Notes under the pieces: model-generated
Seen by the model: the letters and a program-made list of their open reading frames with translations, nothing else
The model's database searches: none
Told to the model about the DNA's origin: nothing
Made by a program: the position numbers and the translations under genes
Origin: Mucilaginibacter ginkgonis
Lineage (GTDB): Bacteria > Bacteroidota > Bacteroidia > Sphingobacteriales > Sphingobacteriaceae
Direction of reading: 5' to 3'
Assembly: GCF_009754905.2 (NCBI RefSeq)
Contig: NZ_CP066775.1
Coordinates: 2,418,001 to 2,482,000 of the forward strand
Length of the DNA stretch: 64,000 nt
Shown: positions 1-64,000 of the stretch, piece after piece
How the letters are laid out: each line of letters starts with the position of its first letter
Numbering within the stretch: position 1 is the first letter of the stretch

Positions 1-1
1 C

Positions 2-568
2 AGGATGTCGCTGCTACCGGCAAGTGGATTTCAGTCTGGGCAATACCGCATGATAGAGATCTATGCTACAGACTTTATTAATTTGGTCGCTAAAGACAAA
101 CGCGAGGAGTTAAGGAACGCATCGGCAGAGCAGCAGTTCGAATACATTTACTGGAAGTTTGGGGCTACTGAACTATCGACCGGTAAAAAGACCCTCACGT
201 TAAAGCAGTTCGAGAAAAAATACAGTTCAACCTTCATAACACTTGCCAGGGATTGCAGGGACAATAATTTCAATCTTTTGCTTCGCAACTTGCAGCAAAA
301 AGGCGAGGATACCACAGCCTTACAAGAGGAGCTACGCCGCCTGGACACTTTTGTTAACGTAAACTGGCCGCTGGCCCATTATAAGTCTGCCGTGCGCTAC
401 CTGCACCGCGAGCCCGAAGAAATTAAGGCAACCGGTGGTACCAACTGGCAAAAATACCTGCCGCCACGTTTTCAAAAACGGATATTCTATCCTGAACTGT
501 GGAGCGATGAAGAGAAAGACAATTGGGGAAAGGCTTGGGTTGAAGAAGCATTACATACCCGGTTTTAG
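2..568 (+). CDS. Tryptophan 2,3-dioxygenase, C-terminal part
   Basis: Haem enzyme that opens the indole ring of L-tryptophan to N-formylkynurenine, the first step of the kynurenine route. The frame is open at the window edge, so the N-terminus is missing. The PASGFQS signature of this family lies just inside the first visible Met, and the conserved end is present: a His in WPLAHYKSAVRYL that matches the proximal haem ligand, then ATGGTNWQKYL, equivalent to the GTGG substrate loop. The gene ends 71 bases before ilvE on the same strand. I assign the family from these motifs; kinetic properties cannot be inferred. Confidence 0.85.
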   Translation, partial: RMSLLPASGFQSGQYRMIEIYATDFINLVAKDKREELRNASAEQQFEYIYWKFGATELSTGKKTLTLKQFEKKYSSTFITLARDCRDNNFNLLLRNLQQKGEDTTALQEELRRLDTFVNVNWPLAHYKSAVRYLHREPEEIKATGGTNWQKYLPPRFQKRIFYPELWSDEEKDNWGKAWVEEALHTRF

Positions 569-639
569 GATTTTCAGTTAGGTTTTAGAAGAAATTACCT
601 CGAAAACAGGTACATTGCCATTTTTAGAACGAGAAGGCA

Positions 640-1704
640 ATGACAGATACCTTAGACATCAAGATAACCAAAACCACAGAGTCGCGCCTGGCGACTACTG
701 ATTTTTCTAACCTGGTTTTCGGGCATACGTTTGCAGACCACATGCTGGTAGCCGACTATGCCGACGGCGAATGGAAGAACTTCGAAATTTTACCTTACGG
801 GCCATTAGATCTAAGCCCGGCAATCTCTGCCTTACATTACGGCCAGGCTTTTTTTGAAGGCTTAAAGGCTTACAAACATGATGATGGCAGGGTTACTATC
901 TTTCGTCCGGATAAAAATGCCATCCGTTTTAACAAATCGGCGGAGCGTTTGTCCATGACGCAATTGCCGGAGGAGATGTTTACGCAAAGCCTGGCTGCAT
1001 TGGTAGATGTAGACCGTGATTGGGTGCCGGCCAAGGCAGGGCATTCTTTATATATCCGCCCTATTATGTTCGCTACTGACCCTTACCTGGGTGTAGTACC
1101 GTCTAAAACCTACAAATTTGTTGTTTTAACCGGCCCTGTGGGACCTTATTTTACAAAGCCGGTACGTATCAAGTTTGAAACGCATTACACCCGCGCGGCA
1201 GAAGGCGGGTTTGGTTATGCCAAGGCAGCCGGTAATTATGGGGGCTCTATGCTACCGTTTAAAAAAGCAGCCGAGGAAGGTTTCGATCAATTGATCTGGA
1301 CAGATGCTAAAGAGCATAAGTATGTCGAAGAAATGGGCGCGGCAAACGTAATGTTTATGCTTGATGGCAAGTTGATTACCCCATCTACCCGCGATACCAT
1401 CTTAGACGGCGTTACCCGCGATACGGTTATCTCCCTCGCAAAATCATGGGGCATGCCGGTTGAAGAGCGTCGTATTTCTATTGCTGAAGTTGTAGAAGGG
1501 GCGCGTAACGGCAAACTGACCGATGCTTTCGGCGCAGGTACTGCAGCCACTATAGCCCCTATTGGTGCAATGCATTACGAAGGTGAAGACTTCGTGCTAA
1601 GCGATGCCTCTACCCGTGAGTTTTCAAAGAAGGTATTGAGTACGCTTAACGACATCCGCTATGGCAAAACCGAAGATACGTTCGGTTGGAATTATGTGGT
1701 TTAA
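640..1704 (+). CDS. ilvE: Branched-chain amino acid aminotransferase
   Basis: PLP enzyme of fold type IV that interconverts leucine, isoleucine and valine with their 2-oxo acids, using glutamate/2-oxoglutarate. The 354 residues match the long BCAT (IlvE/BCAT II) form. Visible landmarks are the FFEGLKAY loop, the RPIMFATDP segment, NYGGSMLPFKKA for the PLP region, EEMGAANVMF and the closing GAGTAATIAPIG loop. The ATG at 640 gives a usual N-terminus. A strong hairpin with a T-run follows 57 bases after the stop, so it is probably transcribed alone or with the upstream dioxygenase gene. Confidence 0.92.
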   Translation: MTDTLDIKITKTTESRLATTDFSNLVFGHTFADHMLVADYADGEWKNFEILPYGPLDLSPAISALHYGQAFFEGLKAYKHDDGRVTIFRPDKNAIRFNKSAERLSMTQLPEEMFTQSLAALVDVDRDWVPAKAGHSLYIRPIMFATDPYLGVVPSKTYKFVVLTGPVGPYFTKPVRIKFETHYTRAAEGGFGYAKAAGNYGGSMLPFKKAAEEGFDQLIWTDAKEHKYVEEMGAANVMFMLDGKLITPSTRDTILDGVTRDTVISLAKSWGMPVEERRISIAEVVEGARNGKLTDAFGAGTAATIAPIGAMHYEGEDFVLSDASTREFSKKVLSTLNDIRYGKTEDTFGWNYVV

Positions 1705-1760
1705 CGGCCAGTGAGGACAGAGTTGTCTCTGGTGAATACATATCATCTGATATAAAAGAG

Positions 1761-1791
1761 AAAAGCGCTTTGGTATACCCGAAGCGCTTTT
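1761..1791 (+). terminator. Intrinsic terminator after ilvE
   Basis: Perfect 10-bp stem AAAAGCGCTT / AAGCGCTTTT around an 11-base loop, running straight into T residues. It lies between convergent ilvE and clpS and could serve both strands because the stem is flanked by A on one side and T on the other. Confidence 0.8.
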
Positions 1792-1817
1792 TTAATGTAC
1801 ATCCGCACATTTGCACG

Positions 1818-2099
1818 TCAGTCGACACTCACAGTCAAGCCTTCCTGCTGTAATATTTTACGGTAAACTTCCATTTCGGTAAAAGAACCTTCCAGCACAG
1901 CGCATTTGCCTTCGTTGTGCACTTTCCAGGCTATCTTCTCTGCTTGCGATTCGTTATAGTCCAGGTATTTCATCATGCACCAGATCACATGCTCAAACGT
2001 GTTTACATCGTCGTTCCACAATATCAGGCGATGCATTTCCTTTAATCCCGCCAAAACCTCCTCAAGCGTGAAGGTCTCTTCCTGTACTTCTGTAGGCAT
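1818..2099 (-). CDS. clpS: ATP-dependent Clp protease adaptor ClpS
   Basis: Cytoplasmic adaptor that delivers N-degron substrates to ClpAP/ClpCP. The 93 residues carry the ClpS core: LILWNDDVNTFEHVI (binding-pocket Asp-Asp and following helix), then a central A-E-K-I-A-W-K-V-H helix and the G-K-C-A-V stretch. The N-terminal tail is short and acidic. A TAAATTTG box lies 16 bases upstream of the ATG, so the gene appears to have its own promoter and a very short leader. The clpA/clpC partner is not in the window. Confidence 0.9.
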   Translation of the reverse strand: MPTEVQEETFTLEEVLAGLKEMHRLILWNDDVNTFEHVIWCMMKYLDYNESQAEKIAWKVHNEGKCAVLEGSFTEMEVYRKILQQEGLTVSVD

Positions 2100-2115
2100 A
2101 AGCTATTTGTAATCA

Positions 2116-2123
2116 CAAATTTA
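2116..2123 (-). promoter_or_regulatory. Putative -7 promoter box of clpS
   Basis: On the minus strand this reads TAAATTTG, a full match to the Bacteroidota -7 consensus TAnnTTTG. It ends 16 bases before the clpS ATG. A TTTG lies 25 bases further upstream (2149-2152), slightly beyond usual -33 spacing. Confidence 0.45.
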
Positions 2124-2209
2124 CTCAAAAACAATAATAAAGCCGTTACAAATGTGTTATGGGCATGTAATTCATCACCTGTTCATAATTATAAGTCATT
2201 TTGCCCCTC

Positions 2210-3070
2210 ATGAAAATCTCTGTTTATTCCTTACTCGCTTCTATCGCGTTATCACTGACCATGCAATCTATTAATGCGCAAAGCACGACCGGCAGTCAGC
2301 TGCAACTACCACCAGCCAACATCAAAATCGATGGTGCCATAACTGAATGGGGCGACAGCCTGCGCTATTACAATGCAGAGAAAAAGTTGAACTATTCTTT
2401 AGCTAATGATACAGAGAACATATACGTTGCCCTGAGGTTAAGCGACCGCAGTGAGCAATTGCGTGTCTTACGATCCGGCCTTACATTGAGTATCAATACC
2501 AAAGGAAAAAAGAAAGAGATGTATAGCATGACATTCCCGGTGGCCAATGAAAATGAACCGGCAGCACTTACCGGTGCACCAGCGCAGACCGGTATGCCCG
2601 ATGACCGCGACGAGATGATGCGGGCACGGCTTACCAAGCTGCGAAACATTAAAGTAACCGGTTTCCCGGATATAGAAAGCGACATCATTACTACTGCAAA
2701 CACCTACGGAATTAAAGCAGCCATCACTTATGATGATAACGGTCATTTGAATTACGAAGCGGCCATACCTTTAAAATTTTTCCATGCAGATGATATTGCT
2801 AAAACGGAGTGGGCATTTAATTTCAGGATAAACGGCATTACCCGCCCTGCAAACAAACCTGCCGGCGAGGCTGAAAACCAGATGGGTGGCAGAGGCGGAA
2901 TGGGCGGTGGACGCGGTGGCATGGGCGGAGGTGGTATGCGTGGCGGCCGGGGAGGAATGGGTGGAGGTATGCGCGGTGGGGGCATGCAAGGAAGCCAGCC
3001 CTCAATTGATCGATCTGAAATGAGTAAGTCTGTTGACTTTTGGGAAAAGTTTTATCTAAGCGGCAACTAA
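2210..3070 (+). CDS. Exported protein with Gly/Met/Arg-rich repeat tail
   Basis: Function not recognised. A Sec signal peptide ends near SINAQ, placing the product outside the cytoplasm. Residues about 30-200 look like a beta-sandwich of the CBM9/DOMON type (an IKIDGAITEWGD opening, then NIYVALRLSD and a late EAAIPL strand), a fold used for sugar or haem binding; this is inference from pattern. Residues about 225-265 are a low-complexity run of GGRGGMGGG-like units, followed by a conserved-looking acidic/aromatic end. I use the ATG at 2210 rather than the in-frame TTG at 2201 because it opens directly into the signal peptide. Confidence 0.7.
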   Translation: MKISVYSLLASIALSLTMQSINAQSTTGSQLQLPPANIKIDGAITEWGDSLRYYNAEKKLNYSLANDTENIYVALRLSDRSEQLRVLRSGLTLSINTKGKKKEMYSMTFPVANENEPAALTGAPAQTGMPDDRDEMMRARLTKLRNIKVTGFPDIESDIITTANTYGIKAAITYDDNGHLNYEAAIPLKFFHADDIAKTEWAFNFRINGITRPANKPAGEAENQMGGRGGMGGGRGGMGGGGMRGGRGGMGGGMRGGGMQGSQPSIDRSEMSKSVDFWEKFYLSGN

Positions 3071-3071
3071 A

Positions 3072-3665
3072 TTATTTTGCTGCCAGCGCTGTCAGGAAAT
3101 CCCGGAATTTGGTACCCGAGTAATTTGCCGCGCCATCATGCCTGAACATGATCATGCCTTGCTTGTCGATCACCACTGTCGCCGGGATGGCGTTGCCCAT
3201 CAAGCTTTGAGGCACGGTTGACACAGGAATAAATAAAGGCACATGATAACCATGTTTTGCAATAAATGGAAGCGATCTGCCAAAATCGGCATCAGCATCT
3301 ACGGCTATAAAAACAATGTTTTGGTTGTCTTTAAGTTTGGTGTGCAGATCATCTATTGACGGCAGTTCTGCAATACATGGCGGGCACCAGGTTGCCCAAA
3401 AGTTTATGAAAACCACTTTACCTTTAAGCGATGACAAACTGATCTGCTTGCCGGCACTATCCTGAAAAACGACATCACCTGCTTGCACGGGATGATCCGT
3501 TTCTGTAGAAACAGAAGGATTGAATAACCCAATCTTCATCAAACCGCGCATTAACATCACCCGCGTCGGCAGGTATAACACAAATACTGCAAGCACAATT
3601 ATAAATATGGCATTCAGGACATTGCTCCTGGTAAACCACCTTTTAGCAGCTTGTTTGGCTTGCAT
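3072..3665 (-). CDS. Membrane-anchored thioredoxin-like protein (TlpA/ResA type)
   Basis: Periplasmic disulfide reductase candidate. With the ATG at 3665 the product has 198 residues: a cytoplasmic basic start, one membrane segment (about 18-35), then a TlpA/AhpC-type thioredoxin domain with the active site WCPPC (Cys94, Cys97) and a cis-Pro loop at NAIPAT. An earlier in-frame start at 3722 would overlap the upstream gene by 50 bases and is less likely. It is last in an operon with a DsrE-like protein and a TsdA-like cytochrome c. It could keep haem-binding Cys reduced or act on sulfur substrates carried by its neighbours. Confidence 0.85.
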   Translation of the reverse strand: MQAKQAAKRWFTRSNVLNAIFIIVLAVFVLYLPTRVMLMRGLMKIGLFNPSVSTETDHPVQAGDVVFQDSAGKQISLSSLKGKVVFINFWATWCPPCIAELPSIDDLHTKLKDNQNIVFIAVDADADFGRSLPFIAKHGYHVPLFIPVSTVPQSLMGNAIPATVVIDKQGMIMFRHDGAANYSGTKFRDFLTALAAK

Positions 3666-3672
3666 GGATATA

Positions 3673-4119
3673 CTATGGATGTATAGTAGCCCAGCCTTGG
3701 GCGTGGCGGATAATGATTTCACCGTTGCCGCTTGGCACTATACCAATAAAAGGGAACAACGTTGCCGGATCTATGTGGCGCTCGCGTAGGGTATTATTGC
3801 ATTGCGCCAATATCACTCCCTTTTTAGCCAGGTTGCTCAACTGCTCTTCATATGGGCCGGCTTTGTCATAGGCCGCTACGCCGTCTCCAAAAACTACCAA
3901 CTCTATTTGTACCTTACCTTTTAAACGGGGGTCTTCCAGGGCGTTATCGATGTTGCGCAAAGTGCTGCGTATCTTTTTTTCATCATTTGAATTAAGGTAG
4001 TACAACGCTTTGTAAGATGTGGCATCCGCGTCAGCACCCTTGAAACTCGATTGCGCCAGGACTGGTTTTATCGCGAAAATAAACGCGAATACAAGTAATG
4101 ATCTAAGTAAGCTTTTCAT
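3673..4119 (-). CDS. Exported DsrE/DsrF-like protein
   Basis: The 148-residue product has a signal peptide ending near VLAQ and then a DsrE-type alpha/beta fold: paired strands with IELVVFGDGV, an acidic helix, and a Cys in the VILAQCNNTL stretch at the position where DsrE-family proteins often carry a persulfide Cys. DsrE relatives transfer sulfane sulfur or have no assigned role; export to the periplasm is seen in Bacteroidota members. It starts one base after the stop of the cytochrome gene and ends 7 bases before the thioredoxin gene, so the three are probably co-transcribed. Confidence 0.75.
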   Translation of the reverse strand: MKSLLRSLLVFAFIFAIKPVLAQSSFKGADADATSYKALYYLNSNDEKKIRSTLRNIDNALEDPRLKGKVQIELVVFGDGVAAYDKAGPYEEQLSNLAKKGVILAQCNNTLRERHIDPATLFPFIGIVPSGNGEIIIRHAQGWATIHP

Positions 4120-4120
4120 A

Positions 4121-5134
4121 TTATTTGGTGTTTGTTTGTCTGGTTATTTGCGCCGCAGCTATTCCCGTGTAAGGACCGTATTTATGCTGTTGCTCGCTAA
4201 AGTTATCGGCGTAAGGTCCAAATGGCATATCAATAGGTTTTTTCGTTCTGTCGGGCCAGTCACTGTTCTGCTCACGGTGTGGCCGCGGCTGCGAATTTAC
4301 GAAAGCCGCGACATCCCAGGCTTCTTTATCAGTTAATTGCGGCCGCTGATAGGTAGCACCATAAGGCATATTATTTTTCACGAAGCCCGCAAAGTTGATC
4401 AGTCTATACATGCCGGCGCCGTCGTTGTAACTGTGCCGTCCCCATAAAGGCGGGTAAGCGTAACTCTTTTTATCAGCTGCCAATAACCCTTCCCCACCGG
4501 CACCATGACAGCTTTGGCATTTGGCTTTATAAACTGTTAGGCCATTCGCCGGATTCGCTGCTACCGTTAAAAAGGGCAATTTCTGCGTAGATGAGCCATA
4601 AAGCTTTTCGCTTTTTTTAACCCCGCGCCCCAGCCATTTCATGTAAGCCAAAATCGCTTGCACTTCTTTGCCGGCCGTGTCGGGCACTTTACCATTTAGG
4701 CTTCGTTCAAAACATTCGGCAATGCGCTCTGTAGCAGGCGTCATCCTTCCGCTGCGGTTGCTCTTTTTGGGATAAGACGCTATAAAGCCCGAGTAATTAT
4801 TGGCAAACAGGCGCGATCCGGCATCGAGATGGCAGTTCTGGCAATTCATACCGTTGGTTATTTGGGCAATGCTTCCCTTTGTCCCAAAGTATTTTGATGT
4901 GTGTGCCAGCAACTCGCGTCCATATCTAATGGTTTCTCCTCGTTTATCATGCGGAAGGATAGCTGTGTCGGGAACTTGCCATCGCTGCTCCGGCATATTT
5001 GATGGCTTTTGCGCCGCGGCTTGTTCTTTATTACTTCTATTACAACTTAAAAAGAAGGTTGCTATGCCGATAATAGCAATGAGACCGCTTATGGTGGCAG
5101 ATAAAAACAGATATGCGGGTTTGTTGACTGGCAT
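4121..5134 (-). CDS. Dihaem cytochrome c, TsdA-like thiosulfate dehydrogenase family
   Basis: Periplasmic, probably lipid-anchored, electron-transfer protein. An N-terminal hydrophobic stretch ends in LSC (Cys31), a lipobox-like site. Two c-type haem sites are visible, CQNCH (98-102) and CQSCH (206-210). Between them lies ECFERSLNGK with Cys141, which matches the conserved axial-ligand Cys of TsdA, the enzyme that joins two thiosulfates to tetrathionate or runs the reverse reaction. That residue makes TsdA a better guess than a generic cytochrome. It is first in an operon with DsrE-like and TlpA-like genes. The catalytic direction and substrate are inference. Confidence 0.8.
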   Translation of the reverse strand: MPVNKPAYLFLSATISGLIAIIGIATFFLSCNRSNKEQAAAQKPSNMPEQRWQVPDTAILPHDKRGETIRYGRELLAHTSKYFGTKGSIAQITNGMNCQNCHLDAGSRLFANNYSGFIASYPKKSNRSGRMTPATERIAECFERSLNGKVPDTAGKEVQAILAYMKWLGRGVKKSEKLYGSSTQKLPFLTVAANPANGLTVYKAKCQSCHGAGGEGLLAADKKSYAYPPLWGRHSYNDGAGMYRLINFAGFVKNNMPYGATYQRPQLTDKEAWDVAAFVNSQPRPHREQNSDWPDRTKKPIDMPFGPYADNFSEQQHKYGPYTGIAAAQITRQTNTK

Positions 5135-5283
5135 TTAACAAGTATACTAAGATAGCCTATTTTGCATAATCACGATAATATATTGATACCGATCGGGCAA
5201 ACGCATTTGAAACAATTTATTTACAAAGATTATTTTATTTCGCACAAAGAAATTTCAGGCACGGAATATGTATAAATAGCAGC

Positions 5284-5643
5284 ATGCGTAGCTTGAATCG
5301 AAATTTGATCGGGGATCGAAGAACCTCCGAGGTATTACTCAAAAGAAACAAAACGTTAATTGACAACGTGTTGGACACTTCCCGCCGCCCAATGTCAGAG
5401 AAAATGTCTCTCTATGTAGTTATCGCACTGCAGATCATGTTTGTGCTGCCCTTCCCGGCGTTACTGTTCTATTTCATCAATAAGCCAAAATACATTGTAC
5501 CGCTTTTTGTAGCCGCGGCGGTATTCCAATTATTGCCTGCGGCACTCAATTCGCGCAATAAGCCGATCGTGTTTTTTTGTTTGTGCGGCTCCATGCTCAT
5601 GCTTTTAGAGGCAGCCATGTATATGATATTCACTACAGTTTAA
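5284..5643 (+). CDS. Small membrane protein of unknown function
   Basis: Not recognised. The 119 residues have a basic cytoplasmic N-terminus of about 40 residues followed by three hydrophobic segments (about 43-65, 70-88, 95-118). A shorter start at Met37 or Met41 is possible and would leave only the membrane part. It stands alone between divergently oriented tsdA-like and a convergent 900-residue gene whose stop lies 3 bases away. No metal or catalytic motif is apparent. Confidence 0.5.
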   Translation: MRSLNRNLIGDRRTSEVLLKRNKTLIDNVLDTSRRPMSEKMSLYVVIALQIMFVLPFPALLFYFINKPKYIVPLFVAAAVFQLLPAALNSRNKPIVFFCLCGSMLMLLEAAMYMIFTTV

Positions 5644-5646
5644 GAT

Positions 5647-8331
5647 CTATTTTACTGTGTAGCTTAACACCTTGCGGCCAATGTGGCCTTCTGTGTCTAT
5701 TCCTTCAACCACAACACGGTAAGTGCCCGGCGATCCTGCGTTAAAATAGTCAACTGATGCTTTGCCATCTTGGTCGGTTACGATATTTGGTTTCCAAAAG
5801 ATAGTGGTGCGCAGATCTGCAAGGGCCGCGTTAGTGCTTGACACCCCATATTGTGGCGAATAAAACTGACGTGCCTGGTAATAGCCTTTAGGCATATAAG
5901 TGATCAAGCCGGGTGTATATTTGTTGATACTAACAGTCTCGCCACCCCGTTTTGTGTTGATTAACAAAAGGCCATTTGGTGCGCCGTAAACGGCGGCGTA
6001 TTCAGGGCTTCGAAGTACTTCTATACTACCAATATCGTATTGATTAATACTTCTTAGAATGTCTGCATCGATCTGAAAGCCATCCAGCCAAATTTGCATT
6101 TGTCCTCCACGAGAGTATGGTATACCATTTCTGAAAGTGACTCCGAGAATGCGGCCTTGCAAACATATATCTAACGAAGAGCAAGTGAACTTATCCAACT
6201 CATCACTTTTTAAGACCTGATTAGCCTGCCCAGGCCCGTTTCTATTACTTGAGTTTTTAAGCGGCTGCCTGCTTTCACGAATGATAACCTCTTTCAATAA
6301 AATGTTGTGATTACCGACGCCACCTTTCAATTGCTGCTGGTAATAACTTTTCTCGCTTCTTAAATAACTAAGCGTCGTATCGCTCAGGCTTTCATTAGGC
6401 CCATTTGGGTTAACGGTTACTACCTGAGGTTTGGTATTATCTAGTTCGATGTCAACAAATTTGCTGTTTTTGCTCGTTCTGGCCTGTATCACAAACCGAA
6501 CGCTGTCTGCGAATACAAGGTTTCTAAAAGCGAAACGGCCATCCTTATCGGTAAGGGTATCCACGTAAGAAATGCCGCCCTTTGTTGTAAATAAAGTAAC
6601 CTTACCGCCCACCACAGGTTTGTTTCCACCTGTATGCACCCTGCCCGATATAGTGATGGACTTCTCAGGCTCAAAAGCTTTGGCGGGCATGTTGCCCGTT
6701 AGAAGACTCTTCCAATCAAAACGGCGATAGCCTTGCGTAAGCATCAATACATCGAGGTCGCGCCTGGTTTCAGCACTTATGTTCTCGAAATAATAATTAG
6801 GTTTTTCTATATAACCTTTAATATCAGAGCTTAAAAGTATTGATGATAGGATGGTCACTTCATTGCTAGCGTCTACCGGCACTTTAGTGTTATCGACCAC
6901 AGCAGCAGATAAGCTGGCCACCATACCCTTGCCGCTATCATCAGTGGCTTTAATACCAAGATCTACTTTTTGCCGTGTATTTAGATTTAGGCTCGGCGTT
7001 ATAATGTCAAGCTTAAGATCGTCGGGTTTATCTATAAAAGCCAAACGCTCGTTAAGCGCATTACCGGCCGCGTCAAATAACGTAAATTGTACAATGCCGC
7101 GTGGAAAATGTGATTTCGGTATTTTAGCAAAAATGGCGCCGTCCTTCAGATTGTCGCGTGCGGCATAGCAGATAGTGCCACTACTCTGGGAAACAACGCT
7201 TATTTCTGCGCCCTTTACCGCCCCGCCCGCATAAATGCGCAGTGTAACATTATCAGGGTCGCTCAAGGTATTGATCGCCAACTCATAGCCATCCTGCTTC
7301 GGCACCGGCAGATTAATACTACGTTGAGACCCATCAGCGAATGTGAGATTGGCTTTATAGGTTTTATTATCGGAAGGCACGAGCATAAATAAACCCATTC
7401 CCAAATGCTGGGTAGTGATCTTCGCGACCTCAGTTCCGCTGTTATCGGTTATGTTGCCGCTTATAGGAGTGCCTAAGCCATCGGAGGCAATTGCCTTAAA
7501 GGCTACTTTTGATGGCAGACCATAAACCAAATAACCGCTTTCGGGAAAAAATTGCACATCCACTGAAGAAGAAATAGCTTTGGTAGGAATTTCTTTTTCC
7601 AGCGTCGTTTTTGCATCTGTCTTTATGCGCGTTTCAATAAGTCCACCTTTGAATTGCATATTAGCCGGGCTTAAAAAACTTATAGGTATTACGCCTTTGT
7701 TGTTGGTTGTGCCCTTACCGCGAACAAGCGTCTTGCCGTTTATGACCACACGGTAACTCACTTCTTTATTGGCATACACGTTACCATCAACATCAGAGAA
7801 AGTCACGGTTGCGGTAGTACTTGCTTGGCCATTTGTGGCGCTATACGAATATGCGGCGCGGGTATAAACAGAATTTGCAGCGGTGCCGCCGATAGAAATC
7901 GTCTTATCGAAGAAATAATCAGTACCAAAATTACGCATCCAATTAGTATAAGCCCTTACGCGATAGTTGCCGGGTTTAAGTGTGTCAGACAAAGCAAAAT
8001 CGCCCATGGCGACGCCTGCAACTACGGGCAGTTTTATCGACTGCTTTACAGAGTCGAGCGCGTCAATCAGTTCTACATTTAATGCGGCGCTTAGGCCCGA
8101 GAGCCGGTGATCGGCACCAACGGTTATATATGCCTTAAACCACATATCATCGCCGGTGGCGTAATAGGGTTTGTCAAAATGCAAATAGACTTTTTCTTGC
8201 GGATACTCGTCGGTCCATCTTAACAATGCAGACTCGGTATTCTTAATAGCATTAGTTTGAGCAATGACCGGTGATGTAAAAGCCAGGGCGACTATCACCA
8301 AAAGAAACAGGGGTATTTTTTTATATGCCAT
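5647..8331 (-). CDS. Large exported protein with MG2-like and TonB-plug domains
   Basis: About 894 residues from the ATG at 8331 (an alternative start at 8349 adds six). A signal peptide ends near VIAQ. The N-terminal part (about 40-150) resembles a macroglobulin MG2 domain, with EKVYLHFDKPYYATGD. Around 555-640 lies a carboxypeptidase-regulatory-like domain (SGRV...G...V.L), and around 690-800 a TonB-receptor plug that ends in a YAAVYGAPNGLLLINTK segment. No outer-membrane barrel follows; the protein ends with another Ig-like strand set. Such proteins are common in Bacteroidota, with no firm role known. It probably sits at the outer membrane facing the periplasm. Confidence 0.8.
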   Translation of the reverse strand: MAYKKIPLFLLVIVALAFTSPVIAQTNAIKNTESALLRWTDEYPQEKVYLHFDKPYYATGDDMWFKAYITVGADHRLSGLSAALNVELIDALDSVKQSIKLPVVAGVAMGDFALSDTLKPGNYRVRAYTNWMRNFGTDYFFDKTISIGGTAANSVYTRAAYSYSATNGQASTTATVTFSDVDGNVYANKEVSYRVVINGKTLVRGKGTTNNKGVIPISFLSPANMQFKGGLIETRIKTDAKTTLEKEIPTKAISSSVDVQFFPESGYLVYGLPSKVAFKAIASDGLGTPISGNITDNSGTEVAKITTQHLGMGLFMLVPSDNKTYKANLTFADGSQRSINLPVPKQDGYELAINTLSDPDNVTLRIYAGGAVKGAEISVVSQSSGTICYAARDNLKDGAIFAKIPKSHFPRGIVQFTLFDAAGNALNERLAFIDKPDDLKLDIITPSLNLNTRQKVDLGIKATDDSGKGMVASLSAAVVDNTKVPVDASNEVTILSSILLSSDIKGYIEKPNYYFENISAETRRDLDVLMLTQGYRRFDWKSLLTGNMPAKAFEPEKSITISGRVHTGGNKPVVGGKVTLFTTKGGISYVDTLTDKDGRFAFRNLVFADSVRFVIQARTSKNSKFVDIELDNTKPQVVTVNPNGPNESLSDTTLSYLRSEKSYYQQQLKGGVGNHNILLKEVIIRESRQPLKNSSNRNGPGQANQVLKSDELDKFTCSSLDICLQGRILGVTFRNGIPYSRGGQMQIWLDGFQIDADILRSINQYDIGSIEVLRSPEYAAVYGAPNGLLLINTKRGGETVSINKYTPGLITYMPKGYYQARQFYSPQYGVSSTNAALADLRTTIFWKPNIVTDQDGKASVDYFNAGSPGTYRVVVEGIDTEGHIGRKVLSYTVK

Positions 8332-8380
8332 AAGAATGTCTATAAACAATATTACGGCTAAAAATTATAAAAGTTATGTG

Positions 8381-8917
8381 TCAAAATTTATTTTTCCACA
8401 TCATACTTTCTACAGGGCGGGTAGTAGGTTTGTTGTACTTCGCGTCGCCTTTAGTATTATACATGGTCTCAATATCGCCTTCAACAGCAAAATAAATAAG
8501 CTGGCCAATTGGCATTCCCGGATAGATCTTAACCGGCTGCGCGCATGATATCTCCAGTGTCCAGGTGTTGCAAAAACCAACATCGCCTTTACCCGCAGTT
8601 GCATGGATATCTATACCTAACCGTCCTGTGCTCGATTTACCTTCCAGAAACGGAACATGCTTATGGGTTTCTGTATATTCCATAGTAACGCCCAGGTATA
8701 AAGTGTTGGGCTGCAAAACATAACCATCCTTTGGAATTTCAAAGTGATCTATCTCGTTGTGTGCCTTTGCATCGAGCACGCGGCTGCGGTAAGTTGCCAG
8801 ATGTTTTCCCAAATGAACGTCATAAGAGTTAGTGCCCAGGTTTTCGCGGTAAAAGGGCTCAATGATAATGTGGCCTTTATCTATCTCTTCTAAAATGCGT
8901 TTGTCTGATAAGATCAT
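8381..8917 (-). CDS. dcd: dCTP deaminase
   Basis: Deaminates dCTP to dUTP for thymidylate synthesis; the product would feed the dUTPase encoded at 43.9 kb. The 178 residues show the family's nucleotide-site motifs: GTNSYDVHLG near the start, LEGKSSTGRLGI with the conserved Ser-Ser-x-Gly-Arg, HATAGKGDVGF, and the closing PIGQLIYF. The trimeric dUTPase-like fold is implied. It is divergent from the phosphopantetheinyl transferase gene, sharing a 72-base promoter region. It may form an operon with the 900-residue protein gene 49 bases downstream. Confidence 0.93.
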   Translation of the reverse strand: MILSDKRILEEIDKGHIIIEPFYRENLGTNSYDVHLGKHLATYRSRVLDAKAHNEIDHFEIPKDGYVLQPNTLYLGVTMEYTETHKHVPFLEGKSSTGRLGIDIHATAGKGDVGFCNTWTLEISCAQPVKIYPGMPIGQLIYFAVEGDIETMYNTKGDAKYNKPTTRPVESMMWKNKF

Positions 8918-8989
8918 GTGGGGTGCTTTACCCGACTAATTTATAATTATTTGACATTAGTTTGCCCGCGTTTTTGCAATTTTACTTTT

Positions 8990-9628
8990 ATGGCAATAGC
9001 GTTCCGCAAGCAGGTTGACCCCGACACAGAGTTTGCGATCTGGAAAATAGAAGAAGAAGTAGAAGACCTTTACAACCAGCTACAACTAAACGCTGTTGAG
9101 AAAGCATATTTTGAGCGTTTAAGCCACGGTAAACGTAATCTTCACTGGCTTGGTACGCGGGTTTTATTACGCAAAATGCTTCAAACCGACGACTACATTG
9201 ACTGCCAGATAGATGAGCATGGCAAGCCATATCTTACCAACATGCCATACCATATTTCGCTTAGCCACTCTTTTGATTATGCCGCAGTAATGGTGAGCAA
9301 AAGTAAGCCTGTTGGTATAGACATTGAACAGATAAAAGATAAGGTTGAGCGCATAGCCCACAAATTTATGGACGAGCCCGAATTGGCGTTTATCAACCCT
9401 AAAGATAAAATCGACCAGTTATATGTCTGCTGGTGCGCTAAAGAGGCCGTTTACAAATGCTATGGTAAAACAGAGGTATCTTTTTTAGACAACATTTTGC
9501 TGCAACCTTTTAAATATGAAACAGCCGGGGTAGTAAAAGCGCAACTGTTAAAAGATGACATCGACATAAACTATGATGTACATTACATGAAGTATGATGA
9601 TTATATGGTGGGATACGTGGCGGGATAG
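8990..9628 (+). CDS. 4'-phosphopantetheinyl transferase superfamily protein
   Basis: Moves the phosphopantetheine arm of CoA onto carrier proteins. Residues 1-212 from the ATG at 8990 contain the Mg-binding VGIDIE motif and WCAKEAVYK, the two family signatures, in a Sfp/HetI-type arrangement (longer than AcpS). Starting at 8918 would add 24 residues unlike the family. The gene is two bases upstream of lipB and translationally close, so both cofactor-attachment enzymes are probably co-expressed. Which carrier protein it serves cannot be told from the window. Confidence 0.88.
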   Translation: MAIAFRKQVDPDTEFAIWKIEEEVEDLYNQLQLNAVEKAYFERLSHGKRNLHWLGTRVLLRKMLQTDDYIDCQIDEHGKPYLTNMPYHISLSHSFDYAAVMVSKSKPVGIDIEQIKDKVERIAHKFMDEPELAFINPKDKIDQLYVCWCAKEAVYKCYGKTEVSFLDNILLQPFKYETAGVVKAQLLKDDIDINYDVHYMKYDDYMVGYVAG

Positions 9629-9630
9629 AT

Positions 9631-10359
9631 ATGAAAAATAAACAAGTACTTTTTGACGACTGGGGCCTTATTGATTACAAAGAAGCCTGGGATAAGCAGG
9701 AAACAATTTTTGCCAATACCGTTAATACCAAGACTACCATCCGCAACCTGCAGCCGGCTCCTGCAGGTGATAGTGCTGACGATGAAATAACCACCAGAAA
9801 TTACCTCATTTTTTGCGAACATCCGCACGTGTACACTTTGGGCAAAAGCGGTAAACCGGAGCATCTGTTACTTGATGAAAAAGGTTTGCAAGAAAAGAAC
9901 GCCGCATATTATCCAATAAACCGCGGCGGCGATATTACTTACCATGGGCCGGGACAATTGGTGGCCTATCCTATTTTAGACTTGGATAATTTCTTCACTG
10001 ATATACACCGTTACCTGCGCATGCTGGAAGAGGCCGTAATATTAACAATGAACCATTATGGGTTAAATGGCGAGCGCTATCCTGGCTATACAGGCGTTTG
10101 GCTGGACGCTGATAATGAAAAAGCGCGTAAGATTTGTGCCATGGGTGTGCGCTGCAGCCGCTGGGTGACTATGCACGGACTGGCTTTTAATGTGAACCCT
10201 AATCTTGAGTATTTCAAAAACATTGTTCCTTGCGGGATTGACGATAAGGCCGTTACCTCTATGCAACAGGAACTAGGTATCCAATTAGACATAGACGAAG
10301 TAAAAACAATCTTAAGGCATCATATTTCCGTATTGTTTGATATGGAGATCATTGGATGA
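9631..10359 (+). CDS. lipB: Lipoyl(octanoyl) transferase
   Basis: Transfers octanoate from acyl carrier protein to lipoyl domains of 2-oxoacid dehydrogenases and the glycine cleavage H protein. Conserved features are RGGDITYHGPGQL, the ARKICAMG segment with the catalytic Lys, TMHGLAFNVN, and the acyl-accepting Cys in IVPCGI. 242 residues is a usual length. The stop codon overlaps the ATG of the next gene by 4 bases. It follows the PPTase gene by two bases, a sensible pairing because both enzymes act on carrier proteins. Confidence 0.94.
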   Translation: MKNKQVLFDDWGLIDYKEAWDKQETIFANTVNTKTTIRNLQPAPAGDSADDEITTRNYLIFCEHPHVYTLGKSGKPEHLLLDEKGLQEKNAAYYPINRGGDITYHGPGQLVAYPILDLDNFFTDIHRYLRMLEEAVILTMNHYGLNGERYPGYTGVWLDADNEKARKICAMGVRCSRWVTMHGLAFNVNPNLEYFKNIVPCGIDDKAVTSMQQELGIQLDIDEVKTILRHHISVLFDMEIIG

Positions 10360-11057
10360 AGCTGTTAGAAATATTTGCCACTGCGCTGCTTACAGTAGGT
10401 TGCACCGTCAATAATAACACTGCCGGCACTAAAATGGAAAATAACGCACATACGATTACTTACCTTGCCCTGGGCGATTCTTATACCATTGGTGAATCGG
10501 TGCCTGCTGAGCAATCGTTTCCGTATCAGCTGGCGGCACAGTTGCACGACCGAAAGATCGACATAGCCGATCCCCAGATTATTGCTACCACAGGGTGGAC
10601 TACCGGCGCCTTGATCGCGGCAATAGGAAGTGCGCAGTTAACTAAGAAATATAATATCGTTACGTTACTGATTGGCGTAAACAACCAGTATCAGGGAATC
10701 GATATCGCTACCTACCATAAAGAGTTTACAAAGCTTTTAAATACTGCGATATCGCTTGCGAACGGCGGCGCGAAACACGTGTATGTACTTTCCATCCCGG
10801 ATTATTCGGTCACACCGTTTGCTGCAAATAGCGACAAAGAAAAGATCGCTAAAGAACTTGCTGCATATAACGCTTACAACAAACAAGAAAGCGAGCGCCT
10901 GCATGTCAGCTATATCGACATCACGCCAATCTCTTTGCAAGCTGCAAATGATGCTTCGTTATTAGCTGATGACGGTTTGCATCCGTCCGGCAAAATGTAT
11001 GGATTATGGGTGGAGAAGTTACTGCCGAAAGTTTTGGAAGAACTCGATGACAATTAA
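10356..11057 (+). CDS. SGNH/GDSL-family hydrolase, lipoprotein
   Basis: Probable esterase or lipase of the SGNH fold. The N-terminus is hydrophobic and ends LLTVGC (Cys16), a lipobox, so the product is likely a lipoprotein. Block I is YLALGDSYTIGE with the nucleophilic Ser, block III appears as IGVNNQYQG, and block V as DDGLHPSG with the catalytic Asp and His. The ATG overlaps the lipB stop (ATGA), showing translational coupling. The substrate is unknown; relatives include tesA-like and carbohydrate esterases. Confidence 0.85.
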   Translation: MKLLEIFATALLTVGCTVNNNTAGTKMENNAHTITYLALGDSYTIGESVPAEQSFPYQLAAQLHDRKIDIADPQIIATTGWTTGALIAAIGSAQLTKKYNIVTLLIGVNNQYQGIDIATYHKEFTKLLNTAISLANGGAKHVYVLSIPDYSVTPFAANSDKEKIAKELAAYNAYNKQESERLHVSYIDITPISLQAANDASLLADDGLHPSGKMYGLWVEKLLPKVLEELDDN

Positions 11058-11070
11058 GAGTAAGCCTTAA

Positions 11071-11150
11071 GTCATGCCGAACTTGTTTCGGCATCTCAAA
11101 GACAGTGGTTAAGCCATTCTTTTGGGATCCCGAAACGAGTTCGGGATGAC
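11071..11150. repeat. Paired-hairpin palindromic repeat (REP/BIME-like)
   Basis: Two 27-base arms (11071-11097 and 11124-11150) are inverted copies of each other with 23 of 27 positions matching, separated by about 26 bases. Each arm can also fold alone: TGCCGAA / TTCGGCA in the left arm and TCCCGAA / TTCGGGA in the right arm. GTCAT...ATGAC marks the outer ends. It lies between convergent genes and may help end transcription of both. From memory, similar dispersed elements are frequent in this family; that would need a genome search to confirm here. Confidence 0.75.
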
Positions 11151-11178
11151 TATTTTACTATTCGCACATGCGCACTAA

Positions 11179-12609
11179 CTAACACTCCGGCAAACTTATA
11201 GGAATATTAATGGCTAAACCGCCATCAGCAGTTTCTTTGTATTTAGAATTCATGTCTAAAGCCGTTTGCCACATGGTTTTCACTACGGCATCTAAACTTA
11301 CTTTAGCATACTCGGGGTTTGATTGTAATGCCAATTGCGATGCTGTTATGGCCTTAATCGCCCCCATGGTGTTGCGCTCTATGCACGGCACCTGAACAAG
11401 TCCGCCTATCGGATCGCAGGTTAGACCAAGGTGGTGTTCCATAGCAATTTCTGCTGCCATCATAGCCTGTCTTTGCGTACCACCTAAACATTCTGTCAGC
11501 GCTGCCGCGGCCATTGCAGATGATACGCCTATCTCGGCCTGACAGCCGCCCATAGCTGCAGATATCGTCGCGCCTTTTTTAAATATGCTGCCGATCTCAG
11601 ACGCGGTAAGCAAAAACTGAATTACCTGTTCTTCTTTAAACGCGTCGCAGAAAACAATATAATATTGCAGTACTGCCGGGATCACTCCTGCAGCACCATT
11701 AGTTGGCGCGGTAACCACCCTCCCAAACGAAGCATTTTCTTCGTTCACTGCCAGGGCAAAACAACTCACCCAGTCGAGTATGTTCTTGAAACCTTCGCCG
11801 GTAGCGCGAATGGCAGCTACCCACTCATTATAATTATTATAAGCACGGTTACCAATGAGCTTTTTATTTAGCGCAGCAGCGCGGCGTGCCACGTTAAGCC
11901 CACCCGGTAAGTTACCTCTGGTATGGCAGCCACGATAAATGCATTCACTGATAGTTTTGTAGATATTGAGCACACCTGCGCGGGTCTCTTGCTCACTTCG
12001 CCAAGCCTGCTCATTTTCCATTACCACCTCAGAAATTTTTAAGCCGGTTTTGCGGCACCAGTGCAGCAGTTCACCAGCATTCTCTATCGGGAATGGCAGA
12101 TCAACTTCCGCCTTTCCGGCCGATTTCTCGCAATTGTCTGATACTACAAAACCGCCGCCGATGGAATAGTAGGTTTCCGAGACTGCTTTGCCATTGCTTA
12201 AAAAAGCCTGAAATGTGACCGCGTTTGGATGGAACGGCAAACTCTCAGTAAATAGGAAGAGCAGGTCGTAGATGTATGAAAAGCCTATCTCACGAAAACC
12301 GCCGAGGCAAAGCTTTCCCTCCGATTTGATAGCTTCTGTTTTAGGCGTTACCTCATCTACGTTAAATGTTACAGGGTCATCGCCGCTAAGGCCCAATAAA
12401 ATGGCTACGTCTGTGCCGTGCCCCCTACCGGTTTTGGCCAGTGAGCCATATAACAGGATCTTAACTTCTGTTACCAGTTCTAAAACCTGGCTACTTTGCA
12501 GTAAAGACACAAATTGCTGCGCGGCCCGCCAGGGGCCGAGTGTATGCGAGCTGGACGGCCCGATACCTATTTTAAACATGTCAAAAACAGATATCTGTTC
12601 TTTCTGCAT
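11179..12609 (-). CDS. sdaA: L-serine ammonia-lyase (iron-sulfur type)
   Basis: Converts L-serine to pyruvate and ammonia. The 476 residues are the single-chain form with the beta domain first ([16 protein letters not shown], residues 8-23) and the alpha domain after. Cys residues expected to hold the 4Fe-4S cluster are seen in [21 protein letters not shown] and VPCIERN. The start codon is 4 bases from a TACCTTTG promoter box, so the transcript may be leaderless. The stop is near the paired-hairpin repeat, which separates it from the convergent SGNH gene. Confidence 0.94.
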
Positions 12610-12613
12610 TATA

Positions 12614-12621
12614 CAAAGGTA
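12614..12621 (-). promoter_or_regulatory. Putative -7 promoter box of sdaA
   Basis: Minus strand reads TACCTTTG, matching TAnnTTTG. Only four bases separate it from the ATG, so transcription would begin at or next to the start codon. A TTTA lies 21 bases upstream as a weak -33 element. Confidence 0.45.
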
Positions 12622-12671
12622 GAGATAGTTTGGCTTATCACTTAAACAATACGGTGCTAAACCTCAAGATA

Positions 12672-13457
12672 TTACATGCCCGGCAATTTTATTCCGGCGG
12701 CACGCAAACGTCTTATCACTAAACCTTGCAATTCCAGTTTAACGCGAAGGAAGTTTTGCGGCTTTACCCAAACTTTTAAAGTGTATCGAATGCCGTCAAC
12801 GTCCAGCGCGAAAACGCCTACAATGCTTTTCGGCGAAGCCAAAATATCCTTGATCTCGGCGACACATTTAGTAATGATAGCGATCACTTCGTCCGAGTCG
12901 GCGGCGTAACCTAATTTAATTTCAATGTCTATTCGGCGGGTTCCCTTTCTCGACACATTGGTGATCACCTCGTTAAAGAGTTTCCCGTTTGGTATGATCA
13001 CCGTTTTGTTATCAGGCGTTAATATCTCCGTGTAAAAAACCTGTATAGAAGTAACTGTACCATCCTGCCCTTGTGCCAAAATATTATCATCCAGATCAAA
13101 GGGTTTTAACAACAAGATCAATATTCCGCCAGCAAAGTTTTGAAGCGTACCGGACAAGGCTAAACCTGCCGCAACTGTAGCCGCTCCGATTACCGTGGTA
13201 AATATGGTAAGTTCTATACCTACTATTTCCATCACCAGGATGATGAGGATAAGGTACAAGGCGGTGATTGACAGGCTAAGAAAAAAAGGTTGAAGCGTTG
13301 AGTGCACCTCATTACGCGTCATACGCTTTTTAAGTGTATTGCGGATAACACGAATTATCCAAAGACCGATAAAAAATATGATGATGCCTACTATGAGTTT
13401 CGGACCCTTGTCAATGATCCATGTAGAGGCTTTGCTGTAGAAGAGTTGTAGATCCAT
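12672..13457 (-). CDS. mscS: Small-conductance mechanosensitive channel (MscS family)
   Basis: Inner-membrane channel that opens on hypo-osmotic stress. The 261 residues give three membrane segments (about 18-38, 58-82, 86-120). The third has the Gly/Ala-rich pore pattern AATVAAGLALSGTLQNFAGG, then the cytoplasmic beta domain with VTSIQVFYTEILTPDNKTVIIPNG, typical for MscS. The gene sits alone between sdaA and groEL. Upstream there is a TAAATTTG box and an 8-bp perfect inverted repeat that covers both that box and the start codon, which suggests local repression. Confidence 0.93.
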   Translation of the reverse strand: MDLQLFYSKASTWIIDKGPKLIVGIIIFFIGLWIIRVIRNTLKKRMTRNEVHSTLQPFFLSLSITALYLILIILVMEIVGIELTIFTTVIGAATVAAGLALSGTLQNFAGGILILLLKPFDLDDNILAQGQDGTVTSIQVFYTEILTPDNKTVIIPNGKLFNEVITNVSRKGTRRIDIEIKLGYAADSDEVIAIITKCVAEIKDILASPKSIVGVFALDVDGIRYTLKVWVKPQNFLRVKLELQGLVIRRLRAAGIKLPGM

Positions 13458-13475
13458 TTGTCGTGAGCGACAAAT
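13456..13475 (-). promoter_or_regulatory. Inverted repeat over mscS start codon and promoter box
   Basis: Perfect 8-bp arms ATTTGTCG / CGACAAAT separated by TGAG. The arms cover the AT of the start codon on one side and the TTTG of the TAAATTTG box (13471-13478, minus strand) on the other. This placement fits an operator better than an RNA hairpin, since transcription would begin inside the repeat. Confidence 0.45.
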
Positions 13476-13478
13476 TTA

Positions 13479-13770
13479 CAAATCAAATTATATTAAGCTG
13501 GCTAAAACCTCTGTACCTGAGGTAAGCACCCAGGTCACTATTTGTGTGTGTATCTTCTTGCGGTTCTGTACTATAAATTTCATAATGAACCCAATAAGGC
13601 AAATGCTGTGCCCATGAATCGAAAAGCGTCATTGGAAGTGAAATTTATTTCACAGGTAACACAAATCATACAAAAGCCTTTAAATACTGACTTATTAGTT
13701 AGTATTTTACTGTAGTCAGCGACTCGCGAAGCAAAAATATGTACTTAAAATTGTACATAGAAAACAACAA
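13479..13770. other. Gene-free stretch with three dyads upstream of mscS
   Basis: No coding frame looks real here. Three inverted repeats are visible: GTGAAAT-TT-ATTTCAC at 13638-13653; an imperfect 24-base dyad AATACTGAC / GTTAGTATT at 13684-13707, in the style of a TetR-family operator; and TATGTAC-N8-GTACATA at 13738-13759. The middle one shares 19 bases with 26239-26257. No TetR-type gene lies nearby. Confidence 0.5.
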
Positions 13771-13796
13771 AGGCCGTGTCTTTGCAGACACGGCCT
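13771..13796 (-). terminator. Intrinsic terminator after groEL
   Basis: Perfect 10-bp stem AGGCCGTGTC / GACACGGCCT with a 6-base loop. On the minus strand it comes 26 bases after the groEL stop and is followed by TTGTTGTTTT. Confidence 0.85.
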
Positions 13797-13822
13797 TTTT
13801 ATATAGTTTGCTTAACGGCTGA

Positions 13823-15460
13823 TTACATCATCCCGCCCATTCCACCACCCATTGGCGGAGCAGCATGTGAATGCGCGTTCTCTTCAACTTCGTCTGCTAA
13901 CACACATTCTGTAGTTAACAACATAGAAGCGATAGAAGCAGCGTTCTCTAAAGCAACACGTGATACTTTAGTTGGGTCTATAACGCCTGCGCCTATTAGG
14001 TTTTCATAAACATTGGTGCGTGCATTGTAGCCAAAGTCGGCAGAGCCTTCTTTAACTTTTTGTACCACGATTGAACCTTCGATACCCGCGTTGTCACAGA
14101 TCTGACGTAATGGCTCTTCTATAGCGCGACGAATGATCTGGATACCTGTGTTCTCATCTTCATTATCACCTTTAAGGTCTTGCAAAGATGCAACTGCACG
14201 GATGAAAGCAACACCACCACCTGCTACGATACCTTCTTCAACAGCAGCGCGTGTAGCGTGTAACGCGTCATCAACACGGTCTTTTTTCTCTTTCATCTCA
14301 ACCTCTGATGCTGCACCGATGTATAATACCGCAACCCCGCCAGATAGCTTAGCTAAACGCTCTTGCAATTTCTCTTTGTCATAATCAGAAGTTGTTACTT
14401 CGATTTGAGCACGGATCTCGCTAACGCGGGCTTTAATGTTATCAGAGTCGCCCACACCGTTTATAACGGTGGTGTTGTCTTTATCGATAGTTACTTTTTC
14501 TGCCTGGCCTAACATATCAAGCTCTGCGCTTTCCAGTTTATAGCCACGCTCTTCAGATATTACTGTACCGCCTGTTAATACGGCGATATCTTCTAACATT
14601 GCCTTACGACGATCACCAAAACCCGGAGCTTTAACGGCAGCAACTTTCAGCGAACCGCGGATCTTGTTAACTACCAAAGTAGCTAATGCTTCGCCGTCAA
14701 GATCTTCAGCAATAATTAACAGCGGTTTACCGGTTTGTACTTGTTTCTCCAATATCGGCAACAACTCTTTCATAGAAGAGATCTTCTTGTCATAGATCAA
14801 AATGTAAGGGTTGTCTAACTCAACTTCCATTTTGTCTGAGTTGGTTACAAAGTATGGCGACAAGTAACCACGGTCAAACTGCATACCTTCTACAGTTTTA
14901 ACTTCTGTTTCGGTACCTTTTGCTTCTTCAACAGTGATCACGCCTGATGTACCAACTTTTTTCATCGCGTCAGCGATCATCTCGCCTATAACGTCATCGT
15001 TATTAGCAGAAATAGATGCTACTTGCTTTATTTTACCAAAGTCGTCGCCAACATCTTGTTTCTGAGATTTAAGATTGTCAACAACTTGCTTAACTGCTTT
15101 ATCGATACCGCGTTTTAAATCCATTGGGTTTGCACCGGCAGCAACGTTTTTAATACCTGCAGTAACAATAGCCTGAGCCAATACGGTTGCAGTGGTAGTA
15201 CCGTCACCCGCAATATCAGCAGTTTTAGATGCTACTTCTTTTACCATTTGTGCGCCCATGTTTTCAATGGCGTCTTTCAATTCAATTTCTTTCGCTACGC
15301 TTACACCGTCTTTAGTTACCGCCGGTGAACCAAATTTTTTGTCGATGATAACGTGGCGGCCTTTAGGGCCTAAAGTAACTTTCACTGCGTTTGCCAGAAT
15401 GTCAACACCTCTTTTCAGGGCGTCACGGGCTTCAACGTTATATTTAACTTGTTTAGACAT
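13823..15460 (-). CDS. groEL: 60-kDa chaperonin GroEL
   Basis: Cytoplasmic ATP-driven folding chamber. At 545 residues it has the standard length, with the ATP-site signature [14 protein letters not shown] near residue 86, the hinge and apical segments, and a Gly-Gly-Met tail (GGGMGGMM). Gene order groES-groEL on the minus strand with a 36-base gap indicates the classical bicistronic operon. A terminator follows. No CIRCE element was found upstream of groES, so control is not of the HrcA type as far as this sequence shows. Confidence 0.98.
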
Positions 15461-15496
15461 GATTATAGTTTTATAATTTTATGATTGACTGATTAA

Positions 15497-15790
15497 TTAA
15501 ACAATTACACCGTAAATGTCGGCTTCTCTTAATACCAGGTAACTTTTACCTTCGTAAGTGATCTCGTGAGCGTACTGGCTGTAATAAACCTGGTCGCCAA
15601 CTTTAACATTGATCGGAATAATGTTACCGGTAAGGTCGGCATATTTGCCGGGGCCCACTGCCACAACTGTACCAACTTGTGGTTTCTCTTGTGCGGTTTC
15701 CGGAATATAAATACCTGATGCTGTTTTGGTTTCTTTAGGCGCAGGTTCTACAAATATCCTGTCTCCAATTGGCTTAATGTTTAATGACAT
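15497..15790 (-). CDS. groES: 10-kDa co-chaperonin GroES
   Basis: Heptameric lid of GroEL. The 97 residues begin with IKPIGDRIFVEP and contain the mobile loop (KETKTASGIYIP) and the VKVGDQVYYSQYAHEI core. It is the first gene of the groES-groEL operon and is separated from the upstream secG by a strong terminator. About 44-60 bases upstream lies a near match to a sigma-54 promoter, with TGACAG repeats further upstream. Confidence 0.97.
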   Translation of the reverse strand: MSLNIKPIGDRIFVEPAPKETKTASGIYIPETAQEKPQVGTVVAVGPGKYADLTGNIIPINVKVGDQVYYSQYAHEITYEGKSYLVLREADIYGVIV

Positions 15791-15833
15791 AATTTTATGA
15801 TGATTAATTTACTTTTTGGTTGTCCCCTTTTTG

Positions 15834-15850
15834 AACATCAATTGTGCCAA
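15834..15850 (-). promoter_or_regulatory. Possible sigma-54 (-24/-12) promoter of groESL
   Basis: Minus strand reads TTGGCACAATTGATGTT. TTGGCAC matches the -24 element fully, GG and the next G are 10 bases apart as required, but the -12 element is GT rather than GC. A start about 12 bases further on would give a leader near 34 bases before groES. TGACAG motifs at 15891-15897, 15947-15952 and 15954-15960 could be activator sites. Confidence 0.35.
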
Positions 15851-15971
15851 CTGCCGATAGTTTAACAATTTGGCATATTTAGCTGTATATCTGTCAGCCA
15901 ATTAACAATATCTTAAAATTGAGGGTTATATGTACAAATTCTAAAATGTCAGGCTGTCAGTTGGCATAAAA

Positions 15972-15999
15972 AAAGGCTTTAGAAAATTCTAAAGCCTTT
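15972..15999 (-). terminator. Intrinsic terminator after secG
   Basis: Perfect 13-bp stem AAAGGCTTTAGAA / TTCTAAAGCCTTT with a minimal AA centre. On the minus strand it follows the secG stop by about 20 bases and runs into seven T residues, isolating groES from the upstream operon. Confidence 0.85.
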
Positions 16000-16018
16000 C
16001 GTAAATATCAGTGTTTAA

Positions 16019-16381
16019 TTACTTCTTAGTGGAGTCTTTCTTAGGGGCTGGCGCGGTTGGCAAAGCCAGGTTGGTTGCCGGTGCTGTTGCAGATGGTGCA
16101 GAAGCCTTATCAATTTGATTTTGGTATTCGCTGCCTGCGCCTGCCGCGCGGCCGGTGCTGCTTTTTACCGCTACGTTAATAGCCAAAGACAATACCATTA
16201 AAGTGATCGCCAATATCCAGGTACCTCTCTCCAAAATATCGCCTGTTTTTTGCACGCCCATCAATTGAGATGATGACGAGAAATTTGATGATAAACCACC
16301 GCCTTTAGGATTTTGTATCAATACGATAAAGCCTAAAAGGATACAAACTATAATGGCAACAATAATTAAGATAAAATACAT
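16019..16381 (-). CDS. secG: Protein translocase subunit SecG
   Basis: Small inner-membrane subunit of the SecYEG channel. Two membrane helices are visible (about 2-22 and 55-73) around the conserved QNPKGGGLSSNFSSSSQLMGV loop region. A Pro/Ala/Lys-rich cytoplasmic tail of about 40 residues follows, longer than in E. coli SecG and usual for Bacteroidota. It lies 9 bases after the Pro/Glu-rich protein gene and closes the operon that begins at the sigma-54 activator gene. Confidence 0.9.
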   Translation of the reverse strand: MYFILIIVAIIVCILLGFIVLIQNPKGGGLSSNFSSSSQLMGVQKTGDILERGTWILAITLMVLSLAINVAVKSSTGRAAGAGSEYQNQIDKASAPSATAPATNLALPTAPAPKKDSTKK

Positions 16382-16390
16382 TTCTTTCTG

Positions 16391-18160
16391 TTAATTAATC
16401 CTGTTCTCTAACAGGTGAATTTGGCCTGCAAAGTAACTACTTTTTTCCGGATATCTCAACATCAATTTTTTATAAGTAGCAATGGCTTTGTGAAATAGCA
16501 TTTGCTCGGTATAAATGCGCGCCAGGGTTTCTGTAACCATATCATCTGCGTCTTCTGCACTGTTGCGGGCTTTATTTTCATTGTCGGCCTTGTCAGTAAC
16601 AGCAGGCCGCATCTGCGGCTCTTCCTGTATAAATCGCTCTATGATCTTCTCTTCGTCAACCTTTTTATGCTCAGCAAAGGGCGGCCTGGCGGGCGCCTCT
16701 GCCAGGGTGCTCATTTTTGGCAATACCGGCTTTTTGGCAAAAGGCTGATAAACGCTGGCATGTTCGCGGCGGGTCTTATCCAGCCACCATAAGAAAGAGT
16801 ATGGCAGGTTTTCGTCGTAATATTTGGCAACCGTTTCGTCTGTCTTAGGTACATCCGCGGCAGTTGACGATGATACAGGCGCGGCCGGCTCGTCAATCAC
16901 ATCGGCACCGTTGGCAGCGGTAAAACCAAAGTAATCTGTAGCTACTATGCTGCCAATGATCTCTTCGTCCAGCAATTTATCCGCCTTCGGCGAAATAACT
17001 TCCGGCTTAGGTTCTTCCTTAACTTCAATATGCGGCGTAACCTCTTCCGTAAACGGATGATACTTCGGCTCTTCAGGCTGAGGTGCCTCCGGCCCGTTTT
17101 CAACTATTGGCTCGTCAAACTGTTCAGGCTGTACAAATTCTTGCATCACCGGCCATTGTGCAGGCTCTTCTGACACTACCGGTTCTTCAACAGGGCTTCG
17201 CTTATTCCGGTCGATGAAGATATCTTCAATACCGACTATCTCATCAAACACCTCGTCATCAGCGGCGGCTGCTTGGACAGGCGTGATTACTGGCGATGTT
17301 GGCACCAGAACATGTGTTTCAGCTACGGTGGCTTGCTGTTCGGCCGGAGAAGCAGCGTCAATTTGCGGCTCCGGCTTGGGCTCTTCAGCCAGGGTTATTG
17401 ATCCTGTTATCGCAGCAGGCTGATCCTTGAATGGTTGTTGCTGCGTAAGTGGCTGCGGTTCTTCACGCTTTTCCTCCCCAACAGGTTGTTGTTCAGATGC
17501 ATCCCTTTTAAAAGCCGCATGGTCATCCGCTGCGACAGGCTTTATCTCGTTGCTATTATTTACAAACTGATAAGTATCGTCATCGTCGGCCTGCCATTCT
17601 TCTATGCCTGTCTCTACCTGGTTTACTACAGGGTTTGCAGGCGGAATGTATTCGGGACGATCAGGCTCCGCAAGGGCCTCTGTTTCCGGCTGTTGCGGCA
17701 GTTCTTCATGAGTTTTCTCTTCTGCTGCAAAGTCTTGCCCTATCGGGTGATCATGGGTAATCTTAGGCACTTCAACGCTTGCCGGTTCGTCTGTCAGTAC
17801 CTCTTTGGCAACGGTGGTTTCGTTGGCCTCGGACGCAGCTGCTGCAACGTGTTTGTCTGCATAGACAGCAGGCTTTGGCGTATACATTGTGGCCTCGCCG
17901 TTAATGGTGATGATGTCGCTCAGGGCAATGTCGTTATTTGCGGGCTGACTGGTTACCAGTTTATGCAGAATGTCACTGCCTGCATAAATAGCAGCTTTTT
18001 TAATCAACTCGTCGTCGCCATTGCGGGCGCATAATAAATGAAGCAGGTTGCTTTGCGGATACTTTTTTGACAACCCGATCAGCACATCGTCATCCTTGCG
18101 GTTGGCATCGGCAGGGTCGGCTAATATCTTCCACAATACTTCAGCGTCGTTGTCAAACAT
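16391..18160 (-). CDS. Pro/Glu-rich protein with a TPR-like C-terminus
   Basis: Not assigned to a named family. About 589 residues from the ATG at 18160; a TTG at 18199 would extend it by 13 residues into the end of lptE. Residues 1-60 are helical and resemble a small TPR pair (EVLWKILADP...LLHLLCARNG). About 100-430 are highly acidic and rich in Pro, Glu, Val and Thr, probably disordered. The last 80 residues include an aromatic YSFLWWLDKTRREHAS stretch and a TPR-like hairpin ending in LARIYTEQMLFHKAIATYKK. The position between lptE and secG suggests an envelope or scaffold role, but this is only context. Confidence 0.75.
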   Translation of the reverse strand: MFDNDAEVLWKILADPADANRKDDDVLIGLSKKYPQSNLLHLLCARNGDDELIKKAAIYAGSDILHKLVTSQPANNDIALSDIITINGEATMYTPKPAVYADKHVAAAASEANETTVAKEVLTDEPASVEVPKITHDHPIGQDFAAEEKTHEELPQQPETEALAEPDRPEYIPPANPVVNQVETGIEEWQADDDDTYQFVNNSNEIKPVAADDHAAFKRDASEQQPVGEEKREEPQPLTQQQPFKDQPAAITGSITLAEEPKPEPQIDAASPAEQQATVAETHVLVPTSPVITPVQAAAADDEVFDEIVGIEDIFIDRNKRSPVEEPVVSEEPAQWPVMQEFVQPEQFDEPIVENGPEAPQPEEPKYHPFTEEVTPHIEVKEEPKPEVISPKADKLLDEEIIGSIVATDYFGFTAANGADVIDEPAAPVSSSTAADVPKTDETVAKYYDENLPYSFLWWLDKTRREHASVYQPFAKKPVLPKMSTLAEAPARPPFAEHKKVDEEKIIERFIQEEPQMRPAVTDKADNENKARNSAEDADDMVTETLARIYTEQMLFHKAIATYKKLMLRYPEKSSYFAGQIHLLENRIN

Positions 18161-18192
18161 TTGGCTATCCACGCTATGAAAGTAAGTATTGC

Positions 18193-18723
18193 CTACCAAT
18201 TAGCAAAGGCTTTGTTAAAAATGTCTTCGGTAAGCTGGCGGTTAATTTGCGCAATCAAGCCTTGCTCTTGTGATGCGATATCGCCCGTAAAATCAGCGTA
18301 GCGGCTAAACTGCTGCTCAAAGTCATTCTTCTTATCGTCCTTATCAGTAAAGGTGCTGTACTTAACGTTAACGGTAATTGTTAACCTGCTGGCCGATGCT
18401 ATAGGCGGCGCGGTTGACGTATTTGTTGCCTGTACAGAAACCGGCGTAATAGAATAGCCGATGATATTGCCTGACATGGTCGCATTGGCCTCGCCCCTTA
18501 CAATTGCCAAACGGGTTTGCGAACGGATGCGGTCTTTAAGGCTTTCTGTAAATGTTTGGCTAAGGTTGTTGACCACCAACGGCGCATTGTTTTCAAAGAA
18601 TTGCACGTTGATGGTTTTGAGGTTTGCGGATATAGATGCACCACTTAGTGTGTAAGAGCAGCTTTGGTTAAAGCATGCCAAAAGGATGATCAGCGCCGGT
18701 ATAAAAAATTTGCGGTTAAGCAT
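18193..18723 (-). CDS. lptE: LPS-assembly lipoprotein LptE
   Basis: Outer-membrane lipoprotein that plugs LptD during LPS insertion. The 176 residues start with a lipoprotein signal ending NQSC (Cys22), then SYTLSGASI, typical of LptE, an NVQFFENNAP strand and a TESLKDRIRSQTRLAIV helix. It starts one base after the sigma-54 activator gene and precedes the Pro/Glu-rich gene. The LptD partner is not in the window; LptC is encoded at 63 kb. Confidence 0.88.
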   Translation of the reverse strand: MLNRKFFIPALIILLACFNQSCSYTLSGASISANLKTINVQFFENNAPLVVNNLSQTFTESLKDRIRSQTRLAIVRGEANATMSGNIIGYSITPVSVQATNTSTAPPIASASRLTITVNVKYSTFTDKDDKKNDFEQQFSRYADFTGDIASQEQGLIAQINRQLTEDIFNKAFANW

Positions 18724-18724
18724 G

Positions 18725-19969
18725 TTACAGGTCTAATTCTTTTATTTTACGGTATAAGGTACGTTCTGATATACCCAATTCATTTGCCGCCAGTTTACGT
18801 TTGCCTTTGTGTTTTTTTAAGGCTTTGCGTATCAGGTCCGACTCTTTATCTACTAAAGATAGCGACTCTTCAACTTCTTCGGCATGCGGCGTAATGTTGT
18901 AGTTGTCGCTGTTGCCATTGTTATTTACTGTAACGGGCTGCTGCAGGGTTAATTGCGGCTCGTGGATATTATTTGGGATCTCGATATCGCGATACAGTTG
19001 ACTAATTGCCTGCGAGTGGTTGGCATAGTTGGGCGAAACACCGCCATGTTCTATCATATCTGCCACCAGTTTCTTTAACTCGACCATGTCACGCTTCATA
19101 TCGAAAAGGACCTTATAAAGAATATCCCTTTCAGAGAAATCTTCTTTGGGCTGATTTTCTATACGCATTGGCAAGTTGCTCTTCGTCCCCTCGTTCGGAA
19201 TGTAGTTTAAAAGCATTTGCCCGGTAATGGTACGGTCGCGCTCTAAAACGGCCAGTTGCTCGGCCATATTTTTTAGCTGGCGAACGTTGCCCGGCCATGA
19301 GTAGTTGACCAATACCTGCTGCGCGCTTTCATCCAAGTGAATGGGGGGCGTGCGGTATTTATCTGTAAAATCTGCGGCGAACTTGCGAAACAACAAATAG
19401 ATATCTTCCTTCCTGTCACGAAGTGGTGGTATACGCAAGGGGACTGTATTCAATCGGTAGTATAGATCCTCACGGAATTTGCCTGCCTTAACGGCGTCAT
19501 ATACATCGACATTTGTTGCTGCAATTACACGTACGTTGGTCTTTTCTACTTTTGACGAGCCTACACGTATAAATTGACCCGATTCTAAAACCCGAAGCAA
19601 ACGAGCCTGCGTACCCAATGGCATCTCACCGATCTCATCCAGAAAAATAGTGCCGCCGTTAACGGTTTCAAAATAGCCTTTGCGCTCGCCAACAGCTCCG
19701 GTGTAAGCGCCTTTTTCATGGCCAAACAATTCAGAATCGATAGTACCCTCGGGGATAGCGCCGCAGTTTACCGCGATGAACGGCCCGTGCTTACGCGGAC
19801 TTAAGTTATGTATGATCTGCGAAAACGCTTCTTTACCGCTGCCGCTTTCACCGGTTATCAGTACAGAAATATCTGTAGGCGCAACCTGATTTGCAATATC
19901 AATGGCACGGTTAAGCAACGGCGAATTGCCGATGATACCGTAACGTTGTTTTATTTCTTGTACATCCAT
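18725..19969 (-). CDS. Sigma-54-dependent transcriptional activator without receiver domain
   Basis: AAA+ enhancer-binding protein that remodels RNA polymerase-sigma-54. It begins almost directly with the ATPase: Walker A GESGSGKE (40-47), the sigma-54 contact loop as GAYTGA (87-92, Phe replaced by Tyr), Walker B FLDEIGEM and a sensor Arg region. A linker of about 90 residues leads to a Fis-type HTH at the end (KRKLAANELGISERTLYRKI). There is no REC, GAF or PAS domain, so activity may be set by expression or a partner. It heads the lptE-secG operon. Confidence 0.92.
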   Translation of the reverse strand: MDVQEIKQRYGIIGNSPLLNRAIDIANQVAPTDISVLITGESGSGKEAFSQIIHNLSPRKHGPFIAVNCGAIPEGTIDSELFGHEKGAYTGAVGERKGYFETVNGGTIFLDEIGEMPLGTQARLLRVLESGQFIRVGSSKVEKTNVRVIAATNVDVYDAVKAGKFREDLYYRLNTVPLRIPPLRDRKEDIYLLFRKFAADFTDKYRTPPIHLDESAQQVLVNYSWPGNVRQLKNMAEQLAVLERDRTITGQMLLNYIPNEGTKSNLPMRIENQPKEDFSERDILYKVLFDMKRDMVELKKLVADMIEHGGVSPNYANHSQAISQLYRDIEIPNNIHEPQLTLQQPVTVNNNGNSDNYNITPHAEEVEESLSLVDKESDLIRKALKKHKGKRKLAANELGISERTLYRKIKELDL

Positions 19970-19980
19970 TATGTGAGAAA

Positions 19981-20007
19981 CAAGAATCGAGATTCAAGAA
20001 TCAAGAC
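19981..20007. repeat. GAATC/GATTC repeat flank, left of four-helix-bundle gene
   Basis: Contains GAATC, GATTC and GAATC units spaced by two bases. A related set of units occurs on the other side of the gene (20410-20440) in the opposite sense, including CTTGATTC / GATTCAAG. Confidence 0.5.
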
Positions 20008-20015
20008 CCTTAATT

Positions 20016-20408
20016 TTATGTTGTTGATTTTATAAAGGAATTTTTCCCTTGAATGACATACTCCCGAAAATTGAATATCATTTTTTGAACCTCTTCAAGA
20101 GATTCGAATAATTGCTTTAATATTTCGCCCGAGCCGTACCGCCGACGTTGACAGATAATTAACTGTGTTTCTAGCTCGTATGACGACGATAATGAAGTTG
20201 AAAGAAACTCAGCAAAGTGTGCATTCGTCCTTTTACCAGAACCTTCAGCAATGTTTGATGGTATTGAAATTGAACACCTGTTTATCTGATCGATCAAGTT
20301 ATATCTTTCAGAATGCGGCAGTTCTTGCGAAAACTCATAAACCATGTCGGCGAGATCCATCGACTTTTGCCACACCTTTAAATTTTTGAAATTGTGCCCT
20401 GTGGTCAT
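20016..20408 (-). CDS. Four-helix-bundle protein (23S rRNA intervening-sequence protein family)
   Basis: 130 residues with the family's hallmarks: FKNLKVWQKSMDLA at the start, a central SIPSNIAEGSGKRT motif, and four amphipathic helices. Members were first seen inside rRNA intervening sequences and occur as free-standing genes in many Bacteroidota; their role is not known. This copy interrupts the miaB / sigma-54-activator neighbourhood and is bracketed by short GATTC-rich repeats, which suggests it arrived as a small mobile unit. It has a His/Lys-containing N-terminus and no catalytic motif. Confidence 0.88.
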   Translation of the reverse strand: MTTGHNFKNLKVWQKSMDLADMVYEFSQELPHSERYNLIDQINRCSISIPSNIAEGSGKRTNAHFAEFLSTSLSSSYELETQLIICQRRRYGSGEILKQLFESLEEVQKMIFNFREYVIQGKNSFIKSTT

Positions 20409-20409
20409 A

Positions 20410-20440
20410 GTCTCGATTCCTGATTCTTAATTCTTGATTC
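20410..20440. repeat. GATTC repeat flank, right of four-helix-bundle gene
   Basis: Three GATTC units at 20415, 20422 and 20436 just before the four-helix-bundle start codon on the minus strand. They mirror the GAATC-rich flank at 19981-20007. Confidence 0.5.
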
Positions 20441-20442
20441 CC

Positions 20443-21939
20443 TTAAACAATCTCCCCTATCAAGGTTGCGCTTGTACAGCTTTGTGCCAGCACATTTATG
20501 TATTGACCTGGTTTAATCCCTTCCTTAACCGGGAAGATCACCATCGCGTTTTGGTCGTTACGGCCTGCATAATCCAGTTTAGATTTCTTTGAAAAACCTT
20601 CTATCAGTACCTTATGCACTTTGCCCAGTTGGTTTTGTAAACGCACATGGGCATGGGCGCGTTGCTTTTCAATGATCTCATTCAGACGGCGCGCTTTTAC
20701 ATCCTCAGCGATATCATCGGCGTAGCGTTTAGCAGCTAAAGTTCCCGGCCTTTCGGAGTACATAAACATGTAGGCATAGTCATACTGCACGTAATCCATC
20801 ATGCTCAATGTCTCTGCATGCTGTTCTTCTGTTTCTCCGCAAAAACCGGTGATCACGTCGGTAGAAATAGCGCAGCCCGGCAATATGTTGTTAATGGCAT
20901 CGATACGGTTCATGTACCACTCGCGGGTGTAAGTGCGGTTCATGCGGTCTAACACCTCGCTATTGCCAGATTGTACCGGTAAGTGTATGTACTTACAGAT
21001 GTTGTCGTACTTTTTCATGGTATACAACACCTCGTCGGTAATATCTTTAGGGTGCGAGGTAGAAAACCTTACCCGCAGATCGGGGCTTACCTGCGCCACC
21101 ATCTCTAATAAATTAGCGAAGTTGACGATATTCTGAGTATAATCCTCTTGGACAGCAACCTCTCCCCGCCCCTCTTTAAAGGAGATCGCCCCCTCTAAAT
21201 CTCCGCCGGTAGGGGAGACTTGATTAGCTACCCATTTATAAGAATCCACATTCTGACCTAATAAGGTCACTTCGCGATAGCCCTGATTAAAAAGATCTGT
21301 ACATTCCTCAACAATAGATATCGCGTCGCGGCTGCGCTCGCGGCCACGGGTAAAGGGCACTACGCAAAACGAACACATGTTGTCGCAGCCACGCATAATA
21401 GACACAAAGGCATTAATACCATTGGTATTTAAGCGTACCGGGTTAATGTCCGCATAAGTTTCTTCGCGCGACAACAATACATTCACAGAACGCTGCCCGC
21501 CATCTACTTTTTCCAAAAGATTCGGAAGGTCGCGGTAAGCATCGGGGCCAACCACAACGTCTACCAATTTTTCTTCTTCCAGGAACTTAGATTTCAGGCG
21601 CTCTGCCATACAACCCAGCACACCTACAACAGTCCCCGGATTATTATATTTAGTTACCTTAAATTCTTTTAAACGGTTACGCACACGCTGCTCTGCGTTT
21701 TCGCGGATGGAGCAGGTATTAATAAAGATCACGTCGGCGCTTTTGAAGTCGTTTGTGGTCTCAAAGCCCTTGTCGGCCAGGATAGATGCGACAATTTCAC
21801 TGTCAGAAAAATTCATAGCGCAGCCATAACTTTCTATATACAGCTTGCGGCCACCGCTTTTGCGCGTTGGTTCAAGCATTAAAGCTTCGCCCTGCCTGCT
21901 CTCATCATGTTTCGTATCCGGAAGCGCTAAATCGATCAT
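20443..21939 (-). CDS. miaB: tRNA-2-methylthio-N6-dimethylallyladenosine synthase
   Basis: Radical SAM methylthiotransferase acting on i6A37 of tRNAs. The N-terminal domain has the three cluster Cys in YGCAMN, NTCSIRE and LGCMAER; the radical SAM motif is [13 protein letters not shown]; a TRAM domain ends the protein. 498 residues is longer than usual because about 22 residues after GQNVDSYKW ([10 protein letters not shown] onwards) come from a palindromic repeat embedded in frame at 21158-21221. The reading frame stays open, so the enzyme is probably functional. A TACCTTTG promoter box lies 26 bases upstream. Confidence 0.95.
21158..21221. repeat. Palindromic repeat embedded in miaB
   Basis: GC-rich, purine/pyrimidine-asymmetric 64-base block. 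It contains the near-palindrome CTCTTTAAAGGAG and a hairpin with arms AAATCTCC and GGGGAGACTT. The AT-poor composition and the AGTCTCCCC...GGAGATTTAGAGGG pattern resemble a dispersed intergenic repeat I recall from Sphingobacteriales genomes. Here it is translated as about 22 codons without a stop. Confidence 0.6.
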
Positions 21940-21965
21940 ACTAAATGCACTCTTTAAAATGTTTG

Positions 21966-21973
21966 CAAAGGTA
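21966..21973 (-). promoter_or_regulatory. Putative -7 promoter box of miaB
   Basis: Minus strand reads TACCTTTG, matching TAnnTTTG, 26 bases before the miaB ATG. No clear TTTG was found at the -33 position. Confidence 0.4.
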
Positions 21974-22110
21974 CTTAATTTTTATAATTAATGACAGATT
22001 GGCAGTTGAAATTTAGCGCGCTGATGTGTGGCGCCATTTGTTGTATTGCAGCTTTAGTCAACTTTTGCGTATATTGAGCGTTACCCAATTGATTAAGCGC
22101 GACACACTTA

Positions 22111-23922
22111 ATGGCTTTTAAGTTTATTAAAAAACGATGGCAAAAAATTTTAGCTGTTGAACTTATCGGTTTAGCCATTATTGTTTTCGTTATTGGCTTG
22201 CTGATAAATATCTACTGGTCGCCAATTGTATCAGACAGGTTAAAAACAATTGTAAATAACTCCTCAGACGGCCTATATAAGATCGATTTTTCAGATGCCC
22301 AACTACATTTTCTACAGGGTAAAATCGTGATCCACAATATCAACCTACGGCCGGATACCGCAACCTATAATAGATTGAGGTCACGCGGACTTGCGCCCAA
22401 CAACCTGATTGAATTGCGCTTAAAACGACTGGTGCTTAAAAATATCCATCCACTGCGCCTTTATTTTAAAAAAGAACTGGAAATAGGCGATGTTATCTTT
22501 AGCGCGCCTAATGTGCATGTTACCTATCAGCTAAATCACCTGACGGATACCGTTGCAAAAGACAAACGAACGCTCTATCAGCAAATAGCGTCAACCTTAA
22601 AGAAGGTCCACATTGGTAATATTTTATTTAATGACGTAGAACTTAAGTACGAAGACCGCCATACCGCGCAACCAAAGATCACCGAATTGCGGGAGTTGAA
22701 TTTTAACGCCATTGATTTTTTAGTGGATAGCGCATCGCAGTTTAATAAAAAGAGGTATTTGTATTGCAGCGATGTAACCGCGGAGTTATATAATTATATA
22801 GGGAAGTCGGCAAACTGCTTGTATAGTTACTCTGCCAAAGAGATCAGCTTTTCTACTAAAACTTCGCAATTAAAGGCTTACAAATGTTCGCTGGTGGCCA
22901 CCCGAAAGCTTACCGAATTTTTTAAATATACCTATCGCGACCAGTTTGTTTTCAACCTCGATTCATTACAGATCAATCATTTCGATTTTCAAGGTTATAA
23001 TAAGTACCATAATGTGCATGCCTCGACGGTTTCGCTTACAAACGGCGGACTAAATATCTTCGGCAACCCGCGGCTCAACCCAAAAAAGGTGAACGCCGAC
23101 CGTATTAACAGCTTTCCCAACCAGGCAATTTTTAATATTCCCATCGATTTAAAGATCGATACGGTAAAGGTAAAAAATATTGACCTGGTTTATCGCGAGT
23201 ACGGCGTTAAAACCAATCGTGAAGGGCACATTGGTTTTTATGACATCGCCGGCAATATGCTTAACATTACCAACAACAAGGAGGCTGTAAAGCTTAATCC
23301 CGTAACGTTGGTAAAATTTAAATCGCGCTTTATGAAAAAGGCGCCTATCGAAACAGAATTTACCTTTGACCTGGCGGATAGTTTACGCAGCTATTCTTAC
23401 AAAGGCAGCCTGGGCGTAATGAAACTGTCTGACGCGAACCCGATAGCCGTTCCGCTGGGTTCATTAAGTGTAAATGGCGGGCAATGCAAGGGGCTGTTCT
23501 TCGATATAAAGGCTGACAAGAATAGTTCGCGCGGGAAGGTGACATTTTTGTACAGCAACTTACGGGTTCATCTATTAAAGGCCGATACCGTGAACGAGAA
23601 GATGCATCATTTGCGTATAGCCTCCATTATTGCCAATAACGGCATTTTAAAACGCAACAACCCCGACACCATTGATGCTGAGCCACGCAGCGCCATACTG
23701 AACCTTCCCCGGCCAAAAAACTTCCCGTTCTTTAAAACCATGCTGCAAACGCTTATAAGCGGCATAAAGCCCTGTACCGGTTTCGACGAGAAAACCCAGC
23801 AGGCGGTAAAAGCACGCATGGCACAACATGAAATAGACAAGGCCTTGCGCAAGCAAAAGAAAGCATTACGAAAAGCGCGCAAAGACAGGGAAAAGGCGCG
23901 AAGAAATTTTTATAAAAAATAA
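22111..23922 (+). CDS. Membrane-anchored AsmA-like protein
   Basis: 603 residues. One N-terminal membrane helix (about 14-34) is followed by a long periplasmic region rich in alternating beta strands such as FSDAQLHFLQGKIVIHNINL, the pattern of AsmA/DUF748-type proteins that line lipid-transfer bridges or act at the envelope. The last 45 residues are strongly basic (KALRKQKKALRKARKDREK) and look like an extended helix. No catalytic motif is seen. It is transcribed away from miaB and is followed by an accessory-looking lipoprotein gene. Family placement is by pattern only. Confidence 0.65.
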   Translation: MAFKFIKKRWQKILAVELIGLAIIVFVIGLLINIYWSPIVSDRLKTIVNNSSDGLYKIDFSDAQLHFLQGKIVIHNINLRPDTATYNRLRSRGLAPNNLIELRLKRLVLKNIHPLRLYFKKELEIGDVIFSAPNVHVTYQLNHLTDTVAKDKRTLYQQIASTLKKVHIGNILFNDVELKYEDRHTAQPKITELRELNFNAIDFLVDSASQFNKKRYLYCSDVTAELYNYIGKSANCLYSYSAKEISFSTKTSQLKAYKCSLVATRKLTEFFKYTYRDQFVFNLDSLQINHFDFQGYNKYHNVHASTVSLTNGGLNIFGNPRLNPKKVNADRINSFPNQAIFNIPIDLKIDTVKVKNIDLVYREYGVKTNREGHIGFYDIAGNMLNITNNKEAVKLNPVTLVKFKSRFMKKAPIETEFTFDLADSLRSYSYKGSLGVMKLSDANPIAVPLGSLSVNGGQCKGLFFDIKADKNSSRGKVTFLYSNLRVHLLKADTVNEKMHHLRIASIIANNGILKRNNPDTIDAEPRSAILNLPRPKNFPFFKTMLQTLISGIKPCTGFDEKTQQAVKARMAQHEIDKALRKQKKALRKARKDREKARRNFYKK

Positions 23923-23993
23923 TTATAATTTATTGTAACCTTCTTCATTTTGGTACGTAAACATGATGAATACTTACTAAACCTTTTTACAAA

Positions 23994-24323
23994 ATGAAGA
24001 AATCTTTCCTTTCCAAATCCTTGCTGCGTTACGCAGCTGCATTAACTTTCATGGCGGCCCTTATTTACGGATGCAAAAAAGAATTATCTACGGGTGCATT
24101 AGTCGCCGCCACAACTTCTGAGGCGAGAACGTGGTATGAAAACACTTATCCAAAGCTTGCTGTCTCTGCAAAGGCCTCGCAAAGCATGTCAGACCTGCCC
24201 GATTACAGCCAGTTGTTGCAACCCGACTGGGACAAAGCTGTTATATATAAAAGATTTGGACAAGATGTTACTGAGGTATCGGTTGGTGCAGAATCAAATT
24301 TGCTCTCGGCCTTAAAAATTTAA
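23994..24323 (+). pseudogene. 5' part of frameshifted lipoprotein gene with JAMM-like domain
   Basis: Encodes a signal peptide with lipobox ALIYGC (Cys27) and about 80 further residues, then stops at 24321-24323. The matching frame continues in the next feature. Restoring one A in the A5 run at 24314-24318 would turn ...ALKI-stop into ALKNLTIGKTPYRQ and join both parts into a protein of about 490 residues. A true mutation, a base-call error or slippage at the A-run would all give this picture. Base composition is more AT-rich than the housekeeping genes around it. Confidence 0.6.
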
Positions 24324-24370
24324 CTATTGGCAAAACGCCGTACCGGCAAGAAAATAGTAAAAGCTCTTTC

Positions 24371-25468
24371 TTGATCTTAAAAGACTCTACGGGTTACCAA
24401 GCGTTTGTAATGGTTATTATGGCCGATTCTGCATGGCTGAATGGGGATCGTAATAAGCTTGAAAATTTGCGCTACAATAAAAGAGATGCCGACTTTAGCG
24501 GCTTGGTCATGTACTTTACTCCTAAAGGACAACTTACAGACGTGTGGCGGTATGTAAATGGTAAAATTATCTTGCAAACCTCTAACTCAGGTAATCAAAA
24601 ACAAAGTTTAACAAGTAACGAAATACATGTTAATACGCAAGAAAAAGAATGTTGGGACTATTATCTCGTACCTATGACAAACGGCCGCCCTGACGGCCCT
24701 GAACAATATTTATTTACAATTTGTTACGAAATTAGTGGCGGCGGTGGCGGCGGTGCGGATGGTGACGGCGCTCCCCCTGCAACCCCGAATAATCCAAAAC
24801 CGAATTGCTCGGTGCCTACTGGAAATCAATCAATTAAAGTGCAAAATTTGCCACCTGACGGCGGCGGTGACGATGGTACAGGTTATCCTCAACCAACAGA
24901 TAAATGTCCGACTTACAAGTCTCCAGTTCCCAGTATCTATTTTGATACGGATAATTTATTTCTAAACTTAAACGGGTTAAAACCATTTGCCGAAAGTCCT
25001 GACAAATGTTCTGGTCTACAGCAATTACAAGACAAGAGCCTCAATGAACAAAAAGAGACCGTTGGTTTATTAACATCTGACGGCAAATTTTTATGCGTTG
25101 CTGTGACGGGATACGACGGTGGTAATTGGGGTGGCTTGTATAATTTTGAAGGGCAGGCCTATTACACCTATCCTTCGAGTGCGGGAGCCCCTACTCAAAC
25201 ATATTCTGGGATGATAAATAGAGGAGGACAATATTATATCCCAGTTGTTGCAACCGTTCATACCCACTATCCGTGTCACGACGATGGCACTGATGGTGTT
25301 ACTGGAGGCACATTAAGCTCAGGTGATAAAAACTTGGCAAACAAATATCCTATGATGAACCATTACATTGTTGGATGCGACGCATTGGGTAAATTTGCTA
25401 ATGGCGATAACTCAGCAACCTTATTGAGCACGGGGACTTTATCTTCAACGTGCTCTAAAGTAAACTAA
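24371..25468 (+). pseudogene. 3' part of frameshifted lipoprotein gene with JAMM-like domain
   Basis: 365 residues if translation began at the TTG at 24371, but this frame is open from about 24314 and probably continues the preceding part. It has a beta-rich N-terminal half, a flexible Gly/Asp/Pro linker (about 119-185), and a C-terminal domain with residues arranged as in JAMM/MPN metalloproteases: Glu229 in ETVGLL, His297-Thr-His299, and Ser316/Ser317-Gly-Asp319 in LSSGDK. The loop between the His pair and the Ser/Asp is longer than usual and has a DDGTDG turn. Six Cys occur in the exported part. Metal binding is inference. Confidence 0.55.
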
Positions 25469-25472
25469 TCAT

Positions 25473-26063
25473 ATGCTTAAGTATACATTAGTTCTCATTT
25501 TGTTTATTACTAGTTTCAGTTATGCACAACAGATGCAACCTTTTCATATTAATCAGGTCGCTATCATAGATAGCAACCTGATTAAAGGAATTAATTATTC
25601 GCTTAGTGCTCAAAAAACAAAAACCAGCGTTGATACAAATACTGAAAATCCCTTTGATAAAGGATTTGGTTATTTTGAGGTAAGAGTTAAAGAGTTTAAG
25701 GGTGACACGGTCCTTGGCTACAATATCACTCCGAGTGCTTTTATCTTTAAAAAAAACAATCCAAAGCAAATTTACCCTGACTATTATGGTTATGTAAACG
25801 GACAATTGGTATTGATCTATAATGAGCCCTTATACCGGTCGGTACAACGTAACCTTACAGATAAAGAAAAAGGTAGATTTATAAAAATGCTAGACAAGCA
25901 TTTAGAAAAACCTCAAAAAGCAACTTTTTATGATTCGGATCATCGAAAGGTTTTCACAGATAAAAACTATCGTGTTGACTATTTTTCGTTCGATGCGGGA
26001 ATCAACTTATATGTTCTTAAAAACGGTTCAACCGTTATCGTTAAAGACAAAGGGCAGTTTTAG
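25473..26063 (+). CDS. Exported protein of unknown function, partner of the JAMM-like lipoprotein
   Basis: 196 residues with a signal peptide ending FSYAQ. The mature part is beta-rich, with FEVRVKEFKGDTVLGYNITP and a YYGYVNGQLVLIYN stretch, no Cys and no recognisable catalytic motif. It starts 4 bases after the stop of the JAMM-like gene, so the two are one transcription unit and were probably acquired together. Both are AT-rich relative to their neighbours. I do not recognise the family. Confidence 0.6.
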   Translation: MLKYTLVLILFITSFSYAQQMQPFHINQVAIIDSNLIKGINYSLSAQKTKTSVDTNTENPFDKGFGYFEVRVKEFKGDTVLGYNITPSAFIFKKNNPKQIYPDYYGYVNGQLVLIYNEPLYRSVQRNLTDKEKGRFIKMLDKHLEKPQKATFYDSDHRKVFTDKNYRVDYFSFDAGINLYVLKNGSTVIVKDKGQF

Positions 26064-26312
26064 TCTGCGGTACACAAACCTATTAGCAAATAACGCTTTT
26101 GTGACATCGTTTTGTCAGTGTAACACATGTGACACCAGGTGAAACACTTTTTTAAGATTTTAGCGATTCGGGTGACACTGACACAATCGTGCACTGCTGA
26201 TGCTCAGCCGATTATCTTGATGACAAGATGGTGTCAGATACTAATAAGTCAGTATTTAGTAGGGAAAGTGTAACATGTTACACCCATCCGTCAGCTGAGG
26301 GATCAGTAGGTT
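26064..26312. promoter_or_regulatory. Gene-free stretch crowded with TGACA/TGTCA motifs and dyads
   Basis: Lies between two convergent genes and has no credible coding frame. Seven TGACA/TGTCA pentamers fall between 26102 and 26236, including two TGACA-N6-TGTCA dyads (26102-26117, 26221-26236). A perfect 16-base palindrome GTGTAACATGTTACAC is at 26268-26283, and a related imperfect one at 26118-26135. Nineteen bases at 26239-26257 are identical to the complement of 13681-13699. Its function is unknown; operator cluster or mobile-element relic are options. Confidence 0.5.
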
Positions 26313-29300
26313 TTATTGCAATAACAACTTCAGATTTACCCCAAAGTTAGTGAAGGCAGTGTTGAATGCCTGGGAAGTATACGGCTTGGTGATGTTGGTA
26401 TCGTAAAACAAGCTAAGATTAAAGCGCTGGTTAACGGCATAGTCGATAGTCGGGCGGAAGGTGATGTTCTTGGCACCCGATGATATCTCTGCCTGGTTAA
26501 CGTCGGCACGGTAGATCAACGTTTTGTTGTCGCGAATGGCGGCATCCACCTTAAAGTTAAGGTCGTTCTTGAGGATCAAATTGTTAAACAAACCGAAAGG
26601 GAACCTGAAGTTTCGTGTCCGGTACCCGAAACCCAAAACAATGATATTCTCGTTCTGCTGTGCCAGCTGACTGTTAGCTAAACTTAAACTTAACGTGCGC
26701 GATTTGCGGTATTCGAAGTTGGTGGTGATGCTGTTCTTGAACCTTATATCCATTCCCAGCAAAGGCACAAACTGCTCAAAAATAGTTATCTGCGAGAATT
26801 GGTAGTAAGGCAGAAAGTCATTATTAAGGTCGCGGTTGTAAGACGCACCATTAACCTCTTTGTACTGCAACAACGTGTTAAAGCTATTTACGGTATATGT
26901 TGAGCGGTAACCATGTTTCAGATCAATAGCGTCGAACCAGTCAGAGAAAAGGCGCATGCGGCTTAAACCGCCGTAAGTGATGTACCAGTTTGGTATAGGG
27001 ATAGAAGGGAAATTATTCAAACTGGCTGTCGAGGCGCTCTTGCCGGAATATGCCGCAAGGAAAGAGGTTACCAATACATTTTGCTGGTTTGGCCCGTAGC
27101 CATCCGCGTAACCTGCCGTCTGCCCCTGGCTGTTGGGGTTTTGGGCAGCAAGACGCTGCGATATAATGGCCCTGTTGGTGAGCAATCTGTTAAATGTCGC
27201 TGATGTATTATTCAACCCATTAGCACTGGTAAACGCCGACGCGATGCTTAAGTAAGATATGCTGTAGTCGCCGCTGGTTATAGGGCTCAGTTCTTCGAAA
27301 CGGCCCGTGGTGGGGAAGTATTTAAAATTGGTTTGGAATACGCGGTCTTGCGTACGCAAGGCGGTAAGTTCTATGCGTAGGTCGCGCAGCGGCTCAATGA
27401 TACTGCGGATATTAAGGTTTTCGTTCAGCGTACGCGAATACAACTGGTTTTGCAGGGTGTCTGTACTCAGCCAGCCATTGGCAGCCGCCTTAGCGCGGAT
27501 GTCTGCCTGGCTACCTAACAAGAAACCCAACCCGGGTGAGTTGTAACTAAAGTCCTCACCGGCAAAATTGCTATTGGGCAAATAACCCGGCAGGTAAGTT
27601 CCTTCTGTACGGCCGTAAGTTCCGCTGATGTTCTTTACACTGGTCAATAAACCAACAAAAAACTTCTTCAGCCCACCGTGACCATCTGACGATTGCTCGC
27701 GCACTACCCGCAATTTATTATACAAAGTAATTAGGTTAAGCGTTGGCCTAACGGTGATGGTACGTTTGTTTTGTATGGTATTACCCACGTTGTAATCGGG
27801 GTTGTTAAACGCGAAAGTTGGTTGTGCCTGCCAGTTAAAATAAGTACTGTACAGCACATTCATGTTTGCAAAATCAAAACCCGGTATTTTATTCAATGGC
27901 ACGTTATAAGTAAGGTTCAACTGGTGGTAGTAGTTAACGGTACGGCCTAACTTTAAAAGGTTATTCCACAAAGTATCTTTCTTTAAACCGTTAACCCGTC
28001 CCGCAGGTTCGTCAACAATACCTAAGTTGGTCGCGTCAATATCCAATTGCAGGCTCTTGGTCAGGTTCCAGCCAATGCCATATACACGGGTAATATTAAA
28101 GCTTTTGTTAAAAGTAGTCGGGATTGGTATGTAGTTGTTGGGGTCGTTATTACGCAGCGTATTTTCCGAATAAAACCTGTCGAAATTGATGCTGAAGTTT
28201 AATCTTGTCGGTAACAAACTATAGTTGAAATCCTTTACCGCACGCAAGGCATTGGCTTTGATCAGCTTCTCGAACGGCGAATAGTATTTAGCCTGATTGA
28301 TATAATTATAGGCAAGCGCTACACGATAGGTTTCCTGCAGATCGCTCAGCGTAGTAAAATCATGATGGCGGTACTCACTATAAGCGTAGGTGGCGTTGAA
28401 ATTCTCGATATCCCACAAATGGGTCTTGGCAGACGGGTCTGTCTTGGTCTTGTGGATATTTGTAAAATTAATGCTGCGCCTTATAGTATAGTCTACCGCG
28501 GCATTTTTGATAGAGTCGCGCTCCTTATCAGATGCGGCTGAGGCAAGGGTTTGCTTCAGCTCTACGTCGGGTTGTGCCGGGTCATACTGCGGCATTGCAG
28601 ACTGCGACGACACATTGATGAACATGGGTATATGCACGCCGCTTTTAGCCGGGAACAACTTGCCTAGTTCTACATTGGTAGCTACATCATAAGAACTGTT
28701 ATCGCTGCGGCTGCGTTCACTTACCCGTTGCTCTATCGATCCAAAACCAATTGTGCTCTTACTGCCGGCAACAGTTACATCGGCAAAGTCGGCCAGTTTA
28801 GCGTTCAGCCTTGCTGTTGCAGCCCATCCGCCGCGCTGGTCAAAGTCGGTCAGGCGTAACTCATCGAACCAAACTGTAGCGCTTTTATCCAGGCCGTCGT
28901 CGCCGGTTGTTGTCTTGAGCGGGTTGCGTACACCCACCATAATATCGCGCAGACGGCTAAGGTCAGGCTGACCTTTAATGGTCACTTTATTTTTCCCATC
29001 AACCAACGTATATGGTAAGTTTAACGGCCAGGGCTGCCCGTTCAATGTAGCATGGTTACGGGCCAGTTTGGCATTAGTGAGTAAAGACAACGGAATGTCC
29101 AGGGCATTGGCATCGGACCATATGGCAGCGGGGTCGGTTGTTGGCTGGGTAATGGTTAATGGTATTTCGTACTCGTAGTAGTTATCCTGGTAATCCACAC
29201 CAAAACGAACGAACGCGCTTACATCGCCATTTTTTAGGTTGTCGCCTTCGGCGTGGATAAACATGTTGATGTTCTTGTAAGAACGCAGGTCATTATAAAA

Positions 29301-32300
29301 AGTGCGGTACGCAGCCCGGGAGTAACCATCGCGCAGGTTGGATACTTTTACAGAAAGCGACTGCTCATTCAACTGGGTGGTAGTGCGCAGATTGTTAAAA
29401 TCGCGCTGACGTACAATGCCCGGCGGCACCACATAAGGTATGGGCGACCGGTTACCGTTCTCCTCGATATTTACCGTACTCACATCAAGGGTAGAATTAT
29501 CAAGCGGCGGATTGGTAATAGATGGGTCGGCGATTACTTTCAGTGTACTAGCCTCTTCATTATAGTTGCGCCACTCACCGCGTTCAAATTGCAGGGTTGC
29601 AAAACGCAAAACCGTAGTATCGGCAAAACCGGTCATAAACATCCGCACAAAACGGATAGCTTTAAAATCTTCTATGTTACCAACCTTATTTTTGTAGTTA
29701 TAAATAGGTATCCTAAACTGGTACCAGGTTGCAGGCTGGGTAGTACCATCAGGCAGTTTAACCTGCGACGTGATCTTATCGGTAATATATTGCTGGCCAA
29801 CCTGTAATGTGCCCGGGTTAATATCAACCTTATACTCAAAATACTCATCGGCCTGGCTCATGGTATTATCGCGATTGATGTCCTCACCATCGGGGTAGGC
29901 CGTCGCTGCAGAAGTTGTCAAACCCAAATCGGCTTGGGATTGCGCCGTAGTTTTTGAGTTACCTTCAGTATTGTTATACCTGCTGTAGCGCTGTAAGATG
30001 CCGGCGTTAGAAGCGTCTAATTGCGGGCCGCGATAGTACTGATAGTTATCGCTCGATGGGTCATTGGTTAAAATGTTTGCGGCTGCTGTGTTTAACGTCC
30101 CTTTTACCTGGTTAAGGAAAGGCGCAAACTTCACCTGCTCATCTTTATCATTCAAACCATCGACACCTATATCCTGTAAAGAACGCGAGTCGGGGTTATT
30201 ATCAAATGCATTTACAACGGGTTGCAATTTAGGGACGCGACCCCAGGCTGTCTCGTCAACTTTGGTCAGGTCGCCATCCACAGGCAAACCGTTTTCTAAA
30301 CTCTTGCGGCCGTCTTTCAGTACGTCTTCAGATATACTGCCCAAATCAAAGTAAAGGCTACCCCCGGTAGAATTCTTTTTGTAAATAAATGGGTCGAGCA
30401 CCCAGAACGAAATGAACTCTACGTTGAGCGACTCAAAATCGTTGGTTTCTATCTTACGATAAATACCGCCCCAGCGCGATGCCGGGTTTTGCAGCGTACC
30501 ATTGTTGTTAATACCTGTTGTTGTATAGTTATACGGCCCGCGAACGTTAGGATAAAAAGCCAGGTCCAGCGTTGGCAAGATCAACGGTGATCCTGTTACC
30601 GACTGTTTGTAAGGAAACACCTCCGTCTCTAAAACCTGGCGCACATACTGGTTAGACAATTCGCTCCGGGTGTTCCCGGTTAACACACTGCTGGTATTTG
30701 TATAAAATATCGGGTCGATGTTATAAAAGGCCAGCAACGCACGGTTGTAACCATAGCTCAGATCATTAAAGTTTTGCGATTCGGGGAATAGTTGGGGTGT
30801 ACCCGATATCTGCCAAGCAATAGCACTTTTAATGTCTATGATAGACCGGCTGTTTTCAAAGTCGTCCAGATACGACGTTCCTTTTGTAGATCCGGCAAAG
30901 TTCAAGGCACTTGGGCTGCCCGGGAAAAGCTTGGCGAACTCGCCGTTAAAAGTTACAGTTGATGGAGCCTTGGTTGATATCAAGGGCAGTTTGTCTACCA
31001 GTCGTGTCAGGTATCGCGAGTTAGCGCTGTAGTTGACGTCGAAACCTGCAATGGTATTTGATATCGACTCCTCGCCTATCACTTCCTTCTGCGTTATCGG
31101 TGTTTCAGATAAGTGCATTACCGTAGCACCTAAGCCCAGATTTGGATTTACCCGGTAATCGAACCTCGACCCGTATAGAGACCGCTGCTGGATACCAAAC
31201 AACTCGTTATTCTCCAACCTTACGGTAATGGGCTGGCCCGATGATAATAACGCCTGATTGATGATGGTTAACCTGCCGCTGTTATAATCGATGTTAAAAT
31301 CTGTACCTTCTGTAAGCTGTAAGCTACCCGCGGAAACAATGACTGATCCTTGCGGGATATTCAATGCATTCAGCTGGAACTCTGATCCGCTTTTCGACGA
31401 GTACTGCCCCTTAATAACGTACCGGTTTAGTTGAGGGAAATATTGCCGCGCGATAGTTTTTGTAGAATCGTACAAGGGCTGATAGGAATATCTGCTTACC
31501 AAGGCTTGCTCGCCCGGGGCGAATTTGGCGGCAAGGTCAGACCCGAAGGGTTCTACCAGCGGAAAGATGATCCGCCCGTTTTGCGAATCGATGGTGATCC
31601 CTTCAATGTAGTCAAAATACCCATCGGGCTTCTTATCATTCTGCGCATTTAGGTTATCCAGACCAACCAATTGCAGCCAAAGCTTACTGGTTGTATTGAC
31701 CCCCTCGTCCATTATGGGTTTCTCAATGCCCGACTTTTCATCCAAACGGGTGATCTGCATCCTGAAATTTTGCGGGCTAACCTGGTAGGCACCTAATGAA
31801 TAGATGTTTTTCATCATCAGTTTCCAGGTTGGCAAACTGGTTTTTAGCAGGTCACTTTTGATCAACTTTGTGTACAATACCTTCGGTGTTACCGGATCGA
31901 CGGCCACATCGGTAGAGAACTCACCAACTTGGTATTCAACGCCATTGTACGTATAGCGGTAGGCAACGGCCAGTACCTCGTCGTTGTTCAGCGGCGAATT
32001 CAGGGAGATGTAACCAAGTTGCGGATGCAATACATATTCCTTATCAGACAGTTTGCGCGCGTAGGTTAGTTTAGAGTAGTTGTCGGTACTTCCGGTTGAT
32101 TGAAAGTACGTAGCAACGTCATTTGAATTAGTTTGCCTTGCGCCCGGCGGCAGGTTTTGCAACAGGTTATTAGACTGCTGCGGAAAGTTAGGATTTGAAT
32201 ACCCCGAAGGCAAAGCCGAACCGCCGCCCTGCACCCGCTGTGTATTATATGGCTGGTTTTCGCCCAAATCCAAAAAGGCTAAGATGTCCCGCGAGTCAGT

Positions 32301-33335
32301 TGTGACGTTGGTACGGTTAGTTGTCCAAACCTCTATTTTGGTAATGTTGATATTGGTGCTGATGATCGGGATATTCGCCAGCGCCCTGTCGTAGTTGTTG
32401 CGGAAATATTGCGACAGGAAATAGTGTTTGTTGGCTTCGTAGTCGGCCGGCGTAAGCCTGAATTCGCCTTGTTGGGCGCCATTGGTTATGGTAATGGTTT
32501 TGGCCTGCGACCGCTGCTGTGAGAATACGCTGGTTACATCCAGTTTCCCAAATTTTAACTTGGTTTTCACACCAAATAGTGCCTGGCTGCCTTGGATCAA
32601 CGTAGTTGGTAAAGGCATGCTTACCACCCCCGCCTCTATTTTCTGAATGATCTCGTCGGCATGGCCCGTATAATCTAGTTTTACCTGGTTATCGAATTGG
32701 AATTGCGCGTCGGTGTTGTAATTGGTAGCGATCTTTAATTTATCGCCGATGTTACCCACCACGTTCATCTGAATTTTCTGGTCGAAATTAAAGTTGAACA
32801 CGTTGCGTTGCGCTGTGCTGTATAGCGGGTTTTGGTTGCTGTTGACCTGGCCGGAAAACAAGATCTCCGCAGAACCCTGCGGCCTGATATTAATTACAGA
32901 GCTGCCGAATATTTGCTCGAAAGTTTTGCTGCGCACATTTATCTGCGGCACAAAACCCGGCTGCTGAGACTGATAGGCGTAATTATCTGATAACTGGCGG
33001 AAATACTGGCGCTGGTCCTGGCGCTGTATCAGATCAAGGTATTGCTTGAAGGTAAGATATTGCGGAGGGCGGTAATTAAGGTTGCCTACTTTCTCTGTTA
33101 GGATATAACGGTTGGTGGCAGGGTCATATTGGATAGATCTGACCAAGTTTGGCGGGTCGGGCGCTAACACCCCTTCTAACGCCCTTGTGTTACGTGTGCC
33201 CGATTTGCGGACAGGCTGCTGTACAGTTACGCTATCGGCGCGGCCGCGGCGTTGTGCACGTGCGTTATTATACCCGCCAAAAAAAGCAAATACAACTAAA
33301 CACAGTAAAGCCTTAAACGTAAAACTTTTAACCAA
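26313..33335 (-). CDS. sprA: Type IX secretion outer-membrane translocon SprA (Sov)
   Basis: Giant beta-barrel through which type IX secretion substrates cross the outer membrane. 2340 residues, close to the roughly 2,400 of known SprA. A signal peptide ends at NARAQ. Family marks include the N-terminal PPQYLTFKQYLDLIQ and the long series of amphipathic strands, with the last strand ending in FTNFGVNLKLLLQ. It starts with TTG at 33335; the nearest ATG (33345) is out of frame and reads only five codons. Gene order maeB-ruvA-sprA matches other Bacteroidota. Needed for secretion and often gliding; other T9SS genes are not in the window. Confidence 0.95.
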   Translation of the reverse strand: MVKSFTFKALLCLVVFAFFGGYNNARAQRRGRADSVTVQQPVRKSGTRNTRALEGVLAPDPPNLVRSIQYDPATNRYILTEKVGNLNYRPPQYLTFKQYLDLIQRQDQRQYFRQLSDNYAYQSQQPGFVPQINVRSKTFEQIFGSSVINIRPQGSAEILFSGQVNSNQNPLYSTAQRNVFNFNFDQKIQMNVVGNIGDKLKIATNYNTDAQFQFDNQVKLDYTGHADEIIQKIEAGVVSMPLPTTLIQGSQALFGVKTKLKFGKLDVTSVFSQQRSQAKTITITNGAQQGEFRLTPADYEANKHYFLSQYFRNNYDRALANIPIISTNINITKIEVWTTNRTNVTTDSRDILAFLDLGENQPYNTQRVQGGGSALPSGYSNPNFPQQSNNLLQNLPPGARQTNSNDVATYFQSTGSTDNYSKLTYARKLSDKEYVLHPQLGYISLNSPLNNDEVLAVAYRYTYNGVEYQVGEFSTDVAVDPVTPKVLYTKLIKSDLLKTSLPTWKLMMKNIYSLGAYQVSPQNFRMQITRLDEKSGIEKPIMDEGVNTTSKLWLQLVGLDNLNAQNDKKPDGYFDYIEGITIDSQNGRIIFPLVEPFGSDLAAKFAPGEQALVSRYSYQPLYDSTKTIARQYFPQLNRYVIKGQYSSKSGSEFQLNALNIPQGSVIVSAGSLQLTEGTDFNIDYNSGRLTIINQALLSSGQPITVRLENNELFGIQQRSLYGSRFDYRVNPNLGLGATVMHLSETPITQKEVIGEESISNTIAGFDVNYSANSRYLTRLVDKLPLISTKAPSTVTFNGEFAKLFPGSPSALNFAGSTKGTSYLDDFENSRSIIDIKSAIAWQISGTPQLFPESQNFNDLSYGYNRALLAFYNIDPIFYTNTSSVLTGNTRSELSNQYVRQVLETEVFPYKQSVTGSPLILPTLDLAFYPNVRGPYNYTTTGINNNGTLQNPASRWGGIYRKIETNDFESLNVEFISFWVLDPFIYKKNSTGGSLYFDLGSISEDVLKDGRKSLENGLPVDGDLTKVDETAWGRVPKLQPVVNAFDNNPDSRSLQDIGVDGLNDKDEQVKFAPFLNQVKGTLNTAAANILTNDPSSDNYQYYRGPQLDASNAGILQRYSRYNNTEGNSKTTAQSQADLGLTTSAATAYPDGEDINRDNTMSQADEYFEYKVDINPGTLQVGQQYITDKITSQVKLPDGTTQPATWYQFRIPIYNYKNKVGNIEDFKAIRFVRMFMTGFADTTVLRFATLQFERGEWRNYNEEASTLKVIADPSITNPPLDNSTLDVSTVNIEENGNRSPIPYVVPPGIVRQRDFNNLRTTTQLNEQSLSVKVSNLRDGYSRAAYRTFYNDLRSYKNINMFIHAEGDNLKNGDVSAFVRFGVDYQDNYYEYEIPLTITQPTTDPAAIWSDANALDIPLSLLTNAKLARNHATLNGQPWPLNLPYTLVDGKNKVTIKGQPDLSRLRDIMVGVRNPLKTTTGDDGLDKSATVWFDELRLTDFDQRGGWAATARLNAKLADFADVTVAGSKSTIGFGSIEQRVSERSRSDNSSYDVATNVELGKLFPAKSGVHIPMFINVSSQSAMPQYDPAQPDVELKQTLASAASDKERDSIKNAAVDYTIRRSINFTNIHKTKTDPSAKTHLWDIENFNATYAYSEYRHHDFTTLSDLQETYRVALAYNYINQAKYYSPFEKLIKANALRAVKDFNYSLLPTRLNFSINFDRFYSENTLRNNDPNNYIPIPTTFNKSFNITRVYGIGWNLTKSLQLDIDATNLGIVDEPAGRVNGLKKDTLWNNLLKLGRTVNYYHQLNLTYNVPLNKIPGFDFANMNVLYSTYFNWQAQPTFAFNNPDYNVGNTIQNKRTITVRPTLNLITLYNKLRVVREQSSDGHGGLKKFFVGLLTSVKNISGTYGRTEGTYLPGYLPNSNFAGEDFSYNSPGLGFLLGSQADIRAKAAANGWLSTDTLQNQLYSRTLNENLNIRSIIEPLRDLRIELTALRTQDRVFQTNFKYFPTTGRFEELSPITSGDYSISYLSIASAFTSANGLNNTSATFNRLLTNRAIISQRLAAQNPNSQGQTAGYADGYGPNQQNVLVTSFLAAYSGKSASTASLNNFPSIPIPNWYITYGGLSRMRLFSDWFDAIDLKHGYRSTYTVNSFNTLLQYKEVNGASYNRDLNNDFLPYYQFSQITIFEQFVPLLGMDIRFKNSITTNFEYRKSRTLSLSLANSQLAQQNENIIVLGFGYRTRNFRFPFGLFNNLILKNDLNFKVDAAIRDNKTLIYRADVNQAEISSGAKNITFRPTIDYAVNQRFNLSLFYDTNITKPYTSQAFNTAFTNFGVNLKLLLQ

Positions 33336-33360
33336 GCGTCGGCATTAATTAATTAGTACT

Positions 33361-33945
33361 CTACAGATTCTTAAGGGCGGCCTTAATCAGCTGTTCGACA
33401 TTTAAACTCCCGGTTTGCCGTTTTATTTCATTGTCCACCACTTTTTCGGCAATATTTTTTGCAAAGCCAAGCATCACTAACGCGCTAAGCGCCTCATCTT
33501 TAACGGTATGATTTACAGGCACACTTATCAGTGTTCCGGGTCCGTCTTTTTTCAGTTTGTCTTGCAGCTCTAAGATAAGTCTTTGTGCCGATTTTGGGCC
33601 TATTCCTTTTATTCGTTGTATAGTAGCGACGTGGCCGGATACAATGGCTTCCTGAATTTCTTCGGGGGTGATGGATGAGAGCATCATCCTGGCCGTGTTC
33701 GCCCCAATCCCTGATACAGATATAAGGTAAAGAAATAAACGGCGTTCGCCCTCATCGGCAAAACCGTAAAGCGTGTGGCCGTCTTCTTTTACATGAAGCC
33801 ATGTGAATAATTTAAACCTGTTATTGTCGCCTAATTTGGCGTAGGTATTTAAAGATATATTAATGTGATAACCTAAACCGTTAATGTCTATCACCGCGTA
33901 GGCGGGCGATTTAAATGCCAGTTTGCCTTCTATATAATCATACAT
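33361..33945 (-). CDS. ruvA: Holliday junction DNA helicase subunit RuvA
   Basis: Tetramer that binds four-way junctions and loads RuvB. The 194 residues show the N-terminal OB fold (MYDYIEGKLAFKSPAYAVID), the tandem helix-hairpin-helix region (LISVSGIGANTARMMLSS and IQRIKGIGPKSAQRLILE), and the C-terminal RuvB-binding helix bundle ending QLIKAALKNL. It lies 30 bases after maeB and 25 bases before sprA, so the three genes are likely one transcript. Confidence 0.96.
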   Translation of the reverse strand: MYDYIEGKLAFKSPAYAVIDINGLGYHINISLNTYAKLGDNNRFKLFTWLHVKEDGHTLYGFADEGERRLFLYLISVSGIGANTARMMLSSITPEEIQEAIVSGHVATIQRIKGIGPKSAQRLILELQDKLKKDGPGTLISVPVNHTVKDEALSALVMLGFAKNIAEKVVDNEIKRQTGSLNVEQLIKAALKNL

Positions 33946-33975
33946 GCCGGGATCACTTAAGCAGTTCTACCATTT

Positions 33976-36258
33976 TTAATTGTTACCTGCCTTTTGCTGC
34001 GCGTCGAGCACGGCAATGGTGACCATGTTCACGATCTCGCGCACAGAACTACCCAACTGCAATACGTGTACAGATTTCTTGAGGCCTAATAGAATAGGGC
34101 CAACCGCTTCTGCACCGCCTAGCTCCTGCAGTAATTTGTAAGCAATATTTCCCGACTCAAGGTTAGGGAAGATCAGCGTATTTGCCGGTGTGCCGTTCAA
34201 GGTAGAGAATGGAAAGTTATCCTTTAATAATTCTGAATTAATTGCAAAGTTGGCCTGCATTTCTCCATCCACGATCATATCGGGATACTTTTCATGCAAT
34301 ATCTTTACCGCCTCGCGGGTACCCTCTGGTATAGGGCCATCATTAGAACCAAAATTCGAGTAAGACAACAACGCGACTCTCGGGCTGATGTTAAATTGCC
34401 TTACCGATCTTTCAATCAACACAGTAATATCTACCAGTTCCTGCACGGTTGGATCGACATTGACCGTAGTATCACCAAAGAATACAGGGCCTTTCGGTGT
34501 AACCATAAGGTACATGCCTGCAACACGGTTTACACCTTTTTCAGTACCGATGATCTGTAAAGCCGGTTTTATAACATTTACATAGTTTTTGGTGAGGCCG
34601 GATATCAACGCATCGGCTTCGCCAAACTGCACCATGCAGGCACCATAGTAATTTCGGTCTGTAATGAGCAGTTTACGCGCTTCATGCATGGTTACCCCAC
34701 GACGCTGACGCTTCTGATAAAGATATTTAGCATAGTCATCTATCTGAGGCACATTATCAGCCCGAGGGTCGATGATAGCTACGTCGCCTAATTCGAGCTC
34801 CGTTTCTTCAATTATTTGGTTGATTTTGTCAGCATTACCTAACAAGATCGGCGTAGCGATACCTTCATCTTTTACAATTTGGGCAGCACGCAATATCTTG
34901 TAATTATCTGCTTCGGCAAATACAACACGTTTTGGGTTTTGCTTGGCACTTACGGCAATATTGCGTAGCAAACGGTTGTCCTTACCAATGCGGCCCTGCA
35001 ATTCTTCAGCATAGGCATCCCAGTCGGTGATCACTTTTCGCGCCACACCAGACTCGACCGCTGCTTTCGCTACCGCGATAGAAACCTCGGTGAGCAAGCG
35101 CTGATCCATCGGTTTTGGAATAATATAATCTTTGCCGAATTTTAAGTTTTTAGCGTTGTACGCTGTGTTTACAGCTTCAGGGACCGGCTTTTTAGTCAAT
35201 TCGGCTATGGCGTATGCGGCCGCTATTTTCATCTCTTCATTTATGGCGGTTGCCCTAACGTCGAGCGCGCCACGGAAAATGAATGGGAAACCCAACACGT
35301 TATTCACCTGGTTAGGAAAGTCGGAGCGGCCGGTTGCCATGATCAGGTCATCACGGGTAGCACTTCCTGTCTCGTAATCAATTTCTGGGTTAGGATTGGC
35401 CATCGCGAATACGATAGGGTTAGGCGCCATGCTGCGCAGCATATCGGGGCTAACCACGTTACCTGCAGAAAGGCCGATAAAAACATCTGCGCCTTTCATC
35501 GCATCGCTCAGCGTTTTTACATCTGTGCGGTTTGTGGCAAATTGCATGCGGATGTCATCAAGGTCTGTGCGGTTTTTATCCAGCACACCGTTAATGTCAA
35601 ACATTACCAGGTTCTCCACCTTGACGCCCAGCGAGAGGTACATTTTGGAGCAGGAAACAGCAGCCGCTCCGGCGCCGTTTACCACCATTTTAATTTCGCT
35701 AAGCTTTTTATCCTGCAATTCGCAGGCGTTCATTAACGCCGCACCCGAAATGATCGCAGTACCGTGCTGATCGTCGTGCATTACCGGGATATTCATCTCG
35801 GCTTTTAAACGGCGCTCTATCTCAAAACACGTCGGCGCAGAAATGTCCTCTAGGTTTACACCACCAAAGGTTGGTTCTAATGCCTTAACAATGTTTACAA
35901 ATTCATCTACCGACTTAGCGTTCAACTCTAAATCGAACACATCAATATCGGCGTATATTTTAAACAGCAGGCCCTTGCCTTCCATCACAGGCTTACTGGC
36001 CTCGGGGCCTATATTGCCTAAACCCAATACCGCTGTACCATTACTGATAACTGCAACCAGGTTACCTTTAGCGGTGTATTTATATACGTCATCAACGTTT
36101 TCGGCAATTTTTAAGCAAGGCTCAGCAACGCCCGGCGAGTAAGCCATGGTAAGGTCGCGCTGCGAATTGGTAGGTTTGGTAGGTACAACTTGTATCTTAC
36201 CCGGGCGCCCTTTTGAGTGGTAATTCAGGGCGTCGAGCTTACGATTAGGTTTGTTCAT
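33976..36258 (-). CDS. maeB: NADP-dependent malic enzyme fused to a phosphotransacetylase-like domain
   Basis: Decarboxylates malate to pyruvate with NADP. About 760 residues: malic domain and Rossmann domain (1-420), with the YSPGVAEPC signature, [12 protein letters not shown] and VNGAGAAAV, then a PTA-like domain (430-760) that in other MaeB enzymes is catalytically inactive and regulatory (acetyl-CoA response). The ATG at 36258 is preferred over an in-frame TTG at 36267. A TAATTTTA box with TTTG 22 bases upstream precedes it, and a terminator separates it from mltD. Confidence 0.95.
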
Positions 36259-36277
36259 TCTTCTCAAATTCAGGCTG

Positions 36278-36311
36278 TAAAATTACAATTCTTTTTGAGT
36301 TGAAAGGCAAA
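36278..36311 (-). promoter_or_regulatory. Putative promoter of the maeB-ruvA-sprA operon
   Basis: On the minus strand TTTG (36308-36311) is followed after 22 bases by TAATTTTA (36278-36285), 7 of 8 bases of TAnnTTTG. It ends 19 bases before the maeB ATG. Confidence 0.4.
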
Positions 36312-36355
36312 GTGCAGCAATTGGATACACTAAGTACACCATTACATTCACAAAC

Positions 36356-36392
36356 AATAAAGCCCCGATATCATAAATATCAGGGCTTTATT
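36356..36392 (-). terminator. Intrinsic terminator after mltD
   Basis: Stem AATAAAGCCC / GGGCTTTATT extended by GATAT / ATATC with one mismatch between, around a CATAA loop. It follows the mltD stop by about 20 bases and lies upstream of the maeB promoter. Confidence 0.8.
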
Positions 36393-36411
36393 AAATAATG
36401 ATATGTTGACG

Positions 36412-37650
36412 TTACAATCCAGCGGCAACAGCCACACTTCCGTTTTTAGGGGAAGCTAAAGCAACCGTTCCGGGTGCGATCAATCTCAAGGTTTGACCGG
36501 GGATGGCACGCTCACCAACTTTGTTCCAGGATTTCAGGTCACTTAATTCAACACCGAATTTATCCGCGATGCCGGCAAGGGTCTCACCTGCTTTAACGGT
36601 ATGAAACGCCGGAATATCTTCTACACGACCTGCGTTGTCAGCAGTCGCAATAACAGGCATAGCCGCAACTGTTAGCTGATTCCCGTTAAGCGCATCATAT
36701 AAAGCGCTATATCTTTCTTTTTGTATCTGGGGTATTACCAGCCTGCGCGGCGCCGCAGCTGTACCATTAACTACACGCTGTAAGTAACCCGGGTTTAGTA
36801 ACGCCAATTGATTAGGGTCTACCGCGATGACACGTGAAATATTGCCCAGCGAGACGAACTTGTTTACCAAAATGGTATCGGTTTGCATAGGCATGCTGCA
36901 TGCTTGCGGCGTAATATTATGCTTGTTGTAGTAATTCATTACATAGATCACAGCTATATAAGCAGGCACATACCCACGTGTTTCGACCGGTAAGTATTGG
37001 CGGATGCTCCAGTAATCCAAAGCGTTTGCCTTAGCTACCGCACGTTCCACACTACTTTTCCCGCAGTTATAAGAAGCGATGGCCAACAGCCAATCGCCAA
37101 ATTCCTGGTAAGCGTCTTTTAAGTAAGCCGCCGCCGCATAGCTGGCCGCGATAGGATCGCGGCGCTCATCAACATAATTGTTGATGTTTAAGCCGTAAGT
37201 GCGCCCGGTGGTAGACATAAACTGCCATGGCCCTGCAGCGCCAACACGCGAGATTGCGTTAGGGTTTAATGCAGATTCAACTATGGATAAAAACTTAATC
37301 TCCTCAGGTATTCCCGCGTCGCGGAAAGCCTTTTCGTAAATAGGAAAATAATATTTAGCCAAACCTAACACACGGCCCATTTCTTCGCGGCGGTTAGGGC
37401 CGGTATACAAATCGATATAATTCTGAACAAAATCATTGTAATCCAAAGGCACTTCCTTTTGAATGGCCTGTAACTTCCCGCGCATGGTGGTCAACTGCAT
37501 ACCGCTTGGTTGCACACTTAATGTATCGCGATGAAAATGGGTAGAATGGTAGTCTTTGGTACCAACAGAGTCGGTAAGTTTTGAATTGCCTGATGCGGCA
37601 AAACCTAAACAAGGCGCAAGAAGAAAAGCAACAACAGTAAAAACTCTCAT
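36412..37650 (-). CDS. mltD: Membrane-bound lytic murein transglycosylase D-like protein with LysM
   Basis: Periplasmic enzyme that cuts the glycan strands of peptidoglycan to 1,6-anhydro ends. 412 residues: signal peptide ending LGFAA, a transglycosylase SLT domain (about 95-230) with the catalytic Glu in SIVESALNP, the GAAGPWQFM motif and ASYNCGKSSVE, and a C-terminal LysM repeat (about 350-393, FHTVKAGETLAGIADKFGV). A weak second LysM-like part may lie near 265-310 (ILVNKFVSLGNISRVIAVDP). It follows gatA by 66 bases in the same direction and ends in a terminator. Confidence 0.92.
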   Translation of the reverse strand: MRVFTVVAFLLAPCLGFAASGNSKLTDSVGTKDYHSTHFHRDTLSVQPSGMQLTTMRGKLQAIQKEVPLDYNDFVQNYIDLYTGPNRREEMGRVLGLAKYYFPIYEKAFRDAGIPEEIKFLSIVESALNPNAISRVGAAGPWQFMSTTGRTYGLNINNYVDERRDPIAASYAAAAYLKDAYQEFGDWLLAIASYNCGKSSVERAVAKANALDYWSIRQYLPVETRGYVPAYIAVIYVMNYYNKHNITPQACSMPMQTDTILVNKFVSLGNISRVIAVDPNQLALLNPGYLQRVVNGTAAAPRRLVIPQIQKERYSALYDALNGNQLTVAAMPVIATADNAGRVEDIPAFHTVKAGETLAGIADKFGVELSDLKSWNKVGERAIPGQTLRLIAPGTVALASPKNGSVAVAAGL

Positions 37651-37716
37651 CGTTTAAATAAAGGGGTTAAATAACTGTATGCTAAGGCAATAAAGGCTGC
37701 TACTAAATTAAGTAAT

Positions 37717-39144
37717 TTAACTTAAATCTAAAAAGTATTTAGCGAAATTTAATAGTTCCTGCTCATTATAACGTTTGGCAGACAATTGCAAACCTAACGG
37801 TAGTGTGCCTTTAATATTATTCATTGGCAGAGAGATAGCCGGCAGACCGGCTAAAGAAGCTTGCACAGTAAAGATATCTTCGAGATAAGAGACTACAGGG
37901 TCCTTTTCTTCCCGGCCGATCTTTGGGGCGGGCTCTGGTGTTGTTGGCGTGAGTATGAAATCGTAATCATTCAATATTTCATCTGTTTTTTGCATGATGA
38001 GCCGGCGCATTTTCTGTGCTTTGGTATAATACGCATCGTAATAGCCAGAACTAAGAATGAACGTCCCCAGCATTACCCGGCGTTTCACCTCTTTGCCAAA
38101 ACCTTCGGAACGGGATTTCTTGTAAACTGATGTCAGGGCGGTAGCATTTGGGCTGCGGTAGCCGTATCGCACACCGTCATACCGCGCCAGGTTTGACGAC
38201 GCTTCCGCCATTGTTAAAATATAGTAGGCTGGCACAACATAATCCAGATATTCAAAAGATACGGGCTCTACAATGTTGCCGGCAGCTTGTAACTCTTTTA
38301 TTTTAGCCAGCATGCTTTCCCGCACCTGTTCGCCAACACCTTCGCGTTCTAAAGATTCTTTGATATATGCTAAGCTTTTCGGCCCGTTTGGCTTTAACGC
38401 GCTGAAATAAGCAAGAGGTTTTGCCTGTTTAAGGGTGCTATCGTAATTATCGGGGCCAGACATAACTTCCAAAAGCAGCGCAGCGTCTTCTGCTGACCGG
38501 GTTATAGTGCCAACCTGATCGAAAGAGGATGCGTAAGCGATAATGCCGTGCCGGGAGATACTGCCGTAAGTTGGTTTAAACCCCACCAGTCCGCAAAATG
38601 CAGCCGGTTGACGAACAGATCCACCGGTATCTGTACCTATAGCGGCGTGGCACATGCCTGCCTGCACACTTACCGCCGACCCGCCTGACGATCCGCCCGG
38701 AACGCGGCTCTCATCTGCAAAGTTTTTTACCCGACCGTGTGCAGAATTTTCGTTAGCCGCGCCCATACCAAATTCGTCGCAATTGCAGCGGCCGATGATA
38801 ATGGCGTCTTCAGCTAGTAACCGCTCAACAACGGTTGAAGAATAGATCGCGTTATAAGTTTCGAGAATTTTTGATGATGCCGACGCGGTGTGCCCTTTGT
38901 AAAGAATGTTATCTTTTATACTGATAACCATACCCGCCAATTTACCGGCTGTACCCGCTTTCAACTTTTTGTCAATCTTTGCAGCACGGGCTAATGCTTC
39001 GCCGGCAAAAACTTCCACAAAGGCGTTCAGGTGCGCGTATTGTTCAGTACGTTGCAGGTAATGTTTTACAAGTTCTTCTACTGTAACGGCTCCCGAAGCC
39101 AGATCGCGACGGATGTCATTAAAAGAAGCATATGCAGTAGTCAT
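37717..39144 (-). CDS. gatA: Aspartyl/glutamyl-tRNA amidotransferase subunit A
   Basis: Amidase subunit that releases ammonia from glutamine to convert Glu-tRNA(Gln) or Asp-tRNA(Asn). The Ser-cisSer-Lys triad is visible: Lys in MVISIKDNI, the Ser-rich GGSSGGSAVSV and GTDTGGSVRQPA. 475 residues is a normal length. gatB and gatC are not in the window, which is common in Bacteroidota where the three genes are dispersed. A terminator-like hairpin ends only 16 bases before the ATG, so expression may depend on read-through or a promoter inside that sequence. Confidence 0.95.
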   Translation of the reverse strand: MTTAYASFNDIRRDLASGAVTVEELVKHYLQRTEQYAHLNAFVEVFAGEALARAAKIDKKLKAGTAGKLAGMVISIKDNILYKGHTASASSKILETYNAIYSSTVVERLLAEDAIIIGRCNCDEFGMGAANENSAHGRVKNFADESRVPGGSSGGSAVSVQAGMCHAAIGTDTGGSVRQPAAFCGLVGFKPTYGSISRHGIIAYASSFDQVGTITRSAEDAALLLEVMSGPDNYDSTLKQAKPLAYFSALKPNGPKSLAYIKESLEREGVGEQVRESMLAKIKELQAAGNIVEPVSFEYLDYVVPAYYILTMAEASSNLARYDGVRYGYRSPNATALTSVYKKSRSEGFGKEVKRRVMLGTFILSSGYYDAYYTKAQKMRRLIMQKTDEILNDYDFILTPTTPEPAPKIGREEKDPVVSYLEDIFTVQASLAGLPAISLPMNNIKGTLPLGLQLSAKRYNEQELLNFAKYFLDLS

Positions 39145-39160
39145 CAGGGCTAAAATAAAA

Positions 39161-39197
39161 AAACTTATGAACCGAAGGCAAATCGATCCATAAGTTT
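39161..39197 (-). terminator. Terminator-like hairpin just upstream of gatA
   Basis: Perfect 9-bp stem AAACTTATG / CATAAGTTT with a 19-base loop, followed on the minus strand by a T-rich run TTTTATTTTAG and then the gatA ATG. It could end the tatA transcript or act as an attenuator for gatA. Confidence 0.6.
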
Positions 39198-39232
39198 AAG
39201 CATATGAGAATGCAGCAAAACTGCATCCGCAA

Positions 39233-39442
39233 TTAAATATTGGTTTTCTCTTCGTGACGAGGAGAAGCGGTAGTGTTGGTGTTAGACGGCCTTTCGTTCA
39301 CGTCGTCGTGATTCTGAGCATCTTTAAATTCTTTTACACCTTTACCTAAGCCGCGCATAAGTTCAGGGATTTTTTTACCGCCAAACAATAATAGTATTGC
39401 AATAATGATCAGAATAATTTCTGGTGCACCTAATCCACCCAT
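39233..39442 (-). CDS. tatA: Sec-independent translocase protein TatA/E
   Basis: Pore component of the twin-arginine export system. The 69 residues open with a short helix containing [24 protein letters not shown], with the FGGKKIPEL hinge of TatA, then an amphipathic helix ([14 protein letters not shown]) and a polar tail. The ATG at 39442 gives the usual MG-glycine start. It is 30 bases downstream of a second TatA/B-like gene; tatC is not in the window. Confidence 0.92.
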
Positions 39443-39472
39443 GATAATTTAATTTAATGTTTTGTTAATTTT

Positions 39473-39982
39473 TTACGTTGTTGCTTTGTCCTTTGGTTCT
39501 TTTGCAGCGCCATCATCTACGTGCGTAATGCTCAGATGGTTTTCTGCCACTTTAGTCACCTCGGGTTGTTCTATCAAATGCGATACATCTGCATGGCTAT
39601 GCTCTGCAGGTGTTGTTTGGGTATCTGTAGTATTGGTTGTGCGCTCTTCAGTGAGCGGTGTCTCATGTTCTTCAACCGTAGAATTTGCCGGCGCGAAAGG
39701 ATCTGTAACCGCAGCCGTATTTGCAACCGGCGGAAAATTAAGATCTGCATCTGTACGCCCGGGTGCTGATTCAACCGGTGGCTTAGCTTCAAAATTTTCG
39801 ATCTGATTTTGCAGCTCGCGTTTAACACCTTCAGATGCATCCTTAAAGTCGCGAATGCCCTTGCCAAGCCCTTTAGCTATCTGTGGTAATTTATCACCAC
39901 CAAAAAGCATCAGTGCTACAAAGACGATCAGGATCATTTCTGAACTGCCTATGTTTAAAAATAAAAAAATCGGATGCAACAT
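39473..39982 (-). CDS. TatA/TatB-like protein with long acidic tail
   Basis: 170 residues from the ATG at 39982 (an in-frame upstream start at 40006 adds eight residues). The first 60 residues repeat the Tat pattern: NIGSSEMILIVFVALMLFGG, then DKLPQIAKGLGKGIRDFKDASEG. A 100-residue acidic, Thr/Pro/Glu-rich tail follows, unlike TatA, so it may serve as TatB or as a specialised TatA. It lies between the EnvC-like gene and tatA. A TATATTTG promoter box sits 13 bases upstream. Confidence 0.85.
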   Translation of the reverse strand: MLHPIFLFLNIGSSEMILIVFVALMLFGGDKLPQIAKGLGKGIRDFKDASEGVKRELQNQIENFEAKPPVESAPGRTDADLNFPPVANTAAVTDPFAPANSTVEEHETPLTEERTTNTTDTQTTPAEHSHADVSHLIEQPEVTKVAENHLSITHVDDGAAKEPKDKATT

Positions 39983-39995
39983 GTTAATCGGACTA

Positions 39996-40003
39996 CAAAT
40001 ATA
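39996..40003 (-). promoter_or_regulatory. Putative -7 promoter box of the tatA/B-like genes
   Basis: Minus strand reads TATATTTG, a full match to TAnnTTTG, 13 bases before the ATG at 39982. No good -33 element is seen. Confidence 0.4.
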
Positions 40004-40037
40004 CAACTAAAAGCCTACAATGTTATTTATTAAAAAT

Positions 40038-41336
40038 TTACTGGCTTGCCAGCCAGCTTCTTGGGTTAACAGGTGTTTGGCCTTTATACAATTCAAAATG
40101 CACCTGGGTTTCGCCTGTAGAACCATCTGTTGCCACAGTACCCAACGTGGTTTTCACTTCTACCTTTTGACCTTTTGATACGCTCACAGAACGTAAATTG
40201 GCGTAAGCGGTAAAGTACTCGCCGTGCCTTATTACAACGAGATATGTACCACTGATATTGTTTACGCTGGTAACCTCGCCACCAAACACCGAGCGCACTG
40301 TAGCACCCTGCCCCGTGCGGATATCTATACCCGGGTTATCTGTTTTTATACCTTCTATATAAGTAATACCAAAGTCTTGTGTAACCACACCATTTGCAAC
40401 CGGCCAAGGCAATCGCCCACGGTTACCCATAAAGTCGTTCGATAGCTTCGCAAATTCCGGTGTCGCGTTAAGCAATTGGCTGTTCGTCGCGGCCGCCTTC
40501 GGTGCTGCTTTTACAGGTGCAGTTTCTTTACCGGCAACGGCGTTGGCCCTTGCGGCAGCGGCAGCACGGGCAGCTTCGGCCCGGGCTTCTGCTTCTGCCT
40601 TTCGGCGTGCTTCTTCAATTTCACGGGCAATGGCGCGGCGTATCTGGCGGTTGTTATCAGCAATTTGCTGGTTTATACGCTTTTGTTGTTGTTTTAATTC
40701 GCCCTGGTGCTTAGAAAGTCCGTTCATCACTTCTTGCTGACTGGTGCGCTCTTTACCCAGGTTCTGCTTTTCTTTCTCCTGGTCTTTCAACAGGTTGCTT
40801 TGCTGGGTTTTGGTCTTGTCCAGCTGGGTGATCTTTGTATTCAGCTCGTGCTGGGTACCTTGTATAGATTCTGCCTGGCGCTGGCGATAATTAGCAAACT
40901 GCTGCAGATAGGTGAGCCTTTTGTATGCCTGGTTAAAATCTTGCGATGCAAAGATGAACATCAACTTATTGTACGCGCTCTGATTATGGTACGCGAAAAC
41001 GATCATGGCCGCGTATTCTTTTTTCAACTGATCAAGCTGGCCCTGAAGCGTGTGGACAGTATTGGTATTTTCATTTATTTGGTTGCCCAGCAGGCGAACT
41101 TCTGAATTGAGGGTCTTGATCTTCTCTTCACGCAAGCTGATCTTAGCCTTGAGAATGTTAAGTTGCTTTAAGGTAGATTTCTTGTTGCTTAGCGTTTCCT
41201 GGTATTCATTATTCAGTTGCTCCAGTTCCTCATTAAGTTTATCGCGGCGTTTTTTTAACTCAGAACTGCTTTGCGCGAACGCGCTTACAGAACACAGGGC
41301 AAGCAAGAAAAAGAATACAGATCGCAGAAATTTCAT
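40038..41336 (-). CDS. EnvC-like murein hydrolase activator with degenerate LytM domain
   Basis: Periplasmic coiled-coil protein that probably activates cell-separation amidases. About 432 residues: signal peptide ending SAFAQ, two long coiled-coil blocks (about 25-250), an Ala-rich helix (REIEEARRKAEAEARAEAA), and a C-terminal LytM/M23 domain (about 315-432). The metal ligands are lost: the first His of HxxxD is Asn (NPGIDI) and the HxH motif reads QVH, so it should not hydrolyse wall itself, as in EnvC. The ATG at 41336 is chosen over a TTG at 41345. Confidence 0.88.
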   Translation of the reverse strand: MKFLRSVFFFLLALCSVSAFAQSSSELKKRRDKLNEELEQLNNEYQETLSNKKSTLKQLNILKAKISLREEKIKTLNSEVRLLGNQINENTNTVHTLQGQLDQLKKEYAAMIVFAYHNQSAYNKLMFIFASQDFNQAYKRLTYLQQFANYRQRQAESIQGTQHELNTKITQLDKTKTQQSNLLKDQEKEKQNLGKERTSQQEVMNGLSKHQGELKQQQKRINQQIADNNRQIRRAIAREIEEARRKAEAEARAEAARAAAAARANAVAGKETAPVKAAPKAAATNSQLLNATPEFAKLSNDFMGNRGRLPWPVANGVVTQDFGITYIEGIKTDNPGIDIRTGQGATVRSVFGGEVTSVNNISGTYLVVIRHGEYFTAYANLRSVSVSKGQKVEVKTTLGTVATDGSTGETQVHFELYKGQTPVNPRSWLASQ

Positions 41337-41342
41337 CGAACC

Positions 41343-41350
41343 CAAAAGTA
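41343..41350 (-). promoter_or_regulatory. Putative -7 promoter box of the EnvC-like gene
   Basis: Minus strand reads TACTTTTG, matching TAnnTTTG, six bases from the ATG. It lies between the DUF4292 stop and this start, within an operon-like run, so it may be an internal promoter. Confidence 0.3.
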
Positions 41351-41355
41351 CAATT

Positions 41356-42150
41356 TTAATTTATCCGCTGATAGCGGTTTGGTATACTGAAAGGAAAATC
41401 CAATGTCTGGTCGAAATCAATCCGGCTGTAATCTATCTCTGCTTCTATATTTTTTTGTTGCGTTTTAGATGTAAGCGATATGTGCGATGGCACTACCCTG
41501 CCTGTTGCCTGGATAAAGTTGCTGTAATTAGCCTGTAATGATTGCCCGGCCGCTGCTTTTGACAGGTTAGTGCTGTTGATTTTCAGATCAGCACCTAAGA
41601 TCATTTTAAAAAGCATATCCTTTAACGATCCGCTTAAGACCAAATTGTTGTTATCAGGCGTTAAAGTGATACCGTCGGTCAACGTTTCAGGGATAGCATT
41701 GCCGATCAAAATTGACTGTACAGTATTGAAATTTACTTCGCGAGGCGCGTAGTCATAAATAAAGCTAAACGGTTTTTGAAAATAAACCGATTGGAGTTTA
41801 TTGATCACTGTTATGCTATCGGGCGTAATTAAAGCCCGCGCCACCTCAATGCCGATCAAATAGGTGATAGATACCCATATCTTCTGCCCGCGTAATATCC
41901 TGATGTTTAAAGTCACATCATTGCTGTTACCATCGATGTTTAACTTGGTTTTTGCCTTGCCGGAGAATGTGGTAAAGCTGATCTGTTTTGAGCGGATCTC
42001 TGCCAGTTTCATTTTAGCAGCATCGGCAGAATTATCAGTTTTTGTTACGGCAGTACTAGCAGGCGTGCGGGTCACCAGTTTTTTGCTATGGCAACTTGTT
42101 ATGACAATGATGCCTAACAACAAAAAACTATTCGATATATTTCTTTTCAT
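41356..42150 (-). CDS. DUF4292 lipoprotein
   Basis: 264 residues with a lipoprotein signal ending VITSC (Cys20). The mature part is a curved beta-sheet fold similar to LolA/LolB: SFTTFSGKAKTKLNIDGNSNDV, then IWVSITYLIGIEVARALITPDSI and QSVYFQKPFSFI. Such proteins may bind lipid or lipoprotein in the periplasm; this role is inferred from fold. Its start overlaps the end of the TPR gene by 23 bases, and the EnvC-like gene follows 19 bases later, so it belongs to the envelope operon. Confidence 0.82.
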   Translation of the reverse strand: MKRNISNSFLLLGIIVITSCHSKKLVTRTPASTAVTKTDNSADAAKMKLAEIRSKQISFTTFSGKAKTKLNIDGNSNDVTLNIRILRGQKIWVSITYLIGIEVARALITPDSITVINKLQSVYFQKPFSFIYDYAPREVNFNTVQSILIGNAIPETLTDGITLTPDNNNLVLSGSLKDMLFKMILGADLKINSTNLSKAAAGQSLQANYSNFIQATGRVVPSHISLTSKTQQKNIEAEIDYSRIDFDQTLDFPFSIPNRYQRIN

Positions 42151-43855
42151 TGATCTTCCTGTCTAACAGGGGCGAATCTGCACCGCCTGCTTTAGCTTTC
42201 TTCCAGTTTAATACGGCACCGTCCACATCGCCATTGTAGAACAAGATATCGCCATAGTGTTCTAGCTGTACAGCGCTTTTATCTTTATCATGGGCGATGG
42301 CTTTTTCTATCCACGGCCTTGCTTCGGCATATTTCTTTTGTCTGAACAAAATCCATGCATACGTATCTTCAAACGACGCCGTATTCGGCTGCAACTCGTT
42401 ACCCCGTTCGGCCATCTGCGCCGCCTTATCTAACTGCTCGTTTCTTACTGACAAATAATAGGCATAGTTGTTTAACGTATATCCGTTATCAGGATTGTAA
42501 GTTATACTCTGGTCGTAAGCCGCGTCAGACTTTGCATTGTCTTTCAATTCGTGATAGCTATCCCCAATAGCAGAATATGTTTGCGAAAGAAGTTCTTTAT
42601 CCTGAGTTTCTGATGAAGCCGCCGTTTTGAGATAACCTAGAGCTTTTGTGGCATTCTTTTTCTGCAGCCAGGCAACACCAACCAAATAATTCATCCACGC
42701 CTGATTTGGGAAAAGCGTCAAAGCGTTTTCTCCATCTTTTATAGCGGCGTCGAAATCGTTATCTCCTAATTCTATCCGTACCAGTTGCTCATGAACCTGG
42801 TATATTTTATCATTAACAGCAATTGACCTTCTGTAAGCATTTGCAGCCGCCTTATATTGTGCGTTTTGCAACAGCATATCGCCGTAGATGCCAAACGAGC
42901 GTGAATCTTCGGGGTGGCTTTCTGTTAATATCTTGCTCAATTCTAAAGCGCTTGCCTTAGCATTTGCATCCGGGAACTTAGGCACATAACCCATAATTAT
43001 GTGCAACTGCTGCTCTACAGACATGCCTGCCTGCGTGAATGCCAGCTTTAATTCATTAAAGCCATTATCATTATCTTTTTTATTCCGGTAAATGTCTGCC
43101 AGTTGCAGGTGCACATAGCCGTTAGACGGGTCTAAGGTTTCTGCCTTTTGAAAAGCTTTCAGCGCGTCGTCAACAAAATTGTTAGCGTTATAAACCTCGC
43201 CAAGCATAATGTAATACTTAGCCTGGTTTGGATTTTCTGCAATGGCTTTTTTAATGTCGGCAGTTGCTTTGTTGACGTTGCCTTGCGCCAGGTAAACTTT
43301 CTGGCGTTTAAGTAAAAGATCATCACTTGGGCCGGTTACTTTTTCGAGCGAATCTAAAACCGCGATGGACTGGTCGTATTTTTTGCCGATGAATAAGGCG
43401 TTGGCCCTGTCAAAGTAATAGTCGGGATTGTTGGGATTAAGCTTTATCAATTGCGAAAAAATGGCTTCAAGACGCGCAATGTTGTTAGACTTTTCGTACC
43501 CTGTAGATAATGCTACCCAATACCATTCGTTATTAGGGTTTATTGCGACAGCCCTCTCCAATAATGCCTGTGCACCGTCGTAATCATTATTCCGCTTTTT
43601 AAGGTTGGCCATCTCATAAAGCGCGGCGTCATTATTAGGATCTATCTGTAGAACGTGAGAAAACAAATCAGACGCAAGAGCGAAATTTTCGATTGTCCGT
43701 TCGCGCAGGCCGGTAAAGAATAGCTGCTTCATCAAAACGCTGTCGGCATTGGTCATGGGTTTCGCGGCAGCGTTGCGTAGTTTCCCGCTCGCAGCATCTT
43801 GCGCGTAGCTCAAAGCAGGCAATAAGCCTAAAAATATAAGCAGCTTAAATTTCAT
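42128..43855 (-). CDS. Exported TPR-repeat protein
   Basis: 575 residues with a signal peptide ending LSYAQ and about twelve tetratricopeptide repeats, for example FSHVLQIDPNNDAALYEMA, RAVAINPNNEWYWVALS and QSITYNPDNGYTLNNYA, running nearly the whole length. TPR proteins of this kind act as scaffolds; no enzymatic motif is seen. The start directly follows the dut stop and the end overlaps the DUF4292 lipoprotein gene, so these three are translationally linked. It probably acts in the periplasm with the neighbouring lipoprotein. Confidence 0.85.
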   Translation of the reverse strand: MKFKLLIFLGLLPALSYAQDAASGKLRNAAAKPMTNADSVLMKQLFFTGLRERTIENFALASDLFSHVLQIDPNNDAALYEMANLKKRNNDYDGAQALLERAVAINPNNEWYWVALSTGYEKSNNIARLEAIFSQLIKLNPNNPDYYFDRANALFIGKKYDQSIAVLDSLEKVTGPSDDLLLKRQKVYLAQGNVNKATADIKKAIAENPNQAKYYIMLGEVYNANNFVDDALKAFQKAETLDPSNGYVHLQLADIYRNKKDNDNGFNELKLAFTQAGMSVEQQLHIIMGYVPKFPDANAKASALELSKILTESHPEDSRSFGIYGDMLLQNAQYKAAANAYRRSIAVNDKIYQVHEQLVRIELGDNDFDAAIKDGENALTLFPNQAWMNYLVGVAWLQKKNATKALGYLKTAASSETQDKELLSQTYSAIGDSYHELKDNAKSDAAYDQSITYNPDNGYTLNNYAYYLSVRNEQLDKAAQMAERGNELQPNTASFEDTYAWILFRQKKYAEARPWIEKAIAHDKDKSAVQLEHYGDILFYNGDVDGAVLNWKKAKAGGADSPLLDRKINEKKYIE

Positions 43856-44290
43856 TTATTGCACACCGGTGTGGCCATAACCACCTGCTCCCCTAACGGT
43901 TTCATTTAAGGTTTCGCTTATTTCCCAGGTAATGTTTTCGTGACGGGCTATAATCATCTGAGCAATGCGGTCGCCGTTATTGATCTCAAATGCTTCGGTA
44001 GATAGGTTGATTAATAATACTTTTATTTCGCCACGGTAATCGGCATCAATCGTCCCCGGCGAATTTAAAACAGTTACGCCATGCTTGTAGGCCAGGCCAC
44101 TTCGTGGCCTGATCTGCGCTTCGAAACCTGCCGGTAACTCAATGTGCAATCCTGTAGGGACCAATTGGCGTTCCATTGGCTTAAGTGTGATGGGCAATTC
44201 GATATGCGCGCGCATATCCATCCCTGCGGAATGTATGGTTTCATAGCCGGGCAACTGGTGCGCCGACTTATTTATTACTTTAATGGTCAT
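43856..44290 (-). CDS. dut: Deoxyuridine 5'-triphosphate nucleotidohydrolase
   Basis: Trimeric dUTPase that removes dUTP and supplies dUMP for thymidylate synthesis. All five motifs are visible in 144 residues: [44 protein letters not shown] and [10 protein letters not shown]. Motif V has Tyr-Gly-His in place of the usual Phe-Gly-Ser, a mild variant. The start overlaps the flippase stop by 4 bases and the stop abuts the TPR gene start, so it is embedded in the envelope operon. Confidence 0.95.
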
Positions 44291-45774
44291 TTTTTGCTCA
44301 ATGTAGCTTTTAGTTGCTTTCCCTCGGTTAATATCGCCACCGCGGCAAATGCGATGAATAATAAGTTACCCGCTATCAAACTACGTTTAAACACAACGAA
44401 GGACAATATAACGATGATTATCGACGCGGCAAGGTAAGCCAGGTTCTTTTTCAAATGATAGGGTATGGGATAGTTCTTCTGACCCCAGATGTAAGACAAT
44501 ATCATCATGCTGGCGTAAGCGATCAACGACGCCCATGCCGAAGCCATGTAACTATACTTCGGAATAAAGATAACATTGATAATAATAGTAAGCAGTGCCC
44601 CAATACCCGAGATGTATAAACCGTATTTGGTTTGATCGGAAAGTTTATACCACACCGACAGGTTCATATATATACCCAGGCTTACATATCCGAATAGAAG
44701 CGGCGGTACCACATCCAGCCCTACCCAGTAATCGGGGTTGTTTACGTAGTGCTTTAAAATCTGAATATTAGCAATAATGCCTACGAACATTACGCACATG
44801 GTGATCACAAAGTAGTCCATGATACGGGCGTAGGTCTGGCCCGAGTTTTTATTCTTCGCATGACTGAAAAAAAATGGTTCTGCACCCATACGGAACGCCT
44901 GATTAAACAGGCTGAGAAATATAGATATCCGCGCACATGCTGAGTACACCCCAACTTCGTGCTCGCTGATATTCATCGGCAACAACTTACCTAAAAGAAT
45001 TTTGTCAAAATTTTCGTTTACGATATAAGAAAGATTGGCGATAAGCATTGGCCAGCTATACAACAGCATTTGCTTAAACATGTCTACGTCCAACTGCAGC
45101 TTTATACGACGCAACTCGGGCAGTAGCATTACAAGTGTGATGATACTTGCGATAAGGTTCGATAGAAAAACATAGCCCACCCAACCTTGCCTGTACCAGC
45201 CAATAAACCATGAACTGCCTATGCCATGGCTTGCAATTAAACGCGGTATGCCGAAGATAAGGATCAAATTCAGGGTAACAGTAACTACAATGTTTACCAC
45301 TTTAATGGTGCCATACCTGCCCGGGCGGCCATCTGCACGAAGTTTTGCGAAGGGTATAACGCACCAGGCATCTGTTACCAGGATCGCGACGAAATATTTG
45401 ATGTATGTTTTAAAGTCTTCACTCGGGGTGTCATTACCAATACGGATAAAACCAGCAATTGCGTTTGTAAAAGGCAACGTGAGTAAAAGAAATAAAACAG
45501 TGATAATAAAGATAGACCAGAAGCCGTTGTTATAAACCTGCTGCTTTTTATCGCTGTATTTATTGAGGTAACGGAAAAACGTGGTTTCCATACCAAATGA
45601 AAGCACCGCCTGTATAATTGAGGCATAGCTGAACATGGTACTAAAAATGCTGTAAACTTGCGGCAAGTACGCCTTGGTATAAAGCGGTGTAAGTATAGCG
45701 CTTAACAGCCTTTGAACAATGGTTGTTAAACCGTATACTGCTGTTTGGCCCGCAAATTTTCTGGCTGTAGACAA
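44287..45774 (-). CDS. Polysaccharide/lipid flippase of the Wzx (MVF/MATE-like) family
   Basis: Inner-membrane transporter of 495 residues with about 14 hydrophobic helices, starting [20 protein letters not shown]. The pattern of paired helices with short loops and the [23 protein letters not shown] segment matches polysaccharide biosynthesis flippases that move undecaprenyl-linked sugars. It begins with TTG at 45774; an in-frame TAA lies four codons upstream and no ATG is near. It is first in a tight run with dut, the TPR gene and the DUF4292 gene. The substrate is unknown. Confidence 0.88.
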
Positions 45775-45815
45775 GGTGCTAAGTTAAACGTTAAAGTTGA
45801 TACCCATATAAGGGG

Positions 45816-46091
45816 TTATTTTCTTACAACTTCGAAATTACGATAGTTTTTTAAATCGCCTTCCTGTGCATTTACAGATGTTACTTCAGCATTTTCGGGG
45901 CCTTCGTTGCACCAGTCTAAAAACATATCGATAGCATGTTTATCGCCTTCGGCTTCGCAAAAAACGTCGCCGTTTGGCAGGTTTTTAACAATGCCTTTTA
46001 TGCCTAACTGGTCGGCAACGGCCTTTGTAGACGCCCTGAAAAACACGCCCTGCACTTTCCCGCTGACTGTTATATCTAAATGTTGGTTCAC
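45816..46091 (-). CDS. acyP: Acylphosphatase
   Basis: Hydrolyses acyl phosphates. The 91 residues carry the phosphate-binding loop GKVQGVFFRA with the catalytic Arg and the Asn in GIKGIVKNLPNGDV. The start is GTG at 46091 and lies four bases after a TACCTTTG box, so the mRNA would begin at or next to the start codon. Cytoplasmic; the physiological substrate is not known. It stands 42 bases before the flippase gene. Confidence 0.93.
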   Translation of the reverse strand: MNQHLDITVSGKVQGVFFRASTKAVADQLGIKGIVKNLPNGDVFCEAEGDKHAIDMFLDWCNEGPENAEVTSVNAQEGDLKNYRNFEVVRK

Positions 46092-46095
46092 GAAG

Positions 46096-46103
46096 CAAAG
46101 GTA
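46096..46103 (-). promoter_or_regulatory. Putative -7 promoter box of acyP
   Basis: Minus strand reads TACCTTTG, matching TAnnTTTG. Four bases separate it from the GTG start codon. Confidence 0.45.
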
Positions 46104-46144
46104 AAGGATTTATGAAAAATTTGCCTTTAAGGATTCAGGTGTAA

Positions 46145-47311
46145 TCAAACTATCCGCTGTACCTTAGTCTCCGGCGTTATGGTAAATCCATCAAGGCCTG
46201 TAAGCAAATTTAATCCGGGTGTTTTGCCGGGAGCAATGCTACCCTTTTCTTCATCTATACCCAAATAACTTGCGCCATTAAGTGTAGCCCATTGCAATAA
46301 GGATTGCAATGTTACAGAAGGGAATGCCGACTGTATCAAACTCATTTCGTATAGGATGCTTAATTTGGTATTTGAGGCAAGGCTGTCTGTACCCAACGTA
46401 ATGTTTGCCTTCTGATCAAGGAACAACTCGATCTTCGGTAAGCGGCTTTCGATATACATATTCGCCCCGGGGCAAAAGCACCAGCTAATGCGTTTGTCAA
46501 ACCGTTTAATAAAGTATATGTCCTTTAAGTTGGTATAGGTGTTATGAACCAATAATATCTTTTGCTTGCTGGTGAGCAGCGGCACAACCGTTTGTAAAGA
46601 GTTACGGGCCTGCGGCTTAAAGTAGCTAATATCTAAGCCAAAGCTTTCATAAAGATCAAGAAACTCGCCGCTTTTATACCTGTAAAACCTATTCTCATCT
46701 TCGCACTCCTGGTTGTGCATGGTTATCAAATTATCATGCTTACTACAGTAGTCTTTAATCAGCCTAAACAGATCTTTAGAAACAGAATACGGCGCGTGGG
46801 GTGTAACGGATGTATTTGAATTTTTAAACTCTTTTTTAAGCTCCAAGCCCTTATTAAAAACTTCTTCTGCGCGTTGCGGTAAAAAGCTGAATAACTCTAT
46901 AAAAGTGTGATAATAAAGCTTACTGTTTAATTTTACGTCGACAGAAATATCTGTGTTTGAAATATCGCCTACTGCAACAATGCCATTCTCATACATCTCG
47001 GCATCGGCTCGGTATGCCGCGTCGATAGCTTCGGAACGATCTACTTCACGCTGTTTTTGTACCAGTTTGATAAACCTTACCAGCCCGCAATCTTTCTCTA
47101 TCTTGTCCTTAAGATGCGCTAATTCAATGTGAGAGTGGGTATTAATAAAACCGGGAGTAATCACCCCGGATAGCTGCTGAACCTGTGTGTTTGAATCGGG
47201 CGGTTCTGTCCCGACGCTAATAATTGTACCGTTGTCATCAACGGTAACTACCCCATTTTTTATCGGATCGGCTGTAATGGTAAAAACGTAATCGGCTCTG
47301 TAACTTTTCAT
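46145..47311 (-). CDS. Amidohydrolase family protein (deaminase-like)
   Basis: 388 residues of the ATZ/TRZ-type amidohydrolase superfamily, with metal ligands in NTHSHIEL (HxH), TPHAPYS, a later His in LVHNTYT and the Asp of LGTDSLASN. Members include SAH/MTA deaminases and aminodeoxyfutalosine deaminase. The substrate cannot be decided here. The C-terminal small beta domain is present. It is divergent from rlmN across a 160-base promoter region, and acyP follows 53 bases after its stop. Confidence 0.85.
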   Translation of the reverse strand: MKSYRADYVFTITADPIKNGVVTVDDNGTIISVGTEPPDSNTQVQQLSGVITPGFINTHSHIELAHLKDKIEKDCGLVRFIKLVQKQREVDRSEAIDAAYRADAEMYENGIVAVGDISNTDISVDVKLNSKLYYHTFIELFSFLPQRAEEVFNKGLELKKEFKNSNTSVTPHAPYSVSKDLFRLIKDYCSKHDNLITMHNQECEDENRFYRYKSGEFLDLYESFGLDISYFKPQARNSLQTVVPLLTSKQKILLVHNTYTNLKDIYFIKRFDKRISWCFCPGANMYIESRLPKIELFLDQKANITLGTDSLASNTKLSILYEMSLIQSAFPSVTLQSLLQWATLNGASYLGIDEEKGSIAPGKTPGLNLLTGLDGFTITPETKVQRIV

Positions 47312-47459
47312 TTAAAATATGGTACTTATTGCTGGGTATCAACTCATAACAGGTATACAATTTACGTTCCTAAAACTCACTACAATTAACTTTTAGTTGT
47401 TGTTTTTTAATTTTACAATTAAAAGAAAAGTCGCCAAAACGCAAAATTCTAAAAATCAG

Positions 47460-47467
47460 TAACTTTG
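47460..47467 (+). promoter_or_regulatory. Putative -7 promoter box of rlmN
   Basis: TAACTTTG matches TAnnTTTG fully. Four bases separate it from the GTG start at 47472, so the transcript would start at the initiation codon. No -33 TTTG at the usual distance is seen. Confidence 0.45.
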
Positions 47468-47471
47468 TAGT

Positions 47472-48536
47472 GTGAGTTCCAATCCATTAAAGAAAGATAT
47501 CCGTAGCCTGGGCTTAAAAGAGCTTCAGCAAGAATTTGTAGCCCTGGGCGAAAAAAGCTTCAGGGCTCAGCAGGTTTATGAATGGTTATGGAAAAAATCG
47601 TGCACCTCTTTTGAGGGGATGAGCAATATTTCAAAAGAACTTCGTAAAAAACTGGAAGAGCATTTTTCTATCAACGAAGTTAGAATTAATAACTCCCAGT
47701 TTAGTGCTGATAAAACTATAAAAAATTCTTTTATATTACATGATAATCATTTAATAGAGGGAGTTCTGATACCGGCCGAGGAGCGGATGACAGCCTGTGT
47801 ATCATCACAGGTAGGTTGCAGCCTTACCTGTAAATTTTGTGCAACAGGTTACATGGAGCGTAAACGCAACCTCAACCCCGATGAGATCTATGACCAGGTT
47901 GTGCTGATTGATAAACAGGCTCGCGAAAACTACAACGCCCCGCTTACCAACATTGTATACATGGGCATGGGCGAACCTTTGCTCAATTACGCCAATGTGC
48001 TTAAATCAATAGAGCGTATAACGTCTGAAGACGGGCTTAATATGGCAGCCAGGCGCATCACCGTTTCTACGGCAGGCATCGCCAAGATGATCAAGAAGTT
48101 GGGCGACGACCAGGTTCGCTTTAATCTGGCATTGTCTTTACACGCCGCCAACGATGAAAAGCGTAACCAGATAATGCCGATAAACGAGCAGAACAGCTTA
48201 AAGGCGTTAGCTGAAGCGTTGAAGTATTTTTATGCAAAGACGAAGAACCCCATTACTTTCGAGTACATCGTTTTCCATAATTTTAATGACGAATTGCAAG
48301 ACGCCGTGGAGTTAGCCAGGTTTTGCAAACACGTGCCTTGCAAAGTAAATATCATAGAGTATAACCCCATTGCTTTTGCAGATTTCTTAAACGCGGGCGA
48401 AGATAAAATCGATGCCTTTGCCGACTATCTGAAACGCCAGGGCATTATTACCAACGTGCGCCGCAGCCGCGGCAAGGACATTGATGCAGCCTGCGGGCAA
48501 TTAGCCATAAAAGATAAAGAAGCGGCTACGGTTTAG
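47472..48536 (+). CDS. rlmN: Dual-specificity RNA methyltransferase RlmN
   Basis: Radical SAM enzyme that adds a C2 methyl group to A2503 of 23S rRNA and A37 of some tRNAs. The 354 residues have the cluster motif CSLTCKFC, the catalytic Cys near ACVSSQVGC and the second catalytic Cys in IDAACGQLA, plus an N-terminal RNA-binding helical domain (FRAQQVYEWLW). Start is GTG at 47472; no in-frame ATG gives a full N-terminal domain. A possibly leaderless transcript is suggested by the promoter box just upstream. comF follows by 39 bases. Confidence 0.95.
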   Translation: MSSNPLKKDIRSLGLKELQQEFVALGEKSFRAQQVYEWLWKKSCTSFEGMSNISKELRKKLEEHFSINEVRINNSQFSADKTIKNSFILHDNHLIEGVLIPAEERMTACVSSQVGCSLTCKFCATGYMERKRNLNPDEIYDQVVLIDKQARENYNAPLTNIVYMGMGEPLLNYANVLKSIERITSEDGLNMAARRITVSTAGIAKMIKKLGDDQVRFNLALSLHAANDEKRNQIMPINEQNSLKALAEALKYFYAKTKNPITFEYIVFHNFNDELQDAVELARFCKHVPCKVNIIEYNPIAFADFLNAGEDKIDAFADYLKRQGIITNVRRSRGKDIDAACGQLAIKDKEAATV

Positions 48537-48575
48537 TCAACTTCTTTACGGCCGGTTATTTTGCTATCTTAGGTA

Positions 48576-49277
48576 ATGCTTACAGCCGTCAAAACCCTTT
48601 TTACAGATACCCTTTCTCTACTATTCCCGCAGTTGTGCCAGGCATGCGGTAACAACCTTGTCGGCAATGAAGATATTATCTGCACTACATGTTTATACGA
48701 TCTGCCTTATACCAACTTTCATCTGCAGGCAGATAACATTGTAGCCCGGCAATTTTGGGGCAAGATTAAACTCGAATCTGCTTATTCATTTCTTTATTTT
48801 ACTAAAGGCGGCAGCGTGCAGCAATTAATGCACAATTTTAAATACCATAACACGCCGCAGATCGGTTACATGCTGGGCAAATTGGCTGGTAAGCAGTTGG
48901 CGGAAAGTGAAGTTTATAACACGATAGATTTCATTATACCGGTACCGTTGCATCCGTCACGGTTACGCAAACGGGGTTATAATCAAAGTGAGTACTATGC
49001 CCGTGGCATTGCCGAAAAGTTAAATGCCGAAGTATTGGTCAGCAACCTTATCCGTAAAAAGGCTACGCTTACTCAAACTCATAAAAACAGGCTGGCCAGG
49101 TTTGAAAATATGCGATCGGTATTTAGTTTGAAAGACCCTGCAGCGCTAAGGGGCAAACATGTTTTATTGGTAGACGACATCATGACCACAGGCTCCACCC
49201 TTGAGGCCTGCGCCATGCCGCTAATAGAAGTTGATGGCTTAAAGCTAAGCATTGCAACCATCGCTTATGCAGAGTAA
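48576..49277 (+). CDS. comF: ComF-family phosphoribosyltransferase-like protein
   Basis: 233 residues with an N-terminal Cys4 zinc-binding site (CQACGNNLVG and CTTC) and a C-terminal phosphoribosyltransferase fold with the PRPP loop LLVDDIMTTGSTLEAC. ComF proteins support uptake of single-stranded DNA during natural transformation in several bacteria; the role in Bacteroidota is less clear. It follows rlmN by 39 bases on the same strand and is probably co-transcribed with it. The conserved Arg-Arg-Gly-Tyr-Asn-Gln motif appears as RKRGYNQSE. Confidence 0.9.
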   Translation: MLTAVKTLFTDTLSLLFPQLCQACGNNLVGNEDIICTTCLYDLPYTNFHLQADNIVARQFWGKIKLESAYSFLYFTKGGSVQQLMHNFKYHNTPQIGYMLGKLAGKQLAESEVYNTIDFIIPVPLHPSRLRKRGYNQSEYYARGIAEKLNAEVLVSNLIRKKATLTQTHKNRLARFENMRSVFSLKDPAALRGKHVLLVDDIMTTGSTLEACAMPLIEVDGLKLSIATIAYAE

Positions 49278-49375
49278 CGTCATGTCCACCTGGCCGCGTT
49301 AAAACTAAAATCCTTATAATTGGTTTTAAATAAATGCGGGCAATCCGCAGCCTTTGTTTCACTAAAATTATAACC

Positions 49376-50233
49376 ATGAAGTTAAAATTTGCCGTCCCGG
49401 CGCTGCTTTTAACAGCAGCGGTTGGTACAAGTTGCGTGAGTAATAAAAAATACAACGAGCTTGACGCCAACTACAAACAGCTGCAAAACAGCACTAACGA
49501 CTTAAGCATCAAATACCAGCGTGCTGCTCAGGAACGCGATGTTGCGAACAACCGCATTAAAAGCCTTGAAGAGCAAATTGCTTCTGAACGTGCCAATGCG
49601 GCCGGTTTAAAAGATGCTTTGGATAAATGTTTAAATTCAAGCAGCCAGGGTAACGTTAACATTTCTAAACTGGTTGATGAGATAAACCGATCTAATAAAT
49701 ACATCCAACAACTGGTTAATGCAAAAAACAAAAGCGACTCGCTTAACCTGGTGCTAACCAACAATCTTACCCGTTCTTTAAGCGCATCTGAAACACAAGA
49801 TGTTGACGTAAAGGTGCTTAAAGGTGTAGTATACATTTCACTTTCTGATAATATGCTGTATAAATCAGGCAGCTATGAAATATCAGATAAAGCGGGTGCT
49901 ACATTGAGCAAAATATCTAAAATCATTAACGATTACAGCAGCTATGATGTATTGATCGAAGGTAATACCGATAACGTGCCTATCTCTCAGAAAAACATCC
50001 GCAACAACTGGGACCTGAGCGCGCTTAGGGCATCATCTGTTGTACAGGCTTTACAAACCAATTATAACGTTGATCCAAAACGTTTAACTGCTGGTGGCCG
50101 CGGCGAGTATAACCCGATTGCCGATAACGGCACACCACAAGGTAAAGCGCAAAACCGCCGTACACAGATCATCATAACACCTAAACTTGACCAGTTTATG
50201 GACCTGATTGGTAAGGCGCCTGAGAAAAAATAA
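49376..50233 (+). CDS. OmpA-family lipoprotein with coiled-coil stalk
   Basis: 285 residues from the ATG at 49376; an earlier in-frame ATG at 49334 would add 14 residues before the signal. A lipoprotein signal ends GTSC (Cys20). A coiled-coil stalk spans about 25-125 (YKQLQNSTNDLSIKYQRA, then IKSLEEQIASERA). The C-terminal OmpA domain (about 150-270) has the peptidoglycan-binding signature NTDNVPIS...NWDLSALRA...NRRTQIIITP. It likely anchors the outer membrane to the wall. A strong terminator follows. Confidence 0.88.
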   Translation: MKLKFAVPALLLTAAVGTSCVSNKKYNELDANYKQLQNSTNDLSIKYQRAAQERDVANNRIKSLEEQIASERANAAGLKDALDKCLNSSSQGNVNISKLVDEINRSNKYIQQLVNAKNKSDSLNLVLTNNLTRSLSASETQDVDVKVLKGVVYISLSDNMLYKSGSYEISDKAGATLSKISKIINDYSSYDVLIEGNTDNVPISQKNIRNNWDLSALRASSVVQALQTNYNVDPKRLTAGGRGEYNPIADNGTPQGKAQNRRTQIIITPKLDQFMDLIGKAPEKK

Positions 50234-50296
50234 AAATAATTGTAACCTTTTAAAACAGCTCCCGTATACATACCCAGGAGCGTTTATTAGATAGTT

Positions 50297-50329
50297 GAAC
50301 GGGATGTGTCGCAAGGATCCATCCCGTTC
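50297..50329 (+). terminator. Intrinsic terminator between convergent OmpA-like and kinase genes
   Basis: Perfect 10-bp stem GAACGGGATG / CATCCCGTTC with a 13-base loop and a following TTATTTTA. It ends just before the kinase stop codon, which it may serve on the other strand. Confidence 0.75.
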
Positions 50330-50334
50330 TTATT

Positions 50335-53300
50335 TTACTGCTTTTGGTATTTGCTCAGCTTATCGTGCAGCACTTTCGGATCAAAAGGCTTCAGGACATA
50401 ATCATTCATTCCTGCCTCGCTTATCTCGCCCATTTGATTATTCAGCATAGATGCTGTTAGTGCTATAATCGGCAGTTGCTTGTAGTAAGATTCATCCTTG
50501 GCGCGCAGCGTTTTTGTTGCCTCCAACCCGCCCATTACAGGCATGTGAATATCCATCAGCACCACATCAAAGCTATGGTCGCTTTCAATTTTTTGTATAG
50601 CCTGCAAACCATCTTCTGCAAAATCTGCAGTTGCGCCCCATTTCTTAAGCACCTTATTAATAAGCAGGCGGTTTATTTGGTTATCATCCACCACAAGCGC
50701 ATGCAGATTTAAGGCAGCGTCTGCCGATCCGGTGTTCTCTGCTTCGGCGCCATCAACCTTTTTAAATGTTATAGTGAACCAAAACGTAGAACCTTTACCA
50801 AGAACACTATCTACAATAATGCGCGAGTCGTGCAGTTCTATCAATCTTTTCGTGATCGCGAGGCCTAAACCTGTACCACCGTATTTGCGGGTTGTGTTCA
50901 GTTCGGCTTGTTTAAACGATTCGAAAATTGTCCCCAGTTTATCTTTAGCTATACCTATACCTGTATCTGTTACAGCAAACCGGATGCGTACATCTTTAGC
51001 CGATTGCTCTATTACTTTTAGTTCGACAGTTACTCCGCCTGTTTCTGTAAACTTAACCGCGTTGTTAACAAGGTTGATAAGTATCTGTGTAAGCCTGGTT
51101 TTATCACCAAGGATAAACTTAGGTACATCGCTGTCTATGTTTTCTTTGAGATAAATGCCTTTACCAGAAATATTGTATTGCAGGGATGCAATTATATTAT
51201 GGATCATCTCAGGCAGGTTCACCTTGACCTTCTCAAGCTCCAAATTACCGGAATCCATTTTAGCGAAATCCAATACCTCATTAATCAGCTTTAACAGGTT
51301 TTCTGCCGAGAATTTTAGGATAGATAGATTTTCCTCTTGGGATTCTGTCGGGTTATCTTCCATCAACAGGTGCGACATACCGACCACAGCGTTCAGCGGT
51401 GTGCGTATCTCGTGGCTCATTACAGAAATGAACATGTCTTTGGCTTTGCTCAATTGCAAAGCCTCTTCCTTGGCGCTGATCAGTTCCGTCTCGGCTTTCT
51501 TCTTACTGGTGATATCGATCAATACTTCAATGTATTTATCAACCAAACCATCAGCGCCTAGAATCACCGAATTGATGACTGATAACCAAACTGGCTTACC
51601 GTCCTTGCGATATGCCAGCAGATCAACCTCGAAAGATTGCTTATTGCGAGATAACTCCCGCGATTTTTCTATTATGCCTACATCCGTCAGCTCGCCTTTA
51701 AGCGCGTCGCCCAGATGTTTGCCTTTTACATCTTTAAAATTGTAACCGGTTATGCTGGTAAAGGCACTGTTTACCCACTCTACCCTGCCATCAGCGCTAT
51801 TGATCACAACGCCGCTAAGTGTATTGCTGGCCACCAGGGATAGGTAAGCTAATTGCTGCTCCGTTTTTTTGCGCTCAGTTATATCAATAGCTATGAGAAT
51901 GTTGCGTTCAACCTCGCCGTTAGCATTAAAATATGGACTGTTATGCAAGTAGGTCCATACCTGGCTGCCATCTTTACGGTAAATAAGGATCTCAATGGAG
52001 TACGGCTTGTTTTCTGCCATCAGCGCTACTGCTTTTTCGAAGGCAGAAACATCCGTTTCCGGACCAATTAGCATTTCGCCAAAAGGCTTACCCTTCATTT
52101 CTTCCAGGGTGTAGCCGGTGATCTTCTCAAGCGCCTCATTCATCCAAACAATACGTCGTTCGGCATCCCGGATCAATATACCGCTTGGAGATTTCCGCAC
52201 CGCGGATGATAGTATTTCGAGGTCTTTCTCGGTCTCTTTACGTTGAGTAATGTCTGTAATGCCTCTTATCTGACGTTCTACTTCTCCCCGTTCGTTCTTG
52301 ATAACGGAGTTCATCACGGATATCCAAATATCTTTTCCGTCTTTACGTTTGATATTAAGATCTACCTCGTAAGACTGGCGCGAAGCCAGTAACTCCTCAA
52401 AATCTTTTACAGAGATGTTGGCGCCCAACTTGCCGTTCAGCACATTCCTTAAAGGCTTACTGCGCACATCTGCAAGGCTATAGCCAGTTATCTCTTCAAA
52501 GCTATCGTTTGTCCAAACAACATTGTCATTACCATCGCTTATTACAATGCCGTTGCTTACCTTACTGGCCACCAGCGAGAGCATTTCCAATTGCGCCTCA
52601 TCGCGCTTTTGTATCGTTACATCGCGGCCGCTTGCGTACCATCGTTCGCCGTTTGGTTTTACCGTCCAGCTTATCCAACGCAAACCTTTCACTGTGCGTA
52701 CAGGCGTTTCCAGTTCGAAAGCGGTTCCCAATTCACCATTGTTTTTAATGAGTAGCAACATCTCGTCGCGCTTATCGTCATTAAAAAAACGCCAGATTGG
52801 TTTGCCCTCAATATCTTCGGCCTTATAGCCTAATATATTTTCAACAGCCTGATTGATCAGCAGGATGTTGAGCGCACGGTCTGTAATGCAATGTATTTCG
52901 GGCGAGCTGTTAAACAAGTTATAGAACTCGTGGTGCCATATCAATGTTTCCTCCAGTTCTTTTTTCTGCTTACGCAGTACCAGATGCGATATTACTTCGC
53001 CGGCAAGTGTTGTTAGAGCGTCGCGCTGCTCATCTGTAAGTTTACGAGGTTTGGTATCAAATACGCAAAGCGATCCTAAATGATAACCATCGGGGTCTAT
53101 TAATGGGGCGCCGGCATAATACATAATGCCGCCATTCTTAACGTTAGCATGATCTGCAAAACGTTCATCTACAGATGCATCATTAACTTCGTGTATCTTA
53201 TCGTCGGCGATGGTGTAATTACAAAAAGAATCGGCGCGCGGAATGGACTCGATATCCATACCTACCAGGGCTTTAAACCATTGACGGTCTTTATCTATGA

Positions 53301-53457
53301 AGGTGATAAACGCGAATGGTACCTGGCAAATATATGCCGTCAGCCGGGTTATTGCATTGAATTGCTCCTCGGGCATACTATCCAGAATATCATAAGAGTG
53401 CAGGGCGATTAAGCGCTCGCTCTCATTAGATGGTACGGGATAGTTAGCAACAGACAT
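50335..53457 (-). CDS. Hybrid sensor histidine kinase (GAF, four PAS, HisKA, HATPase, REC)
   Basis: 1040 residues without a signal peptide or clear membrane helix, so probably cytoplasmic. Order: GAF (about 20-165), four PAS domains (about 170-290, 296-410, 416-535, 540-660), HisKA with phospho-His near 683 (SHEIRTPLN), HATPase (about 735-860, with DTGIGI and GTGLGLAI), and a receiver (about 915-1040) with Asp near 966 in LMDIHMPVMGG. PAS2-4 repeat the same pattern (SGIxIxD...GYxxxxxxGK), which suggests recent tandem duplication. It starts 8 bases after glyA. The signal and output partner are unknown. Confidence 0.93.
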   Translation of the reverse strand: MSVANYPVPSNESERLIALHSYDILDSMPEEQFNAITRLTAYICQVPFAFITFIDKDRQWFKALVGMDIESIPRADSFCNYTIADDKIHEVNDASVDERFADHANVKNGGIMYYAGAPLIDPDGYHLGSLCVFDTKPRKLTDEQRDALTTLAGEVISHLVLRKQKKELEETLIWHHEFYNLFNSSPEIHCITDRALNILLINQAVENILGYKAEDIEGKPIWRFFNDDKRDEMLLLIKNNGELGTAFELETPVRTVKGLRWISWTVKPNGERWYASGRDVTIQKRDEAQLEMLSLVASKVSNGIVISDGNDNVVWTNDSFEEITGYSLADVRSKPLRNVLNGKLGANISVKDFEELLASRQSYEVDLNIKRKDGKDIWISVMNSVIKNERGEVERQIRGITDITQRKETEKDLEILSSAVRKSPSGILIRDAERRIVWMNEALEKITGYTLEEMKGKPFGEMLIGPETDVSAFEKAVALMAENKPYSIEILIYRKDGSQVWTYLHNSPYFNANGEVERNILIAIDITERKKTEQQLAYLSLVASNTLSGVVINSADGRVEWVNSAFTSITGYNFKDVKGKHLGDALKGELTDVGIIEKSRELSRNKQSFEVDLLAYRKDGKPVWLSVINSVILGADGLVDKYIEVLIDITSKKKAETELISAKEEALQLSKAKDMFISVMSHEIRTPLNAVVGMSHLLMEDNPTESQEENLSILKFSAENLLKLINEVLDFAKMDSGNLELEKVKVNLPEMIHNIIASLQYNISGKGIYLKENIDSDVPKFILGDKTRLTQILINLVNNAVKFTETGGVTVELKVIEQSAKDVRIRFAVTDTGIGIAKDKLGTIFESFKQAELNTTRKYGGTGLGLAITKRLIELHDSRIIVDSVLGKGSTFWFTITFKKVDGAEAENTGSADAALNLHALVVDDNQINRLLINKVLKKWGATADFAEDGLQAIQKIESDHSFDVVLMDIHMPVMGGLEATKTLRAKDESYYKQLPIIALTASMLNNQMGEISEAGMNDYVLKPFDPKVLHDKLSKYQKQ

Positions 53458-53465
53458 TAAACCGA

Positions 53466-54737
53466 TTATTTATACAGCGGGAACTTAGCGGTAAGGTCAT
53501 GTACCTTTTTACGTACTTTCTTTACGTAATGTTCGTTTTCATGGTTTTTTAATACGGCGTCTATAAGGCCGACTATCGTTTCCATGTGTTTTTCTTTGAA
53601 ACCGCGGGTGGTGATGGCAGCTGTACCAATGCGGATTCCTGAAGTGACAAACGGCGACTTATCATCAAACGGAACCATGTTTTTATTCACCGTAATATCT
53701 GCTTCAACTAAAGCGTTTTCTGCAGCTTTACCGCTAATGTTCTTATTTCGGAGATCTATCAGCATCAGGTGGTTATCAGTACCACCCGATATGATATTGT
53801 AACCATAGCTAACGAAAGCCGCTGCCATAGCCTCGGCATTTTTCTTAACCTGCAAAATATATTTCATGTAACTATCGCTCAAAGCTTCTTCATAAGCAAC
53901 AGCTTTAGCAGCGATAATATGCTCTAGCGGGCCGCCCTGCGTGCCGGGAAAAACAGCCATATCCAACAAGTTAGACATCATTCTTACTTCACCTTTAGGT
54001 GTTTTTAGTCCCCATGGATTTTCGAAATCTTTACCCAGCATGATCATACCGCCACGTGGGCCGCGTAATGTTTTGTGGGTCGTGGTGGTTACAATGTGGC
54101 AATGCGGCAACGGATCTGACAGTAAGCCACGCGCGATGAGCCCTGCAGGATGCGAAATATCTGCCAGCACCAAGGCGCCAACCTCGTCTGCAACAGAACG
54201 GATAAACGCGTAATCCCAATCGCGCGAATAGGCAGATGCGCCGCAAATGATCATTTTAGGCCTTTGCTCAAGAGCAATGGCTTTTAGGTGTTCGTAGTCG
54301 ATGTAACCGGTTTCCTTCTTTACCCCGTAAAAGTGCGGCTCATACAGTTTACCTGAGAAATTTACCGGCGAGCCATGCGTAAGGTGACCACCGTGAGAAA
54401 GATCAAAGCCAAGAATTTTGTCGCCGGGTTTTAAGCATGCCAGCATAACAGCCGCGTTTGCCTGTGCACCTGAGTGCGGCTGCACGTTTACCCATTCTGC
54501 GTTAAAAAGCTGCTTTGCCCGCGCAATGGCAATACTTTCTATCTCATCAACAACCTCGCACCCACCATAGTATCTTTTGCCCGGCAGGCCTTCGGCGTAT
54601 TTGTTCGTAGCAACAGAGCCTGCGGCCTCCATTACTTGTTTACTTACAAAATTTTCTGAAGCAATTAGCTCCAGGCCTTTTTCCTGGCGGTCCTGCTCTT
54701 CGTTGAGCAGTTTAAAAATCAATTTATCCCTTTTCAT
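53466..54737 (-). CDS. glyA: Serine hydroxymethyltransferase
   Basis: PLP enzyme that converts serine and tetrahydrofolate to glycine and methylene-tetrahydrofolate. About 423 residues from the ATG at 54737, where the family's start [26 protein letters not shown] begins; an earlier start at 54758 adds seven unlikely residues. PLP Lys lies in [14 protein letters not shown]. It sits between scpA (27 bases) and the hybrid kinase gene (8 bases), an operon that mixes metabolism, chromosome segregation and signalling. Confidence 0.97.
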
Positions 54738-54764
54738 AAATAGTGAATTCAATATCAACGTGCG

Positions 54765-55508
54765 CTATGCACTGACAGACGATACCCAAAAGTTATTGTA
54801 GCCGGTGCCCACCTGAATATTGATCAGCTGTTGTTGGAGCATTTCCAATAAAGCTAAAAAATTATAGACAAAGTGCACCTTATTTTCTGACAATTTAGAG
54901 ATCGCGGCAAATTCAAGCCGCTTGTTAATATTTAGTAAATTCGATATCGCTTCTTTTTGTTTCTCAATTGTGTACGGATATTGCACCACTGTATGTTTAA
55001 CCGGTTCTGTACGGTTTAGAAACCGTTTGTTAATGCGGTCATACACCAGCATTAACTTATATAATGAAATGGTGCTTAGTTCCTCGCCGGGTAACGGCAC
55101 CTCTTCTACCTGCTGTAGGTCAAAGGCTATATTTCCACGCTTCTCCTGCATTAGGCGTTGTTCTTCCAACGGGCGCAGTTCTTCGCAGATCTGCTTAAAT
55201 TTTTTGTACTCTATCAGCTTACGGACCAGGTCTTCTTTTGGGTCTGTCTCGCTGCCATCTTCGGCGTCATACCTTGGTAAAAGCATCTTGGCTTTTATGC
55301 GCATCAGGGTAGCGGCGACAAATATAAATTCGCTGGCTATGTCCATATTCAGCGCGGTCATTTGCTGAAGATAATTCAAAAAATCGTCGGTAATACGGGC
55401 GATAGGGATGTCATGTATGTCCAACTCGTCCCGTTCTATGAAGAATAGCAGCAGGTCAAACGGCCCTTCAAATTGCGGCAATCTTATTTCAAACTCGTTA
55501 TCGGCCAT
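54765..55508 (-). CDS. scpA: Segregation and condensation protein A
   Basis: Kleisin subunit that bridges the SMC dimer and ScpB for chromosome compaction. 247 residues: the N-terminal FEGPFDLLLFFIERDELDIHDI motif that binds the SMC neck, a central helical and acidic linker, and a winged-helix C-terminus (AISKLSENKVHFVYNFLALLEML). A TAATTTAG sequence 10 bases upstream is a weak promoter box. glyA follows 27 bases later. scpB and smc are elsewhere. Confidence 0.93.
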   Translation of the reverse strand: MADNEFEIRLPQFEGPFDLLLFFIERDELDIHDIPIARITDDFLNYLQQMTALNMDIASEFIFVAATLMRIKAKMLLPRYDAEDGSETDPKEDLVRKLIEYKKFKQICEELRPLEEQRLMQEKRGNIAFDLQQVEEVPLPGEELSTISLYKLMLVYDRINKRFLNRTEPVKHTVVQYPYTIEKQKEAISNLLNINKRLEFAAISKLSENKVHFVYNFLALLEMLQQQLINIQVGTGYNNFWVSSVSA

Positions 55509-55606
55509 AGAAACACCGCTAAATTACGCATTACAGGGTAAAACATGCAGGCGCAGGTGACAAACTATTTTGGGTTTGAGATGTCATGTTTAATTATAAA
55601 TAATTG

Positions 55607-55621
55607 ACTTACTTTGTAAGT
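55607..55621. promoter_or_regulatory. Small dyad upstream of dxs
   Basis: ACTTAC-TTT-GTAAGT, perfect 6-bp arms, 21 bases before the dxs ATG. Could be an operator; too short to be sure. Confidence 0.3.
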
Positions 55622-55642
55622 TATACTTAGTTTTTAGGCCTA

Positions 55643-57571
55643 ATGCAGGTAACCGCCGGTAACTTACTACAAAAAATAAACGATCCGTCTGATCTTAAGC
55701 ACTTTACAGAAGACCAGCTTGTTCAAGTTTGCCAGCAATTACGCCAATATATTATTGATGAAGTTTCTGTAAACGGCGGCCACTTTGCGGCCAGCCTTGG
55801 TGTGGTAGAACTCACCGTAGCACTGCATTACGTATTAAACACACCGTATGATCAATTAGTGTGGGATGTTGGCCACCAGGCTTATGGCCATAAAATTTTA
55901 ACCGGCCGCCGCGATAATTTCCATACTAACCGTGTTTATGGCGGCATAAGCGGTTTCCCCAAGCGCGCCGAGAGTGAATATGATACTTTTGGCGTAGGCC
56001 ATTCTTCAACCTCCATTTCAGCAGCGCTTGGTATGGCTGTAGCCTCACATTACAAAGGTGAAGACGACCGCCAGCACGTAGCTGTTATTGGTGATGGCGC
56101 CATGACAGCGGGTATGGCCTTTGAAGCCCTTAACCATGCAGGAATAGAAAATAGCAATATCCTGGTGATATTGAATGACAACTGCATGTCTATCGACCCT
56201 AATGTGGGCGCGCTGAAGGAATATTTGACAGACATAACTACATCAGGGCCGTATAACCGTTTCCGCGATGATATCGCCTATGTGTTAGGGAAACTCTCTC
56301 AAGTTGGGCCCGATGCTTATAAAGTGGCTAAGAAGATCGAAAAGAGCATTAAGGGTACACTACTTAGGCAGAGCAACTTCTTCGAGGCGTTAAAATTCCG
56401 CTACTTTGGCCCTACAGATGGCCACGACGTAAAACATCTGGTTAAGGTATTGCGCGATCTGCGTAACATTCCGGGCCCTAAATTATTGCATATCGTTACC
56501 GTTAAGGGTAAAGGCTATGCATTGGCAGAGAAAGACCAGACCAAGTGGCATGCCCCGGGTTTGTTTGATAAAATAACCGGCGAGATCAAGAAAACTGTTT
56601 ACGAAAAGCCGCAGCCTCCAAAATATCAGGATGTGTTTGGCCACACAATTATTGAGCTTGCCGAGCAGAATAAGAAAATAATGGGCATAACTCCGGCGAT
56701 GCCATCAGGGTCTTCACTTAACCTGATGATGAAAGCCATGCCCAATCGTGCTTTCGACGTGGGTATTGCAGAGCAGCACGCTGTAACTTTTAGCGCCGGT
56801 TTAGCTACCCAGGGACTAGTACCGTTTTGTAATATTTACAGCAGTTTTATGCAGCGGGCGTACGATCAGGTGATACATGATGTTGCCTTGCAAAACCTGA
56901 ATGTTGTGTTTTGCCTTGACCGGGCGGGCATAGCAGGCGCCGACGGGCCTACTCACCACGGTGCTTATGATTTGGCTTACATGCGATGTATACCTAATAT
57001 GACGGTGTCTGCCCCCATGAATGAGGAAGAGCTGCGCAACCTGATGTATACCGCGCAACTGGAAAACAAAGGCCCGTTTGTGATACGTTATCCGCGTGGA
57101 AACGGCGTTATGGTTGACTGGCAACGGCCGTTTAAAGAGATTCAGATCGGCAAAGGCCGTAAGATCTGCGATGGTGAAGAAGTGGCGATTTTAACTATCG
57201 GTGCTATCGGTAATGAGGCTGTTAAAGCCACTACAACATTAAACGCGGAAGGCCTTTACCCTGCTCATTATGATCTGCGCTTTGTTAAACCACTTGATGA
57301 AGCATTGTTACACGAGGTTTTTGCCAAATACAAAAACGTGATCACTGTGGAAGATGGTTGTTTGGAAGGCGGCGCAGGCAGCGCGGTACTGGAGTTTATG
57401 GCCGATAACAAGTACAATGCAAATGTTGTACGCCTGGGCATACCTGATGCTATTATAGAACATGGTGAACAGCCTGAACTTTGGACAGAATGCGGTTACG
57501 ACGCCGTGTCGATAGTTAAGCAGGTTAGAAATCTCGGGCTTCAGAAAAACCAGCATATTATCGCGTCGTAA
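55643..57571 (+). CDS. dxs: 1-deoxy-D-xylulose-5-phosphate synthase
   Basis: First enzyme of the MEP isoprenoid pathway; joins pyruvate and glyceraldehyde 3-phosphate using thiamine diphosphate. 642 residues match the family. Marks: GGHFAASLGVVELTVALH, the TPP/Mg motif VIGDGAMTAGMAFEALNHAG with NDN later, FDVGIAEQHAVTFSAG with catalytic Glu, and DRAGIAGADGPTHHG. It indicates isoprenoids come from the MEP route here. Divergent from scpA; a Crp-like regulator gene follows 74 bases later in the same direction. Confidence 0.97.
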   Translation: MQVTAGNLLQKINDPSDLKHFTEDQLVQVCQQLRQYIIDEVSVNGGHFAASLGVVELTVALHYVLNTPYDQLVWDVGHQAYGHKILTGRRDNFHTNRVYGGISGFPKRAESEYDTFGVGHSSTSISAALGMAVASHYKGEDDRQHVAVIGDGAMTAGMAFEALNHAGIENSNILVILNDNCMSIDPNVGALKEYLTDITTSGPYNRFRDDIAYVLGKLSQVGPDAYKVAKKIEKSIKGTLLRQSNFFEALKFRYFGPTDGHDVKHLVKVLRDLRNIPGPKLLHIVTVKGKGYALAEKDQTKWHAPGLFDKITGEIKKTVYEKPQPPKYQDVFGHTIIELAEQNKKIMGITPAMPSGSSLNLMMKAMPNRAFDVGIAEQHAVTFSAGLATQGLVPFCNIYSSFMQRAYDQVIHDVALQNLNVVFCLDRAGIAGADGPTHHGAYDLAYMRCIPNMTVSAPMNEEELRNLMYTAQLENKGPFVIRYPRGNGVMVDWQRPFKEIQIGKGRKICDGEEVAILTIGAIGNEAVKATTTLNAEGLYPAHYDLRFVKPLDEALLHEVFAKYKNVITVEDGCLEGGAGSAVLEFMADNKYNANVVRLGIPDAIIEHGEQPELWTECGYDAVSIVKQVRNLGLQKNQHIIAS

Positions 57572-57645
57572 ATACGAGCGTTATCTTGAGATATTATTTT
57601 CCAGCCGATTTATGCTGCCGGAATTTTTTATAGAAATTAGCTTTA

Positions 57646-58212
57646 GTGAGCACACACCTTAAATCTTTCCTAGGCAATTATGCGTCTTTAACTGATGAAG
57701 ACCTGGACTTTTTGGCTCAAAAGTTTGTAGCCAGAGACGTAAAAAAACGCACTTATCTTTTGAAAGAAGGCGATGTATGCAGCGACCTGATCTTTGTTGA
57801 AAAAGGCTGCCTTAGGCTATTCTATTTTAATGAAGACGTTGAGGTATCCGTCTGGTTTGCTTTTGAAGGCAACTCTGCTATAGACATTAACAGTTTTATC
57901 AGCGAGAAACCTTCTATATATTTTATACAGGCAATAGAAGACAGCAGTTTGCTTATCATCCCAAAAACCGAGATCAAGAAGTTGTACGACACCTACCCCA
58001 AGATGCAGGAAATAATGCGTAATTATTGGGAAGATGCCATGCTTAACCTCTTGGAAAGATTTACAGCGCTACAGCGCGATGCGGCTGATAAACGCTACCT
58101 TGACTTGTTGGCCAAGCCAACCTACATGCAAAAGATCCCCCAAAAGTACTTGGCTTCTTACATTGGCGTTACCCCAACGTCTTTAAGCAGGATAAGGAAG
58201 AATATCAGATAG
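57646..58212 (+). CDS. Crp/Fnr-family transcriptional regulator
   Basis: 188 residues: a cyclic-nucleotide-binding beta-roll (about 10-115, with LLKEGDVCSDLIFVEKGCLRLFY), a dimer helix, and a C-terminal winged helix that ends soon after the recognition helix (SYIGVTPTSLSRIRK). It lacks the Arg-Ser pair of cAMP-binding Crp and the Cys set of Fnr, like most Bacteroidota Crp relatives, so the ligand is unknown. Start is GTG at 57646; a TAGCTTTA sequence abuts it, similar to a -7 box. Regulatory target is not evident. Confidence 0.88.
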   Translation: MSTHLKSFLGNYASLTDEDLDFLAQKFVARDVKKRTYLLKEGDVCSDLIFVEKGCLRLFYFNEDVEVSVWFAFEGNSAIDINSFISEKPSIYFIQAIEDSSLLIIPKTEIKKLYDTYPKMQEIMRNYWEDAMLNLLERFTALQRDAADKRYLDLLAKPTYMQKIPQKYLASYIGVTPTSLSRIRKNIR

Positions 58213-58220
58213 AAACAGTC

Positions 58221-58500
58221 TTATTTAAACGGGTTGGTTATTGTAAGCTTCTCGTCAATTTGATGGCTAAGCTTCTTCGCGATTGAATTTAAATTTCAGG
58301 GTATCTATTGACAAAGCAGAGAAAGAAACCTTTTTAACCATTGTTTCGTTTAGGCTCACTCTCGCCTTTTGTGAACGCTATCACCTCAACCTCCTTCTCA
58401 ACATAATCGGCAGGAAGTTCCAAAGAAATTGATTTTTGTTTGGGTGTTATAATATTCTTATCATAAGATGAACTTGCTTTTAGTAAATCTACAAATAATA
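58221..58500 (-). pseudogene. Decayed antitoxin/toxin-like relic
   Basis: Three minus-strand pieces in different frames read as coding. The first (about 58500 to 58334) gives ITPKQKSISLELPADY and continues with VEKEVEVIAF, the style of small antitoxins; it has no start codon. The second (58341-58267) gives MVKKVSFSALSIDTLKFKF and ends NREEA-stop, which resembles an antitoxin C-terminus I recall from Bacteroidota. The third ends KLTITNPFK-stop at 58221. Frameshifts separate them. Interpretation as a broken type II toxin-antitoxin pair is inference. Confidence 0.35.
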
Positions 58501-58502
58501 TT

Positions 58503-58781
58503 CTATCCCCTTACCCTCACGACAGTTTGTCCAAAGCGTAAAATGTCTCTATCATAACCTGCTTCCATAAGCTTAATCTCATCAAGGTCAATGACAACAC
58601 CACGTTCGTTGATGCCTTTTCCACTGAATTCGATCTCAACTCCCTGGTCTAAAAATACAGCTCTGATCGCTTCACGAAAGGTATTTTGTTCCTGCGTTAT
58701 TTCATCAAGGCTTACAACGTAAAGGCATTGCTCGGCACCGAAAAGTATCTGATGTACAGCGTTTATAAAATGCAGGCTCAT
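58503..58781 (-). CDS. Small protein of unknown function
   Basis: 92 residues, no signal peptide and no membrane helix. Reads as a compact alpha/beta protein with QEQNTFREAIRAVFLDQGVEIEF, then GVVIDLDEIKLMEAGYDRDI and a basic VVRVRG end. Starts 3 bases after the DUF3109 gene, so the two are probably co-transcribed. I do not recognise the family. The unusual density of acidic and aromatic residues with one Cys gives no further hint. Confidence 0.5.
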   Translation of the reverse strand: MSLHFINAVHQILFGAEQCLYVVSLDEITQEQNTFREAIRAVFLDQGVEIEFSGKGINERGVVIDLDEIKLMEAGYDRDILRFGQTVVRVRG

Positions 58782-58784
58782 ATT

Positions 58785-59354
58785 TTACAGACTAGCTTCA
58801 GCAACCTGTTCCTCTAATTCCGAATACCAGTTCTCACCGTATTTACGCACCAGCGGCTCTTTTAAAAATTCATGGACATGCACCTTTAACTCATCCCCAA
58901 AACTACACGCCGGGCTGCAAATACTCCAGCGGTCGTAATTCAGCACGTCAAACTCAGGGTATTTGGTAATGCGGATTGGGTATAAATGACAGGAAATTGG
59001 TTTACGCCAATCCACTTCGCCTTTTTCCCATGCTTTTTCAATGGCACATTTGGTTATACCATTCTCCCAGGTAACGTACGCACATTCTTTATTGGTATCT
59101 ACACATGGTGTAGTGTAGTCGCCTTCAAAGTCGGTCACATGGGTTCCCTGCAGTTCAACCGCTTCGATGCCTTTGGCGGTCATAAAGGATTTCACTTTAG
59201 GATATATCTCTTTAAGCTTTCCTAATTCCTCGTGGTCGAGTGGTGCGCCCGAATCACCCTCTATACAGCAGGCGCCTTTGCAGCGGTTAAGGTTGCAAAC
59301 AAAATTCTCGCGCACCACGTCTTCGTGCACTAACGTACCGCTTACTTCAATCAT
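58785..59354 (-). CDS. DUF3109 Cys-rich protein (YkgJ-type cluster)
   Basis: 189 residues with Cys spaced as in the zinc/iron-chelating YkgJ-type domain: NRCKGACC, TPCVDTNKECAYV, TKCAIEKA, ISCHLYPIRI and SICSPAC. Eight or more Cys suggest a metal or Fe-S site; function is not known. The start overlaps the end of the DUF3108 gene by 8 bases, and the 92-residue gene follows after 3 bases. It belongs to a minus-strand run with DUF2480 and DUF3108 genes. Confidence 0.88.
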   Translation of the reverse strand: MIEVSGTLVHEDVVRENFVCNLNRCKGACCIEGDSGAPLDHEELGKLKEIYPKVKSFMTAKGIEAVELQGTHVTDFEGDYTTPCVDTNKECAYVTWENGITKCAIEKAWEKGEVDWRKPISCHLYPIRITKYPEFDVLNYDRWSICSPACSFGDELKVHVHEFLKEPLVRKYGENWYSELEEQVAEASL

Positions 59355-60147
59355 TCTTACTGTCGGCTGTCTTGAGAGGATATTTTAAATTGGCGGCACT
59401 GGTTAACTCCATAGTAAGGCTGCCTACCACTACTTCTACATGTGCCTTAACGGGGATACGGTTAGCATCATCTGTAACCCAAAGGTATAGTTTGCTGTCT
59501 TTCCTAAATATGCGCCCCGGGATGATCGTAGGATTAAACTTTAAGCAATTAAATCTACCTAAAGCAGTTTTAACTTTCTCGCGACCTATAAAAGTGATGC
59601 TTAATGATTGGATACCATTATCCAAAAAATAACGCATATCAAAGGTATCGCCCTGATGCAGTTTGGTTACATCTATATTGCGTGCAAAATAGTACGCCGA
59701 AGGAAAATCGAAAACTTTTCCGCTGAACGGATAAGTGCCTGTTGTGCCGGTGATCTTATCGTCGCCATGGTTAAAGGTTACTTTATCGGCATGGTGCCAG
59801 CTGCCCTCGTGCCTGTTCTCTGTATATAGATAAGGCGTTAATGATGCTTTATCAATATATGACTCATACCGGTTGCGCACCTTATAGAATACGTCAAAAG
59901 TACCAGCGGTAGCACCATCTGCAATAATATGATAGGCAGGTTTACCGTCAAATTTCACCTCGCTATCTTCTACCCTCAGATGCGCCTCCGCCGCTGTAAA
60001 TATTCCATACTTCATGCGGTAGTTTAGTACCTCGCCTGATTTAAAAGCAGTTTCATCAATCCTATCCGGCAATGGTATAGCCATCCTGAACGCAAAAAGC
60101 GCACAAGCCACAACAGATAATATGATAACAAGGCTCTTTCTCATCAA
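59347..60147 (-). CDS. DUF3108 exported protein
   Basis: 266 residues with an N-terminal hydrophobic segment (about 5-22) that serves as signal peptide or anchor. The mature part matches DUF3108: FKSGEVLNYRMKYGIFTAAEAHL, YKVRNRYESYID, a YLYTENRHEG strand and a closing LYLWVTDDANRIPVKAHVEV. These proteins occur in the periplasm or outer membrane with no established activity. ATG-ATG starts at 60147 and overlaps the DUF2480 stop; its own end overlaps DUF3109, so the three are coupled. Confidence 0.85.
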   Translation of the reverse strand: MMRKSLVIILSVVACALFAFRMAIPLPDRIDETAFKSGEVLNYRMKYGIFTAAEAHLRVEDSEVKFDGKPAYHIIADGATAGTFDVFYKVRNRYESYIDKASLTPYLYTENRHEGSWHHADKVTFNHGDDKITGTTGTYPFSGKVFDFPSAYYFARNIDVTKLHQGDTFDMRYFLDNGIQSLSITFIGREKVKTALGRFNCLKFNPTIIPGRIFRKDSKLYLWVTDDANRIPVKAHVEVVVGSLTMELTSAANLKYPLKTADSKND

Positions 60148-60659
60148 TCTTTACGCTTGTAAATAGGTACCGTAGAGCATGGCTCGCCAAACATCAAGCT
60201 CTTAACTATCGGCGTAAGCTTTGCTGTTAAAGAAACATATGCAGATACGGGCACATCAACATCACCGCATCCTTTTAAAACTAAACGCTGGTCGCGGTAT
60301 TGGTCAAGGTTGGCGTTGTCTATTTGCTTTTCAAAAAGCTTTTCTTCGATAATGGCCGCATCACCAAAAATGATATCAGCTGCGTACGGTACCATACGGT
60401 TAGCTAAAAGCATATAAGCCCATGCCGGGACAATTGCATCGGCGCTGCAAGTAATGCCTACAATTTTGCCGGTATATTGGGTCCAATCGTGCTCTTTAAC
60501 AAATTCACGAAAATCCTTTTCGCGAAGCATAAGGCCATGGAAAAGATTGTCTTTAATATCGTAGATAACCCGGTCGCCGGCAGGATAAAAAGAAGCCGGG
60601 TCAAGCGTAACCAACCCGCTTTGGGCAACCTTATTCACAAAATTTTCTTGGATCTCCAT
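60144..60659 (-). CDS. DUF2480 protein
   Basis: 171 residues, cytoplasmic, matching the Bacteroidota DUF2480 family: NKVAQSGLVTLDPASFYP, LREKDFREFVKEHDW, GKIVGITCSADAIVPAWAYMLL and LKGCGDVDVP. Two conserved Cys lie in GITCSADA and KGCGD; a role is not known. A strong terminator hairpin ends 15 bases before the ATG, so expression must come from read-through of the ppiD transcript or a promoter within that sequence. Confidence 0.85.
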   Translation of the reverse strand: MEIQENFVNKVAQSGLVTLDPASFYPAGDRVIYDIKDNLFHGLMLREKDFREFVKEHDWTQYTGKIVGITCSADAIVPAWAYMLLANRMVPYAADIIFGDAAIIEEKLFEKQIDNANLDQYRDQRLVLKGCGDVDVPVSAYVSLTAKLTPIVKSLMFGEPCSTVPIYKRKD

Positions 60660-60674
60660 GTTTTTAAATAAAAA

Positions 60675-60708
60675 AATCCGGAACAGGTATATAACGCCGT
60701 TCCGGATT
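60675..60708 (-). terminator. Intrinsic terminator after ppiD-like gene
   Basis: Perfect 10-bp stem AATCCGGAAC / GTTCCGGATT with a 14-base loop, followed on the minus strand by TTTTTTATTT. It lies 21 bases after the foldase stop and only 15 bases before the DUF2480 ATG. Confidence 0.85.
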
Positions 60709-60729
60709 CAAAATTACGCTAAATTATTC

Positions 60730-62847
60730 CTACAAGAATTTAGCGCGATAATCTTTTACATTACCCTTATCTTTCAAGGCATCAAATACCTGCGATTCTG
60801 AACGCTGTATCAGCGCCTGCTGTATTTGCTCACGCTGGCGAACCGCGCTTGTCATTGCTGGCGGGTTGGTAAAGCCATCAACCACAAACGCGTACACACC
60901 CTGGTCGCCTTTAATGGTTTTGCTTAACTTATTAGGCTGTGAGCCAAATACCGAGCCAACCAATTTATTCTCTTGTGCTACGCCAGGCAACACCGGGTTA
61001 GCAAAAACTATGTTTTGCAACGGCACAACTTGTACACCTGCTTTCTGCGCCGCCTGATCTATTGAAGACGCGCCATTTAAAGCGGCATCCATTTTCTCTG
61101 CAAGCATTTTAGCTTTAACCTGGTTAATAACTGCAGGTTTTATCTGAGCTTTTACTAAATCTAATGATAATGTACCGGCAGGTTTAACCTGAGTAAGGTG
61201 TGGTATCACATATTGAGTACCTACTGTAAAAGCCTTGTCAGACACCGCGTTCTTATCTGCTTTAAAAGCCCACTTAACTACCTCACGCGCGTTATCTAAA
61301 CCCGGCGTTTGCATGGCAAGACCATCAACGTCTGTTGCCGTCTTTATAACTAAGCCTTCTTTTTTAGCTTCGGCGTTAAAGTTATCACCATTGGCATTAG
61401 ACAAAAAGCTTTGCGCTTTACCAAAAGCCAAAGACTGTGTTTTGCTGCTTGCCAAAAGTGGCCTGTCTACAGTGGCTACCTTTACTACTTTAGCTGAACC
61501 TTTAAGTGCCTCGATCTTAATAATGTGTACACCAAATTGTGAGGTCACAATTTTTATCTCGCCCGGTTTACCGTTAAACGCTGCGTCTTCAAATACCGGC
61601 ACCATTGCACCACGGCCAAAAGTACCCAGGCTGCCGCCTTTATCAGCAGAGCCTTTATCTACAGAATACATTTTAGCCAGGTCCGCGAACGATTTACCGG
61701 CAACCAATAATTTCTTTATAGAGTCTGCCTTAGCTTGTGTTTTTGGCAAGCCGCCTTCAGTAGCAGGGTTAAGCAAGATGTGGCTTGCTTTTACTGAATC
61801 CGGACCGGTCTGAACGTCAACCAGTTTAGAAACTTTATAGCTACCGTTTGATAAGTATGGGCCGTAAACAAAGCCTTTTGACACGGTAAACATCACCGAA
61901 TCAAGTTTTGGCTCAAGCTGGCCTTTCTTTTGGAATTTTAATTCAGCTTTGTTGGCAACGTCAATGGCGTTGATCTGTACAAAGTCAGAGTCGCTTTTAG
62001 CTGCTTTAAAATCTGCCGCAAGTTTATCTGCCTGTTCCTTAACTGCCAATGAATCTTCTTTTGACGGGGCAGCGTTAAAAGTCACATACTCAAACGACCT
62101 TAATTCATTTGGGATCTTAAATTGCGCCTTGTGCTCGTCATAATAAGCCTGGTAATCGCTTTCTGTTGGGTTAACCTTGTTATCGGCCACACCTGAAAAT
62201 GGCAAAGCGATGTATTTGAAATTAGCCAGCTTATTTTTGTTTTCGTAATCGTCTTTTGCGTCGAGTGAGTTAACATATAACCCGTTACGCACTAAAGACA
62301 AATAACGTTCTGAACGTTTAGCCTCAATGCGGCCGGTTAAGAACAAGCTCCATTGTGCACGCGTTGGGTCTGAAGCCGGTAGGCTTTTAATAGAAGCTAA
62401 AAAACGGTTCAACTGATCGCGGTCTACCTGGCCGGTTTGCTGATTGGTGAAATAGCGGGCAACTTCCGGGTCAAGGTTGGCACCGTGGGTCATGTTGTAA
62501 GACTCGTCATTACCAACGGTAATACCCAATTTGCTTTCTTCTTTAGTTAAAAGGGTTTGGGTTAGAAACTGGTTCCAGGTAATATTTTGTACGTATGCAG
62601 TTAACTGCGGCGTAAGGTTTTGGCCAAACTGCTGCTGGTATTGTTTACTGTTTTGATCTAAACGTTTGTTAAATTCGTCGTAAGGAATTTTTTCGCCGCC
62701 AATTTCACCAATTGTGGTTTGGTCGCCACTCATAAAAGACCTGCCATACTGTACTACTTCGCTGGCAATAAAAGCAAAAAGCGCAAAACCGATCAGTACC
62801 ACCAAGATGATACCCATACGATTGCGCAAAAAAGTCATCACACCCAT
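60730..62847 (-). CDS. PpiD-like peptidyl-prolyl isomerase (SurA N-terminal and parvulin domains)
   Basis: Membrane-anchored periplasmic foldase of 705 residues. One N-terminal helix (about 11-32), then a SurA/PpiD-type chaperone domain (IGGEKIPYDEFNKRLDQNSK, from about 45), a parvulin domain (about 350-450) with KASHILLN, GGSLGTFGRGAMVPVFEDAAF and FGVHIIKI, and a second chaperone-like C-terminal part. It probably helps outer-membrane proteins fold as they leave the Sec channel. It follows lptC by 98 bases and ends in a strong terminator. Confidence 0.9.
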   Translation of the reverse strand: MGVMTFLRNRMGIILVVLIGFALFAFIASEVVQYGRSFMSGDQTTIGEIGGEKIPYDEFNKRLDQNSKQYQQQFGQNLTPQLTAYVQNITWNQFLTQTLLTKEESKLGITVGNDESYNMTHGANLDPEVARYFTNQQTGQVDRDQLNRFLASIKSLPASDPTRAQWSLFLTGRIEAKRSERYLSLVRNGLYVNSLDAKDDYENKNKLANFKYIALPFSGVADNKVNPTESDYQAYYDEHKAQFKIPNELRSFEYVTFNAAPSKEDSLAVKEQADKLAADFKAAKSDSDFVQINAIDVANKAELKFQKKGQLEPKLDSVMFTVSKGFVYGPYLSNGSYKVSKLVDVQTGPDSVKASHILLNPATEGGLPKTQAKADSIKKLLVAGKSFADLAKMYSVDKGSADKGGSLGTFGRGAMVPVFEDAAFNGKPGEIKIVTSQFGVHIIKIEALKGSAKVVKVATVDRPLLASSKTQSLAFGKAQSFLSNANGDNFNAEAKKEGLVIKTATDVDGLAMQTPGLDNAREVVKWAFKADKNAVSDKAFTVGTQYVIPHLTQVKPAGTLSLDLVKAQIKPAVINQVKAKMLAEKMDAALNGASSIDQAAQKAGVQVVPLQNIVFANPVLPGVAQENKLVGSVFGSQPNKLSKTIKGDQGVYAFVVDGFTNPPAMTSAVRQREQIQQALIQRSESQVFDALKDKGNVKDYRAKFL

Positions 62848-62945
62848 ATCCTATTCGATAGTTTATATTTCTTAAAAAGAGCGCGCAAGATACGAATTTT
62901 GCCAAAAAATTAGCAGACAAATTTCAACTCTTAACACACTTGTTT

Positions 62946-63560
62946 TCAGGGTTGTTGCTGTGAGAAATTCTGCTCGACGTGGAAGGTGCCGTTTGTATTA
63001 TTAATGTCCCACGGGTCAAATTTTTCATTGGTTTTAAGAGATCCGCCACGAATGATACTACCATTTGAGGTAATAATGGTAACAGGCTTATTAGATGTAA
63101 CCTTGCGGTCGCTTTCATTCCAGATCAATTGGTCCGATTTAAAAACGTCACCTTTTTCATTGGTTGCCACGACGTTTTTATCCAGCTCAATGATCTTCTC
63201 ATTTTCACGCCGTATGGCATAGTCTGAAATAACCGTGCTTTGTAACTTTAGGTCCTGGTCATAAAAAGTGATCTTGACCCCTTTAGGCATTTCATAATAA
63301 GGGTTCTTTACCTTATAACTAAGCATCAGCGGGGTCTCTACCTTGGCTTTAACATGGGCAGAGTCGCTATAGATCACTTCAACACCGGTGGTCTTTTCAA
63401 CCGGCGACGAGTTGTATTTGGCAGATATTTCCCGGATTTTCTTAAGATCGTTTTCGCATGATGACAATACCAAAACGCACACTAAAGCGCCGGTCAGTTT
63501 AAAAACGGTCGCAAGCGATTTAAGCTTAGTCAAACTTATACCTGCGGAACCATTTGTCAT
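62946..63560 (-). CDS. lptC: LPS export periplasmic protein LptC
   Basis: Inner-membrane-tethered component of the LPS bridge from LptB2FG to LptA. 204 residues with a lipoprotein-like signal ending VLSSC (Cys34) and a beta-jellyroll (VEVIYSDSAHVKAKVETPLM, YEMPKGVKITFYDQD and VVATNEKGDVFKSDQLIWNESDRKVTS in pieces). The ATG at 63560 overlaps the upstream gene by 35 bases; a TTG at 63533 would overlap by 8 bases and still give a full signal. It pairs functionally with lptE at 18 kb. Confidence 0.88.
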   Translation of the reverse strand: MTNGSAGISLTKLKSLATVFKLTGALVCVLVLSSCENDLKKIREISAKYNSSPVEKTTGVEVIYSDSAHVKAKVETPLMLSYKVKNPYYEMPKGVKITFYDQDLKLQSTVISDYAIRRENEKIIELDKNVVATNEKGDVFKSDQLIWNESDRKVTSNKPVTIITSNGSIIRGGSLKTNEKFDPWDINNTNGTFHVEQNFSQQQP

Positions 63561-63999
63561 TTAGCAGAAAGCCTAAGTGGAAGTTATAAAAACGTTCTCG
63601 TATAAGGTTGTTTGACAGCGTACCGCGTTCGCCAATTTCAGCAGAGATGTTTAATTTATAAAAACTTATCTGTCCAACAGATGGTGCAAGCGGAAAACCA
63701 AAGCCAAACGTGATTGCCTTTTGATTGATGTTGGTACCATTTATTTGCACGTAAGTTTTTTCGTAATTAAAACCAAGACGGTAATCAACCGCAGCCAGGT
63801 AGCTGTTTATAGAGTTAGCGTTAGGCGTAAATTGACCGCCTACATTAAATGTCTGCGTGTTTTGCAGGCCCTGGTTAACACCTGCAATTGTCAATTGCGA
63901 CCAATTGCCAATGCTATAATCTGCACCTACTAAAAATTTGCCATCGTTCTGGAAAGATATACCAAAATGGTGGATCAATGGCAATTTGATCTTTGCACC
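63526..63999 (-). CDS. Outer-membrane beta-barrel protein, C-terminal part
   Basis: The frame is open to the window edge, so the N-terminus is missing. About 158 residues of alternating amphipathic strands end LGFLLNDKWFRRYKFD, a C-terminal strand pattern of outer-membrane barrels in this phylum. FGFGFPLAPSVGQISFYKLNISAEIGERG resembles FadL/PorV-like proteins, read as short pieces. The role is unknown. It ends inside the lptC start region, so the two genes are translationally linked. Confidence 0.65.
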   Translation of the reverse strand, partial: GAKIKLPLIHHFGISFQNDGKFLVGADYSIGNWSQLTIAGVNQGLQNTQTFNVGGQFTPNANSINSYLAAVDYRLGFNYEKTYVQINGTNINQKAITFGFGFPLAPSVGQISFYKLNISAEIGERGTLSNNLIRERFYNFHLGFLLNDKWFRRYKFD

Positions 64000-64000
64000 G

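What the first reader, a model, noticed from the sequence alone, without database searches (positions are those of the whole stretch)
23994..26063. Frameshifted lipoprotein with a JAMM-like metal motif and a co-transcribed exported partner
Two adjacent frames read as one protein once a base is restored in the A5 run at 24314-24318. The C-terminal domain has Glu229, His297-x-His299 and Ser316/317-x-Asp319 (numbered from 24371), the ligand order of JAMM/MPN metalloproteases, but with a longer loop and on an exported lipoprotein, which is unusual because JAMM domains are mostly cytoplasmic. A second exported protein of unknown family follows 4 bases later. Both genes look AT-rich and are followed by an odd dyad-rich region, suggesting an acquired cassette.
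Basis: partly seen in the sequence, partly recalled or inferred. Interest (0 to 1): 0.6.

Follow-up and report, generated by a model that had tools for sequence, protein, structure and literature searches.

The report
Broken bacterial weapon-and-antidote gene pair
This is a damaged copy of a lipid-anchored protein, probably a weapon that soil bacteria use against rival bacteria, next to its likely antidote gene; related bacteria carry dozens of intact-looking versions whose enzyme end and antidote change together, an arrangement I did not find described for this group.

Summary
One lipoprotein gene is split over two frames (23994-24323 and 24275-25468), an exported protein follows 4 bases later, and the last ~180 residues carry the JAMM ligand set. 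An AlphaFold2 model (pLDDT 82, pTM 0.81) aligns to MPN/JAMM domains. The interpretation needs widening. The protein belongs to a Mucilaginibacter-wide lipoprotein family (strong hits in 47 of 149 genomes) with a conserved N-domain, a Gly/Pro linker and a swappable C-terminus: JAMM, HExxH, C39 peptidase, DUF3289, HNH nuclease. Partner type follows C-terminus type: of 1993 locus pairs with unrelated C-termini none has related partners; of 285 with related C-termini 103 do. Two loci carry textbook immunity proteins (SUKH, Imm49); 34 of 80 loci have at least two partner-like genes downstream. So this is most likely a polymorphic toxin-immunity locus of lipoprotein type, here decayed (11 of 77 loci are split in this domain, in mixed frame directions) with the immunity-like gene kept. 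The C-terminus plus partner recurs in M. straminoryzae, M. roseus and Chitinophaga on divergent carriers. The 'dyad-rich' region is unrelated: one of ~35 dispersed repeats in this genome. Toxicity, delivery and substrate are untested.

The parts
23994..24323 (+). First open piece of the carrier gene: lipoprotein signal peptide (lipid Cys codon 24072-24074) and first part of the conserved N-domain; ends at a stop after the frame break
   Evidence: profile positions 1-114 of the N-domain model A2; lipobox IYGC-KKE
24275..25468 (+). Second open frame (stop to stop; 365-aa ORF from TTG 24371): rest of the N-domain, Gly/Pro linker, C-terminal JAMM-like domain
   Evidence: profile positions 109-192 of A2, 397 codons open
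24737..24911 (+). Gly/Pro-rich linker between the carrier N-domain and the C-terminal domain (limits approximate)
   Evidence: translation; similar position in homologues
24914..25465 (+). C-terminal JAMM-like domain; Glu229 25055-25057, His297 25259-25261, His299 25265-25267, Ser316 25316-25318, Asp319 25325-25327
   Evidence: ligands invariant in 4 of 4 homologues; model pLDDT 81.7, pTM 0.81; MPN/JAMM chains in VIA-align rows
25473..26063 (+). Exported partner, predicted immunity protein (196 aa), open
   Evidence: homologues follow the same C-terminal domain in 4 of 4 loci
26064..26312 (+). Dyad-rich intergenic repeat, NOT part of the gene pair; one of about 35 copies in this genome

Best explanation
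The two genes are a polymorphic toxin-immunity pair of lipoprotein type. The first gene codes for a lipid-anchored carrier: a signal peptide with C-K/R-K-D/E after the lipid cysteine, a conserved N-domain and a Gly/Pro linker, then an exchangeable enzyme domain, here a JAMM/MPN-fold metal hydrolase with several conserved cysteines. The second gene codes for a matching exported protein that probably protects the maker and its siblings in the envelope. Shown: the domain anatomy, the JAMM ligands and predicted fold, the strict matching of C-terminus and partner, domain swapping on near-identical carriers, arrays of extra partner genes and carrier-less C-terminal modules, and canonical toxin/immunity domains on the same carrier. 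Inferred: that the protein reaches neighbouring cells from the outer membrane, that the JAMM domain cuts a target there (a peptide bond is the likeliest), and that the partner binds and blocks it. In this genome the carrier frame is broken, so the locus is most likely a decayed toxin with the immunity gene kept.
For: Split gene but open homologues. Swappable C-termini: 20 blastp clusters among 71 tails; loci L140/L141 share 99% of the N-domain and L082/L083 90%, with no detectable similarity between their C-termini or partners. C-terminus/partner matching: 103 of 285 pairs with related C-termini have related partners against 0 of 1993 without; 0 of 10,000 permutations reach 103 (max 33); no exception in any N-identity bin. 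The partner changes faster (91 of 103 pairs). Canonical pairs on the same carrier: Tox-HNH-HHH (3.6e-17) with a SUKH partner above cut-off; an Imm49 partner above cut-off; Peptidase_C39_2 and DUF3289 C-termini above cut-off. Extra modules: 34 of 80 loci with at least two partner-like ORFs downstream; 14 of 80 with a further C-terminal ORF, of which 7 are only the remainder of a broken carrier and 7 hold further modules (my sorting). Window type: C-terminus plus partner in 4 of 4 loci, one in Chitinophaga. JAMM. Precedent: Tox-JAB-1 with lipoprotein Imm65 (PMC3482391, passages); SitA lipoprotein toxins (PMC5562445, PMC8546572, passages).
Against: No toxicity, binding or delivery has been tested. 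The window type has no match to any Pfam or NCBIfam family, and its partner matches no immunity family and gave an unusable model (pLDDT 51). Foldseek alone gave no PDB match at E <= 0.001, and all VIA Z-scores are below 8. hhalign finds no link between the window's JAMM type and the commoner JAMM types of the same carrier. 182 of the 285 pairs with related C-termini have partners without detectable similarity, so one broad C-terminal class goes with several partner types. The permutation test ignores phylogeny, although the N-identity bins partly control for it. The +5 residue does not complete the published surface-export signal.
Confidence: 0.8

Rival explanations
1. A surface-anchored processing or nutrient protease family with a dedicated inhibitor, chaperone or substrate; not a weapon. 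The C-terminus varies because substrates vary.
For: Most C-termini carry metallopeptidase-like motifs (28 in cluster T0 with HExxH; JAMM-like clusters T1 14, T2 4, T3 3 of 71 tails) and their partners look exported (30 of 30 HExxH rows, 17 of 19 JAMM rows). Surface lipoprotein enzymes are common in Bacteroidota (recalled; compare PMC5080379).
Against: The same carrier also bears an HNH nuclease with a SUKH partner and a C-terminus with an Imm49 partner, both partners without a strongly hydrophobic N-terminus; tandem partner arrays and carrier-less C-terminal modules are hard to explain for housekeeping proteases.
Confidence: 0.12
2. The frame break is a sequencing or assembly error and the gene is intact in the living strain.
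For: The second frame is open for 397 codons and keeps all JAMM ligands, so decay is at most recent; short homopolymer runs, common places of sequencing error, lie in the overlap of the two frames.
Against: Single-contig genome; neighbouring long genes are open; 11 of 77 loci of the family, this one included, are split in the same domain and 4 more stop soon after it, across many assemblies. Reads could not be seen.
Confidence: 0.2
3. The two frames are joined by programmed frameshifting or phase variation, so that the toxin is made at a low or switchable level.
For: Breaks in several loci fall between profile positions about 96 and 126 of the N-domain.
Against: Frame directions are mixed (both shifts occur, plus in-frame stops), no shared slippery sequence was seen by eye, and 59 of 77 loci read through the N-domain in one frame.
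Confidence: 0.03

Closest known systems
Tox-JAB-1 / Imm65 polymorphic toxins of Bacteroidetes (Zhang et al. 2012, PMC3482391, passages)
   Same: JAB/JAMM domain at the C-terminus of an exported polymorphic toxin; a strictly associated exported (lipoprotein) immunity protein; Bacteroidetes
   Different: Tox-JAB-1 sits behind RHS repeats; here the carrier is a short lipoprotein N-domain. No Pfam match to Toxin-JAB1 or DUF4329 in the window protein or in three other JAMM-like members
SitA/SitI lipoprotein toxins of myxobacteria (PMC5562445, PMC8546572, passages)
   Same: Lipoprotein with a conserved N-terminal escort domain, modular C-terminal toxin and adjacent cognate immunity gene
   Different: SitA toxins in the passages seen are nucleases that act in the cytoplasm and are delivered by TraA/TraB outer membrane exchange; here metallopeptidase-like C-termini with exported-looking partners dominate, and no delivery system is known. 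Sequence relation of the N-domains was not tested
APD1/APD2 lipobox effectors of Amoebophilus and MafB-type toxins (PMC3482391, section 37 read)
   Same: Lineage-specific conserved N-domain after a signal peptide (lipobox in APD) with polymorphic C-termini
   Different: APD effectors are thought to act on a eukaryotic host; for MafB the lipobox is on the separate MafA protein
JAMM/MPN metalloproteases (PfJAMM1, Rpn11, AMSH, CSN5, BRCC36)
   Same: Predicted fold and ligand order Glu, His-x-His, Ser-x-x-Asp
   Different: Ser lies 17 residues after the second His; exported; five Cys in the window domain, three of them invariant in 4 of 4; no relevant sequence match to a solved structure

Membership tests
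Polymorphic toxin-immunity system | Conserved N-terminal region joined to non-homologous C-terminal domains | tested here: met
   20 C-terminal clusters among 71 tails; 99% and 90% identical N-domains with unrelated C-termini
Polymorphic toxin-immunity system | Adjacent partner gene whose type follows the C-terminus | tested here: met
   103 of 285 against 0 of 1993 locus pairs
Polymorphic toxin-immunity system | Poly-immunity arrays and carrier-less toxin cassettes | tested here: met
   34 of 80 loci with at least two partner-like ORFs; 14 of 80 with a further C-terminal ORF, 7 of them only remainders of a broken carrier. Not at the window locus itself
Polymorphic toxin-immunity system | Recognised toxin and immunity domains | tested here: met
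   In other members of the family: Tox-HNH-HHH with SUKH; Imm49. Not in the window pair itself
Polymorphic toxin-immunity system | Toxicity neutralised by the cognate partner | not testable with these tools
   needs experiment
JAMM/MPN domain | Glu, His-x-His, Ser-x-x-Asp ligand set | tested here: met
   invariant in 4 of 4 homologues
JAMM/MPN domain | MPN fold | tested here: met
   Predicted model only: pTM 0.81; best VIA rows EMC8/9 Z 7.7, PfJAMM1 Z 7.3 (3.4 A over 113), then Rpn11, CSN5, AMSH, RadC (Z below 8, subunit names partly recalled). Foldseek alone weak. Distances between ligands not measured
Tox-JAB-1 (PF15659) | Match to the family profile | tested here: not met
   no match at E <= 1 for the window pieces or L007, L013, L023; none in 149 genus genomes, but the control genomes were silent too
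Tox-JAB-1 (PF15659) | Immunity protein is a lipoprotein (Imm65) | tested here: inconclusive
   all 4 partners look exported; only that of M. roseus (L068) shows a lipobox-like SSC by eye; no Pfam match of the window partner to Imm65
SitA lipoprotein toxins | Lipoprotein carrier with modular C-terminus and cognate immunity gene | tested here: met
   by anatomy and matching only
SitA lipoprotein toxins | Delivery by TraA/TraB outer membrane exchange; SitA escort domain | not tested
   TraA/TraB and escort domains were not searched for
Surface-exposed Bacteroidota lipoprotein (LES, C-X-K-(D/E)2; PMC5080379) | Lys at +3 and two acidic residues at +4 and +5 | tested here: inconclusive
   +3 Lys in 63 of 70, +4 Asp/Glu in 60 of 70, +5 acidic in only 3 of 70 N-termini in which the search pattern was found (it required K, R, H or T at +2); the signal of this genus is unknown

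The most novel reading that the evidence does not exclude
Mucilaginibacter and its relatives keep a large undescribed arsenal of outer-membrane lipoprotein toxins whose warheads are mostly metal-dependent peptidases (JAMM and HExxH) acting in the envelope of a neighbouring cell, each with a secreted immunity protein, and reshuffled by cassette exchange. This would be a Bacteroidota counterpart of myxobacterial SitA with a different chemistry and an unknown delivery route.
Probability: 0.6. Interest if true: 0.72.

Novelty: new variant of a known kind. Interest (0 to 1): 0.56.

Why it matters
It turns an isolated 'odd JAMM lipoprotein' into a genus-wide system with clear predictions: which small gene neutralises which enzyme, and in which compartment (exported-looking partners for the peptidase-like ends, partners without a signal peptide at the HNH/SUKH and Imm49 loci). 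JAMM domains are best known as cytoplasmic deubiquitinases (recalled); an envelope-acting JAMM toxin would be a new use of the fold and would give a way to find its substrate. The carrier domain and the JAMM-like ends tested have no Pfam family, HExxH ends only sub-threshold SprT-like matches, and 17 of 20 partners scanned besides the window's had no match above cut-off, so dozens of genes in this genus are poorly annotated.

Tried and rejected
Programmed frameshift: rejected because breaks in family members run in both directions. The dyad-rich tract as part of the cassette: rejected, dispersed repeat. Partner structure: model unusable. PDB sequence search with the C-terminal sequence or profile: nothing relevant. 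Toxin-JAB1 in the genus: silent, but the control was silent as well, so uninformative. Plasmid collection and viral contigs: no relatives of the C-terminus; the phage and E. coli collections were not searched. Phylum sample: the C-terminus only in the own genome (1 of 395); the N-domain in 14 of 395, mostly weak. Rfam: nothing above cut-off in 23900-26400. Promoter and terminator scan: numbers as in shuffles. RNA fold of the repeat: not significant (z -1.6). GC skew from 24 samples of 20 kb: too weak to place the replication origin, so a link between the repeat and the origin or terminus stays open. Artefacts noted: the 'partner' of L106, L107, L108, L116, L117, L134 and L137 is the remainder of the broken carrier; L108, L116, L117, L134 and L137 fall out of the pair counts because their tails are under 100 aa, L106 and L107 were left in. 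Not fetched: G008:C19, G008:C20, G128, G038 (held already as L017) and the rows weaker than 3.2e-7. The 59 'single frame' loci are single-frame through the N-domain only: at least L106, L107 and L142 break further on and the N-domain of L132 is incomplete.

Full report
WHAT IS THERE. The window lies in a single-contig 3.70 Mb genome. Between an unnamed 603-aa gene (22111-23922) and sprA (26313-33335, minus strand; name recalled) lie a lipoprotein gene in two frames and an exported 196-aa gene. A profile of 13 intact N-domains (A2) matches the first frame at positions 1-114 and the second at 109-192, so this is one broken gene. Open homologues, mostly of about 500-700 aa, exist in the genus.

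THE FAMILY. A2 finds 68 of 149 genus genomes at E <= 1e-3, many of the weakest being short partial matches, and 47 of 149 at E <= 1e-10 (my count). Outside the genus matches are sparse and mostly weak (14 of 395 in a phylum sample, 4 of these in this genus). I fetched 76 regions of these hits and analysed them with the window, G186, G130 and Chitinophaga L071: 80 loci. Most carriers show a lipobox followed by C-K/R-K-D/E. After the N-domain comes a Gly/Pro linker, then a variable end (15 homologues). Of 71 ends of at least 100 aa, blastp clustering gives 20 groups: 28 HExxH (T0), 14 JAMM-like (T1), 4 of the window type (T2), 3 JAMM-like (T3), 3 T4, and smaller ones. T1 and T3 are related by hhalign (94.7%); the window type is not detectably related to either, so JAMM-like ends may have been recruited more than once.

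PARTNERS. Of 68 loci with both an end and a partner, 285 pairs have related ends and 103 of these have related partners; of the 1993 pairs with unrelated ends none has. 10,000 permutations gave a mean of 12.9, a maximum of 33, and never 103. The other 182 pairs with related ends have partners without detectable similarity, chiefly because the broad HExxH class goes with several partner types. No pair with unrelated ends shares a partner at N-domain identity >= 70, 50-70, 35-50 or < 35% (1540 pairs of 56 loci). Near-identical carriers with unrelated ends (L140/L141 99%, L082/L083 90%) show swapping directly. In pairs where both are related, the end is more conserved than the partner in 91 of 103 (medians 41.6 and 34.9%). 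HExxH ends had a partner with a strongly hydrophobic N-terminus (over 2.0) in 30 of 30 rows and JAMM ends in 17 of 19 (L106 is an artefact and L144 scored 1.52 although it reads like a signal peptide). Among 26 other rows 12 fell below, 6 of them artefacts; the other six include the SUKH and Imm49 partners (a hydropathy rule of thumb, not a signal-peptide predictor).

WHY TOXINS. The same carrier bears Tox-HNH-HHH (PF15637, 3.6e-17) with a SUKH-family partner (PF14568 33.7 bits against 27), an end with an Imm49 partner (33.7 against 30.1), a C39-like peptidase (29.6 against 24) and DUF3289 (45 against 25). In 34 of 80 loci at least two partner-like ORFs follow (L081 five; L098 six, one of which also matches a C-terminal domain). 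In 14 of 80 a further C-terminal ORF follows: in 7 it is only the remainder of a broken carrier (L106, L107, L117, L125, L134, L137, L142), in 7 there are further modules (L091, L098, L108, L116, L132, L140, L147) (my sorting). Standalone toxin cassettes and poly-immunity loci are features of polymorphic toxin systems in Zhang et al. 2012 (PMC3482391; start of abstract, passages and section 37 seen).

THE WINDOW'S TYPE. The C-terminus occurs in 3 of 149 genus genomes, only in the own genome of a 395-genome phylum sample and, by a scan of the named genome collection, in Chitinophaga sp. sic0106 at 55% identity, as close as the nearest same-genus copy (52-53%): lateral exchange is likely. In 4 of 4 loci a homologue of the partner follows within a few bases or overlaps. 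A fifth genome (G154) has a partner-like gene in two overlapping frames and, by eye, no carrier beside it. The carriers of the other three are divergent relatives of A2 (hhalign 96% G186, 86% Chitinophaga, 77% G130). Ends are 41-51% identical to the window, partners 23-36%.

FOLD. The model (four-sequence alignment; pLDDT 81.7, pTM 0.81; residues 1-18 below 50) has helix 31-45, Glu48 at the start of strand 48-54, His-x-His at the end of strand 106-117 and Ser/Asp at helix 136-144. Foldseek alone is weak (no match at E <= 0.001; AMSH-LP at rank 2, E 0.13). In VIA-align the 50 listed rows are MPN/JAMM chains as far as I can tell from titles and recall: EMC8/9 Z 7.7, PfJAMM1 7.3 (3.4 A over 113 residues), Rpn11, CSN5, BRCC36, AMSH, RadC 5.8. 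Z stays under 8, where common arrangements can appear; the uniformity of the list together with the ligand set is what persuades me. Ligand distances could not be measured.

THE BREAK AND THE CASSETTE. Of 77 genus loci 59 read through the N-domain in one frame (at least four of these are damaged elsewhere), 11 have the N-domain split (the window's among them), 4 stop soon after it and 3 are at contig edges. Directions are mixed. In 12 of the 15 broken loci a partner-like ORF remains. Read quality is unknown, so an error here cannot be excluded. The 603-aa gene has a match in 26 of 41 relatives searched; in the 15 loci with both it and sprA in view, 7 have them 1-272 bp apart and 8 have 718-1406 bp, mostly with other ORFs; the window has 2390 bp. 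So the pair was probably acquired at this site; loss elsewhere is not excluded.

HOW IT MAY WORK. Shown: anatomy, matching, predicted fold. Inferred: the carrier is anchored in the outer membrane, possibly on the surface (the +2 to +4 residues resemble the published export signal C-X-K-(D/E)2 but the second acidic residue is absent in 67 of 70, PMC5080379 passages), and reaches a neighbour by contact, vesicles or lipoprotein exchange, as SitA does through TraA/TraB (PMC5562445 and PMC8546572, passages). The JAMM end then hydrolyses a target in the envelope; Zhang et al. suggest that toxin JAB domains may be nucleases, but an exported partner argues for an envelope target. The partner binds and blocks it.

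NOVELTY. Paper searches in the held open library listed no paper on Mucilaginibacter lipoprotein toxins: 20 of 32 papers listed; the only paper, on contractile injection systems, PMC8213781, listing only; 12 of 32; 1 of 1; 10 of 364; 7 of 7. Unlisted papers and subscription journals were not seen. New variant of a known kind.

Noticed in passing
window 26064-26312, and 34 other places in G000 (L190-L216, L238-L251): A dyad-rich intergenic repeat of about 60-220 bp in about 35 copies (71-86% identical; the tool scored 40 of 51 candidates), holding a 16-bp palindrome at 26268-26283; none of the 35 is spanned by an ORF of 80 codons or more. A 19-base core occurs 33 times in this genome and once in each of 3 of 59 other genomes (reversed control: 0 here, once in each of 2 others); no copy in 0.89 Mb of other genomes' loci. 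Over all gaps the spacing is not more even than random (P 0.19), but leaving out the largest gap (547 kb, centred near 0.20 Mb; a choice made after seeing the data) it is (CV 0.49; 0 of 20,000 random sets). dnaA is at 2.197 Mb, near the dense part; GC skew did not place the origin. Could be a mobile repeat or a chromosome-organising protein site.
   Followed up: partly
L140/L141 (one genome) and L082/L083 (one genome): Paralogous carriers in one genome with near-identical N-domains (99% and 90%) and unrelated C-termini and partners: recent cassette exchange.
   Followed up: partly
L081 and L098, downstream of the carrier, reverse strand (coordinates): Arrays of five and six partner-like ORFs behind one carrier (one of the six also matches a C-terminal domain): poly-immunity loci of unannotated families.
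   Followed up: no
window 22111-23922 and relatives such as L157, L161, L162, L178, L179: The 603-aa gene next to miaB (name recalled) has a tandem second copy (about 26-30% identical) in several relatives; no Pfam match above cut-off.
   Followed up: no
L151, L157, L161, L163 between the 603-aa gene and sprA: Four relatives carry at the same site an exported-looking protein of about 233-251 aa rich in SGSGS repeats instead of the pair: a variable site.
   Followed up: no
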